A stretch of DNA of 64,000 bases from Mesorhizobium sp. 65-26 (GTDB taxonomy: Bacteria > Pseudomonadota > Alphaproteobacteria > Rhizobiales > Rhizobiaceae): positions 96,691 to 160,690 of the forward strand of contig MKVL01000001.1 of NCBI GenBank assembly GCA_001899205.1. Reading direction: 5' to 3'. The translations under genes and the position numbers were made by a program. Positions 1 to 64,000 of this stretch are shown piece after piece. Each line of letters opens with the position of its first letter. The stretch's first letter is position 1. Below the pieces are notes generated by a model. That model was not told where the DNA came from. It did no database searches and saw only the letters and a list, made by a program, of their open reading frames with translations.

Positions 1-205
1 TCGCCCGGTGGATGACTGCCGCGGATTGAGGTTCTGGCGTCGTCGCCCAGGCGGCCGGCAAGCCCGCGACAGTCATAGGGCGCCGTGCCCCACCGGCCAC
101 TGCGGCTGAGTGAGGCACACCTCGCAGGAGGTACCCGGTGGGCGCGTGCGCACCGACAAGGCGCAGTCCGTCTTGGCGCAGTTCGAGTCGCCGCCTCAGG
201 AGACT
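1..205. other. Structured non-coding stretch at window edge
   Basis: No convincing gene was found here. The DNA is rich in inverted repeats: ATGACTGCCGCGG (about 12-24) is matched by CGCGACAGTCAT near 65-76, and CCCACCGG near 98-106 pairs with CCGGTGGG near 137-145. Enclosed in the latter are the smaller hairpins CACT..AGTG and ACCTC-GCAG-GAGGT. This could be a structured RNA or a repeat cluster, but it does not match the conserved cores of RNase P RNA, tmRNA, SRP RNA or a cobalamin riboswitch as I know them. An open minus-strand frame runs through it but lacks a ribosome binding site close to its ATG. Confidence 0.3.
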
Positions 206-667
206 TTATTTTGCCGGACCGGAGACGATGTAATACCCCTCGGACACGCTTTTGCCGCGCTTCGTCAGGGTCAGGCTGGCTGCATAATGCGCTTCGGCGT
301 TTCCGGCATAGATGTCGTGCTGAACGACGCCGCCGGCCACATTTTCGGCGTTGTCGACAACATATTGAGCGTTAACAGAATTCTGCGCACAGTAAACTGT
401 AACGAGCGGATGGTCTGTTAGTTTGTGAACTGGAGCAACCGCATCTGGCTGTCCATTTGTCCCCTGACCCACCTGCCATATTCCTGAAGTAATCACCGAT
501 CCTTTTGGCATATTGGCGACTGCTTGGTGCAAAAGTATTTCTAAAGCGGCTCTACTTGGTACTTGATTTCTTTGGGCGTGGTGATGATGCAGTTTCGCAT
601 ATGCAGGCATTGAAAAAAATGTAAGCGAGAAGAGAATGGCAGCAGCTTTAATCGATCGGGTCCCCAT
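206..667 (-). CDS. Small secreted protein of unknown function
   Basis: This 153-aa protein has a clear Sec signal peptide: charged start, hydrophobic core at residues 8-20, and an AYA cleavage site at about residue 24. The mature N-terminus begins KLHHHH, a His cluster that could bind metal. The mature part has one cysteine, in TVYCAQ near residue 93. The start is well supported by an AGGAGG ribosome binding site a few bases upstream (plus-strand positions about 673-678). The gene and its upstream region are clearly lower in GC than the rest of the window and lie next to the 3' end of a tRNA gene, which suggests acquisition by transfer. I do not recognise a family; periplasmic or secreted location is inferred from the signal peptide. 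Confidence 0.7.
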   Translation of the reverse strand: MGTRSIKAAAILFSLTFFSMPAYAKLHHHHAQRNQVPSRAALEILLHQAVANMPKGSVITSGIWQVGQGTNGQPDAVAPVHKLTDHPLVTVYCAQNSVNAQYVVDNAENVAGGVVQHDIYAGNAEAHYAASLTLTKRGKSVSEGYYIVSGPAK

Positions 668-881
668 CTAGGCCTCCTATCCCAGAAATAGGTATTCATT
701 AGGCACTCCTAAAATCTATGCTAAGGGCAGAAAATACAACGGCCTTCTACATGAAATCCGTACTGCACACGGAAATGTGAACAATAAAGCGTCGATAGGT
801 TGAGGCTGGCATGGCTACTCTCCAATAGATCGTCGAAATGAAAAGCTTTTCGCCGCAAGCCGGAGATGCTTTGAAAGAAAC
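668..881. other. AT-rich intergenic DNA beside tRNA-Gln
   Basis: This stretch of roughly 214 bases holds no gene that I can support. It is visibly AT-rich compared with the flanking core genes and runs up to the last base of the tRNA 3' end. It presumably contains the promoter of the secreted-protein gene to its left. Its composition and position fit the edge of an integrated element, but no integrase or att repeat lies inside the window. Confidence 0.4.
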
Positions 882-955
882 TGGCTGGGGAACCTGGATT
901 CGAACCAGGACTAACGGAGTCAGAGTCCGTGGGTCTACCGTTAACCTATTCCCCA
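882..955 (-). tRNA. tRNA-Gln (anticodon CTG)
   Basis: Read on the minus strand, the gene folds as a complete cloverleaf. The acceptor stem is TGGGGAA paired with TTCCCCA, the discriminator is G, and the 3' CCA is encoded. The anticodon stem ACGGA/TCCGT encloses the loop CTCTGAC, giving anticodon CTG for Gln. The T arm is CCTGG-TTCGAAT-CCAGG. Length is 74 nt. The 3' end points to the AT-rich region on the left, the usual side for site-specific integration. Confidence 0.95.
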
Positions 956-1089
956 GCAGGCGCGGTCATGAACCGCGCGGGCCGAGCGGCGAGCCGCTGT
1001 GAGCGCTGCCTTGTAGCCGTCACTGGAAAATAGTCAAGCCTGCTTGGCCATTCAACCGCAAGGTTTCTGATCGTTGGTCGGCGTGGCGT

Positions 1090-2022
1090 TCAACCACGGC
1101 TGCGGCTGAACTGCGAACGCTCGAAAAACAGCACCACGCCCAGCCCGATGATCAATGGCGCGATCAGGTAGAACAGGCGGAACACCAGCAGCGCGGCGAG
1201 CACCGCGACCGGGTCCATGTCGGACATCCCAGCCAGGAACACCACTTCGAAGACGCCGAGGCCGCCTGGCGCGTGCGAGATCTGAGCGACCGAGAACGAC
1301 ACCAGGAACACGCCGAGCACGACGAAATAGCCAGGGTTATGTGCGGCGGGCAGGGCGAAATAGATGATGGCGGCCGCCGCGATGAGCTCCACCGGCCCGA
1401 TCAGCAATTGCCGGGCAACGATCGGCAACGCCGGGTAGTGGATCTGGAAGGAGCCGATCTTGAGCGGGCGCAGGTGCAGCCAACTGCCGAAGGCATAGGC
1501 GACAATCAGCAGCAGCATGGCGATGCCAGCCGCTTCGGAGAGGCCGTGATGCTCCATGCCCGAAAAGCGATCGAGGATCTGCGGTTCGAGCACCAGCACC
1601 AGCCCAAGCATCAGGATGGTGGAGAGGATGAAGGTGATCCAGCAGATCGCCACCAGCACGCCGACATCCTGGCCGCTCAGGCCGCGCGTGCCGTAGGCGC
1701 GGTAGCGAATCACCGCGCCCGAAAACACCGAGCCGCCGATGTTGTGCGACAGCGCATAGGTGGTGAAGGAGCACAGGGTGACGAATAGCCATGACACCCT
1801 CTTGCCGATGTGCAGCAGGGCGATGTGGTCGTAGCCGGCAAGCGCCGCATAGGCGAGCACCGAACTCAGCGCGGCGAGTATCCAGCCCTTGGCGGGGATC
1901 GCCGTGATGCCGTCCCAGACATCGTCCAGCGATACGCCGCGCAGCTCGTGCCAGAGGAGCAGGATCGAGAAGATGACCGCCGCGATGCCGACGACCGGCC
2001 AGAAGTAGCGCCTCCAGTTCAT
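1090..2022 (-). CDS. Lysylphosphatidylglycerol synthase TM-region / UPF0104 family membrane protein
   Basis: This 310-aa protein is almost entirely hydrophobic, with about eight membrane segments starting at residues 8-25. Its layout matches the YbhN/UPF0104 family, related to the flippase domain of MprF. Recognisable pieces are the TTYALSHNIG segment near residue 88 and a glycine-rich HAPGGLGVFE motif near residue 252, both typical of the family. The soluble aminoacyl-transfer domain of full MprF is absent, so it is more likely a lipid-translocating or lipid-associated membrane protein than a lysyl-PG synthase. The substrate cannot be told from sequence. It stands alone, transcribed away from the Ppx gene. 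Confidence 0.8.
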   Translation of the reverse strand: MNWRRYFWPVVGIAAVIFSILLLWHELRGVSLDDVWDGITAIPAKGWILAALSSVLAYAALAGYDHIALLHIGKRVSWLFVTLCSFTTYALSHNIGGSVFSGAVIRYRAYGTRGLSGQDVGVLVAICWITFILSTILMLGLVLVLEPQILDRFSGMEHHGLSEAAGIAMLLLIVAYAFGSWLHLRPLKIGSFQIHYPALPIVARQLLIGPVELIAAAAIIYFALPAAHNPGYFVVLGVFLVSFSVAQISHAPGGLGVFEVVFLAGMSDMDPVAVLAALLVFRLFYLIAPLIIGLGVVLFFERSQFSRSRG

Positions 2023-2278
2023 TGCCTTGCCGCCATGCGCTGCGATCCGTTCCTTTCTGCTGAGATCGGGGTGATTTAGGAACCCGCCCGTCTTTCAGCA
2101 ATGCCTCATTGAAGCCGGCTATTCAACCGCCAAGACGGGTTGGCGGAGCCGCCGGCAAAATTCGCCGCACCCGCTCTTGGTGATACGGAACGGCGCTGCT
2201 AGTCTGTCGCCAACTTGAAACACACAGAGTGCCTGCTGCGTCCGTCCTCGGGTTCGCGCGGCGCCGGAAGGAACGACA
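2023..2278. other. Divergent intergenic region
   Basis: This 256-bp gap lies between the UPF0104 gene (minus) and the Ppx/GppA gene (plus) and must carry both promoters. I see a GGCGGAGCCGCC hairpin near 2139-2152 and a loose inverted repeat (AACCCGCCCGTCTT near 2080, AAGACGGGTT near 2132), but no promoter boxes I would defend. Confidence 0.35.
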
Positions 2279-3640
2279 GTGGAAGACCACGACACCGGCG
2301 CCGGCGCGTCGGATGTGGGTGAATCCAGCCATTCCGCGACGTCATCGGGCGCGCGGAACCGGAACGCCGGACGGCGGCCGAGCCATCAGGCGCGGCATCG
2401 GCCGGGTGGCGCCGAGGCTGGCGAAGCATCCGCAAATCAGAAGACCAGGGGCAAGAAGCGCCGCAAGCGAAGGCGCGGGCGCAAGGTTTTCGCGCGCGAT
2501 GACGCGCGTCCCGGCACGGAGCCGGTAACGGGTTCCCCGCCGCCGGACAACGCTCCCCAGCCGGAGCATGTCGCACCCCCGGCCGTCATCTCGGTGCCGC
2601 AACGATCCCACCAGGAACAGCGCCGTCCCTTCGTGCAGGAGCTGCCGGTCTTTGCGGCGCTCGATCTCGGCACCAACAACTGCCGCCTGCTGATCGCCGT
2701 GCCCGGCCGACACGGCCAGTTCCGGGTGGTGGACGCGTTCTCGCGCATCGTCAGGCTGGGCGAAGGCCTTTCGGCCACCGGCCGTCTCGGGCAGGCGGCG
2801 ATGGACCGCGCGGTCGAGGCGCTCAAGGTCTGCGGCGACAAGCTGCGCAACCGCAGGATCAGGAAGGCGAGGCTGATCGCCACGGAGGCCTGCCGTTCCG
2901 CCGAAAACGGCGTCGAGTTCCTGGAGCGGGTCGAGCGCGAGGCCGGGCTGAAGCTGGAGATCATCGACCGCCGCACCGAGGCGCGCCTGGCGGTTTCCGG
3001 CTGCGGCTCGCTGGTGGAGCGCGAGACGCAAGGCGTCGTGCTGTTCGACATTGGCGGCGGCTCGTCCGAGATCGCGCTCATCGACCTGACGGGTCGCCGC
3101 TCTGCCCGGCTGGCCAACCACATCGTCTCCTGGACATCGCTGCCGGTGGGGGTCGTCTCGCTGGCGGAGCGTTTCGGTGGGCGCACCGTGACGCCCGAGA
3201 CCTTCGCCGCGATGGTCGACGATGTCGCCGGGCGGCTTGCCGCTTTCGATGGCCGCGACCGGCTGAGCCATCTCCTGGCCAGCCCGAATTTCCATCTGCT
3301 GGGCACGTCGGGCACGGTCACGACCCTGGCCGGCGTCCATCTCGATCTTGAACGCTACGACCGCCGGCGCGTCGACGGGCTGTGGATGGATCGCCATAGC
3401 GTCGATCGCATGATCGAGAAGCTGATCGGCTGGGATTTCCAGCAGCGTGTGGCCAATCCTTGCATTGGCGCCGACCGTGCCGACCTCGTGCTCGCGGGTT
3501 GCGCCATCCTGCAGGCGATCCGGGATGTCTGGCCGTCCGAGCGCCTGCGCGTCGCCGATCGTGGCCTGCGCGAGGGCATATTGAGCGAACTGATGGCCGA
3601 CGACGGCGTCTGGCGCGGCAACGGGCGGGGCAGGGCATGA
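2279..3640 (+). CDS. Ppx/GppA phosphatase family protein (exopolyphosphatase / pppGpp phosphohydrolase)
   Basis: The protein has 453 aa. The ASKHA-fold phosphatase domain begins near residue 125 with the phosphate-binding motif LDLGTNNCRLLI and continues with the second signature FDIGGGSSEIAL near residue 257. By family it hydrolyses polyphosphate or pppGpp; the two cannot be separated here. Residues 1-120 are a low-complexity Arg/Pro/Gly-rich tail with the strongly basic run KKRRKRRRGRK near residues 59-69, so the N-terminus may bind nucleic acid or polyphosphate. The start is GTG, preceded by GGAAGGA. The stop codon lies inside a 45-bp palindromic repeat, so the last residues may have been shaped by its insertion. 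The gene is followed by rlmE on the same strand, a common rhizobial pairing. Confidence 0.88.
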   Translation: MEDHDTGAGASDVGESSHSATSSGARNRNAGRRPSHQARHRPGGAEAGEASANQKTRGKKRRKRRRGRKVFARDDARPGTEPVTGSPPPDNAPQPEHVAPPAVISVPQRSHQEQRRPFVQELPVFAALDLGTNNCRLLIAVPGRHGQFRVVDAFSRIVRLGEGLSATGRLGQAAMDRAVEALKVCGDKLRNRRIRKARLIATEACRSAENGVEFLERVEREAGLKLEIIDRRTEARLAVSGCGSLVERETQGVVLFDIGGGSSEIALIDLTGRRSARLANHIVSWTSLPVGVVSLAERFGGRTVTPETFAAMVDDVAGRLAAFDGRDRLSHLLASPNFHLLGTSGTVTTLAGVHLDLERYDRRRVDGLWMDRHSVDRMIEKLIGWDFQQRVANPCIGADRADLVLAGCAILQAIRDVWPSERLRVADRGLREGILSELMADDGVWRGNGRGRA

Positions 3641-3679
3641 TCCCGAAAAGTGGAGACCGGTTTTCGGGAGAGATCATGC
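3635..3679. repeat. 45-bp palindromic intergenic element, copy 1
   Basis: The element starts GCATGATCCCGAAAAGTGG and ends with its near reverse complement, finishing GATCATGC, so RNA from it would form a hairpin. It is the first of two copies. It supplies the TGA stop of the Ppx gene at 3638-3640. Elements of this type (ATGATCC-GAAAAGTGG core) are widespread between genes in Mesorhizobium and relatives. Confidence 0.85.
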
Positions 3680-3696
3680 CCCGACAGGAAAACCAC

Positions 3697-3741
3697 GCAT
3701 GATCCCGAAAAGTGGAAGCCGGTTGTCGGGAGAGATCATGC
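3697..3741. repeat. 45-bp palindromic intergenic element, copy 2
   Basis: This is the second copy, same orientation and same length as copy 1, starting 62 bp downstream of it and differing at only a few positions in the central loop and arm. It ends about 20 bases before the rlmE start codon, so it lies in the leader of rlmE and could affect message stability or coupling to the upstream gene. Confidence 0.85.
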
Positions 3742-3760
3742 CGCAACGAGATATCAGGCC

Positions 3761-4456
3761 ATGACCAAGAAGCCGGGAAAGCCGGGCTCGGCAGGCATTC
3801 GCGTGCTGAAGACCAGGATCAAGAAGAAGAGCGGGCTGAAGGAATCGTCGCGCCGCTGGCTCGAACGCCACATGAACGACCCCTATGTTCAGCGCTCCAA
3901 GGCCGACGGCTACAGGTCGCGCGCGGCCTACAAGCTGATCGAGATCGACGACAAGCATCATCTCCTGAAGCCGGGCATGAAGGTGATCGATCTCGGCGCG
4001 GCCCCGGGCGGCTGGTGCCAGGTCGCCGCGGCCCGCACCAGGTCGACGGCCGAAAACCCGCATGTCGTCGGCATCGACTATCTCGAGATGGATGCCGTGC
4101 CCGGCGCTCCCGTGCTGTTGCTGGATTTCCTCGACCCCGACGCGCCGCAGAAACTGTCCGAGACTCTTGGTGGCCAGCCGGACGTCGTGCTGTCGGACAT
4201 GGCCGCGCCGACCACGGGCCATCGCCGGACCGACCATCTGCGCACCATGCATTTGTGCGAGGTGGCGGCCGACTTCGCGTTGCAGGTGTTGAAACCGGGC
4301 GGCCATTTCCTGGCCAAGACCTTCCAGGGTGGCGCGGAAAACGAATTGCTGGCCCGGCTGAAGCAGAATTTCCGCACGGTGCAGCACATCAAGCCGCCGG
4401 CCTCTCGCGACGAGTCCGTGGAGCTCTACCTCCTCGCCAAGGATTTCAAGGGGTGA
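3761..4456 (+). CDS. rlmE: 23S rRNA (uridine-2'-O-)-methyltransferase RlmE
   Basis: This 231-aa FtsJ/RrmJ-type enzyme methylates the 2'-O of a uridine in the A loop of 23S rRNA (U2552 in E. coli numbering) using S-adenosylmethionine. The SAM site [16 protein letters not shown] is at about residues 75-90. The catalytic K-D-K-E set is visible: Lys in SRAAYKLIE, Asp in [10 protein letters not shown], Lys in FLAKTFQGG, and Glu in [10 protein letters not shown] basic N-terminal tail ([17 protein letters not shown]) fits rRNA binding. I chose ATG 3761, because longer frames upstream run through the repeat element. It is probably cotranscribed with the Ppx gene. Confidence 0.95.
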
Positions 4457-4460
4457 GAAC

Positions 4461-4539
4461 CCGTTCCGCCGAGGCGGATCAGAACGTCCACTGGACGTTC
4501 TGAAGGGTTCGAACGCCCGGAGCTATAGCGAAGGGCAGG
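4461..4539. repeat. About 80-bp tandem repeat, copy 1, with perfect hairpin
   Basis: The unit starts CCGTTCCGCCGAGGCGG and ends near AGCGAAGGGCAGG. Inside it, positions 4480-4502 form a perfect 11-bp inverted repeat (CAGAACGTCCA, one-base loop, TGGACGTTCTG). It lies between the convergent ends of rlmE and the MFS gene, a good site for a transcription-ending or 3'-end-protecting structure. Confidence 0.8.
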
Positions 4540-4545
4540 GCCTGG

Positions 4546-4625
4546 CCGTTCCGCCGAAGGCGGACCAGAACGTCAGGTGGACGTTCTGAAGGGTTCGAAC
4601 GCCCGGAGCCTTAGCGGAGGGCAGG
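4546..4625. repeat. About 80-bp tandem repeat, copy 2
   Basis: This is an imperfect direct copy of the preceding unit. Its hairpin at 4566-4588 keeps 9-bp arms (CAGAACGTC / GACGTTCTG) although the loop differs from copy 1, so the stem is the conserved part. The copy ends 14 bases before the stop codon of the minus-strand MFS gene. Confidence 0.8.
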
Positions 4626-4638
4626 CTTCACGGAACGC

Positions 4639-6060
4639 CTACTTCCCGGGCGTGCTGACGGTTTCCAGCGTCTTGGGCGTCGCCAGCCTGCCATGGCCGG
4701 ACACAGCGCTGCCGGCATCCGGCGCGAGCCGCAGGAATGTCAGCGATGCCGTCGCCGAGACCGCCGCGACGATGAAGAAGGCGGTGTGGAAATCGCTCAG
4801 CGTCAGCGGCCCGCCATGCACGGCGGTCGACACTTCCAGTATGCCGCCCGCAAGCGACACGCCGAGCGCGATCGACAGTTGCTGGAACACGGCGGTGATC
4901 GGCGTCGCCTTGCTGGTGTCGGCGGGCGCGATATCGGCGTAGGAGAGAGCGTTGACGCCGGTGAAGAACATCGACCGGATGAAGCCGCCGACCAGCAGGA
5001 TCGAGAGCATCAGCACATAAGGGGTCTGCGGCGTGAAGAAGCCGTAGATGGCGATCGAGCCGGCGGCGACGAGCGAGCCCGAGATCAGGACCCGGCGGAA
5101 GCCGACGAGACGGAAGATCAGGGCGGTGACGAATTTCATGCCGATGGCGCCGATCGCCGAGACGAAGGTGATCATGCCGGACTGGAAGGGCGTCAGCCCG
5201 AAGCCGATCTGAAACATCAGCGGCAGCAGGAAGGGCACCGCGCCGATGCCGATGCGAAACAGCGAACCGCCGAGAACGGAGGAGCGGAACACCTGATTGC
5301 GGAACAGATCGAGCGCCAGCAGCGGGTTGGCGGCGCGCCGCGCATGCAAAAGGTAGAGCACGCCGCAGACGATGCCGGTCGCCACCGTGATGAAGCCGAC
5401 CATTGGTGGCAGGGCTGGCAGGCTGACCACGGAGAGACCGAAGACGACGCCGGATGCCGCGAGCCCGCTCAGCAGGAAGCCGGGCACGTCGAGCGGCGGG
5501 GTCTCGATGGATTCCGTCTCAGGCAGAAAGCGCGTCGCGAGCCAGATGCCGATGAGGCCGATCGGCACGTTGATGAGGAAGATCCAGTGCCAGGTGAAAT
5601 AGGTGGTGATGAAGCCGCCGATCGGCGGCCCGACCAGTGGTCCGACGAGGGCCGGCACGGTGAGCCAGGACATTGCCGCGACGAGGTCGCTCTTGGGCGT
5701 CGCCCGCACCAGCACCAGGCGCCCGACCGGCGTCATCATGGCGCCGCCCATGCCCTGCAGGAAGCGGGATATGACGAAGGCCGTCAACGAATTGGAGAAG
5801 GCGCAGGCCACAGATCCCGCGATGAAGACGGCGATTGCCGCGCGAAACACGTTCTTGGCGCCAAACCGGTCGGCCATCCAGCCGCTGATCGGAATGAAAA
5901 TCGCCAACGAGACCAGATAGGCCGTCAGCGCCAGCTTCAGCGCGATCGGGCTGGTATGGATATCGACGGCGATCGCCGGCAGCGACGTCGCGATCACGGT
6001 CGAATCCATGTTCTCCATGAAAAGAGCGACCGCCAGGATGAGCGGAATGATGCGGTTCAA
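4639..6060 (-). CDS. MFS multidrug efflux transporter, DHA2 (14-TM) type
   Basis: This 473-aa inner-membrane protein matches the EmrB/QacA drug:H+ antiporter family. The conserved DHA2 motif D1 is at the N-terminus (LFMENMDSTVIATSLPAIA, residues 14-32). Motif A is GWMADRFGAKN near residues 60-70, and motif C is seen in the LVGPLVGPPIGG segment near residue 138. Length suits 14 membrane segments. The start codon is TTG at 6060; the N-terminal residues it gives belong to the conserved first helix, so a later ATG is less likely. There is no adjacent EmrA-type membrane-fusion gene or TetR regulator, so the substrate cannot be guessed. Confidence 0.88.
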   Translation of the reverse strand: MNRIIPLILAVALFMENMDSTVIATSLPAIAVDIHTSPIALKLALTAYLVSLAIFIPISGWMADRFGAKNVFRAAIAVFIAGSVACAFSNSLTAFVISRFLQGMGGAMMTPVGRLVLVRATPKSDLVAAMSWLTVPALVGPLVGPPIGGFITTYFTWHWIFLINVPIGLIGIWLATRFLPETESIETPPLDVPGFLLSGLAASGVVFGLSVVSLPALPPMVGFITVATGIVCGVLYLLHARRAANPLLALDLFRNQVFRSSVLGGSLFRIGIGAVPFLLPLMFQIGFGLTPFQSGMITFVSAIGAIGMKFVTALIFRLVGFRRVLISGSLVAAGSIAIYGFFTPQTPYVLMLSILLVGGFIRSMFFTGVNALSYADIAPADTSKATPITAVFQQLSIALGVSLAGGILEVSTAVHGGPLTLSDFHTAFFIVAAVSATASLTFLRLAPDAGSAVSGHGRLATPKTLETVSTPGK

Positions 6061-6357
6061 GGAAAACGCCCTGTTTGGTCTTCGCGATTCGGAACCAGGC
6101 TTGGGGGCGAGCCGGCAGGAGGCGCGGTTATCACGCCTAGGCCCAAAAGTCGCATTAAATCCCTGTCACGTTTGTGCGAGCGGCAACTGCTGGTAGCATC
6201 TTTCTCCCAAAGCCCCATAGTTTGTGGCTGCGACGCAAGGATCGGCTTTTCATTGCCGGCGGGACGTGGTACCAGCCACCGCCAATCCTGAAAGGGAAGA
6301 ACGAGTCGGCGCTGTCCATTCCGGTCCAGCGCTTTTTCCGTATTCAAAGGGCTGGCC
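6061..6357. other. Divergent promoter region, MFS / guaB
   Basis: This 297-bp gap separates two genes that start in opposite directions, so it must carry two promoters. The part near 6130-6220 is less GC-rich than the rest. I see no riboswitch; in particular, no purine or guanidine riboswitch core is recognisable ahead of guaB. Confidence 0.35.
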
Positions 6358-7860
6358 ATGGCAAAAATCATCGAAACGTCCACCGGCGCGCTGGCGCTGA
6401 CCTTCGACGACGTGCTGCTTCAGCCCGGTCATTCCGAGGTCATGCCCGGCCAGACCGACATCCGCGCGCGCATCGCCGGCGACATCGACCTCAACGTGCC
6501 GATCCTGTCGGCGGCAATGGATACCGTCACCGAGGCCCGCCTCGCCATCGCCATGGCCCAGGCCGGCGGCATCGGCGTCATTCATCGTAATTTCTCGCCG
6601 GCCGAGCAGGCCGAGCAGGTGCGGCAGGTGAAGAAGTTCGAATCCGGCATGGTCGTCAATCCGGTCACCATCGGCCCCGACGCCACGCTCGCCGACGCCC
6701 TGTCACTGATGCGCATCAACGGCATATCGGGCATTCCGGTGGTCGAGAATGGCGGCACCGGCGGCCACAAGGTCGGCCGGCTGGTCGGCATCCTCACCAA
6801 TCGCGACGTGCGCTTTGCTTCGGATCCCGCGCAGAAGGTCTATGAGTTGATGACCCGTGAGAACCTCATCACGGTCAAGGAGAATGTCGACCAGGACGAG
6901 GCCAAGCGGCTCCTGCACCAGCACCGCATCGAAAAGCTCGTCGTCGTCGACAAGAAGGGCAACTGCGTCGGCCTGATCACGGTCAAGGACATCGAGAAGT
7001 CGCAGCTCAACCCGCACGCCACCAAGGACGCGCAGGGCCGCCTGCGCGCGGCGGCGGCCACCAGCGTCGGCGACGACGGTTTCGAGCGTGCCGAACGGCT
7101 GATCGATGCGGGCGTCGACCTGCTGGTGATCGATACCGCGCATGGCCACTCGCAGCGCGTGCTGGACGCGGTGACGCGGGCCAAGAAGCTCTCGAATTCG
7201 GTGCGTATCCTGGCCGGCAACGTCGCGACCGCCGAAGGCACCCAGGCGTTGATCGACGCGGGCGCCGATGCCGTCAAGGTCGGCATCGGGCCGGGCTCGA
7301 TCTGCACGACGCGAATCGTTGCCGGTGTCGGCGTGCCGCAGCTTTCGGCCATCATGTCGGCGGTGGAGACCGCGCACAAATCCGGCGCTTCGGTGATTGC
7401 CGACGGCGGCATCAAATATTCCGGCGATCTCGCCAAGGCGCTCGCCGCCGGCGCCAGCGCCGCGATGATCGGCTCGCTGCTGGCCGGAACCGACGAGAGC
7501 CCGGGCGAGGTTTACCTGCATCAGGGCCGCTCGTTCAAGGCTTACCGGGGCATGGGTTCGGTCGGCGCGATGGCGCGCGGCTCGGCCGATCGCTACTTCC
7601 AGGCCGAGGTTCGCGACACGCTGAAACTCGTTCCGGAAGGCATCGAAGGGCAGGTTCCCTACAAAGGACCTGTGTCTGGTGTGCTTCACCAGCTTGCGGG
7701 CGGCCTGAAAGCCGCTATGGGTTATGTTGGCGCGCGCGATCTTGCTGACTTCCGCGAGCGTGCCACCTTTGTGCGCATATCCAACGCCGGACTTCGTGAA
7801 AGCCACGCCCATGACGTCACGATTACCCGCGAAAGCCCGAACTATCCCGGCGGAGTCTGA
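6358..7860 (+). CDS. guaB: IMP dehydrogenase
   Basis: The 500-aa enzyme oxidises IMP to XMP with NAD+, the committed step of guanine nucleotide synthesis. It starts [11 protein letters not shown], the family's conserved N-terminus. Two CBS domains interrupt the TIM barrel at about residues 97-220. The catalytic loop [13 protein letters not shown] carries the nucleophile Cys316, and the flap and active-site residues follow in [10 protein letters not shown]. Length equals the usual bacterial enzyme. The start ATG is the first in frame and begins just before conserved sequence. The next gene begins close to or overlapping its end. Confidence 0.98.
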
Positions 7861-7891
7861 CTCCTCCAGCCTCGCGCTGAACCTGACCACC

Positions 7892-8431
7892 ATGGTTCTG
7901 CGGCTGTCGCGCCATGCGGTGGCGCTGTGCTTTGCCTCAGCGACGGTATTCGTCGCCATGACGTTGCTGGAGTTTCTCTATTTTCGCGATCTGAGCGGCG
8001 GGCTGGCGTCGCTCGACATGCGCGTCACCGGCTTCAGCCCCGACGAAGGCATGGCCTGGCTGACCGCGCTCGGCCGGCGCGGCGGCGAGATCATCCTCGT
8101 CTGGCACTACCTGACTTTCGATCTTCTGTTCCCGGCGTTGCTGTCGGTCACACTGGCCAGCCTGATTCTGGCCACGGGGCGGCGGCTGCCGGGATTTCGG
8201 GCGTTGCCAGCCCAGGCGCAGGCTCTCGTCGCGGTCGTTCTGGTGCTGCCCTACATGATCGCCGACTATTCGGAGAACATCATGGTGGCGCGGCTTCTAT
8301 CGGATTTCCAGGCGGCCAATCCGGACTCGCTGTCCTTCGCGTCGGCGCTCATCGTCACCAAATTCGCGCTTCTGGCGATCCCGTTGATCGTCATCCCGGC
8401 CTTCTACCTGGCGGGCCAGAGGGGGCGCTGA
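7892..8431 (+). CDS. Hypothetical four-helix membrane protein
   Basis: This integral membrane protein of about 179 aa lies directly behind guaB. Four hydrophobic stretches are visible: residues 8-26, about 72-92, about 103-123, and 150-172. Polar loops contain the acidic PDEGMAWL and DYSENIM segments. The start is uncertain. ATG 7892 puts two positive residues before the first helix and does not overlap guaB; ATG 7811 in the same frame would overlap the guaB end by 50 bases and add 27 polar residues. I do not recognise a named family, and function is unknown. Close spacing suggests cotranscription with guaB. Confidence 0.7.
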   Translation: MVLRLSRHAVALCFASATVFVAMTLLEFLYFRDLSGGLASLDMRVTGFSPDEGMAWLTALGRRGGEIILVWHYLTFDLLFPALLSVTLASLILATGRRLPGFRALPAQAQALVAVVLVLPYMIADYSENIMVARLLSDFQAANPDSLSFASALIVTKFALLAIPLIVIPAFYLAGQRGR

Positions 8432-8507
8432 ATTCCTGCCTGTTCCGGTTGCTGCAGGCGGCTACGCCGCCTGGGGACGCCGTTCATCCGCTGCCGTCGG
8501 CTAATCG

Positions 8508-9662
8508 TCAAAGGTCGAACAGCGCGATCTTGCGTTTGTCGAACTTGATTCCCATTTCGCCGCGCACGAGCTTCAGGGCCTGCTCTCCAAACACAGCGCG
8601 CCGCCAACCCTGAAGCGCCGGCACGTCGGCCGCTTCACCCTCGGCCGCGATCCGGTCGATATCGTCGCTTGAGGCGAGCACCTTGGTCGCGACGCCTTCC
8701 TTCTCCGCAACGATCCTGAGCAGGACTTTCAGCAATTCGGCGGCGGCGCTCGATCCCTCGGGTGGCTGGAAGGTCTTGGGCAGCTTCGGCATGGCGTCGC
8801 GCGGCAGGGCGAGCGCGCCGTTGACCGTGCCGAGCAGCGAGGTTGCCGTCGCCGACCGCTCCCAACCTTTCGGCGTGGTGCGCAGCTTGCCGAGCGCGGC
8901 GGCATCGCGCGGCGCCTGCTGGGCAATCTCATAGATCGCGTCGTCCTTCAGCACCCGGCCGCGCGGCACGTCGCGCTCGCGCGCCTCGCGTTCGCGCCAC
9001 GCCGCCACGGCCTGTACGACCGCCAGTTCCTGCGGCTTGCGCAACCGCATCTTGAGCCGCTTCCAGGCGTCTTCCGGATGAGGATCGTAGGTCTCGCGCG
9101 AGGTGAGAACCTCCATCTCCTCGTTCAGCCAATGGCCGCGGTTCTCGCGCTTGAGCTCGGCGCTGAGGTGCTGGTAGACCTCGATGAGGTGGGTGACGTC
9201 GGCGAGCGCGTAATCGAGCTGCTTGTCCGAAAGCGGGCGATGGCGCCAGTCCGTGAAGCGCGACGACTTGTCGAGCCGCGCGCCGGTAACCTTCTGGACA
9301 AGCTGGTCATAGGAGACGCTGTCGCCGAAACCGCAGACCATCGCTGCAACCTGCGTATCGAACACGGGGTGCGGCACGAGATCGCCGAGATGGACGATGA
9401 TTTCGATGTCCTGTCGCGCCGCGTGGAAGACCTTGGTGACGGCCTCGTTGGCCATCAGCCGGAAGAAGGAGCGCAGGTCGAGATCGGGCGAGAGGGGGTC
9501 GATGAGCGCGGTGATTCCCGGAGCCGCCATCTGGATCAGGCAGAGGATCGGCCAGAAGGTCGTTTCGCGGATGAACTCGGTGTCGACGGTTACGAAGTCC
9601 GACTTTTCGAAAGCGGCGATTGCGGTTTCGAGTTCTTTCTGAGTGGTGATGACGTGCATCAA
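8508..9662 (-). CDS. rnd: Ribonuclease D
   Basis: This 384-aa 3'-5' exoribonuclease of the DEDD superfamily trims tRNA and other structured RNA 3' ends. Exo motif I is VTVDTEFIRE (Asp27, Glu29), motif II is KVFHAARQDIEII near residue 76, and motif III is QLDYALADVTHLIEVY near residue 148, with the DEDDy tyrosine-type arrangement. The C-terminal half contains an HRDC domain at about residues 205-290. It lies 24 bases downstream of the MFS gene on the same strand and may be read from the same transcript. Length and domain order are normal. Confidence 0.95.
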   Translation of the reverse strand: MMHVITTQKELETAIAAFEKSDFVTVDTEFIRETTFWPILCLIQMAAPGITALIDPLSPDLDLRSFFRLMANEAVTKVFHAARQDIEIIVHLGDLVPHPVFDTQVAAMVCGFGDSVSYDQLVQKVTGARLDKSSRFTDWRHRPLSDKQLDYALADVTHLIEVYQHLSAELKRENRGHWLNEEMEVLTSRETYDPHPEDAWKRLKMRLRKPQELAVVQAVAAWREREARERDVPRGRVLKDDAIYEIAQQAPRDAAALGKLRTTPKGWERSATATSLLGTVNGALALPRDAMPKLPKTFQPPEGSSAAAELLKVLLRIVAEKEGVATKVLASSDDIDRIAAEGEAADVPALQGWRRAVFGEQALKLVRGEMGIKFDKRKIALFDL

Positions 9663-9686
9663 ATCGCTTTTGGCAAGAGTACGGAC

Positions 9687-10979
9687 CTATTCAATTTCAG
9701 CCGGTGGCGTTTTCGTCAAGCGCCGGGAGTCCCGATCATGGTGCCGTTCCGTCGAGAGTTCGGCATTCTTTCCGGCAAGGCGTGCAAAGATGGTCGATGT
9801 GCGCAAAAGCGCGGTGAAGCGGCCGCGGTTCCCGGCGGGCACACCTGATCGGACCCGCATCCGGTAGAGGATCACCAGGATGAAGATCGCGTAGACGAGC
9901 GCGCTGAACATGAACAGCGCGCTGGGTCCGAACAATTGCATCACGGTCGACGCGGCGAGGGGACCGCCAATGGCGCCGAAGGAGTAGAACAGCATCAGCG
10001 CCGCGTTGATCAGCACGAATTCGCCCTTGTCGGCGCGGTCGTTCGAGTGCGCCGCAGAAAGCGAATAGAGCGGCATGGCGAAGCTGCCGAAGACGAAGAC
10101 CATGATGAAGTTGAGGCCCGGATCACCCCGCGCGACGAAGGCCAGGCCCAGCGCGGCGACCATGGCGCAGCAGGTCGTCGTCAGCAGCACCGCGCGCCGG
10201 TCCCAGCGGTCGGACAGGTAGCCGAGCGGATACTGGATGAGCGCGCCGCCGAAGATGCCGACGCTGACGAAGGTGACGACGTCGGCGACGGACATGCCGA
10301 TCTGCTCGGCATAGACCGGCGACAGCGTGCGGAAGGCGCTGTTGGTTATGCCGACGGCGATGCAGCCGATGGAACCGAGCGGCGAGATCCGCCAGACGTG
10401 CGCAAGATCGAGCTTGACCTCCTCCGGTGGCGCCGGGTTGGTGCGATCCGCCAGCGAAACCGGCACCAGGGAGAGGGTGATCATCATCGACATCACGGCG
10501 AAGATGGCGAATCCGCCGGCGCCGAAGAGCGGGATGAGGAACTGCGCGCTTGTCACCGAGCCGATGTCGACCATCCGATAGATGGCGAGCACGCTGGCGC
10601 GATCCTTGTTGCCTACGCCGGAGTTCAGCCAGGCCTCGATGACCGTGAACAGCCCCGCGAAGCAGAAGCCGCCGGCAAAGCGGATCAGGCACCACATCCA
10701 TGGATCGATGACCAGCACCAGTAGCAGCGTGCCGATCGAGGCGATCGCCGCGAGCGCCGAAAAGGTCCGGACATGGCCGACCGCCTTCAGGATGCGCGTG
10801 ACGGCGAGGCAGCCGAGCAGGAAACCGGCGAAGTAGAATGTCCCCATCAGCCCGATGGTCGAGGCGGAGAAGCCTTCCTCCGCGCCGCGCAGCGCAATCA
10901 GCGTGCCCTGCAGCCCGTTGCCGCCGAGCAGAATGCCAGCGGCAAGCAGAAGCGGAATCAGCGGGCGGATGGAAGACAT
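9687..10979 (-). CDS. MFS transporter, YcaD-like
   Basis: This 430-aa protein has 12 predicted membrane segments, split by a cytoplasmic loop near residues 190-210. The layout and the segment RFAGGFCFAGLFTVIEAWLN match the YcaD group of MFS carriers, whose substrates are poorly known. Motif A-like YLSDRWDRR is near residue 258. The C-terminal 45 residues are a polar Arg/Thr-rich tail. It is divergent from aspS and precedes rnd. Confidence 0.83.
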   Translation of the reverse strand: MSSIRPLIPLLLAAGILLGGNGLQGTLIALRGAEEGFSASTIGLMGTFYFAGFLLGCLAVTRILKAVGHVRTFSALAAIASIGTLLLVLVIDPWMWCLIRFAGGFCFAGLFTVIEAWLNSGVGNKDRASVLAIYRMVDIGSVTSAQFLIPLFGAGGFAIFAVMSMMITLSLVPVSLADRTNPAPPEEVKLDLAHVWRISPLGSIGCIAVGITNSAFRTLSPVYAEQIGMSVADVVTFVSVGIFGGALIQYPLGYLSDRWDRRAVLLTTTCCAMVAALGLAFVARGDPGLNFIMVFVFGSFAMPLYSLSAAHSNDRADKGEFVLINAALMLFYSFGAIGGPLAASTVMQLFGPSALFMFSALVYAIFILVILYRMRVRSGVPAGNRGRFTALLRTSTIFARLAGKNAELSTERHHDRDSRRLTKTPPAEIE

Positions 10980-11172
10980 GAAAAAACGCGATCAATCAGG
11001 CAATAAGCTTTATTGAAGCATCCAGCGCGCCAAGGCCAGCGGCAATTGACCCGGCTCTTGGGCCACAGCCGCCCACTTGCCTTGACAAAGCGGGCCTCTC
11101 ATGCGCTTTTCGCGCCAATTTCGAGCGGGCCGGAAGGCCCGCCCAACCACTATCCGGACACCACTCATGACC

Positions 11173-12963
11173 ATGCATCGTTACCGCAGCCACACTTGTG
11201 CCCAGTTGAGGAAAAGCGACGTCGGCAACAGCGTCCGTCTGTCGGGCTGGGTGCATCGCGTCCGCGACCATGGCGGCCTGCTGTTCATCGATCTGCGCGA
11301 CCACTACGGCCTGACCCAGATCGTCGCCGATCCGGATTCGCCCGCCTTCAAGGTGGCCGAGACCGTGCGCGGCGAATGGGTGATCCGTGTCGACGGCGAG
11401 GTCAAGGCGCGCCTCCCGGAGACCGTCAACGCCAACCTGCCGACCGGCGAGGTCGAGATTTTCGCGCGCGAGATCGAAGTGCTCTCGGCGGCCAAGGAAC
11501 TGCCGCTGCCGGTGTTCGGCGAACCGGACTACCCGGAAGACATCCGCCTGAAGTACCGCTTCCTCGACCTGCGCCGCGAGACGCTGCACAAGAACATCGT
11601 GGCGCGCACCAGGATCATCGCCGAGATGCGCAAGCGCATGGGCGAGGTGGGTTTCACCGAATTCTCGACGCCGATCCTGACCGCGTCGTCGCCAGAAGGC
11701 GCGCGCGACTTCCTGGTCCCGTCACGTATCCATCCAGGCACCTTCTACGCGCTGCCGCAGGCGCCGCAGCAGTACAAGCAGCTGATCATGGTTTCCGGTT
11801 TCGACCGCTATTTCCAGATCGCGCCCTGCTTCCGTGACGAGGACCCGCGCGCCGATCGCCTGCCGGGCGAATTCTATCAGCTCGACCTCGAGATGAGCTT
11901 CGTCGAGCAGGATGACGTGCTCTCGACCATGGAGCCGGTGCTTCGTGGTGTCTTCGAGACTTTTGCCGCCGGCAAGCCGGTGACGCAGAAGTTCCGCCGC
12001 ATCGCTTACGACGATGCGATGCGCACCTATGGCTCCGACAAGCCGGATCTGCGCAACCCCATCGAGATGCAGGCTGTCTCGGATCATTTCCGCGAGTCCG
12101 GCTTCAAGGTCTTCGCCAACATCCTGGCCAACGACCCGAAGGCGGAAGTCTGGGCCATCCCGGCCAAGACAGGCGGCAGCCGCGCTTTCTGCGACCGCAT
12201 GAACTCCTGGGCGCAGGGAGAGGGCCAGCCCGGACTGGGCTACATCTTCTGGCGCAAGGAGGGCGACAAGCTCGAGGGCGCCGGTCCGATTGCCAAGAAC
12301 ATCGGCGAGGAGCGCACCGAGGCGGTCCGCCAGCAGCTCGGCCTTGCCGATGGCGACGCCGCCTTCTTCGTTGCCGGCGACCCGAAGAAGTTCGTCTCCT
12401 TCGCGGGCGCGGCGCGTACACGCGCCGGCGAGGAGCTTAACCTGGTCGACCGCGACCGTTTCGAACTGTGCTGGATCGTCGACTTCCCGTTCTTCGAGTG
12501 GAACGAGGATGAGAAGAAGATCGATTTCGCCCACAACCCGTTCTCGATGCCACAGGGCGGTATCGACGCACTGAACGGCAAGGAGCCGCTCGGCATCAAG
12601 GCTTTCCAGTACGACATGGTCTGCAACGGTTTTGAGATCGCCTCCGGCGGCATCCGCAACCATCTGCCGGAAACCATGGTCAAGGCCTTCGAGATGGTCG
12701 GCCTGGATCGCGCCACCGTGGAAGAGCGCTTCGGCGGTCTCTACCGCGCCTTCCAGTACGGCGCGCCGCCGCATGGCGGCATGGCGGCAGGCGTCGACCG
12801 CATCGTCATGCTGCTCGTCGGCGCGAAGAACCTGCGCGAGATCACCATGTTCCCGATGAACCAGCAGGCCTACGACCTGCTGATGAACGCGCCTTCGGAA
12901 GCGACGCCGCAGCAATTGCGCGAGCTTTCGCTGCGGGTCGCGGCGACCAAGAAAGAAGGCTAG
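11173..12963 (+). CDS. aspS: Aspartyl-tRNA synthetase (probably Asp/Asn non-discriminating)
   Basis: This 596-aa class II synthetase has an N-terminal OB-fold anticodon-binding domain (residues 1-about 105, starting [18 protein letters not shown]). It is followed by the catalytic core with motif 2 ([19 protein letters not shown]) and motif 3 ([15 protein letters not shown]), and contains the bacterial insertion domain around residues 290-420. ATG 11173 gives the conserved N-terminus; an ATG two codons upstream is also possible. Many alphaproteobacteria use AspRS to mischarge tRNA-Asn followed by GatCAB, which is why I call it possibly non-discriminating; sequence alone does not settle this. 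Confidence 0.96.
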
Positions 12964-13110
12964 GACTCAGGGCCAAGCCTTTCTTTCCTATCGATGAATC
13001 GACCTTATCGGCGGGCGAGCCCCCAACTCGCTCGCTGAAACCGGGGCTCGTTGCCAAATTTATCATGCGCAGATATGTTGGGTATTACGTAAATGCCAAC
13101 GGGGATGGTC

Positions 13111-14073
13111 ATGACGTATCTGGCGGAGGTGGGGATTCTGGCGCTGGGAAGCAGGCTCCGGGCAGTGAGCGAACAGCTCTATGCGATGGCCGACGAGGTC
13201 TATGCGGCGTACGGGATTGAGATCGAGGCGAGATGGTTTCCGGTGCTCAGGACCATTCACGATCATGGGCCGCAATCAGTCGGTGACTTGGCCAAGGCGG
13301 TGACCCTTACGCATTCGTCGATCAGTCAGCTCGCGTCACGGCTGGAGAAGGATGGCTGGCTGACATCGTTGCCAGGCAAGAAAGATGGCCGGGTGCGCGA
13401 ACTGGCGCTTACGGGCAAGGCTGAGGCTGCACTGCGCAGGGCCAAGCCTTTGTGGCGCGCCCTGCGGGACGAGCTGGACGCCCGTTGCCAGGAGGGTGGG
13501 ATCGACTTGATGGCGGCCATCGGAGGGCTGGAGCGAATGCTCGATGGCACGATGGCCACGGCCGTCACCGAGCGGGCGCGCAGATTGGGAGCCGATGTAA
13601 TCGAGATTGTGCCGTTCACGCCATCGCTGCGGGACCACTTTTATCGGCTGAACGCCGAGTGGCTGAAACGGCACTTCTATATGGAAGAAGGCGATCACGC
13701 CGTTCTTTCAGCGCCCGAAAAGCACATCCTGGAACGTGGCGGCAGCATCTATTTTGCCTTGCATGGCGAGGAGGTCGTGGGGACCTGCGCGCTTTTGCTG
13801 GTGAGCGAAAAGGAGGTCGAACTCACAAAGATGGCGGTCGATCCGGCAGCGCGAGGGCTGGGGATCGGACGGCTCCTGCTTGAGCATGCGGTCCGTGTGT
13901 TCGAGAGGCTGGGCCGCGACACACTGTTTCTGGAAACCAATACCAAGCTCGCTCCGGCCATTCGCATGTACGAGAGTGTGGGCTTCGAGCATCAGCCGGC
14001 GACACGGGCGGATACGCACTACCAGCGCGCGAACGTCTATATGGTGTGGAAGGGATGGCCGAGGTCGAACTGA
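13111..14073 (+). CDS. Bifunctional MarR-family regulator / GNAT acetyltransferase fusion
   Basis: The first 150 residues form a MarR winged helix: SVGDLAKAVTLTHSSISQLASRLEKDGWL is the recognition region, followed by the wing KKDGRVRELALTGKG-like segment. Residues from about 170 to the end form a GNAT acetyltransferase with the acetyl-CoA motif ARGLGIGRLLLEHA and a C-terminal FLETNTKLAPAIRMYESVGF segment. Fusions of this kind are known in proteobacteria; the substrate is unknown. I chose ATG 13111 (MTYLAEVG); an ATG at 13093 is in frame. Upstream DNA is AT-rich and fits a promoter. It ends at a bidirectional terminator. Confidence 0.88.
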   Translation: MTYLAEVGILALGSRLRAVSEQLYAMADEVYAAYGIEIEARWFPVLRTIHDHGPQSVGDLAKAVTLTHSSISQLASRLEKDGWLTSLPGKKDGRVRELALTGKAEAALRRAKPLWRALRDELDARCQEGGIDLMAAIGGLERMLDGTMATAVTERARRLGADVIEIVPFTPSLRDHFYRLNAEWLKRHFYMEEGDHAVLSAPEKHILERGGSIYFALHGEEVVGTCALLLVSEKEVELTKMAVDPAARGLGIGRLLLEHAVRVFERLGRDTLFLETNTKLAPAIRMYESVGFEHQPATRADTHYQRANVYMVWKGWPRSN

Positions 14074-14151
14074 GGCGCATTGCGTTCAGCGATCGTTCCT
14101 GACGGGGGACTGCCATGGCGCGACGTGATCGATTTTTGTGACCGCAAAGCA

Positions 14152-14185
14152 AAAGGCCCGGCATCGCTGCCGGGCCTTTCGTTTT
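14152..14185. terminator. Bidirectional Rho-independent terminator
   Basis: A 12-bp perfect stem (AAAGGCCCGGCA / TGCCGGGCCTTT) closes a TCGC loop. On the plus strand it is followed by CGTTTT, and on the minus strand by TTGCTTTG. It lies between convergent genes and can serve both the MarR-GNAT gene and the periplasmic protein gene. Confidence 0.9.
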
Positions 14186-14199
14186 GAGCTTCCGCTCGA

Positions 14200-15387
14200 T
14201 CAGTTCTCGTTGGCCTTGACTGTGACGCCCAGCGTCTTGGGCAGGTCGAGCGGATTGGACATCGCGCCGGCCATGATCAGCGCGAACGGCACCGAGGACG
14301 GCGGCTGGGCCGAGATTTCGAGGCTCTTCGGGTCGTCGAGGAACTTGCCCACGGCAGCCGACACCTGCGCGGTCAGCTCGGGATTGTTGAGCTGCGACAT
14401 GCCGAAGGGAACGATCGCCTTGGCCTGGTTGGCGATGTCCTTCGCCGACATGCCCTGCTGCTTGCCGGCGAACTCCAGAACCTTGTTGGTCAGAGAGGCA
14501 TCCGTGAAGCGGATCGACGCGCTGTTGAAGGAAAGCTGCTGCAGCAGGCCGAGCATCGCCATGCCCTGCGCGGAATTGTCGGCACCCTCGGGCTGCTCCG
14601 CCATCTTCTTCTGCATGGCCTGGAGCGACTTGATGAAGTCGGTCGTATAACCCCCGAGGCTGAACGTCAGGCCGAGCGTGCCGGCGTTGTCGACCGTGAT
14701 GTCGTATTTCGACAGCTCCATCTTGCCGTCGCTCGGCTGCCAGCTGCCGGCCAAGGCAAAGTTGCCGGAAATCTGCTGGTAGCCGAGGGCGTCGATGGCC
14801 TCCTTCGACTTCGGGTCGTCAACCAGCGTCAGGTCGGCGTTGAAGGCCTTGGTCGTGCCCGAGAATTCCATCGCCTTGCCGTCGGCCGGCGGCGTGATCT
14901 GGATGTTCAGGCCGTCCATCGAGAATGCCGTCTTATCGCCCTTCTTGACGGTCATGTTGGAAAGCTCTGCCGATTTGTACATCAGCAGCGAACCCGTCGG
15001 GCCGGAAGCGTTCTCGGCGGGAACCGTCATGTCGTGGATGACAAACGGCGTGAGCGTGAGGGTGACGCCCTCCTTGCTGTGCTCGAAGGCCGTGGTCGAG
15101 ACGGTCGCGATATCAAAGCCGCCATTGGCTTCGGTCACGCCTTCCAGCTTGACGTCGCCGATCTTCAGAGCTTCCTTCTCGCCCGCCGGCTTGATGGAAA
15201 CACCCTGCAGCACCATGCTGGACGCATCGCCGGTCACACCCGTCCAGGACAGGTCTACGCCTTGTCCAGCGAAGGCCGCTTTCAACCGATCGGCGACCAC
15301 GGTGTCCTGCGCCAGCGCGGCGTTCAGCGGCAGGGTGAGCAGGAAGGTTGAAAAGGCGAGCTTGTGGAGAGTCGAGCGTTTGATCAT
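14200..15387 (-). CDS. Periplasmic protein of unknown function, 395 aa
   Basis: A Sec signal peptide is clear, with a basic start, the hydrophobic core LAFSTFLLTLPL, and cleavage after ALA near residue 26. The mature 369 residues have no cysteine. They read as a series of beta-rich segments with regular alternation (for example SSMVLQGVSIKPAG, LKIGDVKLEGV, ADLTLVDD, GTLGLTFSLGGY), similar in feel to the repeated beta units of AsmA-like or DUF945-like envelope proteins. I do not recognise a specific family and do not assign a function. It is a single gene, ended by a strong terminator and transcribed away from parC. Confidence 0.8.
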   Translation of the reverse strand: MIKRSTLHKLAFSTFLLTLPLNAALAQDTVVADRLKAAFAGQGVDLSWTGVTGDASSMVLQGVSIKPAGEKEALKIGDVKLEGVTEANGGFDIATVSTTAFEHSKEGVTLTLTPFVIHDMTVPAENASGPTGSLLMYKSAELSNMTVKKGDKTAFSMDGLNIQITPPADGKAMEFSGTTKAFNADLTLVDDPKSKEAIDALGYQQISGNFALAGSWQPSDGKMELSKYDITVDNAGTLGLTFSLGGYTTDFIKSLQAMQKKMAEQPEGADNSAQGMAMLGLLQQLSFNSASIRFTDASLTNKVLEFAGKQQGMSAKDIANQAKAIVPFGMSQLNNPELTAQVSAAVGKFLDDPKSLEISAQPPSSVPFALIMAGAMSNPLDLPKTLGVTVKANEN

Positions 15388-15721
15388 CGCGATGTCCCTG
15401 ACAATGTCCTGAGTATCGTTGTTTCCGTTCGTTTCGCCATCACCATTCCGTGACGAACTGGACGGGAAAAAGGCATGGCAGCACTATGGTCGGATTTCGC
15501 CGGGAAAGACGAATCCGAGCCGGGGGTCTTTGCATGTCGCGGCGACTTTGTCATCTGCACAGGCCCCGCGCGCCATACGCCTCGCCATAAGGCTGTTTTG
15601 TAACAGGTTGATGTTGAGCGGGATTGCCGGCCTTGCTGGCGCTGTTGCGCAAGCCTGTCTCCCGCGCCACATTACAGCCGCGCCTCTTGCCGCGAATCAC
15701 CCGCTCGGCTAGTCCAGCCCC
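15388..15721. other. Divergent intergenic region upstream of parC
   Basis: This 334-bp gap holds the promoters of the periplasmic protein gene and of parC. There is no supportable ORF or RNA gene. The part around 15590-15625 (TGTTTTGTAACAGGTTGATG) is locally AT-richer. No strong ribosome binding site precedes the parC ATG. Confidence 0.35.
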
Positions 15722-17977
15722 ATGGGTAAGAGGCTTTTGCCGCCTGAAGAAAGTGGCGGCGACCACATTGAACCGGTCGATCTGAAGAAAGCGCTTGAAG
15801 AGCGCTATCTCGCCTATGCGCTATCGACCATCATGCACCGGGCACTGCCCGACGTGCGCGACGGGCTGAAACCGGTCCATCGCCGCATCATGCATGCCAT
15901 GCGCCTGCTCAGGCTCAACCCCGATCAGGGCTTCGCCAAATGCGCGCGCATCGTCGGCGAGGTGATGGGCAAGTTCCACCCGCACGGCGACCAGTCGATC
16001 TACGACGCGCTGGTGCGCCTGGCGCAGGATTTCTCGATGCGCTACCCGCTGGTCGACGGGCAGGGCAATTTCGGCAACATCGACGGCGATAACGCCGCCG
16101 CCATGCGTTACACCGAAGCGCGCATGACGGATGTGGCGACCGAACTGCTCGCCGGCATCACCGAGGACGCGGTCGACTATCGGCCCACCTACAACGAGGA
16201 AGACGAGGAGCCGGTCGTGCTCCCCGGCGCTTTCCCGAACCTGCTCGCAAACGGCTCCTCCGGCATCGCCGTCGGCATGGCGACGTCGATACCGCCGCAC
16301 AATGCCGCCGAGCTTTGCGATGCCGCGCTGCATCTGATCGAGCATCCGGAAGCGCCCGTGGCGAAGCTGATGGATTTCGTCCAGGGACCGGACTTCCCGA
16401 CCGGCGGCATCATCGTCGACAGTCGCGCCTCGATCCTCGAGGCCTATGAGACGGGTCGCGGCGGTTTCCGGGTCCGCTCCAAATGGAGCCAGGAAGACCA
16501 GGGCAGGGGCACCTGGAGCATCGTCGTCACCGAAATTCCCTATGGTGTGCAGAAGGCGCGGCTGATCGAGAAGATCGCCGAGCTGCTGATGGCGCGCAAG
16601 CTGCCGTTGCTTGAGGATATCAGGGACGAGAGCGCCGAGGACATCCGCGTCGTGCTGGTGCCGAAGAGCCGTACGGTCGATCCCGGCATCCTTATGGAAT
16701 CGCTGTTCAAGCTGACCGAGCTCGAAAGCCGCTTCCCGCTCAATATGAACGTGCTGTCGCGCGGCAAGGTGCCCAACGTGCTCTCCCTCAAGGGCGTGCT
16801 GCGGGAGTGGCTCGATCACCGCCGCGACGTCCTGCTGCGCCGTTCCAGGCATCGCCTGGGCGAGATCGAGAAGCGGCTGGAGATCCTGGCCGGTTACCTG
16901 ATCGCCTATCTGAACATCGACGAGGTGATCAAGATCATCCGCGAGGAGGATGAGCCGAAGCAGGTCATGATGGCCCGCTGGTCGCTCACCGACACCCAGG
17001 CCGAGGCCATTCTCAACATGCGGCTGCGCGCCCTGCGCAAGCTGGAGGAGTTCGAGATCCGCAAGGAATTCGACGGGCTCACCACCGAAAAGAAGCAGAT
17101 CGAGGCCTTGCTCGCCTCGGAGGCCAAGCAGTGGTCGACGATCAGGTGGGAAGTCGAGAACCTGCGCGACAAGTTCGGCCCGGAAACCGAGATCGGCAAG
17201 CGTCGTACCCAGTTTGCCGACGCGCCGGAGCATGACCTGACCGACATCGCCCATGCCATGATCGAGCGCGAGCCGGTCACGGTGGTGGTTTCGGAAAAGG
17301 GCTGGCTGCGGGCGATGAAGGGGCACCTCAGCGACCATTCCCAGCTCACCTTCAAGGAAGGTGACAGCCTGAAGCTCGCCTTCCACGCCCAGACCACGGA
17401 CAAGATCCTGGTCTTCACCACCGGCGGCAAGTTCTACACGATCGGCGCCGACCGGCTGCCGGGCGGGCGCGGCCACGGCGAGCCGATCCGCATCATCGTC
17501 GACATGGACAACGACCAGGACATCGTCACCGCCTTCGTCCACGATCCAAAGCGCAGGCTCCTGCTGGTATCATACGACGCCAACGGGTTCGTCGTGCCGG
17601 AAGCGGAGGTCGTCGCCAACACCCGCAAGGGCAAGCAGGTGATGAACGTCAAGGCGCCGGATGAAGCCAAGCGCTGTATTCCGGTCTCCGGCGACCACCT
17701 CGCCATCGTCGGCGAAAATCGCAAGATGCTGGTGTTCCCGCTCTCCGAGATACCGGAAATGACGCGCGGCAAAGGGGTGCGGCTACAGAAATACAAGGAT
17801 GGCGGGGTCTTGGACCTGAAGCCCTTCGCGCTCGAAACCGGCCTGTCATGGCAGGATTCCGCGGACCGCACCTTCACCAAGTCGCGCGAGGAACTGGCCG
17901 AATGGATCGGCGCGCGCGCCTCGGCCGGCCGCATGGTGCCGAAGGGTTTCCCGCGCACCGGCAAGTTCGGACAATGA
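15722..17977 (+). CDS. parC: DNA topoisomerase IV subunit A
   Basis: This 751-aa type IIA topoisomerase subunit works with ParE to unlink daughter chromosomes. The winged-helix breakage domain contains the active-site tyrosine Tyr130 in [10 protein letters not shown], and the quinolone-determining region lies upstream around [16 protein letters not shown]. The coiled-coil gate is near residues 370-490. The C-terminal part (about 510-740) forms a ParC-type beta-pinwheel, shorter than GyrA's, and lacks a canonical GyrA box. Together with the length of 751 aa this separates it from GyrA. The parE gene is not in the window. Confidence 0.96.
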
Positions 17978-18216
17978 TAAGCTGATCTCCCGCTAAGGGA
18001 GATCGCGGCGACCAGCGCGTGCGCGATCGTCAACGGGTGCCGCCGTTTCAAGACCTTAGGCGGCGGTTGTCCGAGACGCCCGCCTCCGCGGCTCTTGGCG
18101 ATTTCTCTCCTGGCCGGGGAGAGCATTCAAACATTTGGAATGTCGTCACGATTGCTGCACTATCATCGGCCATAAGGGTATTGGCGCAAGATTCAGGGGC
18201 TGGGAGAGACGATCGT

Positions 18217-19431
18217 TTGAAGAAGGGTGAGATCCAGAAGTCGCAGCGGCAGCAACGTCTCTTCGGCGTATCGTCGCCTGTAAGGAGCGCGGTCATTCCG
18301 CCATTGTCGGCGGCGCGCTGGCTGTTGCTGCTGATCGTGGCTGCTGGTGTCTATTTCTTCCAGGGTTTCCTCTTTCCGGTACTGGCGGCGCTTGTCATCG
18401 CCTTTGCCAGTTGGCCGCTCTACCAGCGCCTGCTGGCCGGCGTTGGCGGCAATCGCACCATCGCCGCGACATTGGCCATTCTCTTCATCCTTGCCTTCCT
18501 CGTCGTGCCGATCGCGCTCGCCGGCACCTACGCCATAAACGAGGTTCGCGAATGGGTGGGCTGGTCGATCGAGACCAACCGGCACGGGGCGCCGACGCCA
18601 CAGTGGATCGCGACGTTGCCCGTGGTCGGCGACTGGCTGAATGAGCAATGGACGATCAATCTTGGTCATCCCGGCGGCATTGGCGAGTTGATCCAACTGA
18701 TCAGCGGCGCCAACATCGGCAGCATCTACCGCGCCGTGCTCGCGGCCGGCGGCAGCGCCTTCGGCCTGCTGCTGACGCTCCTGTTCATGATGATCGCGCT
18801 GTTCTTCGCCTATCGCGACGGCGAGGCCTTCGCCGGCCAGATCGACCGCCTCGGCGAGCGTATCCTGCCGACGCGGTGGGAGCGCATATCGCGCGTCGTG
18901 CCGGCGACCATTTCGTCCACCGTGACCGGGATGACCGTGATCGCCATCGGCGAAGGGCTGGTTCTGGGCATCGCCTACTGGTTGGCCGGCGTGCCTTCGC
19001 CGGTGACGCTCGGCGCGCTCACCGGCATCATGGCCCTGGTGCCGGGTGGCGCGCCGCTCTCCTTCACGCTGGTCTCGATCTACCTTGTCGCCAGGGGCTC
19101 GCCGTTTGCCGGGCTTGCGCTGTTCATCTGGGGATCGGTGGAGCTATTCATCGTCGACAAGACGCTGCGGCCGAAGCTGGTCGGCGGTCCGATAAAGCTG
19201 CCGTTCCTGCCGACCTTCTTCGGACTGATCGGCGGCGTCAAGACGATGGGTTTCCTCGGCCTTTTCATCGGCCCGGTGCTGATGGCGCTGCTGGTCGCCA
19301 TCTGGCGCGAATGGTTGCGCGAGGTGGAAATCGCCGACGAGCTCGCGTCGGGCGAAGTCCCGACCGCGAATCCGCCGCAACAGATCGAAGCGGTGGTCGA
19401 GCGCGGCGCGAAGGAAACTCAGGCAGGGTGA
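18217..19431 (+). CDS. AI-2E family transporter (PerM/UPF0118-type exporter)
   Basis: This protein of about 404 aa has hydrophobic segments at residues about 33-75, 92-115, 195-225 and 265-370, the arrangement of the AI-2E/PerM family. Typical motifs are FASWPLYQRL near residue 67 and the central ALTGIMALVPGGAPLSF segment. The best start is TTG 18217, placed 6-8 bases behind GGGAGAGA; a longer frame exists from 18019 but its extra residues look non-coding. Family members export small signals or drugs or act in ion exchange; substrate unknown. It ends convergent with the EamA gene, overlapping it by about 13 bases. Confidence 0.85.
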   Translation: MKKGEIQKSQRQQRLFGVSSPVRSAVIPPLSAARWLLLLIVAAGVYFFQGFLFPVLAALVIAFASWPLYQRLLAGVGGNRTIAATLAILFILAFLVVPIALAGTYAINEVREWVGWSIETNRHGAPTPQWIATLPVVGDWLNEQWTINLGHPGGIGELIQLISGANIGSIYRAVLAAGGSAFGLLLTLLFMMIALFFAYRDGEAFAGQIDRLGERILPTRWERISRVVPATISSTVTGMTVIAIGEGLVLGIAYWLAGVPSPVTLGALTGIMALVPGGAPLSFTLVSIYLVARGSPFAGLALFIWGSVELFIVDKTLRPKLVGGPIKLPFLPTFFGLIGGVKTMGFLGLFIGPVLMALLVAIWREWLREVEIADELASGEVPTANPPQQIEAVVERGAKETQAG

Positions 19432-20312
19432 CTGACGGCCATCGCGCGGCGACGCCGCCCATGGTGCAACTGCCACAGCGAATGAGCGACCAGGGCGGTG
19501 ATCAGGATGGCGCCGCCGATCAGGCTGTTGCGTGAAGGCGTCTCGGCGAAGATCATCCAGACCCATACCGGCGCCAGCACGGTCTCCAGCAGATAGAACA
19601 TCGCCACCTCCGGCCCCGATATGTATTTCGGGCCTGCCGCCAGGCAGAAGAACGAGATCGGCATGATCACGGCGCCGTCGAAAATGATCCACCAGGGCAC
19701 GCTGACATGCAGGCCTTCGCCCGAGACCATGAATAGGGCGAGCGCGAGCGGGAAGACCACGCCGATGAGGGCCGTGAAACCCATGTCCTTGCCACTGGCG
19801 CGGGAGATGGTGATGGCCATGGCGATGAAGAGCGCCGAGCACAGCGCCATGAAGTTGCCGAACAGGTGCCCGGTGCCGATCGATCCGCCGACGATGACCA
19901 GCACGCCGACGATCATGACCAGCATAGTCGCCAGCGTCGCCGCGCGCGGCCTCTCCCTCAGGAAAAGCCAGGACAGAAGTGCTGCAAAGACAGTGTTGAA
20001 GGCCAGTATGAAGACGAGGTCGGCCGTCGACGTGTGGAAGACAGCGGTGACAAAGGTGATCGAGGTCATGCCGTAGCAGACGGCCGCGGCGAGCCCTGCC
20101 CAGCCCGGGATGAGCTGCGGCGTCTTGCTGCTCAGCGCGCGCCAGACCGTCCAGATGATCATCGTCGCGATGAAGGTGGTTCCGGTGCGCAGCAGCAGGA
20201 TTGACCACGCGCTGCCGTCGGCAAGCCGGATCAGCGGGATGTCGACGGTTAGCGTCAGGCCGCCAATAGCCGTTATCAGAAGGCCCTTTTGATGGTCGTT
20301 GTGGAGAGACAT
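19419..20312 (-). CDS. EamA/DMT family transporter
   Basis: This 297-aa inner-membrane protein has ten hydrophobic segments arranged as two EamA repeats of five, typical for drug/metabolite exporters of the RhaT/YdcZ superfamily. The second repeat contains the usual EVAMFYLLETVLAPVWVWMIFAE sequence, whose conserved Glu and Pro are characteristic. I chose the start at 20312 (MSLHNDHQKG), since a 35-residue upstream extension in the same frame is Cys- and Arg-rich and not like a membrane protein. Substrate unknown. The 3' end overlaps the end of the convergent AI-2E gene. Confidence 0.86.
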   Translation of the reverse strand: MSLHNDHQKGLLITAIGGLTLTVDIPLIRLADGSAWSILLLRTGTTFIATMIIWTVWRALSSKTPQLIPGWAGLAAAVCYGMTSITFVTAVFHTSTADLVFILAFNTVFAALLSWLFLRERPRAATLATMLVMIVGVLVIVGGSIGTGHLFGNFMALCSALFIAMAITISRASGKDMGFTALIGVVFPLALALFMVSGEGLHVSVPWWIIFDGAVIMPISFFCLAAGPKYISGPEVAMFYLLETVLAPVWVWMIFAETPSRNSLIGGAILITALVAHSLWQLHHGRRRRAMAVSHPA

Positions 20313-20488
20313 GCGGTTACTTTCGCAATGATGGGTAAACAGCCCGCATCCAGCGCATGTCTCCGTCTCGAAACCGCTGCGCGCTTTCGGACGACACGCA
20401 CCGACGCTACGGCGCACTCACCAGCCGGAGAGCTGAAAGACCAGCGTCTCCTGCCTTGAAACAGTTTAAGCGTGGATCCTGGAAAAGC

Positions 20489-21253
20489 TCAGCGTGAAAC
20501 CGCTTCGTGATCGTAGCGTTCCCAGCCTTTCGGGCCGAGATGCTCCTGCGGCGTGAAACGCATCTTATAGCTCATCTTGCGCGAGCCGTTGACCCAGTAG
20601 CCGAGATAGACGTGGGGCAGGCCCATCGCCTTGGCGCGGGCGATGTGGTCGAGGATCATGAATGTGCCGAGAGAGCGCTCATCCATGTCCGGATTGAAGT
20701 AGGAATAGACCATCGACAGCCCGTCGGCCATCTTGTCGGTCAGCGCCACCGCGATCAGCTCGCCCTGGCCCTTGCCGGTTATGAAAGTGTCCGGGCCGCG
20801 CCGCCTGTATTCAATGACCTTGGTGTCGACATGCGTGTCCTCGACCATCATGGCATAGTCGAGCACGGTCATGTCGGACATGCCGCCGCGGCGATGGCGG
20901 GCGTCGAGATAGCTGCGGAACAGCGAGTACTGTTCGGTTGAAGGCTCAGCGTCATGCATGGCGCCGACCAGGTCGGAATTGTGTTGCAGGACGCGCCGCA
21001 TGTTGCGGCTGGCCACGAACTCCTGGGCGAGGATCCGCACCGAGACGCAGGCCCGGCAGGTCTCGCATGCCGGCCGGTAGGCGATGTTCTGCGAACGGCG
21101 GAAGCCGCCTTGCGTCAGCAGGTCGTTCATCTCCGGTGCCTTGTCGCCGACAAGGTGCGTGAACACCTTGCGCTCGAACTGGCCGTCGAGATACGGGCAC
21201 GGCGACGGCGCGGTCAGGAAGAACTGCGGCGACTGTGTCGGGTGCTGCGTCAT
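20489..21253 (-). CDS. bpt: Aspartate/glutamate leucyltransferase (Bpt)
   Basis: This 254-aa aminoacyl-tRNA-protein transferase adds a leucine from Leu-tRNA to N-terminal Asp or Glu of proteins, marking them for ClpS/ClpAP degradation in the N-end rule pathway. The N-terminal domain carries the conserved cysteine cluster CPYLDG...[12 protein letters not shown] (residues 19-73). The C-terminal half has the GNAT-like transferase fold with [20 protein letters not shown] and [15 protein letters not shown]. Older annotation calls this family arginyl-tRNA-protein transferase (Ate). It is close to an RDD gene, a frequent rhizobial neighbour. Confidence 0.95.
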
Positions 21254-21386
21254 CGACTCTCGGAAACACTCCTGCGAATCGCCATACCTTTGGCGCGGAC
21301 GCGGAAAAATTCAACAGGATTGTGAGGCGCGCCACGTCGCGCGCCTTCACATTTGCGCCGCTGGGGCGCGGTGGCCCTGAAAAGGG

Positions 21387-21857
21387 TTAGCGGTAGGTGC
21401 GGCTGACCACCGTGCCGAGCAGCAGGTCGTGCAGTGTGCGCTTGCGGTCGGAGAACAGCGTCACAAGGAGGACCAGCGGCGTCAGTATGACATTTCCGGC
21501 CCAGAACAGCACCGAGTGCACGACCGCGGTCATGCCGTCGATCGGCCGTCCGTCGAGACGGTCGAGGCGGATGCCCATCATCTTCATGCCGGTGGTTGCC
21601 TGATCGCGACTGCCCAGCGTGTTCCAGATGTACAGGATCGCGACGGCAGGGAGGAGGAAGGAGAACAGCATCCAGCCGAGACCCAGCGTCAGCAATCCGA
21701 GAAAGAAGACCAGGATAGCGAACGGAATCGTCAGCAGGCCAACGATGATGTAGTCGATGACGAAGGCCAGGATGCGCCGCGTGCGCACGCCGTCATAGGC
21801 CCTGATATCGTCGAGCCTGGTGATGATGATGTCGCCGTCGAGAACGCGCGCGTTCAT
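21387..21857 (-). CDS. RDD family membrane protein
   Basis: This 156-aa protein has the RDD domain: the motif RTRRILAFVIDYIIVG near residues 25-40 contains the Arg and Asp-Asp-equivalent positions of the family. Three or four membrane helices follow, and the second conserved region TGMKMMGIRLDRLDGRP lies near residue 94. RDD proteins are small inner-membrane proteins, some acting in ion transport; exact role unknown. I chose ATG 21857 because it follows the strong binding site ACGAGGAAATG; an upstream ATG adds 26 unlikely residues. It sits just upstream of bpt on the same strand. Confidence 0.88.
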   Translation of the reverse strand: MNARVLDGDIIITRLDDIRAYDGVRTRRILAFVIDYIIVGLLTIPFAILVFFLGLLTLGLGWMLFSFLLPAVAILYIWNTLGSRDQATTGMKMMGIRLDRLDGRPIDGMTAVVHSVLFWAGNVILTPLVLLVTLFSDRKRTLHDLLLGTVVSRTYR

Positions 21858-22026
21858 GTCATTTCCTCGTAATGTAAGCCGGAATAGTTTGCGACCGGCC
21901 GCGTTTGAAATGGTGAAGCCGTCCGTCGGATTCAAGATGGGAGCTTGCCGATGCCGGGACAGCGGGCTTTAATCGGTTGAATTTTGCGGCTCGGATCGCG
22001 TTAGCGTGTCGGGGCGTCAGGCGGGG

Positions 22027-23427
22027 ATGGGCGACATGCAGGACTACGACATGCTGGTCATCGGCAGCGGCCCTTCCGGACGCCGCGCTGCCGTCCAGTC
22101 GGCCAAGCTCGGCAAATCGGCGCTGGTCGTCGACAGGGGACGGCGACTGGGCGGTGTGTCTGTCCACACCGGTACCATCCCGTCCAAGACGTTGCGCGAG
22201 ACGGTGCTCAACCTGTCGGGCTGGCGTGAGCGCGGTTTCTATGGCCGTGGCTACCGGGTCAAGCAGGACATCTCCATCGGCGACCTCATCGAGCGCCTGC
22301 ACAAGACGCTCGATCACGAGGTCGAGGTGCTGCAGCACCAGTTCATGCGCAACACGGTCAAGAGCGCGCGGGCAACCGTAAAATTCCTCGGTCCCAACAA
22401 GGCGAGCCTGACGACCGAGGGCGGCGAATACAGCGAGGTCGGTTTCGCCAACGCGCTCATCGCCGTCGGCACCAGGCCGCACCGGCCGGCAGAGGTTCCT
22501 TTCGACAAGACCCGCATCTTCGACAGCGACGAAATGCTGGAACTCGACCGCCTGCCACGCACCCTGACGGTGATCGGCGCCGGCGTCATCGGTGTCGAGT
22601 ATGCGACCATATTTTCGGCGCTCGATGTTCCCGTGACGCTGGTTGAGCCGCGAAACACGATACTGGATTTCGTCGACCGCGAGATCGTCGACGACTTCAT
22701 CCATCAGATGCGCGATCGCGGCATGACGATCCGGCTGGGCAGCGCGGTCAAGGAAATCGCCTCGCGGCCGGACTACGCCGAGGTGGTGCTGGCCGACGGT
22801 CGCACCATCCGTTCCGAGATGGTGCTCTACGCCGCCGGCCGCTCGGGCAATGTCGGCAGCCTTGGCCTGGAGACGGTCGGCATCGAGGTCGACGGCAGGG
22901 GGCGCCTTAAGGTCGATCCCCATACATTCCAGACCAGCGTCTCGAACATCTACGCCGCCGGCGATGTGATCGGCTTCCCCAGCCTCGCCTCGACCTCGAT
23001 GGAGCAGGGCAGGGTTGCGGCCTGTCACGCATTCGGCGTGCCGCTGCCGCCGCCGCCCGAGACGTTTCCGTACGGTATCTACGCGGTGCCCGAGATCTCT
23101 ACCGTCGGCCAGTCCGAGGAGCAGGTGCGCGAAAGCGGCATCGCTTATGAGGTCGGCGTCGCGCGCTTCCGCGAGACCTCGCGCGGCCACATCATGGGCG
23201 TCAGCAGCGGCTTCCTGAAGCTTCTGTTTTCGATCGAAACGCGCCGCCTGCTCGGCGCGCATATCGTCGGCGAGGGGGCTACCGAACTGATCCATATCGG
23301 CCAGGCAGTCATCAACCTCGGCGGCACGGTCGACTTCTTCGTCAACAACACTTTCAACTATCCGACACTGGCCGAGGCCTACAAGATCGCTGGCCTGGAC
23401 GCCTGGAACCGGATGGGGCAGGGGTGA
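22027..23427 (+). CDS. sthA: Soluble pyridine nucleotide transhydrogenase (Si-specific)
   Basis: This flavoprotein of about 466 aa of the dihydrolipoamide dehydrogenase-like family transfers hydride between NADPH and NAD+. The FAD-binding motif is DMLVIGSGPSGRRAA, the NAD-binding motif is VIGAGVIGVEYATIF, and the second FAD motif is NIYAAGDVIGFPSL. The position of the redox-active Cys pair reads GGVSVHTGTIPSKTL, with no cysteine at either site, so the protein cannot work as a disulfide reductase. Lack of at least one of the pair is characteristic of SthA. The dimerization domain is normal. Starts at ATG 22027 or 22036 are both possible. It ends four bases from the convergent esterase gene. 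Confidence 0.9.
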   Translation: MGDMQDYDMLVIGSGPSGRRAAVQSAKLGKSALVVDRGRRLGGVSVHTGTIPSKTLRETVLNLSGWRERGFYGRGYRVKQDISIGDLIERLHKTLDHEVEVLQHQFMRNTVKSARATVKFLGPNKASLTTEGGEYSEVGFANALIAVGTRPHRPAEVPFDKTRIFDSDEMLELDRLPRTLTVIGAGVIGVEYATIFSALDVPVTLVEPRNTILDFVDREIVDDFIHQMRDRGMTIRLGSAVKEIASRPDYAEVVLADGRTIRSEMVLYAAGRSGNVGSLGLETVGIEVDGRGRLKVDPHTFQTSVSNIYAAGDVIGFPSLASTSMEQGRVAACHAFGVPLPPPPETFPYGIYAVPEISTVGQSEEQVRESGIAYEVGVARFRETSRGHIMGVSSGFLKLLFSIETRRLLGAHIVGEGATELIHIGQAVINLGGTVDFFVNNTFNYPTLAEAYKIAGLDAWNRMGQG

Positions 23428-23431
23428 ACGA

Positions 23432-24097
23432 TCAAGCCTGTGCCGGGCCGCCATCCCGCAGCCATCGCTTGGTGATGGCGACATCGGCGTCACCGAACTC
23501 GTGTCCCGCGGCGACGATGCGCGCGTCCACCTCCGCGCCATGGCTATCCAGCAGCGTCAGCAAGGCAGGCGCATAAGGGCCATAGGTCTCATCCCTCGCG
23601 CCGGCAATGATCAGCACGCGCGTGCCCGACAGGTCCGTCGAGGGCACGCCATCCAACACGGGCATGGGACGAAGCAGGACGGCTCGCTGAATGAGCCCGG
23701 GATGCAGGAGCATGACGCTCGAGATCAGGTTGGCGCCGTTCGAATAGCCGAGAAAGGTCGTGCGGGAGAGGTCGATGCGGTGGAGAACGGCGGCATCCTT
23801 GACGAAGCGCGCGAACGCGTCCGCCTCGTGGCGGATGCTGTTTTGCTCGAAGCGTGTCGGCGTGATGCGCGTGAACCAGCGCATGCCGCCACCCTCCTGC
23901 GGAATCCGGCCCCGAGCCGCGACCAGGCTGGCGCGTTGGTCGATGCGCTGTCCCAGCGGCATCAAGGTGGTCTCGTCGACGCCCGATCCATGCAGCAGGA
24001 ACAGGCAGTCACCACTCGGATCCGCGGGCGCCAGGAAGCGATGCGCGAACATCGGGCCCTCGATCAACGCGGCGCTCCCGGCAGCCATTCGTTCCAT
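23432..24097 (-). CDS. Alpha/beta hydrolase, phospholipase/carboxylesterase family
   Basis: The 221-aa protein has the layout of the YpfH/esterase family: an oxyanion HGSGVDETTL segment near residue 33 and the nucleophile elbow LGYSNGANL (Ser near residue 110). The catalytic Asp lies in ARDET near residue 164, and the catalytic His in AGHEFGDADV near residue 198. It probably hydrolyses small carboxyl or thioesters in the cytosol. ATG 24097 is preceded by AAGGGAAAG; a longer frame upstream runs into AT-rich promoter DNA. It is convergent with sthA. Confidence 0.87.
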   Translation of the reverse strand: MERMAAGSAALIEGPMFAHRFLAPADPSGDCLFLLHGSGVDETTLMPLGQRIDQRASLVAARGRIPQEGGGMRWFTRITPTRFEQNSIRHEADAFARFVKDAAVLHRIDLSRTTFLGYSNGANLISSVMLLHPGLIQRAVLLRPMPVLDGVPSTDLSGTRVLIIAGARDETYGPYAPALLTLLDSHGAEVDARIVAAGHEFGDADVAITKRWLRDGGPAQA

Positions 24098-24302
24098 TGT
24101 TTCTTTCCCTTGATGTCGTTGAAATTCCAAATCTTTTTTGCCGGCTTCAAAACGGAGTATTTTGTGCCTCCTATAAAGTTGATCGAACCAAGCGCATTTC
24201 AATCCGTTTAGGTTGGTATCGTTCCGTTTGGGAGGATTCGAGGAAGTGGTGCGCCGGGGGTCGCATTGCCGGATGTACAACCAGCTTTGAGGCCTTTTAT
24301 CG

Positions 24303-25496
24303 ATGACCACGCCAGTTTCGCCGGAGCGCGATACCCGTATCGATGTCTTCCGGGCACTTGCTCTGCTGACGATCTACATCGACCACGTGCCGGGCACTGC
24401 GTACGAATATCTGACCTACAGGAATTTTGGCTTTTCCGACGCGGCTGAAGCCTTTGTACTGATCTCAGGAATATCGGTTGCTCTTGCCTATGGCACCAGG
24501 TTCCAGCCTGGGGGCCGCCTGCTGTCGACGCTGAAGATGTGGCGTCGCGCCGGCGTCCTCTATGTTTCCCACATCGTCACGACGATGGCCGTCCTGGCTA
24601 TCTTCTGCGCCGCCGCGGTCTTTGCCAAACGGCCGGAGCTGGCGAATTTCATTAATATGGAACCGCTGATGCGGAACACGCCGGAGACGCTGATCGGCAT
24701 CGTCCTGCTCGGGCACCAGCTCGGCTACAACAACATCCTGCCGGTCTATTCCGTGCTACTGCTCATCGCGCCGATGTTCCTCCTCCTGCTCAGCGCAAAC
24801 ATCTGGTTGGGCCTCTCCGTTTCCGCGGCCCTGTGGTTCCTCGCCGGCCTCTACCAGGTCGCCCCGCCGAATTATCCGGAGCCGGGGTTCTGGTTCCTCA
24901 ATCCGCTTTCCTGGCAATTCCTGTTCAACATCGGCCTCGCGGGCATGCTTTATGTGCGCCGAGGCGGCACCATCCCGATCAACCGCTGGCTGGTCGGCGC
25001 AGCAGCGGTTTATGTCATCGGCGCGCTGATCTGGCTGCGCACGCCGCTGTGGGGACAGGTGTCGTGGTTCGGACTGCCGGTGGTGCTGGGAGGCTTCGAC
25101 AAGACATTCCTGTCGCTGCCGAGGCTCGTGCATATCCTGGCCGTCTGCTACCTGGTGATCGCCATCCCGGCAATCTCGAACGTCTTCCGCACTGCGACCG
25201 ACCATCCGCTGGCCATACTTGGCAAGCGTTCGCTGCCGGTCTTCATCGCCGGCACGGTGATCGCGATGGCGGCGCAGGTAATGAAGCAGATCAATCCCGG
25301 TGGCTTCACCTATGACAGCCTTCTCATCGCCGCCGGCATCGCCATGCAGTTCGCGCTCGCCTACTACCTTGAGTGGCTTGCCATCATGGGGTGGAGCGGG
25401 AAGGGAAAGCCGGTGCGCAAGATCCGGCCTGTGGAGGCTCAGGCGGTCAAGCCTTCGCTGGGCACGATCCCGCTGTTGACCGGCGCGGGGCGTTAG
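24303..25496 (+). CDS. OpgC-domain membrane acyltransferase
   Basis: This 397-aa polytopic membrane protein belongs to the OpgC family. It begins with a short cytoplasmic tail and the conserved TRIDVFRALALLTIYIDHVPGT segment, whose Arg, Asp and His are family hallmarks, then AEAFVLISGISVALAYG. About ten hydrophobic segments follow. OpgC proteins add succinyl groups to periplasmic glucans (osmoregulated or cyclic glucans). No OpgG/OpgH or cyclic glucan synthase gene is nearby, so the polymer must be made elsewhere. The 205-bp gap upstream is AT-rich and fits divergent promoters with the esterase gene. Confidence 0.9.
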   Translation: MTTPVSPERDTRIDVFRALALLTIYIDHVPGTAYEYLTYRNFGFSDAAEAFVLISGISVALAYGTRFQPGGRLLSTLKMWRRAGVLYVSHIVTTMAVLAIFCAAAVFAKRPELANFINMEPLMRNTPETLIGIVLLGHQLGYNNILPVYSVLLLIAPMFLLLLSANIWLGLSVSAALWFLAGLYQVAPPNYPEPGFWFLNPLSWQFLFNIGLAGMLYVRRGGTIPINRWLVGAAAVYVIGALIWLRTPLWGQVSWFGLPVVLGGFDKTFLSLPRLVHILAVCYLVIAIPAISNVFRTATDHPLAILGKRSLPVFIAGTVIAMAAQVMKQINPGGFTYDSLLIAAGIAMQFALAYYLEWLAIMGWSGKGKPVRKIRPVEAQAVKPSLGTIPLLTGAGR

Positions 25497-25524
25497 GGCG
25501 ACGAGGCGGTCGCGGTGCTGGAAA

Positions 25525-26604
25525 TTATCCGGCCCGCGGGGCCTCGGAAGACGCCCTGACGATCAGATCGACGCCGAGTGTCTCGCGGCGAACCTGCCCG
25601 TCGAAATCGAGGATCGTCCTTGCCGCACGCCGGCCGATCTCGGCAATCGGCTGGGCGATCGTCGTGAGCGGCGGGCGCGACAGCGCCGCTTCGGGCACGC
25701 CGTCGAAACCGACCACCGAAACGTCGCCTGGGACATCGAGGCCGCGCTCGCGCAGCCAGTCCAGGGCGACCAGCGCCATGCGATCGGACATGGCGAGGAT
25801 CGCCGTCGGCGGCGTCGGGGTCGCGAAGATCGTCTCGAGGCCGGCCCTGGTGGTGATCTCGTCATTGGCGGTCTCGAAGACCGGGATGGTGGCCGTATCG
25901 ACACCGTGCCGCGACAGTTCATCGAAATAGCCGGCAAGGCGATCCCGCGTGCCTGTATAGACCGCCGCCTTGACCTGCTCCTCCGAGACGAGGCCGGTGC
26001 TCTCGTCGGCGAACTGCAGGGCCAGCACGGCGAAGCGGCGATGACCGAGGACTGCCAGATGGCGCGCGGCGAGCTTCGCGCCCGCTACGTTGTCGACGCC
26101 AATGGCCGAGACCGTTTCGTCGCGAAATCCCAGTTCGAGCGCCACGAAAGGCAGCCTGCGCTCGCGCGTCAGTTCGACGAGGCGAAAGCCGCCTTCGATG
26201 CAGAACAGGATGAAACCGTCGACCAGCGCGCTCTGGATGTTCCAGGCGAGCTTTTCCTCATTGCCCGCCGAGACCAGCGCGATGCCGGCGCCGGTGGCGT
26301 CACAGGCCTCGGAGATGCCGGCCATCATCGCGCGGGCGAAAGGGTCCTCGAAGAAATAGGAGAGGGGCTCTGTCGTGGCGACGCCGATGGCATTGACCTT
26401 GCCGGCGCGCAGGAGACGCCCTTTCGGGTCGGGGCCTGCGTAGCCGAGGGCTTCCGCGACCGCGCGCACGCGCTCACGGACTTCCTCGCGCACGATCTCA
26501 GGGCGGGCGAAGACGTTGGAAGCGGTGCCGTGCGAAACCCCGGCCGCCTTGGCGATATCGGCCAGCCTCACCGGCCGTGTCTTCCCCTCGATTGAAAGCG
26601 CCAT
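25525..26604 (-). CDS. LacI family transcriptional regulator
   Basis: This 359-aa repressor has an N-terminal LacI helix-turn-helix (VRLADIAKAAGVSHGTASNVFARPEIVREEVRERV, residues about 12-46) and a hinge. A sugar-binding-protein-like ligand domain follows from about residue 65, with the typical DGFILFCIEGGF and SVVGFDGVPEAALSRPPLTT segments. In the recognition helix the usual TVSRVLN is TASNVFA. I chose ATG 26604; an upstream ATG adds ten residues. It is divergent from two micro-ORFs. A 14-bp ATCGAT-centred operator lies 36 bp from its start, pointing to autoregulation. No sugar transporter or catabolic gene is adjacent, so the inducer cannot be guessed. Confidence 0.92.
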   Translation of the reverse strand: MALSIEGKTRPVRLADIAKAAGVSHGTASNVFARPEIVREEVRERVRAVAEALGYAGPDPKGRLLRAGKVNAIGVATTEPLSYFFEDPFARAMMAGISEACDATGAGIALVSAGNEEKLAWNIQSALVDGFILFCIEGGFRLVELTRERRLPFVALELGFRDETVSAIGVDNVAGAKLAARHLAVLGHRRFAVLALQFADESTGLVSEEQVKAAVYTGTRDRLAGYFDELSRHGVDTATIPVFETANDEITTRAGLETIFATPTPPTAILAMSDRMALVALDWLRERGLDVPGDVSVVGFDGVPEAALSRPPLTTIAQPIAEIGRRAARTILDFDGQVRRETLGVDLIVRASSEAPRAG

Positions 26605-26639
26605 TCCATATCCTCCGGGCCTTTCAGGTAGCATCTTCC

Positions 26640-26653
26640 TTGGATCGATTCAA
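26640..26653. promoter_or_regulatory. Putative LacI operator O1
   Basis: The sequence is TTGGATCGATTCAA, a near-palindrome centred on ATCGAT, the CG-centred type bound by LacI-family proteins. It is 36 bp from the lacI-type gene start and 50 bp, centre to centre, from O2, which holds the same sequence in reverse orientation. It probably mediates autorepression. Confidence 0.75.
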
Positions 26654-26661
26654 ATTTTTGC

Positions 26662-26690
26662 TTGATCGCAAGTGCGGGTCCGATTAGGAT
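26662..26690 (+). promoter_or_regulatory. Candidate sigma-70 promoter for micro-ORF 1
   Basis: A -35 box TTGATC (26662-26667) and a -10 box TAGGAT (26685-26690) are separated by 17 bp. O2 begins at the last base of the -10 box and so covers the expected start point, which would give simple repression. Confidence 0.55.
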
Positions 26691-26703
26691 TGAATCGATC
26701 CAA
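26690..26703. promoter_or_regulatory. Putative LacI operator O2
   Basis: The sequence is TTGAATCGATCCAA, the exact reverse complement of O1. It overlaps the end of the candidate -10 box and the expected transcription start of micro-ORF 1, 33 bp upstream of that ORF's start codon. Confidence 0.75.
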
Positions 26704-26736
26704 TTTCAGGGATCGTATTCGAGCAAGGAGGGAGCC

Positions 26737-26880
26737 ATGCATCCCGTCAACTTTCTGTTCGAGGATATTTATCGCAGCGACTGGGCCATCCGATCGCAGG
26801 CGAAGACCGAGGCCAGGCGGGGCCGGCATGGCCCCTGGGCGCGCGACCCACGCCTGCTTGTGGAGCGCAAGCGCGCCTGA
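26737..26880 (+). CDS. LacI-associated micro-ORF 1, 47 aa
   Basis: The 47-aa product starts MHPVNFLFEDIYRSDW and ends in a polar, Arg-rich tail (EARRGRHGPWARDPRLLVERKRA). The start codon is preceded by AAGGAGG at ideal spacing, the strongest ribosome binding site in the area, which supports translation. The first 13 residues match those of the next ORF at 12 positions, while the tails diverge. It has no signal peptide or membrane helix. Function unknown. The candidate promoter and O2 directly upstream suggest control by the divergent LacI-type repressor. Confidence 0.75.
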   Translation: MHPVNFLFEDIYRSDWAIRSQAKTEARRGRHGPWARDPRLLVERKRA

Positions 26881-26895
26881 GCGGGCGCCGTTTTT
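26871..26895 (+). terminator. Possible terminator of micro-ORF 1
   Basis: A GC-rich stem (GCGCGCC / GGGCGC, loop TGAGC) overlaps the stop codon and is followed by CGTTTTT. The pairing contains one bulge, so this is a moderate call. If real, the two micro-ORFs are separate transcription units, which fits the operator in front of each. Confidence 0.4.
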
Positions 26896-26907
26896 CGCGT
26901 CTTGGGA

Positions 26908-26921
26908 TTGGATCGATTCAA
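26908..26921. promoter_or_regulatory. Putative LacI operator O3
   Basis: The sequence is TTGGATCGATTCAA, identical in sequence and orientation to O1. It lies 20 bp upstream of micro-ORF 2. Having its own operator suggests that the second micro-ORF is separately controlled by the same repressor. Confidence 0.72.
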
Positions 26922-26941
26922 AGCATATCACGAGGTCTGTC

Positions 26942-27091
26942 ATGCATCCCGTTGGCTTTCTGTTCGAAGACATCTATCGCAACTACTGGGGCATCTCGCC
27001 CGCCACCGAAAATCCGGAGGCGAGGCGGCTGAGGAAGCCGGCCTTGCGCGAACGCGAATTCCTTGCCCGTCGCGAACGGCGGAGAGGCTGA
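26942..27091 (+). CDS. LacI-associated micro-ORF 2, 49 aa
   Basis: This 49-aa paralogue of the preceding ORF starts MHPVGFLFEDIYRNYW and ends with a strongly basic tail (RKPALREREFLARRERRRG). The conserved N-terminal block and synonymous changes (gaggatatttatcgc versus gaagacatctatcgc) show that it has been kept as a protein, not just as DNA. A GAGG sequence lies 8-11 bases before the ATG. No signal peptide or helix is seen. Function is unknown; control by the LacI-type repressor through O3 is inferred. Confidence 0.72.
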   Translation: MHPVGFLFEDIYRNYWGISPATENPEARRLRKPALREREFLARRERRRG

Positions 27092-27116
27092 CCCCGCAAG
27101 GCCTATCGATGCAAGG

Positions 27117-27491
27117 TCAGGACCGCTGACGCGCAACCGCCGACGCGGCGATCGCCAGCCAGCCGACGATGAGCAGGGTGCCGCCGATCGGCGCCGACAT
27201 CGGAAAGAGCCGCGAGCCGAGAAAGTCACGGGCGAGCAGGTCGCCGCAAAACAGCAGCAGACCGACGAGCAACACGACAGCACCCGTTCGCAACACCCGG
27301 TTCACCGCCAGCAGGCCGGCAGCGAGGAACACCGGCGCGTGCATCAGCAGGAATGAGGCGGCCGTGCCGGTGAACGCGCCGCCGCGATGCGCGGCCGCCG
27401 CCGATAACGCCACGCCGGCGGCGCCGCAAAGGCCGGCCATGAGCACGAGGAAGCGGCTGCCGCCGGTCGGCGATTGTTCGGCGAGGCTCAT
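27117..27491 (-). CDS. DUF423 family membrane protein
   Basis: This 124-aa protein has four hydrophobic segments. The conserved DUF423 features are visible: ALSAAAAHRGG after the first helix, HAPVFLAAGLLA in the second, FCGDLLARDFLG, and the C-terminal MSAPIGGTLLIVGWLAIA. The family (YgdD-like) is of unknown function. It is convergent with the second micro-ORF. Confidence 0.88.
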   Translation of the reverse strand: MSLAEQSPTGGSRFLVLMAGLCGAAGVALSAAAAHRGGAFTGTAASFLLMHAPVFLAAGLLAVNRVLRTGAVVLLVGLLLFCGDLLARDFLGSRLFPMSAPIGGTLLIVGWLAIAASAVARQRS

Positions 27492-27530
27492 TCGGAGGGC
27501 TCCATGCTTCGTTCTCCGGTTTGCCCGCTA

Positions 27531-28784
27531 TCAGGGTTCGCCGGCTTCCAGCAGCATATGCCGTGTCCGACGCGTCTGAACAATCCAGTTATACGCCGCG
27601 CCCAGCGCCATCAGCACGGACGTGCCGAGAAACACCGCGCGCATGCCGAAATGTCCGCCGACGAAACCGCCCGAGAGTGGCCCCAGCACCTGGCCGGCAT
27701 ACTGCGCCGAGATCGCCAGTCCCAGCACATTGCCGCCCACGCCGTCCGGGACATTGTGGCGGATGACGCTCGTGATGCAGGGCAGCAGGCCGCCGAGTGC
27801 CAGTCCCATCAGGAACCGCAGGCCGATGAGCTGCCAGCCTTCGGTGACGAAAGCCTGCGGGATGAGCAGCAGCGCCGAGACCGCCAGCGCTCCGATAACC
27901 ACATTCCAGTGCCCGACGCGGTCGGCCAGCTTGCCGAGATGCGAGGCTGACAGGATGGCGCCGAGGGCCGCGGCCGACATGACGATGCCCGATACCATGG
28001 TCACCCGGCTCTGGTCCTCGATCAGTTGCTGGACATAGACCGTGATGATCGGCTCGATCGACATGGTGGCGAATGCGAGCAGCATGCCGGTCGTCAGCAT
28101 GGCCACCACAGGCCGCTTGTCGGGGATCTGAGACCAGCCGCTTTTCGGTTTTCCCGCCGGATTGCTCTTTGCCGCCGTCGACCGCGGGTTTTCCTTGATC
28201 AGGAAGGTTGTCGCCAGGAAGGCCAGGAAGATGACGCCGCCCGACAGCAGGAAGGTGGCGCGGATGCCGATGATCGGGGGCAGCGCGCCGCCGAGCAGGG
28301 GGCCGACCAGCGAACCGGCGGTGATGCCAGCCGACAAAACGCCGAGCGCCCAGCCGGAGCGCTCCTTCGGCGTCTGCATGGCGACCAGGATGGTCGAACC
28401 CGAGGAGTAGCCGCCGGCAAAGCCGATCAACAGCCGCAACAGCACCAGTTGCCAGACCGATTGCACCATGCCGGTCAGCGACATGCAGATCGCCATGCCG
28501 AAGCTGGCGCGCACCAGCATCAGCTTGCGGCCGTAGCGGTCGCCCAGCCGCCCCCAAAGCGGCGCGACCAGCGCCGCGGCGAAGAAGGTCGCGCCGTAGG
28601 CGATGCCGGACCATTGCACGATCGCCGCGTGGCCTTCGGCGCCGAGCTGTTCGACGTAGAGCGGCAGGAACGGCAGCAGCAGCGTCATGGCAATGAGGGT
28701 GCTGAACGAGCCGGCGAAGCAGACGGCGAGATTGCGCCGCCAATGGATATTGTAGCCGCTCTGTTCCGTGCCGTCCTGTGTCAT
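27531..28784 (-). CDS. MFS transporter, MdtG-like multidrug efflux type
   Basis: This 417-aa carrier has twelve membrane segments. Motif A is GRLGDRYGRKLMLVRA near residues 76-91, with its counterpart LGKLADRVGHWN in the second half. The central loop near residues 196-220 is Lys/Pro/Ser-rich. The overall pattern resembles MdtG/YceE-type drug exporters. ATG 28784 is chosen, although the frame stays open upstream through the divergent regulator gene. The start is 117 bp from the divergent GntR gene, with operator-like half-sites between, so the GntR protein very probably controls this exporter. Confidence 0.87.
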   Translation of the reverse strand: MTQDGTEQSGYNIHWRRNLAVCFAGSFSTLIAMTLLLPFLPLYVEQLGAEGHAAIVQWSGIAYGATFFAAALVAPLWGRLGDRYGRKLMLVRASFGMAICMSLTGMVQSVWQLVLLRLLIGFAGGYSSGSTILVAMQTPKERSGWALGVLSAGITAGSLVGPLLGGALPPIIGIRATFLLSGGVIFLAFLATTFLIKENPRSTAAKSNPAGKPKSGWSQIPDKRPVVAMLTTGMLLAFATMSIEPIITVYVQQLIEDQSRVTMVSGIVMSAAALGAILSASHLGKLADRVGHWNVVIGALAVSALLLIPQAFVTEGWQLIGLRFLMGLALGGLLPCITSVIRHNVPDGVGGNVLGLAISAQYAGQVLGPLSGGFVGGHFGMRAVFLGTSVLMALGAAYNWIVQTRRTRHMLLEAGEP

Positions 28785-28798
28785 GTCCTGCCTGCCGG

Positions 28799-28848
28799 GG
28801 ATATCCGGGTTGTCGCGGATACCATTTTGGGATACCAAACTGGTATCC
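28799..28848. promoter_or_regulatory. Cluster of GntR-type operator half-sites
   Basis: Between the MFS and GntR genes lie a palindrome GGATATCC (28799-28806), a half-site GGATACCA (28817-28824), and a perfect inverted repeat GGATACCA-AAC-TGGTATCC (28830-28848). The TGGTATCC core is of the kind recognised by GntR-family regulators of the FadR/FCD group. Confidence 0.7.
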
Positions 28849-28901
28849 GTCATGGACGTCAACCACGCCGCTGTCAATGCGGCAGCGGAAAAGGATGCGC
28901 G

Positions 28902-29567
28902 ATGTCGCAGATGCAGAATGTCGAACGCCAGCTTCGGGAGATGATCCTGGGGCTGGAAATCGGCCCGGGCGAGCGCCTGACGGAGCGCTGGATTGAAAGC
29001 CGCTTCGGTGCGTCGCGCACCCCGGTGCGGGCGGCGTTGCTGCGTCTGGAGACCGAGGGGCTGATCTGCCGCGACGGTCGGGGCTGGACGGTGTCGCCGA
29101 TCAACCTGGCCGAGCTCGAGCAGATCGCGGTCTATCGCGAGGCGGTCGAGGTCGCCGCCGTCCGGCTGACAGCAGCGCTCGAGGACCGCGGCGCGGTCGA
29201 GGTCATCGCGGCGATGCTCGACTCCTGCGACGCCGGCACGCCGCGCGAGGAGTGGCATCGCGTCGGCATGGATTTCCACATTGAACTGGCGCGGCTTTCC
29301 GGAAATGAATTCCTGTTTCGCGCCGTGCGCGATGCCATGATCCGCCTTTCCCGCGCGCGCTGGCTGGAGGTGCGGGATGAGACGGCCCTCGGTCGGGCCT
29401 GGGCGGAGCATCACGCCATCCTGGCCGCCGTGCGCGCCGGCGATGGCGAGGAGGCGACACGCCTGCTATCGGCTCACATCGTCGGCAGTCGCGATCGCCT
29501 GGTCAACTCGCTGCACAATGATCGGCGCGGCCTTCGCGCCAGGGGCTTTGCCGTCGTAGCCGCCTGA
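28902..29567 (+). CDS. GntR family transcriptional regulator, FCD domain
   Basis: The 221-aa protein has an N-terminal winged helix (residues about 5-68, with LTERWIESRFGASRTPVRAALLRLETEGLI) and an all-helical FCD ligand domain from about 78 to 205. Metal-binding-type residues are visible in the FCD domain: Asp and His in GMDFHIELARLSGN and His in WAEHHAILAAV. It starts at ATG 28902 behind AAAAGGA. It is divergent from the MFS gene and very likely represses it and itself through the operator cluster between them. The effector is unknown; FCD proteins commonly bind organic acids. Confidence 0.92.
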   Translation: MSQMQNVERQLREMILGLEIGPGERLTERWIESRFGASRTPVRAALLRLETEGLICRDGRGWTVSPINLAELEQIAVYREAVEVAAVRLTAALEDRGAVEVIAAMLDSCDAGTPREEWHRVGMDFHIELARLSGNEFLFRAVRDAMIRLSRARWLEVRDETALGRAWAEHHAILAAVRAGDGEEATRLLSAHIVGSRDRLVNSLHNDRRGLRARGFAVVAA

Positions 29568-29682
29568 TGCGGAGCTTTCGCAAGGCCATCCCTATTGGCG
29601 GTCTTGCAAGTTCCCCGACGCAATGCTGTAGGTACGGGCGCGCATTTTGTTCCCGCCATTCATTGTTTGAAACCACTGACGC

Positions 29683-30654
29683 ATGGCCACGCTCGCACGC
29701 ACCACGGCAAGAGTATGCTACTACGTGCGCAACATTGCGCGGGATCTTGCTCCGCAGGCGCTGTTTCGCAGCCGGCTGGCTGGCCTGCTGGAGCGAGCCA
29801 GGAATTCCGGTGACACCGTCCGCCAACGGCTGAACTACTATAACAGGCTCGAGCAATCCTTCGTGCCCAGTCCCGCGGCCGTGCCGGTGAGCGGCATACC
29901 GTTCTCACATACGATGTACTACTACGATCTGAAGGAGTTTGCCCGCTACTTCGATGCTCGGTTGCTCATCGACCTGAAGTTTGGCGACGTCGCCAGAGTC
30001 CCGAAGATGCCGGCCATTGTCAAGGACAGGCCGATCGTGGAGGACAACAGCAATGCCGTGCTGATGAAGCTCGACAAGTTTCGCCACTTCAACATGCCAG
30101 CCGATCCCCTGCGTTTCTGCGACAAGCGCCCGATGGTTGTCTGGCGCGGCGGCCTCAACAATCCCATACGTACGCGCTTCCTGAACGCTGTTGCCGGCTC
30201 GCCGCTCTGCGATGCGGGCTCGCCCAAGTCGAATGCGCCGGAGCAGTTCCGCAAACCCTTCCTCACCATCCCGCAACAGAAGCAGTACCGCTATATCGTG
30301 TCGCTCGAGGGCCATGACGTGGCGACAAACCTCAAATGGATCATGAGTTCGAACTCGCTCTGCCTGATGCCGGCGCCGACCTATGAGACCTGGTTCGCGG
30401 AGGACCGGATCGAGGCCGATGTGCACTATGTGCCGCTGGCGCCGGACTTTTCCGATCTGGCCGATAGGGTCGCCTATTTCGAAAAGCACCCTGCCGAGGC
30501 GGAGCGCATTACCGCGGCCGCAAACGCCTATTGCCGCAGGTTTCACGATCCGGAGGAAGAGCGGCTGATCTCGCTGCTCGTCCTTTACAAATATTTCGTC
30601 CTGAGCGGCCAGATCGAGCCCGATCGCGAGGTCTGGCGATACATTGCCGGCTGA
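29683..30654 (+). CDS. Glycosyltransferase family 90 / CAP10-like protein
   Basis: The 323-aa protein matches the LpsA/CAP10 (GT90) family in its second half: a KRPMVVWRGGLNNPIRTRFL segment near residue 148, YRYIVSLEGHDVATNLKWIMSSNSLCLMP near residue 205, and the acidic WFAEDRIEADVHYVPLAPDFSDL segment near residue 240. Such enzymes transfer xylose or glucose onto polysaccharide, LPS or capsule. No polymerase or export genes are nearby, so the acceptor is unknown. No signal peptide is seen; the N-terminus is basic. Confidence 0.82.
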   Translation: MATLARTTARVCYYVRNIARDLAPQALFRSRLAGLLERARNSGDTVRQRLNYYNRLEQSFVPSPAAVPVSGIPFSHTMYYYDLKEFARYFDARLLIDLKFGDVARVPKMPAIVKDRPIVEDNSNAVLMKLDKFRHFNMPADPLRFCDKRPMVVWRGGLNNPIRTRFLNAVAGSPLCDAGSPKSNAPEQFRKPFLTIPQQKQYRYIVSLEGHDVATNLKWIMSSNSLCLMPAPTYETWFAEDRIEADVHYVPLAPDFSDLADRVAYFEKHPAEAERITAAANAYCRRFHDPEEERLISLLVLYKYFVLSGQIEPDREVWRYIAG

Positions 30655-30773
30655 GTTTAGCTAGGGGAGCAGGCGAGTCTGTTTTCAAGGCCTGATCAAG
30701 GGGCCTGCGCTTGCAATAAAACCGTCACCACGCCGCTGTATCTCAGTCGGCTTGCAGCAGGCGGAGCAGCACG

Positions 30774-31694
30774 ATGAACGAAGTCAAAATCAATTCCGGG
30801 GCCAAGGACTGGCTGGAAGCCGAGCTCGAGGATACGCTGGACGAGGATTATGAGCTTGAGCTTTCGGAGCCGGCGCTCTCGCTCGAGATCGCGAAGATCT
30901 ACAAGAACGCGCATCCGCCTTCCATCGAACGCCTGACCTATTTCCGCGAGTTGCTGCGACTGCAGTCCGAGTTGATCAAGTTGCAGTCCTGGGTCGCCTA
31001 CCACAAGAAGAAGCTGGTGGTGATCTTCGAAGGACGCGATTCCGCCGGCAAGGGCGGTGTCATCAAGCGCATCACACAGCGCCTCAATCCGCGCATCTGC
31101 CGCGTCGTGGCGTTGCCCGCGCCGACCGAGCGCGAGAAGTCGCAATGGTATTTCCAGCGTTACGTGCCGCATCTCCCCGCCGGCGGCGAGATCGTGCTGC
31201 TCGACCGCTCCTGGTACAATCGCTCCGGCGTCGAGCGGGTGATGGGTTTTGCCTCGCCCGACCAGGTCGAGGAATTCTTCCACGACGTGCCGGAGTTCGA
31301 GCGCATGCTGGTGCGCTCGGGCATAACGCTGGTGAAATACTGGTTCTCCATCACCGACGAGGAGCAGCAGATGCGCTTCCTCATGCGCATCCACGACCCG
31401 ATGAAGCAGTGGAAGCTGTCGCCGATGGATTTGCAGTCGCGGGTGCGCTGGGAGCAGTACACCAAGGCCAAGGAAGAGACCTTCGCGCGCACCAACATCG
31501 AGGAAGCCCCCTGGTTCATCGTCGAGGGCAACGACAAGAAGCGCGCGCGCCTGAACTGCATCGACCATCTCCTCACGCAGATGCCCTACGAGGAGGTGCC
31601 GCATGAGGAGATCTCGTTGCCGGAACGCGTCTTCAATCCGGAGTACGAGCGCCAGGTGCTGCCGCACGAGCTTTACGTCCCGGAGAAATACTGA
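30774..31694 (+). CDS. ppk2: Polyphosphate kinase 2
   Basis: This 306-aa single-domain PPK2 transfers phosphate between polyphosphate and nucleotides. Walker A is GRDSAGKGG (residues 87-95), and the lid/Walker B region is DRSWYNRSGVERVMGF (from 144). The catalytic Arg-rich segment is IHDPMKQWKLSPMD. The sequence pattern fits the class that makes GTP/ATP from NDP and polyphosphate. The N-terminal 30 residues are acidic. With the Ppx/GppA-type phosphatase at 2.3 kb, the window encodes both a maker/user and a possible remover of polyphosphate; a Ppk1 gene is not in view. It stands alone. Confidence 0.93.
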   Translation: MNEVKINSGAKDWLEAELEDTLDEDYELELSEPALSLEIAKIYKNAHPPSIERLTYFRELLRLQSELIKLQSWVAYHKKKLVVIFEGRDSAGKGGVIKRITQRLNPRICRVVALPAPTEREKSQWYFQRYVPHLPAGGEIVLLDRSWYNRSGVERVMGFASPDQVEEFFHDVPEFERMLVRSGITLVKYWFSITDEEQQMRFLMRIHDPMKQWKLSPMDLQSRVRWEQYTKAKEETFARTNIEEAPWFIVEGNDKKRARLNCIDHLLTQMPYEEVPHEEISLPERVFNPEYERQVLPHELYVPEKY

Positions 31695-31703
31695 GCTTTT
31701 CTT

Positions 31704-31729
31704 CTTTCTCCCCGCAAGCGGGGAGAAAG
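31704..31729. terminator. Hairpin between ppk2 and the convergent reductase gene
   Basis: CTTTCTCCCCGC / GCGGGGAGAAAG forms a stem of about 11-12 bp with an AA loop. On the plus strand no T tract follows. On the minus strand it is followed by AAGAAAAG. It lies directly behind the ppk2 stop and may protect 3' ends or stop transcription. Very similar CTCCCCGCAAGCGGGGAG repeats are frequent in rhizobial genomes, so it may also be just a repeat. Confidence 0.55.
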
Positions 31730-31741
31730 AGCTGCGTCGCC

Positions 31742-32389
31742 TTATGCTCGCCCGATCATCACGTGCATGGCATGCGGCGTCGCGATGTGCTCGGTGCAGC
31801 GATAGCCGAGCTTCACCATGTCGAGGCCGGCGAAGAGATTCTCGCCGGAGCCGAGCAGCACCGGTGAGATTGCCAGATGCATCTCGTCGATCAGACGCAG
31901 CTGGAGATATTGCCGGAACGTCGACACGCCGCCGCCGAGCCGCACATCCTTGTCACCTGCCACGGCCTTCGCCTGCTCGAGCGCCGAATGGATGCCGTCG
32001 GTGACGAAGTGGAACGTCGTGCCGCCTTCCATGGTGATCGGCGCGCGCTTGTGGTGTGTCAGCACGAAGACGGGAACATGATAGGGCGGGTTGTCGCCCC
32101 ACCAGCCTTTCCAGCTTTCGTCCGGCCACGCGCCACGGATCGGCCCGAACATGTTGCGGCCCAGGATATAGGCGCCGACATTCTCGAAGCTGCGGACGGC
32201 GAGATCGTCATCGATGCCGGTGGCGCCGCCTTCCTTGCCGATCACCATCTTGTGGAACGTGCGCGTTGTGGTCAGCCATTTGTGCAGGTTTTCGCCACCG
32301 ACACCGAGCGGGTGCTGCAGGCTCTGGTCGGGACCGGCGCCGTAGCCGTCGGCCGACAGGGTGAACGCGTTGACACGAAGCTTGGACAA
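31742..32389 (-). CDS. Dihydrofolate reductase / RibD C-terminal family protein
   Basis: This 215-aa protein has the DHFR-like fold of RibD_C proteins: it starts LRVNAFTLSADGYGAG, where SxDG is typical, and carries NVGAYILGRNMFGPIRG, an NADPH-binding KDVRLGGGVSTFRQYLQ segment, and LIDEMHLAISPVLLGSGENLF. Stand-alone members of this family are probable NAD(P)H-dependent reductases with unknown substrates. It is not the folate enzyme itself and is unlinked to the ribD gene at 44 kb. Two 21-bp direct repeats lie 15-72 bp upstream of its start and may be operator sites. Confidence 0.85.
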   Translation of the reverse strand: MSKLRVNAFTLSADGYGAGPDQSLQHPLGVGGENLHKWLTTTRTFHKMVIGKEGGATGIDDDLAVRSFENVGAYILGRNMFGPIRGAWPDESWKGWWGDNPPYHVPVFVLTHHKRAPITMEGGTTFHFVTDGIHSALEQAKAVAGDKDVRLGGGVSTFRQYLQLRLIDEMHLAISPVLLGSGENLFAGLDMVKLGYRCTEHIATPHAMHVMIGRA

Positions 32390-32403
32390 GGCTGCCTCCT
32401 GAA

Positions 32404-32461
32404 CCGATTGTAAATCGCAAGCGGTTTCTGGATAGCCTTACCGATTGCGAAATGCAAGCGG
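32404..32461. promoter_or_regulatory. Two 21-bp direct repeats upstream of the reductase gene
   Basis: CCGATTG-N7-CAAGCGG occurs at 32404-32424 and at 32441-32461, 37 bp apart. Seven bases at each end are identical. On the coding (minus) strand the core reads TTGC-N5-GCAA in one copy and TTGCGATTTACAA in the other. The location between promoter and start fits operators for a regulator not encoded nearby. Confidence 0.5.
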
Positions 32462-32610
32462 CGTTCTCGGCTGGTCTCGGCCATTGGCGCGATGACGTGT
32501 CTGTCTTGTTGGCCGGAGAGGGGGTACGTGACCGCCCTGGCAATGCGACCTGTGCCTGGTAGCTGCGATCAAGATGGAAGGGAAAGAGGGTTGCGAGGCG
32601 GCTCCGCCGA

Positions 32611-33642
<1,032 letters not shown>

Positions 33643-33752
33643 TGCCAAAACTCTCTTTTGGCCGGCTTTTATCACGGCCAGCCGCCTTCGACCAATGCGA
33701 CACGATTGTGCCAGCGCTGGTTGTCCGTGCTATCGAGGAGGGACGCGAAGGT

Positions 33753-34607
33753 TCAGGGCTGTCCGTTGCCTGACAGGATCTGCGACGCGCCCCTGATCGC
33801 CACGCGGAAGGCTTCGTCGAAATTCACGCCGCGCACTTGCCAGCGATAGGTCGCGCCGTCCATCGCAAGGCGCCAGTCCGCGATCCAGCCGAGTTCCTTG
33901 TCGCTCCACACCATGTTGCCGGCCAGCGCCTTGTCCGCGCGGGCCTGGGGCGCCAGGCGGTCAAGCACCGTCATCTCGGTGGTCGGCAGCGAGGTGTCGT
34001 CCAGTTTTTGCGTCGACAGCAGCGATGAGGCGGGAAACGAGGTTCGCATCGCCAGGGATGCGGTGGCATTGATGAATGACTGGCGCATCAGGTCGCCGCG
34101 TTCGCTTTCGGCATCCAGCGCGAAATGCCTTTCGCCCTGCCTCACCGACAGAAAGACCGCGAGGCGCGGCCGCGCGGCCAGCCATGGCCGGCTGCCGAGC
34201 GTATCGAGCACGCCATCGATCACGGCGGGCTTGTAGATGCAGGTGAGATCGTGCGGCCGGTCGTGGGTTCCCTGCTCGTCATGCACCGGAATGCCTTCCA
34301 TGCGGTCCCGGTAGCGATATTCCGCCACAAACCTGCCGGCATCGTCGCGCAGCGCCGCCATCTGTGGCTTGCCGGGCAGTCGCTGGTCTCCCGAGACCTT
34401 GACCAGCACCAGGTCGAGGCAAGTGCGAAACCCGACCTTGCGATTGGCCTCGCCCTGGCCGGTGACGATGGTCGTGGCTCTGTAGAGGTCGTCGACATCG
34501 CCCGCGCGCGCGGCCTGGCCGATCAAGCCCGCGGCGACCAAGGCGGCTATGACGACCAGCCGACGCGGGAGCATGCCCACCACCCCGAAACGAATGCCCT
34601 GCATCAA
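33753..34607 (-). CDS. DUF2066 domain-containing exported protein
   Basis: This 284-aa protein has an N-terminal signal peptide (hydrophobic core VVIAALVAAGLIG, cleavage near AARAGDVDDLY). The DUF2066 domain covers most of the mature protein, beginning DDLYRATTIVTGQGEANRKVGFRTCLDLVLVKVSGD. It has two cysteines. The start might also be the ATG at 34574 (MLPRRL), which leaves a more typical signal peptide. The function of DUF2066 proteins is unknown; they are envelope proteins of proteobacteria. It lies upstream of hemB on the same strand, 110 bp apart. Confidence 0.82.
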   Translation of the reverse strand: MMQGIRFGVVGMLPRRLVVIAALVAAGLIGQAARAGDVDDLYRATTIVTGQGEANRKVGFRTCLDLVLVKVSGDQRLPGKPQMAALRDDAGRFVAEYRYRDRMEGIPVHDEQGTHDRPHDLTCIYKPAVIDGVLDTLGSRPWLAARPRLAVFLSVRQGERHFALDAESERGDLMRQSFINATASLAMRTSFPASSLLSTQKLDDTSLPTTEMTVLDRLAPQARADKALAGNMVWSDKELGWIADWRLAMDGATYRWQVRGVNFDEAFRVAIRGASQILSGNGQP

Positions 34608-34669
34608 TGTCTAGCATTGGGGCCGGCACCGGCCAAGCAATGCCGCAAAAAGGTTCGCGGGCCTGCCCC

Positions 34670-35518
34670 CTAGGTCCTGGCTGCTTGTCGCACGAAAGCC
34701 TCGAAGTCGACTGCGGGGCGGCCGGTCAAGGCTTCGCATGTGTCTGTGGCATGCTCGTAGCGGCCTTCGGCAATGGAGCGGCACAAGGTGGAATAGGCAT
34801 GGGGCCAGGGGTCTTGCGTCGTCGCCAGCGAGCGCTCGAGATAATCGGCGACTGGGCAGGGTACGAATTTCAGCCGGCGGCCGAAGGCCTTGCCGGCCAT
34901 TTCAGCCATTCGCGCGAACGATAATGGCAGTGGCCCCGTCAGCTCGTGGATCTTGCCGGCATGCCGTCCCGGCGATGCCGCGACGGCGGCCGCGGCCTGC
35001 GCGACATCGTCTCTCGGCACCGGTGCCACACGGCCGTCGCCAACCGGCAGCGACAAGCTGCCGGACGCCAGCGCGGGCCTGATCCAGTCGTTCAGGATGA
35101 GATCCGAGTAAAGGCCGCATCTTAGGATTGTCCAGGCCATGCCGCTGTCGCGCAACCGGCGTTCCGCATCGCGGTAGACCGGCGCGAAGTAGAAGGGAGA
35201 GCCCACGTCGATATCCACGATGCTGGTGAAGACGATGGAGGCCACCCCTCCGGCGACAGCCGCTTCGATGGCGTTGGCGTGGTGGCGAAGCATCGCTCGC
35301 CCGTCTCCGTCGCTGGAGACGAGCAGCAGCGTGGAGATGCCCTGGAAGGCCTGTGACAGGCTTTCGGGATCACCGTAGTCGGCGATCCTCATCGCTGAGC
35401 CACCAGGCTCTTCGACCGGTGCGTGTCTTGCCATGCCGATCGCCGGAAGTCCCTGCCGCAGGAGCGCGCGCAATGCCCGGCCGCCGACATAGCCCGACGC
35501 TCCGGTAACGAGGATCAT
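34670..35518 (-). CDS. NmrA-like / NAD(P)-binding SDR family protein
   Basis: This 282-aa protein starts with a Rossmann dinucleotide site, ILVTGASGYVGGRALRALL (residues 2-20). The pattern TLLLVSSDG, ASIVFTSIVDIDVGSPFYFAPVYRDAERRLRDSGMAWTILRCGLY is that of atypical SDRs of the NmrA/QOR2 group, which lack the Ser-Tyr-Lys triad. It probably senses NADP(H) state or reduces small quinones. No operon partner is evident; it is divergent from the CoA hydrolase gene. Confidence 0.83.
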   Translation of the reverse strand: MILVTGASGYVGGRALRALLRQGLPAIGMARHAPVEEPGGSAMRIADYGDPESLSQAFQGISTLLLVSSDGDGRAMLRHHANAIEAAVAGGVASIVFTSIVDIDVGSPFYFAPVYRDAERRLRDSGMAWTILRCGLYSDLILNDWIRPALASGSLSLPVGDGRVAPVPRDDVAQAAAAVAASPGRHAGKIHELTGPLPLSFARMAEMAGKAFGRRLKFVPCPVADYLERSLATTQDPWPHAYSTLCRSIAEGRYEHATDTCEALTGRPAVDFEAFVRQAART

Positions 35519-35697
35519 GCGGTTGCCCCGTGACTCTCGCGGTCGCTGTTCATCGACAAATCAGTTCCTTCGATGCCGATCCGAGCCGGCTCGCATTGCT
35601 GTGTGACTACCCGCTGCCGAGCCCCACGCGGCATTGACGTGGCCATGCGCCACCCTTTAGCACTTCAATCCCGGCGGCATGGAGGGATTCTTTGACG

Positions 35698-36741
35698 ATG
35701 GACTTTGGAGGTGGCGACGAAATCCGGTTCGAACGGTTGGGACGGGCCGCCATCGTCACACTGACCCGGCCACAGGCGCTCAACGCCGTCACCCATCGCA
35801 TGGTCAACGCACTGGACAAGGCGCTCGACGCCTGGGAGCACGACCAGAAGGTCGACGTGGTCGTCGTCAAGGCCGAGGGCAGGGCGTTCTCCGCCGGCGG
35901 TGATATTCTTCATATTTACGAAGCCGGGCGAGCCGGCAAGCCGCCGGTCGAGTTCTTCGCCGACGAGTATCGGCTTAACGCGCGCATCGCCCGCCTCAAG
36001 AAGCCTTATGTCGCCCTGGTCAATGGCATCGTCATGGGCGGCGGCGTCGGCGTTTCCTTCCACGGTTCGCATCGCGTGCTGACCGAGAACGCGCAATTCG
36101 CCATGCCCGAGGTCGGCATCGGCTTCTTCCCCGATGTCGGCGCCAGCTACCTCCTGCCGGGTCTCGGCGGCGGCTTCGGCATGTATCTGGCATTGACCGG
36201 AAACCGCATCCGCTATGGCGACGCGCTATGGTCGGGGCTCGCCACGCACGCCATAAAGTCCGAAGATCAGCCAGCCTTCCTCGACGGCCTCGCCGCCGCT
36301 GGCAATCCGGACGAGGTGTTGCGGGGCCTGTCCTTCTCCGCCGAGCGCGAAACCGACCAGCCGGCGCTCGACGCCGTTGCCCGGCACTTTTCCCAGCCTT
36401 CCCTGCATGACATCATCGACAGCCTGGGGCAGGCGGCAGCGGTCGATGCCTTCGCGCAGAAGACACTGGCGACCATTCTCACCCGCTCGCCCACCAGCCT
36501 GCGCGTCGCGTGGCGGCAGATCAGCGCCGGGCGGAGCCTGTCGATGGACGAGTGCATGAAGATGGAGTTCCGAATCCTGAACCGCATGCTTGCCGGCCAT
36601 GATTTCTACGAAGGCATTCGCGCCGCGATCATCGACAAGGGCTCGAAACCGCTTTGGCGCCCGGCAAGCCTGGACGATGTCGGCGATGCCGAGATCGACG
36701 CCTATTTCCAGTCGCTCGGATCGCGGGAGCTGGCACTATGA
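35698..36741 (+). CDS. 3-hydroxyisobutyryl-CoA hydrolase / enoyl-CoA hydratase family
   Basis: This crotonase-fold protein of about 347 aa has the HIBCH signature. The CoA oxyanion site is AEGRAFSAGGDILHIYEAG near residue 62, and the catalytic acidic pair lies in FAMPEVGIGFFPDVGASYLLPG near residue 136. A longer C-terminal domain than in simple enoyl-CoA hydratases also fits HIBCH. It removes CoA from 3-hydroxyisobutyryl-CoA in valine breakdown. The start is ATG 35698 or TTG 35692; GGAGGG at 35681 is nearer the TTG. Its stop overlaps the start of the DUF6163 gene (ATGA), so they are translationally coupled. Confidence 0.88.
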   Translation: MDFGGGDEIRFERLGRAAIVTLTRPQALNAVTHRMVNALDKALDAWEHDQKVDVVVVKAEGRAFSAGGDILHIYEAGRAGKPPVEFFADEYRLNARIARLKKPYVALVNGIVMGGGVGVSFHGSHRVLTENAQFAMPEVGIGFFPDVGASYLLPGLGGGFGMYLALTGNRIRYGDALWSGLATHAIKSEDQPAFLDGLAAAGNPDEVLRGLSFSAERETDQPALDAVARHFSQPSLHDIIDSLGQAAAVDAFAQKTLATILTRSPTSLRVAWRQISAGRSLSMDECMKMEFRILNRMLAGHDFYEGIRAAIIDKGSKPLWRPASLDDVGDAEIDAYFQSLGSRELAL

Positions 36742-37220
36742 GCGAGGTGACCTCGAGGCGCGTTATCATAAAGCCCTCTACGGTCGAAATTCTCTTCGCA
36801 TGGTTCCAGCGCATTATCGCGGCCTACTGCCTTCTGTTCGGCATCCTCTACTGGGTGCGGTTGATCGGGATTTATCCCGGGACGCTATGGCGGTTCGATC
36901 TTATGCCGGTTCACTGGCAGATTGCGTCGGTGGTGCTCGCGGTCTTTTTTCCCTTCGCGGCGGCCGGCCTGTGGATGCTGGCGTCGTGGGGGCCGGTGAT
37001 CTGGTTCATCTGCGCCGTCACCGAGGTCGGCATGTACGTCGTCTATTCCCAGCTCTTCGGGCACCGCCTGCTGATCGTCATCTCGCACATCTCGGTGGCG
37101 ATCCTCTACATCGTCTTCCGGGTGCTGATTTACCTGCAGAAGCGTCCCCCGCGCGCGCCTGAAACGGATCCGCCCGGTGGCCGTGGCGCGGCCGATTCAG
37201 GTGCGTCCGGACTTCGCTAA
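36738..37220 (+). CDS. DUF6163 family membrane protein
   Basis: This 160-aa protein has four hydrophobic helices (residues about 26-45, 62-80, 85-105 and 112-135) flanked by a basic N-terminus and a Pro/Gly-rich C-terminal tail. It overlaps the preceding CoA hydrolase gene by four bases. It lies immediately upstream of the ldtR regulator, the place where DUF6163 proteins are usually found in Rhizobiales. Function is unknown; the context suggests an envelope-related role. Confidence 0.8.
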   Translation: MSEVTSRRVIIKPSTVEILFAWFQRIIAAYCLLFGILYWVRLIGIYPGTLWRFDLMPVHWQIASVVLAVFFPFAAAGLWMLASWGPVIWFICAVTEVGMYVVYSQLFGHRLLIVISHISVAILYIVFRVLIYLQKRPPRAPETDPPGGRGAADSGASGLR

Positions 37221-37278
37221 ATCTTTAGGTTAATTGTTCTTGCGCGGGTGACCGTCCGTTAAGCCTCTTCCGAAACCT

Positions 37279-37290
37279 CTTACCGGTAAG
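37279..37290. promoter_or_regulatory. Perfect 12-bp palindrome upstream of ldtR
   Basis: CTTACCGGTAAG is a perfect palindrome 106 bp before the ldtR start, in an AT-rich leader, flanked on each side by CTCTT / CTCTTG. It is a candidate binding site for LdtR or another dimeric regulator. The link is inferred from position only. Confidence 0.4.
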
Positions 37291-37396
37291 CTCTTGTTAG
37301 CCTTGGCGTTTAAGTCGAATTTTATGAGTATTCGATAGTGTCGCGATCAAGGTGAAGAACAAAAAATCACCGGGCGACAAACGAGAGGCAAAGACA

Positions 37397-37912
37397 ATGA
37401 TCAATTCGCGTCCGGCGGCGAAGACCGCCAACGTATCCGACGACCGCCGCGAGGCGATCCGTTCGCTTTACATGGAATCGCTGCAGCTGGTGGAGCGCCT
37501 GCACCGCCGTCTGCTTGACGTGATCAAGGACGAATTCGACCGCAACGGCCGCTCCGACATCAATGCCATCCAGGCTCTGCTTCTGTTCAACATCGGCAAT
37601 TCGGAGCTGACCGCCGGCGAGCTGCGTTCGCGCGGTTACTATCTCGGCTCGAACGTCTCGTACAATCTCAAGAAGCTGGTCGACCTCGGCTTCATCAACC
37701 ACCAGCGCTCGCGCATCGACCGCCGCTCGGTCCGCGTCTCGCTCACCGAAAAGGGCGCCGAGGTGGCCGAAGTGGTCGCCGGCCTCTACGAGCGTCATGT
37801 CGGCTCGATCGAGCAGGTCGGCGGCATCAACACCGACGAGTTCAAGCAGATGAACCGCGCCCTGCAGCGGCTCGACCGCTTCTGGAACGACACCATCGCC
37901 TATCGCATGTAA
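37397..37912 (+). CDS. ldtR: MarR-family winged-helix regulator LdtR
   Basis: This 171-aa regulator resembles LdtR, the MarR-type protein that controls an L,D-transpeptidase gene in Rhizobiales and Liberibacter. The winged helix lies at about residues 50-115: ELTAGELRSRGYYLGSNVSYNLKKLVDLGFI is the recognition region and RSRIDRRSVRVSLTEKG the wing. ATG 37397 follows AGAGGCAAAG; the frame stays open upstream without coding character. The next gene downstream is the L,D-transpeptidase gene, its known type of target. It is followed by a strong terminator. Confidence 0.9.
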   Translation: MINSRPAAKTANVSDDRREAIRSLYMESLQLVERLHRRLLDVIKDEFDRNGRSDINAIQALLLFNIGNSELTAGELRSRGYYLGSNVSYNLKKLVDLGFINHQRSRIDRRSVRVSLTEKGAEVAEVVAGLYERHVGSIEQVGGINTDEFKQMNRALQRLDRFWNDTIAYRM

Positions 37913-37968
37913 GAGCGACTGCATATTCGGCTCGCGTCTCAGAAGCGCGGCTGTCCCATCTCCAGTCA

Positions 37969-38005
37969 GGGCCGGTGCCAAAAGCACCGGTCCATTTTCT
38001 TTTTT
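37969..38005 (+). terminator. Rho-independent terminator of ldtR
   Basis: The stem GGGCCGGTGC / GCACCGGTCC (10 bp with one G-T pair) with loop CAAAA is followed by ATTTTCTTTTTT. Strong, typical terminator. Confidence 0.92.
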
Positions 38006-38061
38006 CGTCGGCGCATGGCGACGTCGTTTGCCCTTTGTTGATGCTCCGGGAGGCCGGGGAC

Positions 38062-38092
38062 CGATGCGGAAAAGCATCGCTCTTTTTGTTTT
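38062..38092 (+). terminator. Second terminator-like hairpin downstream of ldtR
   Basis: A six-bp stem CGATGC / GCATCG with loop GGAAAA is followed by CTCTTTTTGTTTT. Being only about 60 bp behind the first terminator, it is either a backup or the end of a separate short transcript. Confidence 0.6.
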
Positions 38093-38321
38093 CGCCAGCT
38101 CTATCGGTCTGAATCCGTGGACAAGGCCACGTTGCCGCCATATTCGGATGGAACCGAAGATGCGGGTAATGGCACGGCGGATGCCCTGTGCTGACCCGGA
38201 ACTCGCGTAGAGGTTGCGCGTTTTCGACTGCGGCCGACACCGGTGTGTGGTTGGCTGATTGTTAAGAATGCCACCTCTAGAGTGCGGGCGGAGCCGCCCG
38301 ATCGCAAGAACCGCTGCAAAA
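38093..38321. other. Leader region of ldtP
   Basis: This stretch between the second terminator and the L,D-transpeptidase gene holds no supportable ORF. It should carry the ldtP promoter. A short hairpin GGGCGGAGCCGCCC lies near 38286-38299, just before the start codon. Part of the LdtR binding region is expected here. Confidence 0.35.
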
Positions 38322-39590
38322 ATGTCTGGACCGTCGATGAGAACCAGCCGCCGCCTTTTCCTTTCCGGAGCCTCCGCGCTCGCCGCCGCGATGGTCGCGG
38401 GCAGTGCCCGTGCGCAGGACGTGATTGACGATATCCTGAAATCCGCGAACCGCGGCAACTGGGATGACCAGTTCGACGCCCGCGTCAGCGAGGGCGGCAA
38501 GGTTGCCTCGACGCTGCCGATCTTCAGCCCGCAGACGCTGGCCTTCACCGAGCAGGCGGTATCGCAGTATCAGGGCATCGCCGGGCAGGGCGGCTGGCAA
38601 TCGGTGCCGGACAGCAAGAAGCTGCAGCTCGGCGTCGATGATCCCGACGTGGTGCCGTTGCGCAAGCGCCTCATGGTTTCGGGCGATCTTTCGCAGAACG
38701 CCGGCCTTTCCACCGCATTCGATTCCTACGTCGACTCCGCGCTGAAGCGCTTCCAGGCGCGCCACGGACTGCCGAACGACGGAACCACGGGCAAGTATAC
38801 TTACGCGGCGATGAACATCTCGGCCCAGGTGCGCCTCGGCCAGTTGCAGACCAACGTGCAGCGGCTGCGCGAGAAGGCGGGTACGCTCGGCAATCGCTAT
38901 GTGCTGGTCGACATTCCGGCGGCAGAGGTAGAGGCGGTCGAAAACGATCGTGTCGTCGCTCGTCATACAGCCATTGTCGGCAAGATCGACCGGCAGACGC
39001 CGATCGTCAATTCCAAGATCAACGAGATCATCGTCAATCCATACTGGAACGCCCCGGTCTCGATCGTGCGCAAGGACATCATTCCGCTGATGCGCAAGGA
39101 TCCCAACTATCTCAAGGACAGCCACATTCGCCTGTTCGCCCCGAATGGCAGCGAGGTGGATCCGATGACCGTGGACTGGACGACCGACGACGCCGCCAAA
39201 TATCGCTTCCGCCAGGATCCCGGCAGCAACAACGCCATGGCTTCGGTCAAGATCAATTTCCCAAGCCCGGACGGCGTCTACATGCATGACACGCCGCAGC
39301 AGAGCCTGTTCGGCAAGCTGATGCGTTTCGACTCCTCGGGCTGTGTGCGCGTCCAGAACGTGCGCGACCTCGTCACCTGGATCCTGCGCGATACGCCCGG
39401 TTGGGATCGCCAGCATTTCGAGGCAGCCATCAAGACCGGCGAGAACACGCCCATTCAGGTTGTCAATCCGGTGCCGGTTCACTTCCTCTATCTGTCCGCA
39501 TGGTCGACAGGTCCCGGCGTCGTGCAGTTCCGCGATGACATCTATGGGCTCGATGGTGCCAGCGAGCTGAAGATATCTTCGGCGCTGTAA
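38322..39590 (+). CDS. ldtP: L,D-transpeptidase (YkuD domain), Tat-exported
   Basis: This protein of about 422 aa begins with a twin-arginine-type signal (SRRLFLSGASALAAAMVAG, cleavage near ARAQ). A peptidoglycan-binding domain follows near residues 110-165 (YVDSALKRFQARHGLPNDGTTG). The YkuD catalytic domain lies at about residues 195-390, with the histidine in YMHDTPQQSLFG and the catalytic cysteine in RFDSSGCVRVQN. It makes 3-3 crosslinks in peptidoglycan or attaches proteins to it. Start ATG 38322 or 38337 are both reasonable. It is the expected target of LdtR. A terminator follows. Confidence 0.92.
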   Translation: MSGPSMRTSRRLFLSGASALAAAMVAGSARAQDVIDDILKSANRGNWDDQFDARVSEGGKVASTLPIFSPQTLAFTEQAVSQYQGIAGQGGWQSVPDSKKLQLGVDDPDVVPLRKRLMVSGDLSQNAGLSTAFDSYVDSALKRFQARHGLPNDGTTGKYTYAAMNISAQVRLGQLQTNVQRLREKAGTLGNRYVLVDIPAAEVEAVENDRVVARHTAIVGKIDRQTPIVNSKINEIIVNPYWNAPVSIVRKDIIPLMRKDPNYLKDSHIRLFAPNGSEVDPMTVDWTTDDAAKYRFRQDPGSNNAMASVKINFPSPDGVYMHDTPQQSLFGKLMRFDSSGCVRVQNVRDLVTWILRDTPGWDRQHFEAAIKTGENTPIQVVNPVPVHFLYLSAWSTGPGVVQFRDDIYGLDGASELKISSAL

Positions 39591-39608
39591 TCTATTGATA
39601 TAGAAACG

Positions 39609-39637
39609 AAAAAGGCCGTCCAAGTGACGGCCTTTTT
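39609..39637 (+). terminator. Rho-independent terminator of ldtP
   Basis: AAAAAGGCCGTC / GACGGCCTTTTT forms a 12-bp perfect stem with loop CAAGT, with the T run inside the descending arm, 19 bases behind the ldtP stop. Confidence 0.93.
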
Positions 39638-39743
39638 CGTTGCCTGTCGCGTTGGCGGACAGCCGTCATGCCACGGATGTGCCGGATGATCCGGGTCAAT
39701 CGTGGTCCGTCCGACCGTTCCGGAAAGCAGCGTGGAACCGGAT

Positions 39744-41390
39744 ATGCAAATCGCCTTCTTCATCCTGGTCGTGCTGGTCGTCGTGGCGATCTCCGGCGCG
39801 CTGGCGAGATTGGCGCGGCTGCCGCTGCCCGTGCTCCAGATCGCGGTCGGCGCGGCACTGGCATGGCCCGTTCGCGGCATCCATGTCGAGATCGACCCCG
39901 AGCTCTTCCTGCTGGTCTTCATCCCGCCATTGTTGTTCGGCGACGCCTTCGCCGCGCCGAAACGCGAGCTCATCGCCCTGCGCCGGCCGATCCTCAACCT
40001 GGCATTCGGCCTGGTCTTCTTCACCATCGTCGCGTTCGGCTATGCCTTGCACTGGATCGTGCCGAGCATACCACTGGCCGTCGGCTTCGCGCTTGCGGCG
40101 GTGCTGTCGCCGACGGACGCCGTCGCCATATCCTCGATCGTCGACAAGACGCTGGTGCCGCCTCGGCTGATGCACATCCTGGAGGGTGAGTCCCTGCTCA
40201 ACGATGCGTCGGGCCTCGTCATGTTCCGTTTCGCCGTGGCAGCCGCGCTGACCGGCACCTTTTCGCTGGCGGATGCGTCGGCCAGCTTCATGTACGCGGT
40301 GCTGGCCGGCGTGCTGGCTGGGGTGCTTGCCTTGTTTGCCTGCGCCAAGGCGTTGAAGCTGCTCAACCGCGTCAGCGGCGTGCCGGCCGAGGCGCAGGTC
40401 CTGGTCATGATCCTCATGCCGTTCGTCGCCTACCTGGCGGCCGAGGAACTGGGAGGATCAGGCATCCTGGCCGCCGTGACCGCGGGCCTGTGCATCAGCC
40501 TGTCCGGTGTCTTTCGCCATCTCAACGTCTCGGCCCGCATGCAGACGATCTCGTTCTGGACGACGCTGACCTTCGTGTTCAACGGCGCCATCTTCGTCAT
40601 GCTCGGCCTGCAACTGCCTGATATAATCCGCGCCGTGCCGCCCGAGCTGCGCGGTAACTATCCGGTCATCCAGCCGATCCTCATCGTGGTTGCGCTGACG
40701 GCCTGTCTCATCGGGCTGCGCTTCATCTGGATCTGGACCAGCGAGATCGTAACGGCCATCATTGCGCGCCTGAAGGGTCGCGCGGCCGAGACGTTCGGCT
40801 TTCGGGTCAGGCTGGCCGGGTCGGTGGCGGGCGTGCGCGGCGCCATTACGCTCGCCGGCATCCTTTCGCTGCCGCTGGCGATGCGCGATGGTTCGCCCTT
40901 TCCGGCGCGGGACCTGGTGATCTTCCTCGCCGCTGGCGTCATCATCTGTTCCCTGCTCGTCGCCACGGTAGCTTTGCCGCGTATCGCGCGTGGGCTGGTG
41001 GAGCCGGGCGAGGACGCCGGTGCGCTGGAGGAACGCCGCGCCCGCGTCGGCGCCGCGCGGGCGGCCATAGCGCGCCTGGAAAGCATGGCCGGGGAAGGGG
41101 ACGCCGGCGAGGACGAGGCGGCGGCGGCCCGCCTTGCCGCGACCGAGAATCTCATCGCGGGCTATAGGCGGCGCATCGCCGCCGCAGACGACGCCAACGA
41201 CCTGCGCGCCGAGGCGCGCGAAGCCGGAAGGTTGGAACGCGAGATGCGGCTTGCCGCGATCGAGGCCGAGCGTCTGGCCTTGCGCGACATGTTCCGCAGC
41301 GGCGAGATCAACGACCACACGCTGCAGGCACTGTTCTCCGAGATCACCTTGTCCGAAGCCCTTCTCAACGGACGGCAGGCCCGCAAATAG
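39744..41390 (+). CDS. Na+/H+ antiporter, CPA1 family
   Basis: This 548-aa protein has about twelve membrane helices in its first 410 residues and a cytoplasmic C-terminal tail. The central conserved motifs are LFLLVFIPPLLFGDAF, the LSPTDAVAISSIVDK segment with the ion-binding Asp, and the ESLLNDASGLVMFRFA signature of monovalent cation:proton antiporters. The tail (about 420-548) is charged and rich in Ala, Arg and Glu, predicted coiled coil, as in YjcE-like members. ATG 39744 puts the start at the first helix; a GTG 12 bases upstream is possible. It regulates internal pH and sodium. Confidence 0.9.
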   Translation: MQIAFFILVVLVVVAISGALARLARLPLPVLQIAVGAALAWPVRGIHVEIDPELFLLVFIPPLLFGDAFAAPKRELIALRRPILNLAFGLVFFTIVAFGYALHWIVPSIPLAVGFALAAVLSPTDAVAISSIVDKTLVPPRLMHILEGESLLNDASGLVMFRFAVAAALTGTFSLADASASFMYAVLAGVLAGVLALFACAKALKLLNRVSGVPAEAQVLVMILMPFVAYLAAEELGGSGILAAVTAGLCISLSGVFRHLNVSARMQTISFWTTLTFVFNGAIFVMLGLQLPDIIRAVPPELRGNYPVIQPILIVVALTACLIGLRFIWIWTSEIVTAIIARLKGRAAETFGFRVRLAGSVAGVRGAITLAGILSLPLAMRDGSPFPARDLVIFLAAGVIICSLLVATVALPRIARGLVEPGEDAGALEERRARVGAARAAIARLESMAGEGDAGEDEAAAARLAATENLIAGYRRRIAAADDANDLRAEAREAGRLEREMRLAAIEAERLALRDMFRSGEINDHTLQALFSEITLSEALLNGRQARK

Positions 41391-41608
41391 CCTTGGCATT
41401 CCTGTGGCACGGCGCCATCGCCAGGCGTTGCAAAAACATGCTTGGACGGGGCGGATTGGGCGGCATGTCCGATCCCTTGGGCATGCCTGCCGCTCTATGC
41501 CGCATTCCGGCCAGCAAATTTCGCGCCGCAAACGTGGCGAGGCGAAAACAACTGTGTTAATGGCGCGGCGAACCCTCGCAGACCTCCGGACACAAGGGAA
41601 ATCAGGCC

Positions 41609-42922
41609 ATGGCTACAGCAGCGGCAGCGTCCAGCAAATTCGAATCCTTCTTCGAGACCACGCTTGCCGACGCCGATCCCGAGATCTTCGGCGCCATACG
41701 CAACGAGCTCGGTCGTCAGCGTCATGAGATCGAGCTGATCGCGTCGGAAAACATCGTCTCGCGTGCCGTGCTCGAGGCACAAGGCTCGATCATGACCAAC
41801 AAATATGCCGAGGGTTATCCGGGCAAGCGCTACTATGGTGGTTGCCAGTTCGTCGACGTGGCCGAGGAACTGGCCATCGAGCGCGCCAAGAAGCTGTTCG
41901 GCTGCAATTTCGCCAACGTCCAGCCGAACTCCGGCAGCCAGATGAACCAGGCCGTGTTCCTGGCGCTGCTGCAGCCTGGCGACACCTTCATGGGCCTCGA
42001 CCTGAACTCGGGGGGCCATCTTACCCACGGCTCGCCGGTCAACATGAGCGGCAAGTGGTTCAAGGTCGTCTCCTATGGCGTGCGCAAGGACGACCATCTC
42101 CTTGACATGGACGCGATCGAAAAGACCGCGCATGAGACCAAGCCGAAGCTTATCCTGGCTGGCGGCACCGCCTATTCGCGCGTGTGGGATTGGAAGCGCT
42201 TCCGCGAGATCGCCGACGCGGTCGGCGCCTATCTGATGGTCGACATGGCCCACATTGCGGGCCTCGTGGCCGGCGGCGTCCATCCGTCGCCGCTGCCCTA
42301 TGCCCATGTGGTGACGACGACCACGCACAAGTCGCTGCGCGGTCCGCGCGGCGGCATGATCCTGTGCAACGACGAGGACATCGCCAAGAAGATGAACTCG
42401 GCCGTGTTCCCCGGCCTGCAGGGCGGCCCGCTGATGCATGTCATCGCCGCCAAGGCGGTAGCGTTCGGCGAGGCGCTGAAGCCGAGCTTCAAGGCCTATG
42501 CCGAAAGCATTGTCGCCAATGCCAAGGCGCTCGCCTCGAGCTTGCAGGAAACCGGCCTCGACATCGTTTCGGGCGGCACCGACAACCACCTGATGCTGGT
42601 CGATCTGCGACCGAAGAACGCAACCGGCAAGCGCGCCGAGGCAGCACTGGGCCGCGCCAACATCACCTGCAACAAGAACGGCATTCCTTTCGACCCCGAA
42701 AAGCCCTTCGTCACCTCCGGTGTGCGGCTCGGTACCCCGGCCGGCACCACGCGCGGCTTCGGCCAGGCCGAGTTCCGCGAGATCGGCAAGCTGATTGCCG
42801 AGGTTCTGGACGGGCTGAAGGTTGCCAATTCCGACGAGGGCAATGCCGCCGTCGAGGCTGCCGTCAAGGCCAAGGTTGTGGCGCTGACGGACCGCTTCCC
42901 GCTGTATCCGTATCTCGGCTGA
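41609..42922 (+). CDS. glyA: Serine hydroxymethyltransferase
   Basis: This 437-aa PLP enzyme interconverts serine and glycine while charging tetrahydrofolate with a one-carbon unit. The PLP lysine is Lys241 in [18 protein letters not shown]. The N-terminal signature [19 protein letters not shown], the glycine-rich [14 protein letters not shown] and the C-terminal [15 protein letters not shown] segments are all intact. Length is typical. It leads the conserved block glyA - nrdR - rib - nusB. Confidence 0.98.
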
Positions 42923-43071
42923 GGGCCGCAAGGCGCTCGACTGAAGGGATAAGGCGCATTTCGGCGCAAGGCGGCCGGGTGGACTCACCCGGCGTCATGC
43001 GCCGACCGTCGGCAGAGCGCTTGCGCATCGTTGTCGGCTGACGCACCCTCCGCAAAAGAGGAGCGATCCGG

Positions 43072-43638
43072 ATGAAGACGAAGCTGTGGGCCCTTGGGCC
43101 GTTGGGAGCCCTTGCCGTGCTGGCGTTTTTTGCTGGCCCGGCGCTGGCTGAGCCGAAGACGGAAACCTTCGGCAAATGGTCTGCCACTGTGGACGAACTC
43201 GGCACCGGCCAGGACGTGCACAAGACCTGTGCGGCCTCAACGGCCTTTGCCGACGAGGCCGGCGCCATCGGCACGCTGACGCTGAGCATATCGAACGATG
43301 ACGCGCTCCCACCGAAAGGCTATCCGGCGGTCGCCCTGGGCATAGCCAGCAAGAGCGTGCCGAAGAGCAAGACGATCTACGCCGTCTTCGATGACGGCCA
43401 GAACAAGGTCAAGCTTGCCGTGCGCGACGGGGGCGCCGTCGGCCCGCAGCACCAATGGCTGGTGGACAACCAGGCCAAGTCCACACTGGCGCTGCTGAAA
43501 GCCATGCGGCGCGCGACGGCGTTGTTCGTCACCGTTGGTGATGTGCCGATCACGAACGTCGAGATGGACGGCTTCACCAAGGCCTATCGGAGCCTCGGCA
43601 CCTGGTGCGGCTTCCCGACCGCTGATGTCGCGCCCTGA
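43072..43638 (+). CDS. Secreted protein of unknown function, possibly IalB-like
   Basis: This 188-aa protein has a signal peptide (hydrophobic core LGALAVLAFFAG, cleavage after ALA at about residue 26). The mature part starts EPKTETFGKWSATVDELGTG, which resembles the start of invasion-associated locus B (IalB) proteins, and has two cysteines (in HKTCAAS and GTWCGFP) that could form the disulfide typical for that group. The overall match to IalB is weak in the middle, so I keep it as a guess. A possible ribosome binding site is AGGAGCG. It sits between glyA and nrdR. Confidence 0.75.
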   Translation: MKTKLWALGPLGALAVLAFFAGPALAEPKTETFGKWSATVDELGTGQDVHKTCAASTAFADEAGAIGTLTLSISNDDALPPKGYPAVALGIASKSVPKSKTIYAVFDDGQNKVKLAVRDGGAVGPQHQWLVDNQAKSTLALLKAMRRATALFVTVGDVPITNVEMDGFTKAYRSLGTWCGFPTADVAP

Positions 43639-43811
43639 TCCAGGCGAAAGGTAGGCTGGGCGACATAGGCGTGTGGCTGGCCGCCGTGCTGGCAATCTTC
43701 CTCTGCCCTCGCTATCTCTGAGGGGCGAGGGGCCAGTCCCATCGCATTGCCATTCGGGCAAAAGGCTCTAAGCCTTTGGCCCGACGAGAATCGCAAACCC
43801 GAAGGCTCACC

Positions 43812-44297
43812 ATGCGCTGCCCCTATTGCCAGTCCGAAGATACGCAGGTGAAGGATTCGCGTCCCGCCGAAGACGGAGCCGCGATCCGTCGGCGTCGCGT
43901 ATGTCCCGATTGCGGCGGCCGCTTTACCACCTTCGAGCGCGTGCAATTGCGCGATCTGGTCGTCATCAAGAAATCCGGTCGCAAGGTTCCGTTCGACCGC
44001 GACAAGCTGCTACGCTCGATGGAGACCGCCGTCCGCAAGCGCAATGTCGATCCTGAGCGCATCGATCGCGCTGTGACCGGCATCGTGCGCCAGCTGGAGA
44101 GCTCCGGCGAAAGCGAAGTGGCCTCCGGCGAGATCGGCCGGCTGGTGATGGAGGCGCTCAAGTCGCTGGACGATGTCGCATACGTCCGTTTCGCTTCGGT
44201 CTATCGCAATTTCCGCGAGGCCAAGGACTTCCACGAGCTTCTGGGCGAGCTCAAGGGAGACGAGGTGAGGGAAGACAGCGAAGAGGACGCCGGCTGA
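43812..44297 (+). CDS. nrdR: Transcriptional repressor NrdR
   Basis: This 161-aa ribonucleotide-reductase regulator has an N-terminal zinc ribbon with Cys3, Cys6, Cys31 and Cys34 (CPYC...CPDC) and an ATP-cone domain ([25 protein letters not shown]). Loaded with dATP/ATP it represses the nrd genes. Length is standard apart from an acidic C-terminal tail ([11 protein letters not shown]). The ribD start follows one base after the stop codon (TGACATG), so the two are cotranscribed. Confidence 0.97.
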
Positions 44298-44298
44298 C

Positions 44299-45426
44299 AT
44301 GGCGGCCGAGTCCCCGGAACGCGGGCAGGAGGCCCTCGATCGCCGTTACATGGCCGCCGCGCTGCGGCTGTCCCGCCGCAATTCGGGCCGCACATCGACC
44401 AATCCGTCGGTCGGCACAATCATCGTGCGTGACGATGGCGCAGGGCCGATGATCGTCGGCACCGGCGTGACCGCTATCGGCGGGCGGCCGCATGCCGAGA
44501 CCGAGGCGCTGGCCGAAGCTGGCGAACTGGCGCCGGGAGCAACCGCCTATGTCACGCTGGAGCCTTGCGCGCATCATGGCCGCACGCCGCCCTGCGCCAA
44601 TGCGCTGGTCAATGCCGGCATAGCGCGTGTCGTCGGCGCCGCCAGCGATCCCGATCCCCGCGTCTCGGGCAAGGGCTACGCCATCCTGCGCGCCGCTGGC
44701 ATCGAGGTGGTCGAGAAGGTGCTTGCCGCCGAGGCCTCCGAGCAGTTGGCCGGCTACTTGATTCGATCGCTCAAGAAACGGCCGGAAGTGATTCTCAAGC
44801 TTGCCCTTTCCAGCGACGGCAAGATCGGGGTGAGGGGCGGAGGTCAGGTTTCGATCACCGGCGAGGTGGCGCGTCGCGAAGTGCATCTGATGCGGGCCGA
44901 GGCCGATGCCATACTGGTCGGCATCGGCACCGCGCTGGAGGATGATCCGGCGCTGACCGTGCGCTTGCCGGGACTGGAAAAGCGCTCTCCGGCGCGCATC
45001 GTCCTCGATCGGCAGATCAGGCTGCCGCAAGGCTCCAAGCTGGTGGCGGGGATCGACAGGGTCCCGCTTTACATCGCCGCCTGCGAGGAGGCCGACGCGG
45101 GCAGGCGGGCGGCACTGGAACGCGCCGGCGTGCGCTTCATCGGCACCGAGACACATGAGGGCGGCGTTGCCCTGCCGGAGCTTCTGGACGACCTCGCGGC
45201 ACTTGGCATGGCGAGCGTCCTGGTCGAGGGCGGTGCGGCTGTCGCCAAGGCGTTCCTCGCCGATGACCTTGTCGACCGGATCGTGATCTTCCAGGGGCCG
45301 GAGGCGATCGGGCCGGAAGGCATCGCCTCGCCGGTCGATGCCGGCTCCATTCCAGCCGGCTTTCGCAAGCTGCGCGAGATGCGGTTTGGCGACGATACCT
45401 ATGCCGAATGGATAAGGGATATCTGA
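44299..45426 (+). CDS. ribD: Bifunctional riboflavin biosynthesis deaminase/reductase RibD
   Basis: The 375-aa protein joins a CMP/dCMP-type deaminase domain (residues about 8-150, zinc ligands in GGRPHAETEALA and LEPCAHHGRTPPCANAL) and an NADPH-dependent reductase domain (from about 155, KKRPEVILKLALSSDGKIG). It deaminates and reduces the pyrimidine intermediate after GTP cyclohydrolase II. Its stop overlaps the start of the riboflavin synthase gene in TGATG, so coupling is tight. Confidence 0.97.
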   Translation: MAAESPERGQEALDRRYMAAALRLSRRNSGRTSTNPSVGTIIVRDDGAGPMIVGTGVTAIGGRPHAETEALAEAGELAPGATAYVTLEPCAHHGRTPPCANALVNAGIARVVGAASDPDPRVSGKGYAILRAAGIEVVEKVLAAEASEQLAGYLIRSLKKRPEVILKLALSSDGKIGVRGGGQVSITGEVARREVHLMRAEADAILVGIGTALEDDPALTVRLPGLEKRSPARIVLDRQIRLPQGSKLVAGIDRVPLYIAACEEADAGRRAALERAGVRFIGTETHEGGVALPELLDDLAALGMASVLVEGGAAVAKAFLADDLVDRIVIFQGPEAIGPEGIASPVDAGSIPAGFRKLREMRFGDDTYAEWIRDI

Positions 45427-46043
45427 TGTTTACGGGAATAGTCACCGATGTCGGTACCGTGGCTGCGATAAAGCCGCTGAGCGAAGGGATCGGCCTGCGC
45501 ATCGATACCGCCTACGACCCGAAGACGATCGCCATAGGCGCCTCGATCTCCTGCGGCGGCGTTTGCCTGACGGTGACGGCGCTGCCGGATGGCGGCTCGA
45601 ACGCCCGCTGGTTCGAGGTCGAGGCCTGGGAGGAAGCACTGAGGCTGACCACGGCCTCGAGCTGGAAGGCCGGCACACGGATCAATCTCGAACGGGCGCT
45701 GAAGATCGGCGATGAGCTTGGCGGTCATATCGTCTCCGGCCACGTCGACGGCATGGCCGAGATCGTGGAACGGAAGGAAGAGGGCGACGCGGTGCGCTTC
45801 ACGCTGGAGGCGCCGCGCGATCTGGCGAAGTTCATCGCGCCGAAAGGTTCGGTGGCGCTCGATGGCACCTCGCTCACCGTCAACAGGGTCGAGGGCACGC
45901 GTTTCGACGTGCTGCTGATCCACCATTCTCTGAGCGTAACCACCTGGGGCGAGCGTCAGGCCGGCGATCGCGTCAACATCGAGATCGACACCATGGCCCG
46001 CTACGCCGCCCGCCTGGCGGACGCAGCGAAAGCGGGGCTTTGA
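45426..46043 (+). CDS. ribE: Riboflavin synthase, alpha chain
   Basis: This 205-aa protein starts with the invariant MFTGIVTDVGTV and has two lumazine-binding repeats: residues 1-97 with CGGVCLTVT, and 98-195 with GHIVSGHVDGMAEI and SLTVNRVE. It joins two lumazine molecules into riboflavin. Named ribC or ribE in different species. The start codon shares its A with the ribD stop. Its own stop overlaps the TTG start of the next ORF. Confidence 0.97.
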   Translation: MFTGIVTDVGTVAAIKPLSEGIGLRIDTAYDPKTIAIGASISCGGVCLTVTALPDGGSNARWFEVEAWEEALRLTTASSWKAGTRINLERALKIGDELGGHIVSGHVDGMAEIVERKEEGDAVRFTLEAPRDLAKFIAPKGSVALDGTSLTVNRVEGTRFDVLLIHHSLSVTTWGERQAGDRVNIEIDTMARYAARLADAAKAGL

Positions 46044-46411
46044 ATAAGGGGGCTGCGACTCTCGTTTACGAAGGCGTCAGGGAATTCGATCGTTCCCGGA
46101 CGTACGCGAGTTTGCTTTCGGACGACATTCCGGAACAAATCAGAGCGATCCTGAGCATCTCCTGGCATGACGATTGGCGCCTTGCTCAGGACGTGTGCTT
46201 CAAATTCGCCCACCATGCCGATCACTCGGTGCGCGATATCGCGATCACTGGGATCGGTCATATCGCGCGTATCCACGGAGCTGTCGAAATTGGATCAGTT
46301 CTTGCTCTATTGGGCGATCTGCGTCGCTCGGGGCACGATCACGGGTCGATCGAAGACATGCTCGATGACATCATGGTGCATGTGGCACGGCAAGGCCGGC
46401 GCGGGATCTAG
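46040..46411 (+). CDS. HEAT-repeat-like small protein inside the riboflavin operon
   Basis: This 123-aa ORF begins with TTG in the overlap TTGA with the ribE stop, so translation could be coupled. The sequence is all-alpha in character. The segment RLAQDVCFKFAHHADHSVRDIAITGIGHIARIHG, followed by GSVLALLGDLRRSGHDHGSIEDMLDDI, looks like two HEAT-type helical hairpins, as seen in some immunity or polymorphic-toxin-linked proteins. GC is lower than in the flanking rib genes and codon choice is less biased, suggesting later insertion. Function is unknown. Confidence 0.65.
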   Translation: MNKGAATLVYEGVREFDRSRTYASLLSDDIPEQIRAILSISWHDDWRLAQDVCFKFAHHADHSVRDIAITGIGHIARIHGAVEIGSVLALLGDLRRSGHDHGSIEDMLDDIMVHVARQGRRGI

Positions 46412-46523
46412 CCTGGTAAGTGCTGGGTGGCCCGACCAATAGCCCCACGCACTTCCGCCAATCTTCCGCTTGCGATCAACTCCGCTTCGGCCTAAGTCAC
46501 CCGGCAATCTCCCGGAGATATCA

Positions 46524-47018
46524 ATGGCTGGTACATCTCAACACGGCAAGGCGTTCATCCGCCCCAAGCGCAAGGCTCATCTTCTGATCGTCGAGGCGCG
46601 CTTTCACGACGATCTCGCCGACGCGCTGCTCGAAGGCGCCACGAGCGCGCTCGATGAGGTCGGCGCGACCTATGAGGTCGTGACCGTTCCCGGCTCGCTC
46701 GAAATTCCGGCCGTCATCGCTTTCGCGCTGGACGGCGCGGCCGACGGCCGCACCGGTTTCGACGGCTTCGTCGCGCTCGGCACCATCATCCGCGGCGATA
46801 CCTATCATTTCGACATCGTCGCCAACGAATCCAGCCGCGCGCTGATGGACTTGTCGGTTCAGGATTCCGTCTGCATCGGCAACGGTATCCTGACTACGGA
46901 AAACGACGCGCAGGCCTGGACGCGCGCCAAGCGCTCGGAGGGCGACAAGGGCGGCTTTGCCGCGCGCGCGGCGCTCACCATGATCGCCCTGAGGGAACGG
47001 CTGGGAGCTAAATCGTGA
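46524..47018 (+). CDS. ribH: 6,7-dimethyl-8-ribityllumazine synthase
   Basis: This 164-aa enzyme makes the lumazine precursor of riboflavin. The substrate region [17 protein letters not shown] and the catalytic His in [20 protein letters not shown] are intact, as is [17 protein letters not shown]. Length is normal. CCGGAGA precedes ATG 46524. It is separated from ribE by the HEAT-like ORF. Its stop overlaps the GTG start of nusB. Confidence 0.97.
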
Positions 47019-47512
47019 GCGAACCCGAGTCGCCCGGCAAACCGCCCGTCCGTCACGCCAACAAGCGTGGCGCGGCCCGTCTCGCGGCGGTGCAGGCGCT
47101 CTACCAGATGGATGTTGCCGGCAGCGGCGTCTTCGAGACGACGGCCGAATACGAGGCGTTTCGCCTCGGCAAGGAAGTGGACGGCGCGCTTTATCGCGAG
47201 GCCGACGCGCAGTGGTTCCGCGCCATCCTTGCGGGTGTCGTCGAGAACCAGAAGACGGTCGACCCGATCATCCGCCAGGCCCTGACCGACGACTGGCCGC
47301 TGTCGCGGCTGGATTCGACGCTGCGCGCCATTCTGCGCGCCGGTGTCTATGAATTGCTGAAGCGCGAGGACGTGCCCGTCGCCGTCGTCGTGTCGGAATA
47401 TGTCGATATCGCCAAGGCCTTCTACGAAGAAGACGAGCCGAAGCTTGTGAATGCCGTGCTCGATCGCGTTTCCCGCCGCGTGCGTGGCGAGGGTCGCGGC
47501 AAGGAAGCATGA
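47015..47512 (+). CDS. nusB: Transcription antitermination factor NusB
   Basis: This 165-aa all-alpha RNA-binding protein works with NusE in rRNA antitermination. It shows the NusB N-terminal signature [17 protein letters not shown] and the C-terminal [34 protein letters not shown]. It starts with GTG 47015 overlapping the ribH stop, and its own stop overlaps the ATG of the next MFS gene (ATGA), so all are read together. Confidence 0.96.
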
Positions 47513-48726
47513 CCGTAGCGGTGAGTGGAACGGGCGCGGAGGCGCGCCGCACGGCGATCATCTTTGCCGCTTCGCAGGCGATCGTCGGATCGGCCGCGCC
47601 GATTGCCATATCGATGGGTGCGCTCGCTGGCCACTATCTGCTAGGCCCCGACAAATCGCTGGCAACCGCCCCGATCACCGGTTTCAACCTCGGCGTGGCG
47701 CTGGGCGCGTTGCCGGCGGCGGCCATTATCCGTCGGCTCGGCCAGCGAAACGGCTTCATGACCGGCACCGCCGTGACGGCTCTTGGCGGGCTGGTCGCGA
47801 CGCTGGCGCTTTTCCATGGCAGCTTCTGGCTGTTTGCTTTCGGCCTGGCCGTGATCGGCGTCGGCGGCGCCTTCGTCCAGCAGTTCCGCTTCGCCGCGGC
47901 TGACAACGCGCCGCCCGAATTCAAGGCCCGCGCCATCTCCTTCGTACTGGCCGGCGGCATCATCACCGCCATACTCGGGCCGCAGATCGTCATCTTCACC
48001 CGTGAGTTGTTTGCCCCGGTGATGTTTGCCGGGTCGTTCGCGTCGATCCTGCTGCTGGCCGCCGCCGGCGCGACCATCCTGTCGCTGTTGCGTCTTCCCG
48101 CCAGGGCATCCGCCAAAACGCCGGCCAGCCTCGGCGAAGCGCGACCGCTCCGGCAGATCGTGACCGCGCCCCGTTTTGTCGCGGCGCTGTTCTGCGCGGT
48201 CGGCAGCTACACGCTGATGAGCTTCGTGATGACCGGCGCGCCGCTCGCGATGGTCGGCTGCGGCCTGTCGACGGACGACGCCACGCTGGGCATCTCCTGG
48301 CACGTCATGGCCATGTACGGGCCAAGCTTCTTCACCGGCAGACTGATCCACCGTTTCGGCGCCGAGCGCATCGTCGCGGTCGGCCTGCTGCTTCTGATCG
48401 GCTGCGCCGCCGTCGCCTTGTCGGGCATAGCGCTGTGGCAGTTCTGGGCAGCGCTCATCCTGCTCGGTCTCGGCTGGAACTTCGGCTTCATCGGCGCCAC
48501 CGCCATCGTTGCCATGAGCTACCGTCCTTCGGAGAAGGCCAAGGTGCAGGGATTCCATGACTTCGTGCTGTTCGGCTCGGTCGCCTGTGCCTCGCTCCTG
48601 TCCGGCATCGTCTACAATGCGTGGGGCTGGAACATGCTCAACTGGATGATCCTTCCGGTGACGATGCTTTGCTTCGCCGCGCTCGGCGTCCTGAAGATCA
48701 AACGCGCGCGCGAGACCGCGTCGTAA
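47509..48726 (+). CDS. MFS transporter
   Basis: This 405-aa protein has twelve membrane helices. Motif-A-like residues occur in [20 protein letters not shown] near residue 65 and [12 protein letters not shown] near residue 283. The second half contains the glycine-rich [23 protein letters not shown] segment common in bacterial YcaD/YfkF-like carriers. It overlaps nusB by four bases and closes the rib-nusB transcript. Substrate is unknown; its place behind the riboflavin genes makes a flavin-related compound one possibility, which is a guess. Confidence 0.82.
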
Positions 48727-48925
48727 CCATTTCGCTTCGCGCCCTGTCTTGTGACCATCGAGCTGACAGCACGGTGGTGGTAAGCGTCGGGCGACAGAGG
48801 CCGGGTACGAACAAAATTATTGCGCCGGCCCCCGCTGTTATGAAACCCTGTACGCAGACTGGGCGTTGAAGCCATGCTCAATTCCCGCCCAACCGGATTC
48901 CGGTTCCAAGCAAGGGATTTCCATC

Positions 48926-49837
48926 ATGCGTTCCATCAAACTCCTGGCCGGCGCCGCGTTCGCGCTTGCCATCACCGCAGCCTCCGCCAGCGCCCAGGTG
49001 GTCGTGTCCTCGAAGATCGACACGGAAGGCGGCGTGCTGGGCAACATCATCCAGCTCGTCCTCAACGCCAACAACATCAAGACCACCGATCGCATCCAGC
49101 TCGGCGCCACGCCGGTGGTGCGCAAGGCGATCACCGCGGGCGAGATCGACATCTATCCGGAATACACGGGCAATGCCGCCTTCTTCTTCCAGAAGGCCGA
49201 TGACCCGCTCTGGAAGGATGCGGCCAAGGGTTATGAAGCCGCCAAGAAGCTCGACTACGACGCCAACAAGATCGTGTGGCTGTCGCCGTCGCCCGCCAAC
49301 AACACCTGGGCGATCGCGCTGCGCAAGGACGTGACCGAGCCCAACAAGCTCGTCAACCTGTCCGACTTCGGCAAGTATGTCGCGGGTGGCGGCAAGATCG
49401 TGCTGGCCGCCTCCGCCGAGTTCGTCAATTCGGCCGCCGCGCTTCCGGCCTTCCAGACCACCTACGGCTTCACCCTCAAGCCGGACCAACTGATAACCCT
49501 CTCCGGCGGCGATACGGCTGCGACGATCGCGGCGGCGGCGAACCAGACGAACGGCGCCAACGCGGCCATGGTCTACGGCACCGATGGCGGTATCGCGCCG
49601 TCGGGTCTCGTCGTGCTCGAGGACGACAAGGGCGTGCAGCCGGTCTACCAGCCGGCGCCGATCATCCGCGAGGCGGTCCTGAAGGAACATCCGGAGATCG
49701 AAGCGCTGCTCAAGCCGGTCTTCGCCAAGCTCGACCTCGTCACGCTGCAGGAGTTGAATGGCCGCGTGCAGGTCGGTGGTGAGCCGGCCAAGGCCGTCGC
49801 CGAGGATTTCCTCAAGAAGAACGGCTTCTTGAAGTAA
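48926..49837 (+). CDS. Osmoprotectant ABC transporter, substrate-binding protein (YehZ/OsmF type)
   Basis: This 303-aa periplasmic protein has a signal peptide (core LLAGAAFALAITAAS, cleavage after ASA at about residue 22) and an OpuAC/YehZ fold: KIDTEGGVLGNIIQLVLN, KAITAGEIDIYPEYTGNAAF, and a C-terminal AKAVAEDFLKKNGFLK. The group binds glycine betaine, choline-like compounds or related quaternary amines; the exact ligand is not predicted. It is the first of four genes whose order and sizes match yehZYXW. Confidence 0.88.
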   Translation: MRSIKLLAGAAFALAITAASASAQVVVSSKIDTEGGVLGNIIQLVLNANNIKTTDRIQLGATPVVRKAITAGEIDIYPEYTGNAAFFFQKADDPLWKDAAKGYEAAKKLDYDANKIVWLSPSPANNTWAIALRKDVTEPNKLVNLSDFGKYVAGGGKIVLAASAEFVNSAAALPAFQTTYGFTLKPDQLITLSGGDTAATIAAAANQTNGANAAMVYGTDGGIAPSGLVVLEDDKGVQPVYQPAPIIREAVLKEHPEIEALLKPVFAKLDLVTLQELNGRVQVGGEPAKAVAEDFLKKNGFLK

Positions 49838-49892
49838 TGTCATGCCGGCGCGCCGTGCTCGCGGCGCGCCGGTCGATTGTATTGGGGGGACG

Positions 49893-51059
49893 GTGAGCAT
49901 TCGCTTCGACAAGCTCGGCGTCGTCATTGCCGCGATGGTGGCCTATGCCGTGTTCGCGGCGCCGTTCGCGACGTTCCGCGCCAACCGCATCGTACCGGGT
50001 GAGGCGCGCTCCATCATCGAGGCGTTGCCGCCGACGCTCGGTCCGCTGCTGTTCGCGATCCTGATTGCTTGCGGCATCGTTGCCCTGCTCAGGACGCCGC
50101 TTGCGTTGCGACTGCTGGCAAGCATCGTCGCGCTCGCGGCTCTCGCGCTGCTCATCGGCGTGGCGGCCAGCTTCCTGACGCCGGCCGGAAACACCTTCGC
50201 CCGGGTCTCGCCGGCCTCCGGTTTCTGGTTGCTGGTATTTGCCTTCGCATTGCTCCTGGCCGATGTGCTGAGCCGGCTGAACCTGTCGCCGTGGGCGCGG
50301 GTCGGGGTCCTGTTCATCGCGGTTCTTGCCGTCGGGGCGCTTCTGACGTCCGGGAGCTGGAGCAGCCTGTCGATCCTCAAGGAATACACGAACCGCGCCG
50401 ACAGCTTCTGGAACGAGGCGAGCAAGCATGTGACGCTGGCGCTGGGATCGCTCGTCGCCGCCGTGCTCGTGGGGTTGCCGCTTGGGATTCTCTGTCATCG
50501 TGTCGACAGGCTTCGGGCAGGGGTCCTCAATGTGCTGAACATCATCCAGACCATTCCTTCGATTGCCCTGTTCGGTCTGCTGATCGCCCCGCTTGGCTGG
50601 GTGGCGGTGCACGTGCCCGGCGCGGCCGCGCTCGGCATCCGTGGTATCGGCACGGCGCCCGCCTTCGTGGCGCTTTTCCTCTATTCGCTGCTGCCGGTGG
50701 TCGCCAACACGGTAGTGGGCCTTGCCGGCGTGCCGCGTGCCGCCAACGATGCCGCCCGGGGCATGGGCATGACCGACCGACAGCGCCTGTTCGGTGTCGA
50801 GCTGCCGCTGGCCTTCCCGGTGATCCTGACCGGTATTCGCATCGTGCTGGTGCAGAACATCGGCCTTGCCACCATCGCCGCGCTGATCGGCGGCGGCGGC
50901 TTCGGCGTGTTCGTGTTCCAGGGCATCGGCCAGACGGCGATGGACCTGGTGCTGCTGGGCGCCGTGCCGACGGTCGTGCTGGCCTTTGCCGCGGCCATTA
51001 TCCTCGACGCGGCGGTCGAAATGAGTTCCTCCACACGGCGCGAGGCCGAAGCGGCATGA
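49893..51059 (+). CDS. Osmoprotectant ABC transporter permease (YehY type)
   Basis: This 388-aa permease has four or five extra N-terminal membrane helices (residues 1-150), then a BPD-transport core of about 210 residues with the EAA-type loop VPRAANDAARGMGMTDRQRLFGVELPLAFPVI. The length equals that of YehY (385). The GTG start 49893 is placed behind a GGGGGGA run. Its stop overlaps the ATG of the ATPase gene, so the two are coupled. Confidence 0.87.
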   Translation: MSIRFDKLGVVIAAMVAYAVFAAPFATFRANRIVPGEARSIIEALPPTLGPLLFAILIACGIVALLRTPLALRLLASIVALAALALLIGVAASFLTPAGNTFARVSPASGFWLLVFAFALLLADVLSRLNLSPWARVGVLFIAVLAVGALLTSGSWSSLSILKEYTNRADSFWNEASKHVTLALGSLVAAVLVGLPLGILCHRVDRLRAGVLNVLNIIQTIPSIALFGLLIAPLGWVAVHVPGAAALGIRGIGTAPAFVALFLYSLLPVVANTVVGLAGVPRAANDAARGMGMTDRQRLFGVELPLAFPVILTGIRIVLVQNIGLATIAALIGGGGFGVFVFQGIGQTAMDLVLLGAVPTVVLAFAAAIILDAAVEMSSSTRREAEAA

Positions 51060-51994
51060 TCGAGATCGAAAGCATCACCAAGCGGTACGACGGCGTCGCG
51101 GTCGTCGACGACGTTTCGATGGTCATCGAGCCACGCAGCATCTGTGTCATCGTCGGCACCTCCGGCTCCGGCAAGACGACACTGCTCAGGATGATCAACC
51201 GGCTGGTCGAGCCGACGTCCGGCGCCATCAGGCTCGACGGCGTCGACAACCGTTCGCTGCCCGGCTACCAGCTGCGTCGCCGCATCGGCTACGCCATCCA
51301 GGGGCACGGCCTGTTTCCGCACCGCACCGTCGCCCAGAACATCGCCACCGTCCCGACGCTGCTCGGCTGGGATGCCGCGCGCATCAAGAGCCGCGTCGAC
51401 GAATTGATGACGCTCTACCAGCTCGATCCTGAGATTTATGGCTCGCGCTACCCGCATGAGCTCTCCGGTGGCCAGCAGCAGCGCGTCGGCGTGGCGCGCG
51501 CGCTTGCGGCCGAACCCAACGTGCTGCTGATGGACGAACCGTTCGGCGCGCTCGACCCGATCATCCGCACCAAGGCGCAGGAAGACCTGCTGGCGATCCA
51601 GAAGCGTTTCGGCACCACCATCATCCTCGTCACCCATGACATGGAGGAAGCCGTGCACATGGGCGACAGGATAGCCGTGATGGATGCAGGCAGGCTGGTG
51701 CAATACGCCAAGCCCGCCGAGATCCTGGCGCGGCCGGCCAATGCTTTCGTCGAGACGCTGGTGGGGGCGAGCGAGAAACCTTTCCGCCTGCTCTCGCTCG
51801 GCCGCGTGCGCGAAGCCGTGGAGACCGGCTCGGCGGACGGGGAGGCCATACCCGATGACGCCAGTCAGCGCGACGCGCTGGCGGAACTCCTCTGGTCCGG
51901 GCGTCCCGCGCTGCCGGTAAAGGACGAAGACGGTAAGGTGATCGGCCGGGTCACGGTGGACGGGCTGGTCAGCCGCGCGGCGAGGCCGGCATGA
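51056..51994 (+). CDS. Osmoprotectant ABC transporter ATPase (YehX type)
   Basis: This 312-aa ABC ATPase has all core motifs: Walker A GTSGSGKTTL near residue 37, Q-loop GYAIQGHGLFPH, signature LSGGQQQRVGVARALA near residue 138, Walker B VLLMDEPFGALD, and H-loop VTHDMEEAVHMGD. The C-terminus ends with a CBS-like segment (PVKDEDGKVIGRVTVDGLVS), which in OpuA/ProV relatives senses ionic strength. It overlaps both neighbours by four bases. Confidence 0.93.
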   Translation: MIEIESITKRYDGVAVVDDVSMVIEPRSICVIVGTSGSGKTTLLRMINRLVEPTSGAIRLDGVDNRSLPGYQLRRRIGYAIQGHGLFPHRTVAQNIATVPTLLGWDAARIKSRVDELMTLYQLDPEIYGSRYPHELSGGQQQRVGVARALAAEPNVLLMDEPFGALDPIIRTKAQEDLLAIQKRFGTTIILVTHDMEEAVHMGDRIAVMDAGRLVQYAKPAEILARPANAFVETLVGASEKPFRLLSLGRVREAVETGSADGEAIPDDASQRDALAELLWSGRPALPVKDEDGKVIGRVTVDGLVSRAARPA

Positions 51995-52740
51995 AGGCAT
52001 GGCTTCCGGCGCTGCTCCGTCTCGCTCTGTTTCTGCTTCTCGTCGCGTTCGTGATCAGTCCCGGCTGGTTCGAACCGCTGCTGAAGCCGTTGACCGAGAA
52101 TGGCGCGCCGGCCATCTACAACCAGGGTAGCCTGCTGTCGCTGACATTGCTGCATCTGCGCACCGTCCTGATCGCTACGCTGGGGGCAACCCTGGTTGCG
52201 GTGGCGCTTGCCATCCTCGTGACCAGGCCGGCGGGCGCGGAGTTCCTGCCGTTGTCGCGCGCGGTGGTGAATATCGGACAGACCTTCCCACCGGTCGCGG
52301 TGCTCGCGCTCGCGGTGCCGGCCGTCGGCTTCGGCGAGAAGCCGACGCTGATCGCGCTCTTCCTCTATGGCCTGCTGCCGATCTTCGAGAACGCGCTCAC
52401 CGCGCTCACCACGCTTCCGGCGAACGTCATGGAAGCGGCGCGCGGCGCCGGCATGACGGCCTGGCAGAGGCTGGTGCGGGTCGAATTGCCGCTCAGCGCG
52501 CCGATCATTCTCGGCGGCATCAGGCTGTCGGTGGTGATCAGTCTCGCTACGGCGACGATCGGCTCCACCGTCGCGGCCAAGACGCTGGGCGAGGTCATCA
52601 TCGCGGGGCTGCAGTCGAACAACCTGGCTTTCGTTCTGCAAGGCGGCCTTATCGTCGCCGGGCTTGCCGTCCTGATCTATGACGGGCTGTCGGCGATCGA
52701 GCGTTACGCGGCGCGCAGGATGGGCCAGCAGACCGGTTGA
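51991..52740 (+). CDS. Osmoprotectant ABC transporter permease (YehW type)
   Basis: This 249-aa integral membrane permease has a BPD-transport domain with the EAA loop TLPANVMEAARGAGMTAWQRLVRVELPLSAPIILGG. It is the shorter partner of the YehY-type permease, as in E. coli YehW (243 aa). It overlaps the ATPase gene end by four bases and closes the four-gene operon. Confidence 0.9.
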   Translation: MKAWLPALLRLALFLLLVAFVISPGWFEPLLKPLTENGAPAIYNQGSLLSLTLLHLRTVLIATLGATLVAVALAILVTRPAGAEFLPLSRAVVNIGQTFPPVAVLALAVPAVGFGEKPTLIALFLYGLLPIFENALTALTTLPANVMEAARGAGMTAWQRLVRVELPLSAPIILGGIRLSVVISLATATIGSTVAAKTLGEVIIAGLQSNNLAFVLQGGLIVAGLAVLIYDGLSAIERYAARRMGQQTG

Positions 52741-53042
52741 GACACGGCCCGTCCGCGGCGGTTTTGCGCCGTCCGGACAATGTCGAGCGTGCCGAACCTG
52801 CCGCGCGGCGCGGCCTCAGCCCTGATTTCAATCGATACAGCTTGCCACCGATGTCGAGTGGCATTCCCAGGCCCCGGACTTTCGGGCGAAATGCGGGCAA
52901 AAATCGAACAATATCTTGACGTTCGCGACCCTGTTTCGCATACACCGATGCGAAGAGGCGGATTCCGCCGCGCGGGATTCGATCTTTGCTCAACGGCCCA
53001 GGGAGGGGAACTTTTGGGCCACCAATCGAGGAAAATCCGGCA
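52741..53042. other. Intergenic region upstream of hppA
   Basis: This 302-bp gap has no ORF that I can support. Near 52755-52780 a GC-rich hairpin (CGGCG-GTTTTG-CGCCG) may help end the ABC transporter transcript, but no T tract follows. The hppA promoter should lie in the AT-richer part around 52880-52990. Confidence 0.35.
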
Positions 53043-55184
53043 ATGACCATACTTACCGCCGTCATCGCCTGCGGCTTGCTTTCTGTCCTTTACGCCATCT
53101 GGGCGACGCGGTCGGTTCTTGCATCCGATCAGGGCAATGCGCGCATGCAGGAAATTTCAGCTGCCATACGCGAGGGCGCCCAGGCCTATCTGGCGCGCCA
53201 GTACACCACCATCGCCATCGTCGGCATCGTCGTGCTGATCCTGGCCTGGTGGCTTCTGTCGGCTACCGCCGCCATCGGCTTCCTGATCGGCGCCGTGCTC
53301 TCGGGCGCGGCCGGTTTCATCGGCATGCACGTTTCGGTGCGCGCCAATGTGCGCACCGCGCAGGCTGCTTCCAACAGCCTTGCCGCCGGCCTCGACATCG
53401 CCTTCAAGTCGGGCGCCATCACGGGCATGCTGGTCGCCGGCCTCGCCCTGCTTGGCGTCTCGATCTACTACTGGATCCTGACCGGGCCGATGGGCCTGCA
53501 GCCCAATGACCGCGTCGTCATCGACTCGCTCGTCGCTCTCGGCTTCGGCGCCTCGCTGATCTCGATCTTCGCCCGTCTCGGCGGCGGTATCTTCACCAAG
53601 GGCGCGGACGTCGGCGGTGATCTGGTCGGCAAGGTCGAAGCCGGCATCCCGGAGGACGATCCGCGCAACCCCGCCACCATCGCTGACAATGTCGGCGACA
53701 ACGTCGGTGACTGCGCCGGCATGGCCGCCGACCTGTTCGAGACCTACGCGGTGACGGTCGTCGCCACCATGGTTCTCAGCGCCATCTTCTTCGGCGGCAC
53801 CGCCATCCTCGGTTCGGCGATGCTTTATCCGCTGGCCATCTGCGGCGCCTGCATCCTGACGTCGATCGTCGGCACCTTCTTCGTCAAGCTCGGCTCCAAC
53901 GGCTCGATCATGGGCGCCCTTTACAAAGGTCTGATCGCTACCGGCATCCTGTCCATCGCCGGTCTCGCCGTCGCCACCTCGGCCACGGTCGGCTGGGGCG
54001 AGGTCGGCACGGTCGCCGGCATCACCATCACCGGCAAGAACCTGTTCATCTGCGGGCTCATCGGCCTGCTGGTAACCGGCCTGATCGTGGTGATCACCGA
54101 ATACTACACCGGCACCAACAAGCGCCCGGTGAACTCGATCGCCCAGGCCTCCGTGACCGGCCACGGCACCAACGTCATCCAGGGCCTCGCGGTCTCGCTG
54201 GAATCGACCGCCCTGCCAGCGATCGTCATCGTCGGCGGCATCATCGCCACCTATCAGCTAGGCGGCCTCTACGGCACGGCGATCGCCGTGACGACGATGC
54301 TCGGCCTTGCCGGCATGATCGTGGCGCTCGACGCCTTCGGCCCGGTAACCGACAACGCCGGCGGCATCGCCGAAATGGCGGGCCTGCCCAAGGAAGTGCG
54401 TCATTCCACCGACGCGCTCGATGCGGTCGGAAACACCACCAAGGCGGTGACCAAGGGCTACGCCATCGGCTCGGCCGGCCTCGGCGCGCTGGTGCTATTC
54501 GCCGCCTATTCCAACGACCTGAAGTTCTTTGCCGCCAATGGCGACAAGTACCACTACTTCCAGGGCATGGGCGATGTCTCCTTCGACCTCTCCAATCCCT
54601 ATGTCGTCGCGGGCCTGATCTTCGGTGGCCTGATTCCGTATCTGTTCGGCGGCATCGCGATGACCGCCGTCGGTCGCGCCGCGGGCTCGATCGTCGAGGA
54701 GGTGCGCAAGCAGTTCCGCGAGGACAAGGGCATCATGGCCGGAACGTCCAAGCCGAACTACGCCCGCGCGGTCGACATCCTGACCAGGGCCGCGATCCGG
54801 GAAATGATCGTTCCCTCGCTGCTGCCGGTGCTGGCGCCGCTCGTCGTCTATTTCGGCGTGCTCTTGATCTCGGGCTCGAAGGCCTCCGCCTTCGCGGCGC
54901 TCGGCGCGTCGTTGCTCGGTGTCATCGTCAATGGCCTGTTCGTGGCCATCTCGATGACGTCGGGCGGTGGTGCCTGGGACAACGCCAAGAAGTCTTTCGA
55001 GGATGGCTTCACCGACAAGGATGGCGTCAAGCACCTCAAGGGTTCCGAAGCGCACAAGGCGTCGGTCACCGGTGACACCGTCGGCGATCCCTACAAGGAC
55101 ACCGCCGGCCCGGCCGTCAACCCGGCCATCAAGATCACCAACATCGTTGCCCTGCTGCTCCTGGCCGTCCTCGCGCACGGCTGA
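53043..55184 (+). CDS. hppA: Membrane-bound proton-translocating pyrophosphatase (K+-independent)
   Basis: This 713-aa membrane protein of about 16 helices pumps protons with pyrophosphate energy. The PPi-binding motif is in [40 protein letters not shown], and further acidic residues are in [15 protein letters not shown]. The diagnostic position in [12 protein letters not shown] is Lys, which marks the K+-independent subfamily. The N-terminus begins with the conserved first helix at ATG 53043. It is terminated by a strong hairpin. Confidence 0.97.
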
Positions 55185-55207
55185 GCATTTGGATCGGACG
55201 TATTGAG

Positions 55208-55240
55208 AAAGGCCCGCGGGAGCAATCCCGCGGGCCTTTT
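55208..55240 (+). terminator. Rho-independent terminator of hppA
   Basis: AAAGGCCCGCGGG / CCCGCGGGCCTTT is a 13-bp perfect stem with a six-base loop AGCAAT, followed by T and CG. It lies 24 bases behind the hppA stop. Confidence 0.93.
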
Positions 55241-55349
55241 CGTTGCTTCGATCCGCGCGGCAAATCCACGGTGGAATCACCCCGCGCCCAACTCCGTTGC
55301 CTGACTGATGAGCCCTAAATCGCCTCTGGGCGGGGCGGCTATGCGCAAA

Positions 55350-55383
55350 TGAAAAGGCCCGCCGGACGAATCCGACGGGCCCT
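55350..55383 (-). terminator. Terminator of the bamE gene
   Basis: On the minus strand GGCCCGTCGGA-TTCG-TCCGGCGGGCC forms a strong stem with one mismatch and a TTCG tetraloop, followed by TTTTC. It lies directly downstream of the bamE gene on its strand. Confidence 0.85.
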
Positions 55384-55414
55384 GTTGCCTGAGCTCTGGG
55401 CCTTGCGGCCGTTC

Positions 55415-55957
55415 CTACATGCCGTTGCTGCCGCCGGGGATGCCGGGCGCCAGCTTGCTCGCGCCGTTGATGACCTGGGCGAGGAAGCTCTGGTCCTTGC
55501 CGCCGGTCGGCGTGGTGCGCGAGATGAAGTCGAAAATCTTGCCGTCCTTCAGGCCATAATTGGCGATCTGGGTGACGCGGCCGTCCTTGCCGAAATAGAC
55601 CGCCAGCACATGCTGATCGACGAGCCTAGGCTTGTCGAAGGCGACGTAGCGTTTGCGCGTCTGGGAAATGTAATAGAAGACTTCATTGTCGAATGTTGCT
55701 GTCGTCGAGGGCGTTCCGAGCGCCAGAAGAACCTGCTCCCGACTCGATCCGACGGGGACCTGGTCGATCGCCTGCTGATCGATGACATAGCCCTGCGTCA
55801 GCGTCTCGCTCGGGTGAAGGTCGCCGAACATCTTCGAGGAATTGCAGGCCGAAAGGGCCGTGGCAACCACAAGCAGGGAAACGGCGCCGACAGACCGGCC
55901 AAAGGGGCGGGATGAAAAGCTCGACTTGAAATTCAGCGCGCGCAACAACAACTCCAT
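55415..55957 (-). CDS. bamE: Outer membrane assembly lipoprotein BamE (OmlA/SmpA family)
   Basis: This 180-aa lipoprotein of the BAM complex has a lipoprotein signal peptide ending in the lipobox LSAC near residue 40 (core VGAVSLLVVATALSAC) and the SmpA/OmlA domain. The domain includes IDQVPVGSSREQVLLALGTPSTTATFDNEVFYYIS, the short two-helix-plus-three-strand fold. The C-terminal tail of about 35 residues is Gly/Pro-rich. The long N-terminal part before the hydrophobic core (about 25 residues) is unusual, so the real start could be the methionine-less region further inside, but ATG 55957 is the only good codon. Confidence 0.9.
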   Translation of the reverse strand: MELLLRALNFKSSFSSRPFGRSVGAVSLLVVATALSACNSSKMFGDLHPSETLTQGYVIDQQAIDQVPVGSSREQVLLALGTPSTTATFDNEVFYYISQTRKRYVAFDKPRLVDQHVLAVYFGKDGRVTQIANYGLKDGKIFDFISRTTPTGGKDQSFLAQVINGASKLAPGIPGGSNGM

Positions 55958-56059
55958 CAAACGGCCGCAACTTGCGCTGGGCGGCAAAACCGGTAAACCA
56001 GCTTGCTCGCCGATGCAACAAGGGCAATTCAACAAACGGTCCCCGGGAGATTTTCCCCA

Positions 56060-56602
56060 ATGTTCCAGCGCCTTTTTGGCCGTGAGCGCCACGCCAACCG
56101 CGCCATTACCGACGCCCTTTACGCACAAATCGTGGCGGCGGCGCGGCAAACGATTTTTTATTCCGACTGGGGTGTGCCCGATACGCCGCTCGGCCGTTTC
56201 GAGATGGTCTCGCTGCACATGTTCCTGCTGCAACACAGGCTGCGCGGAGAGACAGGCGCGGCCGCCGACGTGGCCCAGGTGTTGATCGACGAGTTCTTCC
56301 TCGATGTCGAGCATTCGCTGCGCGAACTGGGAATCGGCGATGTCGGCGTGCCGAAGCGCATGAAGAAGCTCGCCAAGATGTTCTACGGCCGCACCGCGGC
56401 CTATGATGAGGCGTTGGAACAGAATGATCGCGAGGCGTTGGCCGCGGCGCTGGCCCGCAACGTCCGTCCCGACGCTCGGGATTGGCCGCAGGCGGCGCGA
56501 CTCGCTGGTTATGCTGTCGAAGCAAATGCCAGGCTTGCGGCGCAGCCGATCGAATCGATCGTTTCCGGTACGGCGACCTTCCCTGTCGCCACGGCCGGGT
56601 GA
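56060..56602 (+). CDS. Ubiquinol-cytochrome c chaperone family protein
   Basis: This 180-aa soluble protein belongs to the CBP3/UQCC1 family, which helps assemble the cytochrome bc1 complex. The conserved segments are FQRLFGRERHANRAITDALYAQIVAAAR at the start, then FEMVSLHMFLLQHRL and VAQVLIDEFFLDVEHSLRELGIGDVGVPKRMKKLAKMFYGR. It is divergent from bamE, as in many Rhizobiales, and is followed by the DUF177 gene 11 bases downstream. Confidence 0.9.
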   Translation: MFQRLFGRERHANRAITDALYAQIVAAARQTIFYSDWGVPDTPLGRFEMVSLHMFLLQHRLRGETGAAADVAQVLIDEFFLDVEHSLRELGIGDVGVPKRMKKLAKMFYGRTAAYDEALEQNDREALAAALARNVRPDARDWPQAARLAGYAVEANARLAAQPIESIVSGTATFPVATAG

Positions 56603-56613
56603 GGGAGGAGCCG

Positions 56614-57162
56614 ATGAAACGTCCGGTGGCGCATAGTCCCGTCTCTTTCGTGGCGAATGTGGCGCGTTTGCCGCAGAAAGGACTTCCAGTGGTGGTGGAG
56701 GCCGATGCGGAGCAGCGCGCGGCGCTGGCCGGCGAGCACGGTCTGCTGTCGGTCGAGGCTTATCGCGCCGAACTGCTGGTGACGCCGTGGAAGCGCAACG
56801 GCGTGAAGGTGAGCGGCCGTGTCGAGGCCGACATCACGCAGGCCTGCGTCGTGACGCTCGATCCCGTTCCAGCCCATATCGACGAGGCGGTGGAGGGCCT
56901 TTTCCTGCCCGAGGATTCCAAGCTCGGGCGCGAGGGTTTCGAAGGCGGCGGCGAGATCCTGATCGACGCCGACGGTCCGGACAGCCCTGAGACCTTCGCC
57001 GGCGACACGATCGACGTCGGCGCGCTCGCCGAACAGTTTTTCGGCCTGGCGATCGATCCTTATCCGCGCAAGCAGGGCGCCTCGCTTCCTAATGGCGACG
57101 ACGGCGAGTCGGCGGAAAGCGACTTCCAGCAAAAGCTGCGTTCCTTGCTGGGAAAATCCTGA
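56614..57162 (+). CDS. DUF177 (YceD) family protein
   Basis: This 182-aa protein matches the YceD/DUF177 family, linked to 23S rRNA accumulation or ribosome assembly in other bacteria. The conserved centre is GRVEADITQACVVTLDPVPAHIDEAVEGLFLPE, and the C-terminal GDTIDVGALAEQFFGLAIDPYPRK is typical. It has a strong binding site, GAGGGAGGAG. It precedes plsX as in the widespread yceD-(rpmF)-plsX order, but here no rpmF lies between them. Confidence 0.88.
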   Translation: MKRPVAHSPVSFVANVARLPQKGLPVVVEADAEQRAALAGEHGLLSVEAYRAELLVTPWKRNGVKVSGRVEADITQACVVTLDPVPAHIDEAVEGLFLPEDSKLGREGFEGGGEILIDADGPDSPETFAGDTIDVGALAEQFFGLAIDPYPRKQGASLPNGDDGESAESDFQQKLRSLLGKS

Positions 57163-57359
57163 AAGCCGGGACAATCTAGCAAAAGTCGGTTGTATGGCAG
57201 CCCAAAACAGCTATTTTCGCCGGACCTTGGCATTCGCCCGGTACAAGCCGCTCGCCAGCGCGCAGCCGTTTCGGGGCGACGGCGTGCATGAAACAACCCG
57301 GGGTGTGCCGCTCGAATTCGTGTGGCGACCGCCTCAGGCAAACGTGAGATGAATACCGC

Positions 57360-58430
57360 GTGATCAGGATTTCCATCGATGCCATGGGCGGCGATCACGG
57401 ACCAGGTGTGGTCATTCCGGCGCTCATGACGGTCGCGACCCGTCGTCCCGACATTCGTTTCGTCATCTACGGCCGCGAGGAAGCGGTTCGGCCCGAACTC
57501 GCCAAGCACCCGAAACTGGCTCAGGTGAGCGAGTTCTTCCACTGCGAGGTTGCCGTCAAGATGGACGACAAGCCGAGCCAGGCGTTGCGCCACGGCCGCT
57601 GGAAGTCGTCGATGTGGAAGGCGGTGGAGGCCGTGAAGAGCGGGCACGCGGACGCCTGCGTTTCCGCCGGCAACACCGGCGCGCTGATGGCCATGTCGAA
57701 ATTCTGCCTGCGCACCATGGCAACCATCGATCGCCCGGCGATCGCGGCGCTGTGGCCGACGACACGCGGCGAAAGCGTGGTGCTCGACGTTGGCGCCACC
57801 ATCGGCGCCGATGCGCACCAACTGATCGATTTCGCCATCCTGGGGACCGGCATGGCGCGTTCCGTGTTCGGCGTCAGCCGGCCGAGCGTCGGCCTGCTCA
57901 ATGTCGGCGTCGAGGAGATCAAAGGCCAGGAAGAGGTCAAGGAAGCCGGGCGCATGCTGCGCGAGGCCAACATGGCTTCGATGAACTATCATGGCTTCGT
58001 CGAGGGTGATGACATCGGCAAGGGCACCGTCGACGTGGTCGTCACCGAAGGATTCGCGGGCAACATCGCCCTCAAGACGGCTGAAGGCACCGCAAGGCAG
58101 ATCGCCGGCTATCTGCGCGCCGCCATGAGCCGCACGCTCATGGCCAAGATCGGCTATGTCTTCGCGAAGGGCGCGTTCGACCGCCTGCGCGAGAAAATGG
58201 ATGTCGGCCGCGCCAATGGCGGTGTTTTTCTGGGACTGAACGGCATCGTGGTGAAGAGCCATGGCGGTGCCGATTCGGACGGCTTCGCGGCGGCTATCGA
58301 GCTTGCCTATGATATGGTGCGAAACAATCTGCTTGACCGCATCGAGGCCGATCTCGATCTGTTCCATGCGCGCAATCCGCATGCCCAGACAAATCGGAAG
58401 TCCGACGTCGCCAGCGACGCAGAGGAATAG
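57360..58430 (+). CDS. plsX: Phosphate acyltransferase PlsX
   Basis: This 356-aa enzyme converts acyl-ACP and phosphate to acyl-phosphate for phospholipid synthesis. The N-terminus [19 protein letters not shown] is the family signature. Further conserved blocks are [20 protein letters not shown] and [18 protein letters not shown]. The start is GTG 57360. The 197-bp gap before it has no supportable gene. It is followed nine bases later by fabH. Confidence 0.96.
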
Positions 58431-58439
58431 GAAAGAACC

Positions 58440-59411
58440 TTGATCAGATCAGTCGTGCGCGGCATTGGTGCCGCGCTGCCCCGCCGCATCATGAAGAATG
58501 CCGACTTCGAAGGCATGGTCGAGACCTCGGATGAGTGGATCGCTCAGCGCACCGGCATTCGCCAGCGGCACATCGCGGCCGACGACGAGACCACGGCCTC
58601 GCTCGGCGAGGCGGCGGCGCGCGCCGCGCTCGACAATGCCGGCCTTACGCCAGCCGACATCGACCTGATCGTGCTTGCGACCTCGACGCCCAACAACACT
58701 TTTCCCGCGACGGCTGTCGAGATCCAGAACCGGCTCGGCATGCATCACGGCTTCGCCTTCGACATGCAGGCGGTCTGCTCGGGCTTCGTCTACGCGGTAA
58801 CGACCGCCGATCTCTATATACGCGGCGGCCTGGCCAGGCGTGTGCTGGTGATCGGCTCCGAGACGTTCTCCCGTATCCTCGACTGGAACGATCGCTCGAC
58901 CTGCGTGCTGTTCGGCGACGGCGCCGGCGCGCTGGTGCTGGAAGCGGGCGAAGGGAGCGGCGCCATCGCCGATCGCGGCGTGCTGGCGGCCAGCCTGCGT
59001 TCGGACGGCGTCCACAAGGACAAGCTGTTCGTCGACGGTGGGCCCTCGACCACCGGAACGGTCGGCCATCTTCGAATGGAAGGCCGCGAAGTGTTCAAGC
59101 ACGCGGTCGGCATGATCACGGACGTGATCGAGGCGACGTTCTCGCAAGCCGGCATCACGGCGGATGACCTCGATTGGTTCGTGCCTCACCAGGCCAACAA
59201 GCGTATCATCGACGCCTCGGCCAAGAAGCTCGGCATCGCCGAGCCGAAAGTGGTCGTGACGGTCGACCAGCATGGCAACACATCGGCGGCTTCCGTGCCG
59301 CTGGCGCTGGCCGCCGCCGTCTCCGATGGCCGGATCAAGCGTGGCGATCTGGTTCTGCTGGAGGCGATGGGTGGAGGATTCACCTGGGGCGCGGTTCTGG
59401 TTCGCTGGTAA
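58440..59411 (+). CDS. fabH: Beta-ketoacyl-ACP synthase III
   Basis: This 323-aa condensing enzyme starts fatty acid synthesis from acetyl-CoA and malonyl-ACP. The catalytic triad is complete: Cys in [13 protein letters not shown] near residue 112, His in [18 protein letters not shown] near residue 249, and Asn in [14 protein letters not shown] near residue 279. It begins with TTG 58440 behind AGGAAAG, nine bases after plsX, so plsX-fabH is one transcript. Confidence 0.97.
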
Positions 59412-59513
59412 GTGGCGAACGCGTGGGTTCGGTCCTTGACCTTGACGGATCAATTACTTAGGCTCTGCCGCTGTTTGTAAATCATTGATGTTTTGAGCTG
59501 ACGGGACGGTCGC

Positions 59514-59837
59514 ATGGGGGGAAAGACACTTACGCGAGCCGACCTGGCCGAGGCCGTCTACCGCAAGGTGGGCCTCTCGCGCACTGAATCGGCCGAACTC
59601 GTGGAAGCCGTCCTCGACGAGATCTGCGAAGCCATCGTTCGCGGCGAGACGGTGAAGCTGTCGTCTTTCGCGACATTCCACGTTCGCTCCAAGAACGAGC
59701 GCATCGGCCGCAACCCGAAGACTGGCGAGGAAGTGCCGATCCTGCCGCGCAGGGTCATGACGTTCAAATCGTCGAATGTTCTGAAGAGCCGCATCCTGCG
59801 CTCGCACCAGGTGAACAAGACCAAGGGCGGCAAATAA
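59514..59837 (+). CDS. ihfA: Integration host factor subunit alpha
   Basis: This 107-aa DNA-bending protein forms a heterodimer with IhfB. The sequence shows the HU/IHF fold: [32 protein letters not shown], the core [41 protein letters not shown] with the Pro-containing arm, and a basic C-terminus. The partner gene is not in this window. It sits between fabH and a MerR regulator, the usual rhizobial order. Confidence 0.95.
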
Positions 59838-59969
59838 CCTCGTCCGGCTCTAGCGGTTGATAACCAGGCCCGCCATCATGCCGGGCTTGAATATTGCGGC
59901 ATAAATCGCTGAAATAAGGGGCCGATTCGGCGCTTTGGCCGTTTCGCCGTCCAGCGTGAGGATTCGCCC

Positions 59970-60512
59970 ATGGACAAGAGCCCCGACGCATTCCGTACCA
60001 TCAGCGAGGTCGCGGAAGATCTCGACCTGCCGCAACATGTGCTGCGCTTCTGGGAAACTAGGTTCAACCAGATCAAGCCGATGAAGCGCGGTGGCGGCCG
60101 TCGCTATTATCGACCGCAGGATGTCGAACTGATCAAGGGCATCCGCCACATGCTCTATGACCAGGGTTATACGATCAAGGGCGTGCAGAAGCTGCTGCGC
60201 GAGAATGGCAACCAGTTCCTGGTCGCCATCGGCAATGGTGACATGGGCGCGGTGGAGGCGATTTCGCAGCGTCGGCAAGCCGAAACCGTGCCGTTGACGC
60301 CGGCCGCGCAACCGCGAGGCCCGGATGACGAGATGCTGGTCGGCCAGCCCAAGGTCAAGCCGAGCCGACGTTTCTTCGGCTTGGGCAAGTCCGATGAGGA
60401 GGGTCCTGTGCAGCCGGGCAGCAACAAGCTTTCCCGTGACAATCGGGCCCTGCTGCAGGAGGCTCTATTCGACCTCCTCGAATGCAAGCGACTGCTCGAT
60501 CAGGTTCGCTGA
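59970..60512 (+). CDS. MerR family transcriptional regulator
   Basis: The 180-aa protein has an N-terminal MerR winged helix ([65 protein letters not shown], residues 8-72). It lacks the usual C-terminal Cys or ligand domain. The rest is a linker rich in Pro and Arg with a short helical end ([21 protein letters not shown]). It is similar to the regulators found next to ihfA in Rhizobiales; the target is not known. Confidence 0.88.
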
Positions 60513-60559
60513 GAGCGAGATGCCGAGGCGTTGAAACGCCGTTCTGACGGCTTCGTGCT

Positions 60560-61549
60560 CTATCTTCTTGATTGAGCGCCAGAAATGTCGATCGCACATT
60601 TCGCCAGAAGCGCCTCGGCATAGAAGCGCGATAGGCCCGTGTGCCGCCGCCGCAGATAGTGCGACTGGTCGAGCCGCCAACAACGCTCGATCTCCTTTGC
60701 GATGGCAGGATTGGTCCAGGTCCCATATCCCGCGCCGGGATAGACCGCGACCTCTCCCACGAAGAGGCCGTTGTCGCTGACCAGGAAATCGACCCTGACA
60801 TAATCGAGGTCGCCCGCGATGAGCGGTGCGGCTGCGATTGCTTCCCTGACACAGTCCACCAGCGACGCGCTCACGGTCAGGGACTGATCCTCGCGTGGAT
60901 AGTCGGAATCGCGGCCGGAGAGGGGAGTTCCGTCGCGATCGAACAGGTGCGAGCGGTCTGCCAGCTTATCCTCGGCCCAGGCGTGGCAGACGCGGCCGCC
61001 GCAGACATACACCTTGACGTCGGTGGCTATACTGCCGCCGCGCAAACGCAAACGCTCCTCGACGAAAACAGCCGGCTTGATCGGCTGATAGGCCCATTCG
61101 CCGTCGCGCCTGCCGAAGCGTCTCGTGAGCCATCGTCCGGCCTTGCGCACGACCGTCGTGTGGTCGGGTAGCCCGCCGGAAAGGAACAGGTTCATGGTCC
61201 AGCCATGGTTCACCTTCACCACCACGTCCCGCGCCAGCAGGTCTTGCGGGATGTTGGCCGGATCGCGCCCGCTCCACAGCGTGGCGGGTTGCGGCAGCGT
61301 GGTGCGGGTTTCCCCGATATAGGCCTTGGCGGCAAGCTTGTCGGTCAACGTCACGAACAGCGGATTGCGATCGACGATCTTTCGCCACAACAAGCGTTCG
61401 TGGTAGCTGGCGGGCGCGGCAGGGTTGGGGAGGTAGCCCAGTCTCCGCACGAAGCGCGCCATCAGCAACGGATGGCGAAGGCTGAACAGCAGGCGCGCGC
61501 CGGCCAGGACAGCGCGATGCTTTGCCGACAGCGCGGCGGGGTTCGTCAT
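60560..61549 (-). CDS. TupA-like ATP-grasp protein, possible polysaccharide modification enzyme
   Basis: This 329-aa protein resembles the TupA-like ATP-grasp family. The N-terminal part carries SYHERLLWRKIVDRNPLFVTLTDKLAAKAYI, and the ATP-grasp region has VVKVNHGWTMNLFLSGG and FVEERLRLRGGSIATDVKVYVCGGRVCHAW. The C-terminal YVRVDFLVSDNGLFVGEVAVYPGAGYGTW contains the metal-binding Asp and Glu. Members attach amino acids or other groups to polysaccharides. No polysaccharide cluster is nearby, so the acceptor is unknown. It is convergent with the MerR gene. Confidence 0.83.
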   Translation of the reverse strand: MTNPAALSAKHRAVLAGARLLFSLRHPLLMARFVRRLGYLPNPAAPASYHERLLWRKIVDRNPLFVTLTDKLAAKAYIGETRTTLPQPATLWSGRDPANIPQDLLARDVVVKVNHGWTMNLFLSGGLPDHTTVVRKAGRWLTRRFGRRDGEWAYQPIKPAVFVEERLRLRGGSIATDVKVYVCGGRVCHAWAEDKLADRSHLFDRDGTPLSGRDSDYPREDQSLTVSASLVDCVREAIAAAPLIAGDLDYVRVDFLVSDNGLFVGEVAVYPGAGYGTWTNPAIAKEIERCWRLDQSHYLRRRHTGLSRFYAEALLAKCAIDISGAQSRR

Positions 61550-61789
61550 GGAGGAGTATCCTGGGCTTCGCCGGCCTCAGGGGCATGCTCCCGAACCGTG
61601 AGCGCCTGCCTATCGCGATTTGTGCGCGGGATAAAGCCTGCGGGCGAATGCCCCCAAAAGACTTCTCTCGGGAGCCGGGCTAGAGCGCCAAACGGCTGTC
61701 GCCAACATCGTTTAACGCCAATGCAAAGGTTGCGGGGACCTGGGCTGCCGGCTATGCCGGATCGAAAGGCCAGGCAGGAGGCAGAACTG

Positions 61790-62626
61790 ATGAAAGTCCT
61801 TTCCACATCCAAATCGCACGGCGGCATCCAGGGGGTCTACTCGCACGCTTCCGAGGTCTGCGCCTGCGACATGACTTTCGCCGTTTTCATGCCGCCCCAG
61901 GCCGGGAAGGGGCCCGTGCCGGTTCTTTGGTATCTTTCGGGGCTGACCTGCACGCATGCCAATGTCATGGACAAGGGAGAATACCGACGCATGGCGGCCG
62001 AACTGGGCATCGCCATCGTTTGCCCCGACACCAGCCCGCGCGGCGCTGACGTGCCGGACGAGAAGGACAATTGGCAGTTCGGTTGCGGCGCCGGTTTCTA
62101 CGTCGACGCGACGCAGGAGCCTTATACCCGGAACTACCGCATGTATTCCTATGTCACCGAGGAATTGCCGGCATTGCTTGCCGCCAACTTTCCGGTGGAC
62201 ATGTCGCGCCAGTCCATCTTCGGCCATTCCATGGGCGGGCATGGCGCACTGACCATCGCGCTCAAGAACCCGGATCGCTTCAAGAGCTGTTCGGCCTTCG
62301 CGCCGATCGCGCAGCCGAGCACGGCCGGCTGGTCACGGCCCGCGCTGGAGAAGTATCTCGGGCCGGACGAGAAGAGCTGGCGCGACTATGACGCCACGTT
62401 GCTGATCGAGGACGGCCGTCGTTTCGATGCCTTCCTGGTCGACCAGGGCACGGCCGACGGTTTCCTGCAGGAAGGCCTGCGCCCCTGGCTGCTCGACGAC
62501 GCGTGCAGGAAGGCGGGCATCGACCTTACGCTGCGCATGCAGGAAGGCTACGACCATTCCTACAACTTCATCTCGACCTTCATGGATGATCACCTGAAGT
62601 GGCATGCTCTGCGGCTTGTCAGGTAA
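61790..62626 (+). CDS. fghA: S-formylglutathione hydrolase
   Basis: This 278-aa alpha/beta hydrolase of the esterase D type cleaves S-formylglutathione to glutathione and formate, the last step of glutathione-dependent formaldehyde removal. The nucleophile is Ser147 in FGHSMGGHGAL, the catalytic His is in GYDHSYNFISTF, and the oxyanion/cysteine site is in WYLSGLTCTHANVM. The start ATG is placed behind GGCAGGAGG. A glutathione-dependent formaldehyde dehydrogenase gene is not in the window. Confidence 0.96.
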   Translation: MKVLSTSKSHGGIQGVYSHASEVCACDMTFAVFMPPQAGKGPVPVLWYLSGLTCTHANVMDKGEYRRMAAELGIAIVCPDTSPRGADVPDEKDNWQFGCGAGFYVDATQEPYTRNYRMYSYVTEELPALLAANFPVDMSRQSIFGHSMGGHGALTIALKNPDRFKSCSAFAPIAQPSTAGWSRPALEKYLGPDEKSWRDYDATLLIEDGRRFDAFLVDQGTADGFLQEGLRPWLLDDACRKAGIDLTLRMQEGYDHSYNFISTFMDDHLKWHALRLVR

Positions 62627-62693
62627 GATCAACTCGTTTCCGAAAACGGCAGCGACGGGCGGCGTCTGCGAGGCAGCGCCGCCCGTCTGTCAT

Positions 62694-64000
62694 TCAGTTG
62701 GCGGGCATCTGGTCCGCCGGGCCATGATGCATGATCGCGTCGTCCTCCGGCCCTTGCACGACGAGGTATCCGACCAATCCCCGTTCCGCCCGCGACAGGG
62801 CGTGGTCGACCAGCACGAAAGTGCCGGCGCGGTCGAGCTTGAAGTCGACGACGGCCGATCCTCCCGGTGGCACCGTCACCGTCTGAACGTTCGTCAGCGG
62901 CGGCGAGGTGATGCTGCCGAACGTATAGACCGTGTCGAAGATCTCCCCGATGACATGGAAGGATGAGGTGTAGTTCGGGCCGCCGACCCCGAAATAGATG
63001 CGCACCGTCTCGCCGACATTGGCGTAGAGCGGATGCCTCTTGGTCAGCGCGCCGACCGCGCCGTTGAAGATGAAGTATTCCGGACGTTCCGAAATCAGCT
63101 TGTCGTAGTCCATCTCCATGTCGCCATGCGAACCGAATGGCTCAACCGTGTAGAGTTCGCCCTGCATGACGTAGAATTCGCGGTCGACCTGCGGCAGGCC
63201 ACCCTCCGGCTCGACGATGATCATGCCGTACATGCCGTTGGTGATGTGATTGGCGACGCTCGGCGTGGCGCAGTGGTAGACGTAGACACCAGGCTTCAGC
63301 GCCTTGAAGGTCACGGTGCTCGAGCCGCCCGGATCGGTCTGCGTCGCATGCGCGCCGCCGCCCGGGCCGGTGGCGGCATGGAAGTCGATGGAATGCGCGA
63401 CCACGCTGTCGGGGTGGTTCTTCAGCGTGACCTCGACCGTATCGCCGACCCGGACCCGCAGCAGCGGACCGGGAACCTTCCCGTTGAAGGTCCAGTAGGT
63501 GTAGGTCGTGCCGTCATCGAGCTTGCCCTTCAGTTCGATGGTCTCCAGCGCGACCTTGACGACCTTCGGCGGGCGCTGGCCGATCGGGGGCGGCAGATCG
63601 GCGGGATCGCGCACGATATCGGCGCCTTCGGTCTCCGGCGACGAGCGCGGTCCGGAGATGACCCGCACCAGTCCTTCCATGCCGGCCTGGCGGTGTCCGG
63701 CGATGGTGCAGAAATAGGCGAATTCACCCGGCTTGCTGGCCGTGAAGGAGAAGGTCGAGGACGCGTTCTTCCCGACCACGACCGAGGAGCGCGCGTTGTA
63801 CTGGTCGACGAAAACATCATGCTCGGCGCCTTCGCCGTTGATGAGGTTGACCTGCACCAGTTCGCCTTCGTGGACGATCAGGGTTGGATTGACCTTGCCG
63901 TCGATCTCGCCGCCGACGCCGATATAGACCATGCGGCCCGAGGCGATGCCGGTCCGCAGGGTGAAGGTGAGGGGCGCATGATAGCTGGTGCTGGGAGCGG
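62694..64000 (-). CDS. nirK: Copper-containing nitrite reductase NirK, three-domain type (N-terminus beyond window)
   Basis: The frame is open to the window end, so the start and any signal peptide lie outside; 434 residues are visible. The first domain (about 1-125) is a cupredoxin with type-1 copper ligands: His in GEGAEHDVFV and Cys/His/Met in YFCTIAGHRQAGM. The next two domains form the CuNIR core: HSIDFHAATG (type-1 His, catalytic Asp, type-2 His), YVYHCATPSVANHITNGM (type-2 His, Cys, His, Met), the His in ALTKRHPLYA and the type-2 His in SSFHVIGE. It reduces nitrite to NO in the periplasm. The added N-terminal copper domain is as in the Hyphomicrobium enzyme. It ends 67 bases past the fghA gene end, convergent with it. 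Confidence 0.93.
   Translation of the reverse strand, partial: APSTSYHAPLTFTLRTGIASGRMVYIGVGGEIDGKVNPTLIVHEGELVQVNLINGEGAEHDVFVDQYNARSSVVVGKNASSTFSFTASKPGEFAYFCTIAGHRQAGMEGLVRVISGPRSSPETEGADIVRDPADLPPPIGQRPPKVVKVALETIELKGKLDDGTTYTYWTFNGKVPGPLLRVRVGDTVEVTLKNHPDSVVAHSIDFHAATGPGGGAHATQTDPGGSSTVTFKALKPGVYVYHCATPSVANHITNGMYGMIIVEPEGGLPQVDREFYVMQGELYTVEPFGSHGDMEMDYDKLISERPEYFIFNGAVGALTKRHPLYANVGETVRIYFGVGGPNYTSSFHVIGEIFDTVYTFGSITSPPLTNVQTVTVPPGGSAVVDFKLDRAGTFVLVDHALSRAERGLVGYLVVQGPEDDAIMHHGPADQMPAN

Follow-up and report, generated by a model that had tools for sequence, protein, structure and literature searches.

The locus lies within a window of 64,000 nucleotides, the whole stretch of Mesorhizobium sp. 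65-26 DNA that was analysed, and consists of a lacI-type repressor gene facing two tandem micro-ORFs for small basic proteins, with three copies of one operator-like word (Table 1). The assignment of the repressor to the LacI family, made in the initial annotation, was borne out by Pfam (LacI HTH PF00356, 8.4e-11; Peripla_BP_3 PF13377, 4.7e-32), its product combining the HTH and Peripla_BP ligand domains of LacI/GalR members. Its start, first placed at 26634, is more likely the ATG at 26604, ahead of which stands a GGAGG. LacI repressors are textbook switches of sugar genes. The neighbours of the locus are OpgC_C, DUF423 and one MFS gene whose best NCBIfam match, MdtG, falls under the MdtG cut-off, and no sugar gene adjoins the locus in the Pfam/NCBIfam annotation of these neighbours.

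Table 1. Coordinates of the genes and putative regulatory elements (positions in the window)
Feature	Position	Strand	Details
lacI-type repressor	25525..26604	-	probably 359 aa; reading frame open as far as 26634
Operator O1	26640..26653	.	TTGGATCGATTCAA; overlaps putative lacI -35 (TTGAAT, - strand)
Micro-ORF candidate promoter	26662..26690	+	-35 26662-26667, 17-nt spacer, -10 26685-26690
Operator O2	26690..26703	.	TTGAATCGATCCAA; covers expected micro-ORF transcription start
Shine-Dalgarno AAGGAGG of ORF 1	26725..26731	+	
Microprotein 1 (ORF 1)	26737..26880	+	47 aa, MHPVNFLFEDIYRSDW..., 19% Arg, pI 11.2
Terminator-like stem-loop with T run	26873..26898	+	spans ORF 1 stop codon; weak
Operator O3	26908..26921	.	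TTGGATCGATTCAA; 20 bases before ORF 2 start
Microprotein 2 (ORF 2)	26942..27091	+	49 aa, MHPVGFLFEDIYRNYWG..., 22% Arg, pI 11.1; ORF 1 paralogue

The three copies of the 14-mer TTGRATCGATYCAA were confirmed as exact matches. The genome scan for further sites that had been suggested with them found no other exact copy in the 6.84-Mb genome, plus three one-mismatch sites, all away from the lacI locus. A chance origin of the repeats was ruled out, the exact 14-mer being absent from 100 dinucleotide shuffles of the window. On the lacI side, we infer a promoter from a conserved block at 26626-26639. As for the micro-ORFs, the candidate promoter TTGATC-N17-TAGGAT is present as described and its final base is the first base of O2; a consensus promoter scanner called 0 promoters, this one included, but relatives display at the same place a sharper CTTGAC-N17-TATnTT consensus.

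The coordinates and lengths of the micro-ORFs and the AAGGAGG site proved correct, as did the identity of ORF 1 and ORF 2 at 12 of their first 13 residues, to which W16 can be added. Both products display a MHPVxFLFEDIYRxxWG core followed by a basic tail. Their conservation at the amino-acid level, on which the initial annotation had made its proposal depend, was found as in-frame purifying selection. For ORF 1, dN/dS is 0.26 overall, 0.087 in the core and 0.43 in the tail (out-of-frame, 1.07 and 1.53), and for ORF 2, leaving out a clade with LFQD for LFED, 0.31, 0.126 and 0.45 (out-of-frame, 1.23 and 1.29), with the core dN lowered in both because the loci (best 80 of 91) were retrieved by a peptide pattern within the core. 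These ratios indicate that both micro-ORFs are real genes under purifying selection. Neither matches Pfam up to E 1 or any NCBIfam model, and the predicted structures contain no confident fold (mean pLDDT of 59.3 and 58.5). An extra copy elsewhere in the same genome was rejected, as the seven further matches all have an E of 0.2 or worse. Alternatively, the RNA itself might be the active product, as a dual-function or non-coding transcript. The transcript would be short, with a terminator-like stem where ORF 1 stops, of which 1 was found versus 0.5 expected by shuffling and whose conservation is partial. However, the strong in-frame codon constraint and the conservation of the protein family across genera make this very unlikely, as does the sole Rfam match (E 0.97, 13.6 bits versus a 50-bit threshold), on which a known RNA element was also rejected.

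The search for such micro-ORFs beside LacI in relatives, as initially suggested, found both in most of the genus. By profile search, the microprotein family is present in 135 of the 146 Mesorhizobium-genus genomes, all 135 also carrying the LacI; one genome has LacI alone, with neither operator nor micro-ORF beside lacI, ten have neither and none has the micro-ORFs alone. This distribution indicates that LacI and the micro-ORFs are retained or lost jointly, with one exception among 146 genomes. Left out before counting were weak profile matches outside the family in G369, G567 and G1021, two of the three with internal stops, as well as G168 and G152, which have no exact site and no LacI orthologue. 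At family level, LacI orthologues were found in 37 of 394 genomes (E<=1e-80). A literature search returned no report of a LacI-microprotein system.

Among named Mesorhizobium loci (best 80 of 91), a divergent LacI is found in 80/80, with two to four exact operators each. Relaxed patterns recover ORF 1 in 76 and ORF 2 in 75 of these 80; narrower ORF 2 patterns, which missed the LFQD clade, had given two micro-ORFs in 58 and then 63. Chromosomal neighbours are conserved in 76-77 of the same best 80 of 91 loci, which speaks against toxin-antitoxin or mobile-element cargo. Such a reading, prompted by tandem tiny basic proteins beside a regulator, is highly improbable since LacI has no plasmid match at E<=1e-60, ORF 1 no phage match and the microprotein family no viral-contig relative; a phage or plasmid origin was rejected on the same grounds. 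The option of leader peptides, raised in the initial annotation, or of an attenuator acting on the gene that follows, fares worse still and is hardly tenable. The small size of the ORFs would suit it, and a DUF1127 gene of S. meliloti is attenuated via a uORF, as described in an excerpt of PMC12218461. Yet in 77 of the 80 loci (best 80 of 91) the gene downstream, DUF423, has the opposite orientation, so that no regulated same-strand gene follows in these, and the downstream gene varies among the other genomes examined, one of which (G067) has a DUF2270 gene on the same strand.

The link between the repressor and the 14-mers was assessed by covariation in 37 LacI orthologues and 115 operator sites. 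When LacI columns were ranked against operator base NT-2, residue 76 came first, residue 35 second and residue 25 ninth. We take these residues to be AA-55, AA-15 and AA-5 in LacI/PurR numbering, a placement that includes a one-residue insertion in this LacI, visible in the 5ysz alignment. The same three positions are tied to NT-2 in an excerpt of Camas et al. (PMC2978694). Much of the signal is nevertheless explained by common ancestry, because residue 128, in the ligand domain, comes very close to residue 35 in score (adjusted, 0.819 versus 0.821; unadjusted, 0.854 versus 0.836); five further non-DNA-binding columns occupy ranks 4-8. CG-centred palindromes that covary with HTH and hinge residues, as in LacI/GalR members, were found with the exception of G584, which has an H35 LacI despite an all-C operator. 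The operator spacing differs in G736 and G584, and LacI faces small ORFs left unclassed in G147 and G584. Altogether, comparison supports the view that operator base changes track the LacI residues of the published recognition study.

The module had been described as self-contained. It does stand alone at the level of exact sites, but a one-mismatch operator precedes an unlinked MFS gene in 10 of the 11 genomes of the genus whose site lists were complete, including that of strain 65-26 (C32:175578-175591), and a regulon exclusive to the lacI locus was abandoned on this basis. The remark that no sugar genes are near holds in the same partial way: none adjoins, but this unlinked transporter gene carries a conserved site, whose flanks are identical in 11/11 aligned sequences (CTTGACT before, AATTTGCCGC after). 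The nearest NCBIfam models of the permease are all far under cut-off. A different LacI might be the one acting at the permease site, as G839 keeps it with the LacI orthologue absent at E<=1e-80 and the micro-ORF absent, the permease gene downstream being found in two pieces, and G835 has the micro-ORFs and no operator before the MFS gene. The other one-mismatch sites of the strain 65-26 genome are located just before another MFS gene and within an aldehyde dehydrogenase gene. This second MFS gene, of 3-phenylpropionate type, has a start codon overlapping the site in 7 fetched genomes; it may or may not be a regulon member. Further sites, exact or with one mismatch, were set aside: the single TTGGATCGATCCAA sites of LacI paralogues at 28-32% identity (L130, L132, L133, L136-L140, L143, L144), those next to a further LacI and the gene of a solute-binding protein or between ThuA and Gfo/Idh/MocA genes, and intragenic ones such as those in aldehyde dehydrogenase. 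Of six further one-mismatch places listed outside the module, one has the second-MFS word and three the aldehyde-dehydrogenase word.

A shared operator and a tiny protein under a sugar-type repressor suggest that the microprotein might bind the co-regulated permease, or another carrier, and tune uptake. SgrT acts on PtsG in this manner. We regard such a partnership as unlikely, since the pairing is not strict in G839 and G835 and DUF1127 substitutes for the microproteins in sister lineages.

In those lineages, it is a DUF1127 gene that lies opposite the orthologous LacI, and the arrangement of the operators is usually unchanged. Partners were sorted into MHPV proteins (class A), their homologues (class B; hhalign 95.2%, E 2.6e-8) and DUF1127 (class C). 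On the LacI tree, these classes follow the clades and require three changes, which is the minimum; no class A or B gene was found beside a class C gene in the 118 loci scanned, some places being covered twice. As the repressor and the operator grammar are kept and the product is swapped, it may be the slot and not the occupant that evolution conserved. A common E-x-I-Y prompted us to consider the microproteins as DUF1127 homologues, which was rejected: there is no detectable sequence relation by hhalign to the class C alignment (0.7%) and no PF06568 match, and the core FLFEDIYRxxWG sets them apart. The analogy therefore rests on position and composition, the microproteins being likewise small, Arg-rich and in the same slot under an orthologous LacI. 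Elsewhere in the genome of strain 65-26, there are five DUF1127 genes above the Pfam cut-off and one weak match to the class C profile (E 2.9e-4). According to an excerpt of PMC12501420, DUF1127 proteins contain 14% Arg on average and bind PhoR or RNA, with A. tumefaciens SDPs, E. coli YjiS and Rhodobacter CcaF1 as examples. The presence of DUF1127 in the same slot hints at the role of the microproteins, and the best reading is still among those first proposed, namely regulators that bind RNA or protein, or partners to something encoded elsewhere. The microprotein could also bind LacI itself as an anti-repressor or co-repressor, consistent with tight co-inheritance and with partner classes tracking LacI clades. 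However, if the partner needed to recognise the LacI surface, one would hardly expect its replacement, under the same LacI orthologue, by a protein lacking detectable homology, which makes this feedback decidedly improbable.

We thus lean, with moderate confidence, towards a LacI metabolite switch with two outputs, a transporter and microproteins acting in trans. The repressor would bind two to four near-identical palindromes between lacI and the divergent small gene, O1 lying on the -35 region of lacI itself and O2 where transcription from the small-gene promoter would start. Further bound copies would be those in the micro-ORF leaders and very probably also, in Mesorhizobium, the one in the promoter of the unlinked permease. 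LacI would be released by a small molecule, probably a metabolite resembling a sugar or a nucleoside, and the permease would then be made along with the Arg-rich microproteins, one or two in number. The latter would serve as protein- or RNA-binding adaptors, in a role comparable to that of DUF1127 under the orthologous repressor. The regulatory part of this scheme is well supported by comparison, which supports the ORFs, their selection, the operators, the regulator-operator link, the permease site and the gene swap; repression, effector, target and function are what we infer. More tentatively, the MHPV/YLFKDLY proteins might represent a hitherto undescribed family of signalling adaptors, rich in Arg and interchangeable with DUF1127, LacI co-switching the permease and an adaptor that retunes a sensor kinase (e.g. 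PhoR) or RNA turnover to the nutrient newly taken up.

To conclude, a LacI with conserved microproteins as its closest targets, together with their swap, offers a handle on the function of Arg-rich small proteins, and the 37 orthologues and 115 sites lend themselves, as a natural data set, to work on the LacI recognition code. Besides, a genus of symbiotic importance carries, in 135 of the 146 genomes examined, a microprotein family without Pfam or NCBIfam match. Its members would resemble SgrT-like small regulators in being tiny proteins made, as proposed here, upon a metabolic signal. As regards the regulator, nearly 90% of the LacI regulators surveyed are local and control sugar utilisation pathways, in the excerpt of PMC4052901. 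Like the local autoregulated members described there, the present repressor displays a LacI HTH with a periplasmic-binding-type domain, CG-centred palindromes, a divergent target, probable autoregulation and probably a transporter gene in its regulon. Unlike them, its divergent targets are microproteins and its candidate transporter is unlinked.

The 14-mer TTGRATCGATYCAA, initially annotated as occurring three times at this locus, was recovered as three exact copies, and it was absent from 100 shuffles of the window. Likewise, the divergent gene does encode a LacI-family regulator, and the twin micro-ORFs ORF 1 and ORF 2 are identical at 12 of the first 13 positions, as had been described. 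The first base of operator O3 lies 34 bases upstream of the ORF 2 start, and a terminator-like stem spans the ORF 1 stop (0.5 expected by chance). Around the two other operators, the -10 element of CTTGAC-N17-TATnTT ends at the first base of O2, and the TTGAAT read within O1 on the minus strand may constitute the -35 of lacI.

Coordinates of the features discussed in the text
Feature	Location	Coordinates	Remarks
OpgC_C membrane protein gene	window	24303-25496	convergent with lacI
lacI start	window	26604	likely start; ATG with GGAGG ahead
Operator O1	window	26640-26653	exact TTGRATCGATYCAA
Operator O2	window	26690-26703	exact TTGRATCGATYCAA
ORF 1	window	26737-26880	47 aa
Operator O3	window	26908-26921	exact TTGRATCGATYCAA
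ORF 2	window	26942-27091	49 aa
Site upstream of first MFS gene	own genome, C32	175578-175591	also L210:1494
lacI orthologue	L193 (G147)	5700-6800
PhoU gene	L193 (G147)	4469-5272
Class C locus	L197 (G174)	6194-8194
DUF2270 membrane protein gene	L201 (G067)	4270-4971

Conservation at the amino-acid level, on which the initial annotation had made its proposal depend, shows that ORF 1 and ORF 2 are genuine genes. Purifying selection acts in frame, with pooled pairwise dN/dS values of 0.26 for ORF 1 and 0.31 for ORF 2 (74 and 64 distinct sequences, respectively), and out-of-frame readings of the same alignments gave 1.07 to 1.53. In the tails the values were 0.43 and 0.45, and for residues 2-19, the core, they were 0.087 and 0.126, the core estimates being biased low because the loci were picked up via a peptide pattern located there. 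Named genomes queried with an alignment of 14 members supplied the best 80 of 91 loci (79 titled Mesorhizobium, one 'Rhizobiales bacterium'), in which ORF 1 is intact by a relaxed pattern in 76 and ORF 2 in 75. In a profile search (E<=0.001), the family was present in 135/146 genomes of the genus. A single-sequence search matched 13 of 199 genomes in the wider bacterial family (two of them set aside). Searches of the order and the class matched 12 of 397 and 2 of 289 genomes (the latter with the own genome included), and all that the order and the class added beyond the family were weak matches. The microproteins had no match to Pfam and NCBIfam models up to E 1.

The whole arrangement is conserved as well, and we regard the LacI-microprotein module as real on comparative grounds. 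A divergent LacI gene with two to four exact operators was found in 80/80 named loci (three operators in 66, two in 12 and four in 2), with an O1-O2 spacing of 47-50 among those listed. When the window was aligned with 73 of the 80 intergenic regions, the conserved blocks were O1, CTTGAC-N17-TATnTT and O2. Since many relatives carry an additional operator (exact or with one mismatch) starting 26-37 bases upstream of the ORF 1 start, the operator-leader-ORF unit has probably been duplicated. Neighbouring genes are largely retained in the 80 Mesorhizobium loci (OpgC, upstream, in 77, DUF423 in 77, MFS in 76), and ten flanking genes in six other genomes have no pathway in common. In G067, unlike in Mesorhizobium, the microprotein gene is followed on its own strand by a gene for a DUF2270 membrane protein. 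Among the 146 genus genomes, 135 contain LacI together with the micro-ORFs, 10 contain neither (3.3-5.4 Mb, with one exception at 6.6 Mb), none has the micro-ORFs alone and one (G781) has LacI alone. In the latter, neither operator nor micro-ORF was found within 700 bases of lacI, and the stretch after lacI resembles a DUF423 gene by eye. Because one deletion can remove linked genes together, this co-occurrence points to coupling, not to a mechanism.

Recognition of the operators by this LacI was approached through covariation. Counted once per genome at E<=1e-80, LacI orthologues occur in 37 of 394 genomes and 16 of 109 genera of the family, and all 37 are preceded by at least two matching palindromes (115 in total), spaced by 46-51 for O1-O2 in 35 genomes (G736 and G584 deviate). 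The second base from the operator centre (NT-2) is T or C. It is C in 100% of operators in the ten genomes with lysine at LacI residue 35, in 17-50% in the eight with glutamine, in 50% in the single one with arginine and in 0-25% in 17 of the 18 with histidine, the exception being G584 (100%), which deviates at residues 76 and 25 too. When LacI columns containing no more than three gaps were ranked by their power to explain NT-2, residue 76 came first after adjustment (0.88), followed by 35 (0.821), 128 (0.819) and, in ninth place, 25 (0.76). In what we take to be LacI/PurR numbering, residues 76, 35 and 25 would map to AA-55, AA-15 and AA-5, provided that a one-residue insertion visible in the alignment with 5ysz is allowed for. 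In Camas et al. 2010 (PMC2978694), NT-2 is correlated with AA-55, AA-15 and AA-5, in that order. Residue 128 belongs to the ligand domain and outscores residue 35 on the unadjusted measure, so shared ancestry explains much of the signal; this near tie tempers our confidence, and control of the micro-ORFs by LacI is still very likely. Separately, a single TTGGATCGATCCAA lies near each of ten LacI paralogues (28-32% identical), a different LacI group with a similar operator.

The locus had been proposed to be self-contained, and this holds for exact sites, the 6.84-Mb own genome having no fourth TTGRATCGATYCAA, but probably not for near-matches. The one-mismatch site TTGAATCGATCTAA lies 38 bases upstream of an unlinked MFS gene, and it precedes the orthologue in 10 of the 11 genus genomes with a complete site list (G816 with exact TTGAATCGATCCAA; G835 without), as well as in a twelfth, G845, whose site list is incomplete. 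Two other one-mismatch sites of the own genome are located 12 bases upstream of a different MFS gene and within an aldehyde dehydrogenase gene. With up to one mismatch, 28 of 31 genus genomes have 5-9 sites, about three of them in the module (reversed pattern, 0-2), and the three genomes with 0 or 1 (G831, G893 and G839) all lack the LacI orthologue. All 11 aligned MFS upstream regions have the same CTTGACT ahead of the site and the same AATTTGCCGC behind it, with no conservation further out; as the regions were selected for carrying the site, the flanks alone are independent evidence. TTGACT-N16-TAATTT may be a promoter enclosing the operator, with the C-to-T mismatch within its -10. The permease belongs to MFS_1, with distant NCBIfam matches at best. 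G839 keeps the site, along with a permease gene in two pieces, without a LacI orthologue, so that another LacI might be the reader. We nevertheless consider LacI control of the permease likely, albeit less so than that of the micro-ORFs. A second MFS gene, which scores over the cut-off with NF037955 and under it with 3-phenylpropionate, its nearest named model, has a one-mismatch TTGGATCGATTCAT over its start codon in at least seven genomes. Further near-matches in several genus genomes, between ThuA and Gfo/Idh/MocA genes or beside another LacI and a solute-binding protein gene, probably belong to other LacI regulons.

The gene facing orthologous LacI is of three classes: MHPV microproteins (class A, 18 genomes), proteins of 55-97 aa mostly bearing YLFKDLYxDRWG near the start, with AWSFTIP, exact or slightly varied, further along (class B, 7 genomes) and DUF1127-type proteins of 87-102 aa (class C, 10 genomes). 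Small ORFs of two genomes (G147 and G584) were left unclassed. All four class C proteins scanned matched PF06568, two over and two under the curated cut-off, and the remaining six were assigned by alignment. Profile comparison joined A with B (95.2%, E 2.6e-8) and neither with C (0.7% and 0.1%). When 118 loci were scanned in all six frames, the profile of class B retrieved its own members and then segments of class A (E 4e-4 or weaker), and matches of the C profile were confined to class C loci. The classes require three changes on the LacI tree, which is the minimum, though the branch that sets class A apart has weak support (72/29). The small product has changed at least once, in one direction or the other, with LacI and the layout retained. 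Class B proteins of one genus have an additional tail ending KFLAIAKALSRNC after AWSFTIP. The unclassed small ORF of G147 lies between lacI and phoU on the phoU strand, in this one genome; PhoR is a reported target of DUF1127 proteins. In G174, the class C locus adjoins a histidine kinase gene and a likely-looking response-regulator gene.

Structure prediction was not confident for either microprotein (mean pLDDT 59.3 and 58.5), and the nearest solved structure to LacI is 3h5t, called a LacI-family regulator. According to a LacI survey (PMC4052901), nearly 90% of the regulators control sugar utilisation locally. Among the matches listed in the open-licence PMC literature, we found no report of this LacI-microprotein module, and the one paper listed for DUF1127 together with LacI concerned a CRISPR system. 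We propose that the microproteins would act in trans, in a DUF1127-like manner, within a regulon probably including the permease. As the permease brings in a live rival, we favour this overall explanation by a small degree. Both kinds of protein are rich in arginine, which averages 14% in DUF1127 proteins (PMC12501420) and reaches 19% and 22% in the microproteins (pI ~11). The same work gives the sensor kinase PhoR as the binding partner of the DUF1127 proteins from A. tumefaciens and E. coli, and RNA as that of CcaF1; by analogy, a comparable trans-acting role for the microproteins is an evenly balanced prospect.
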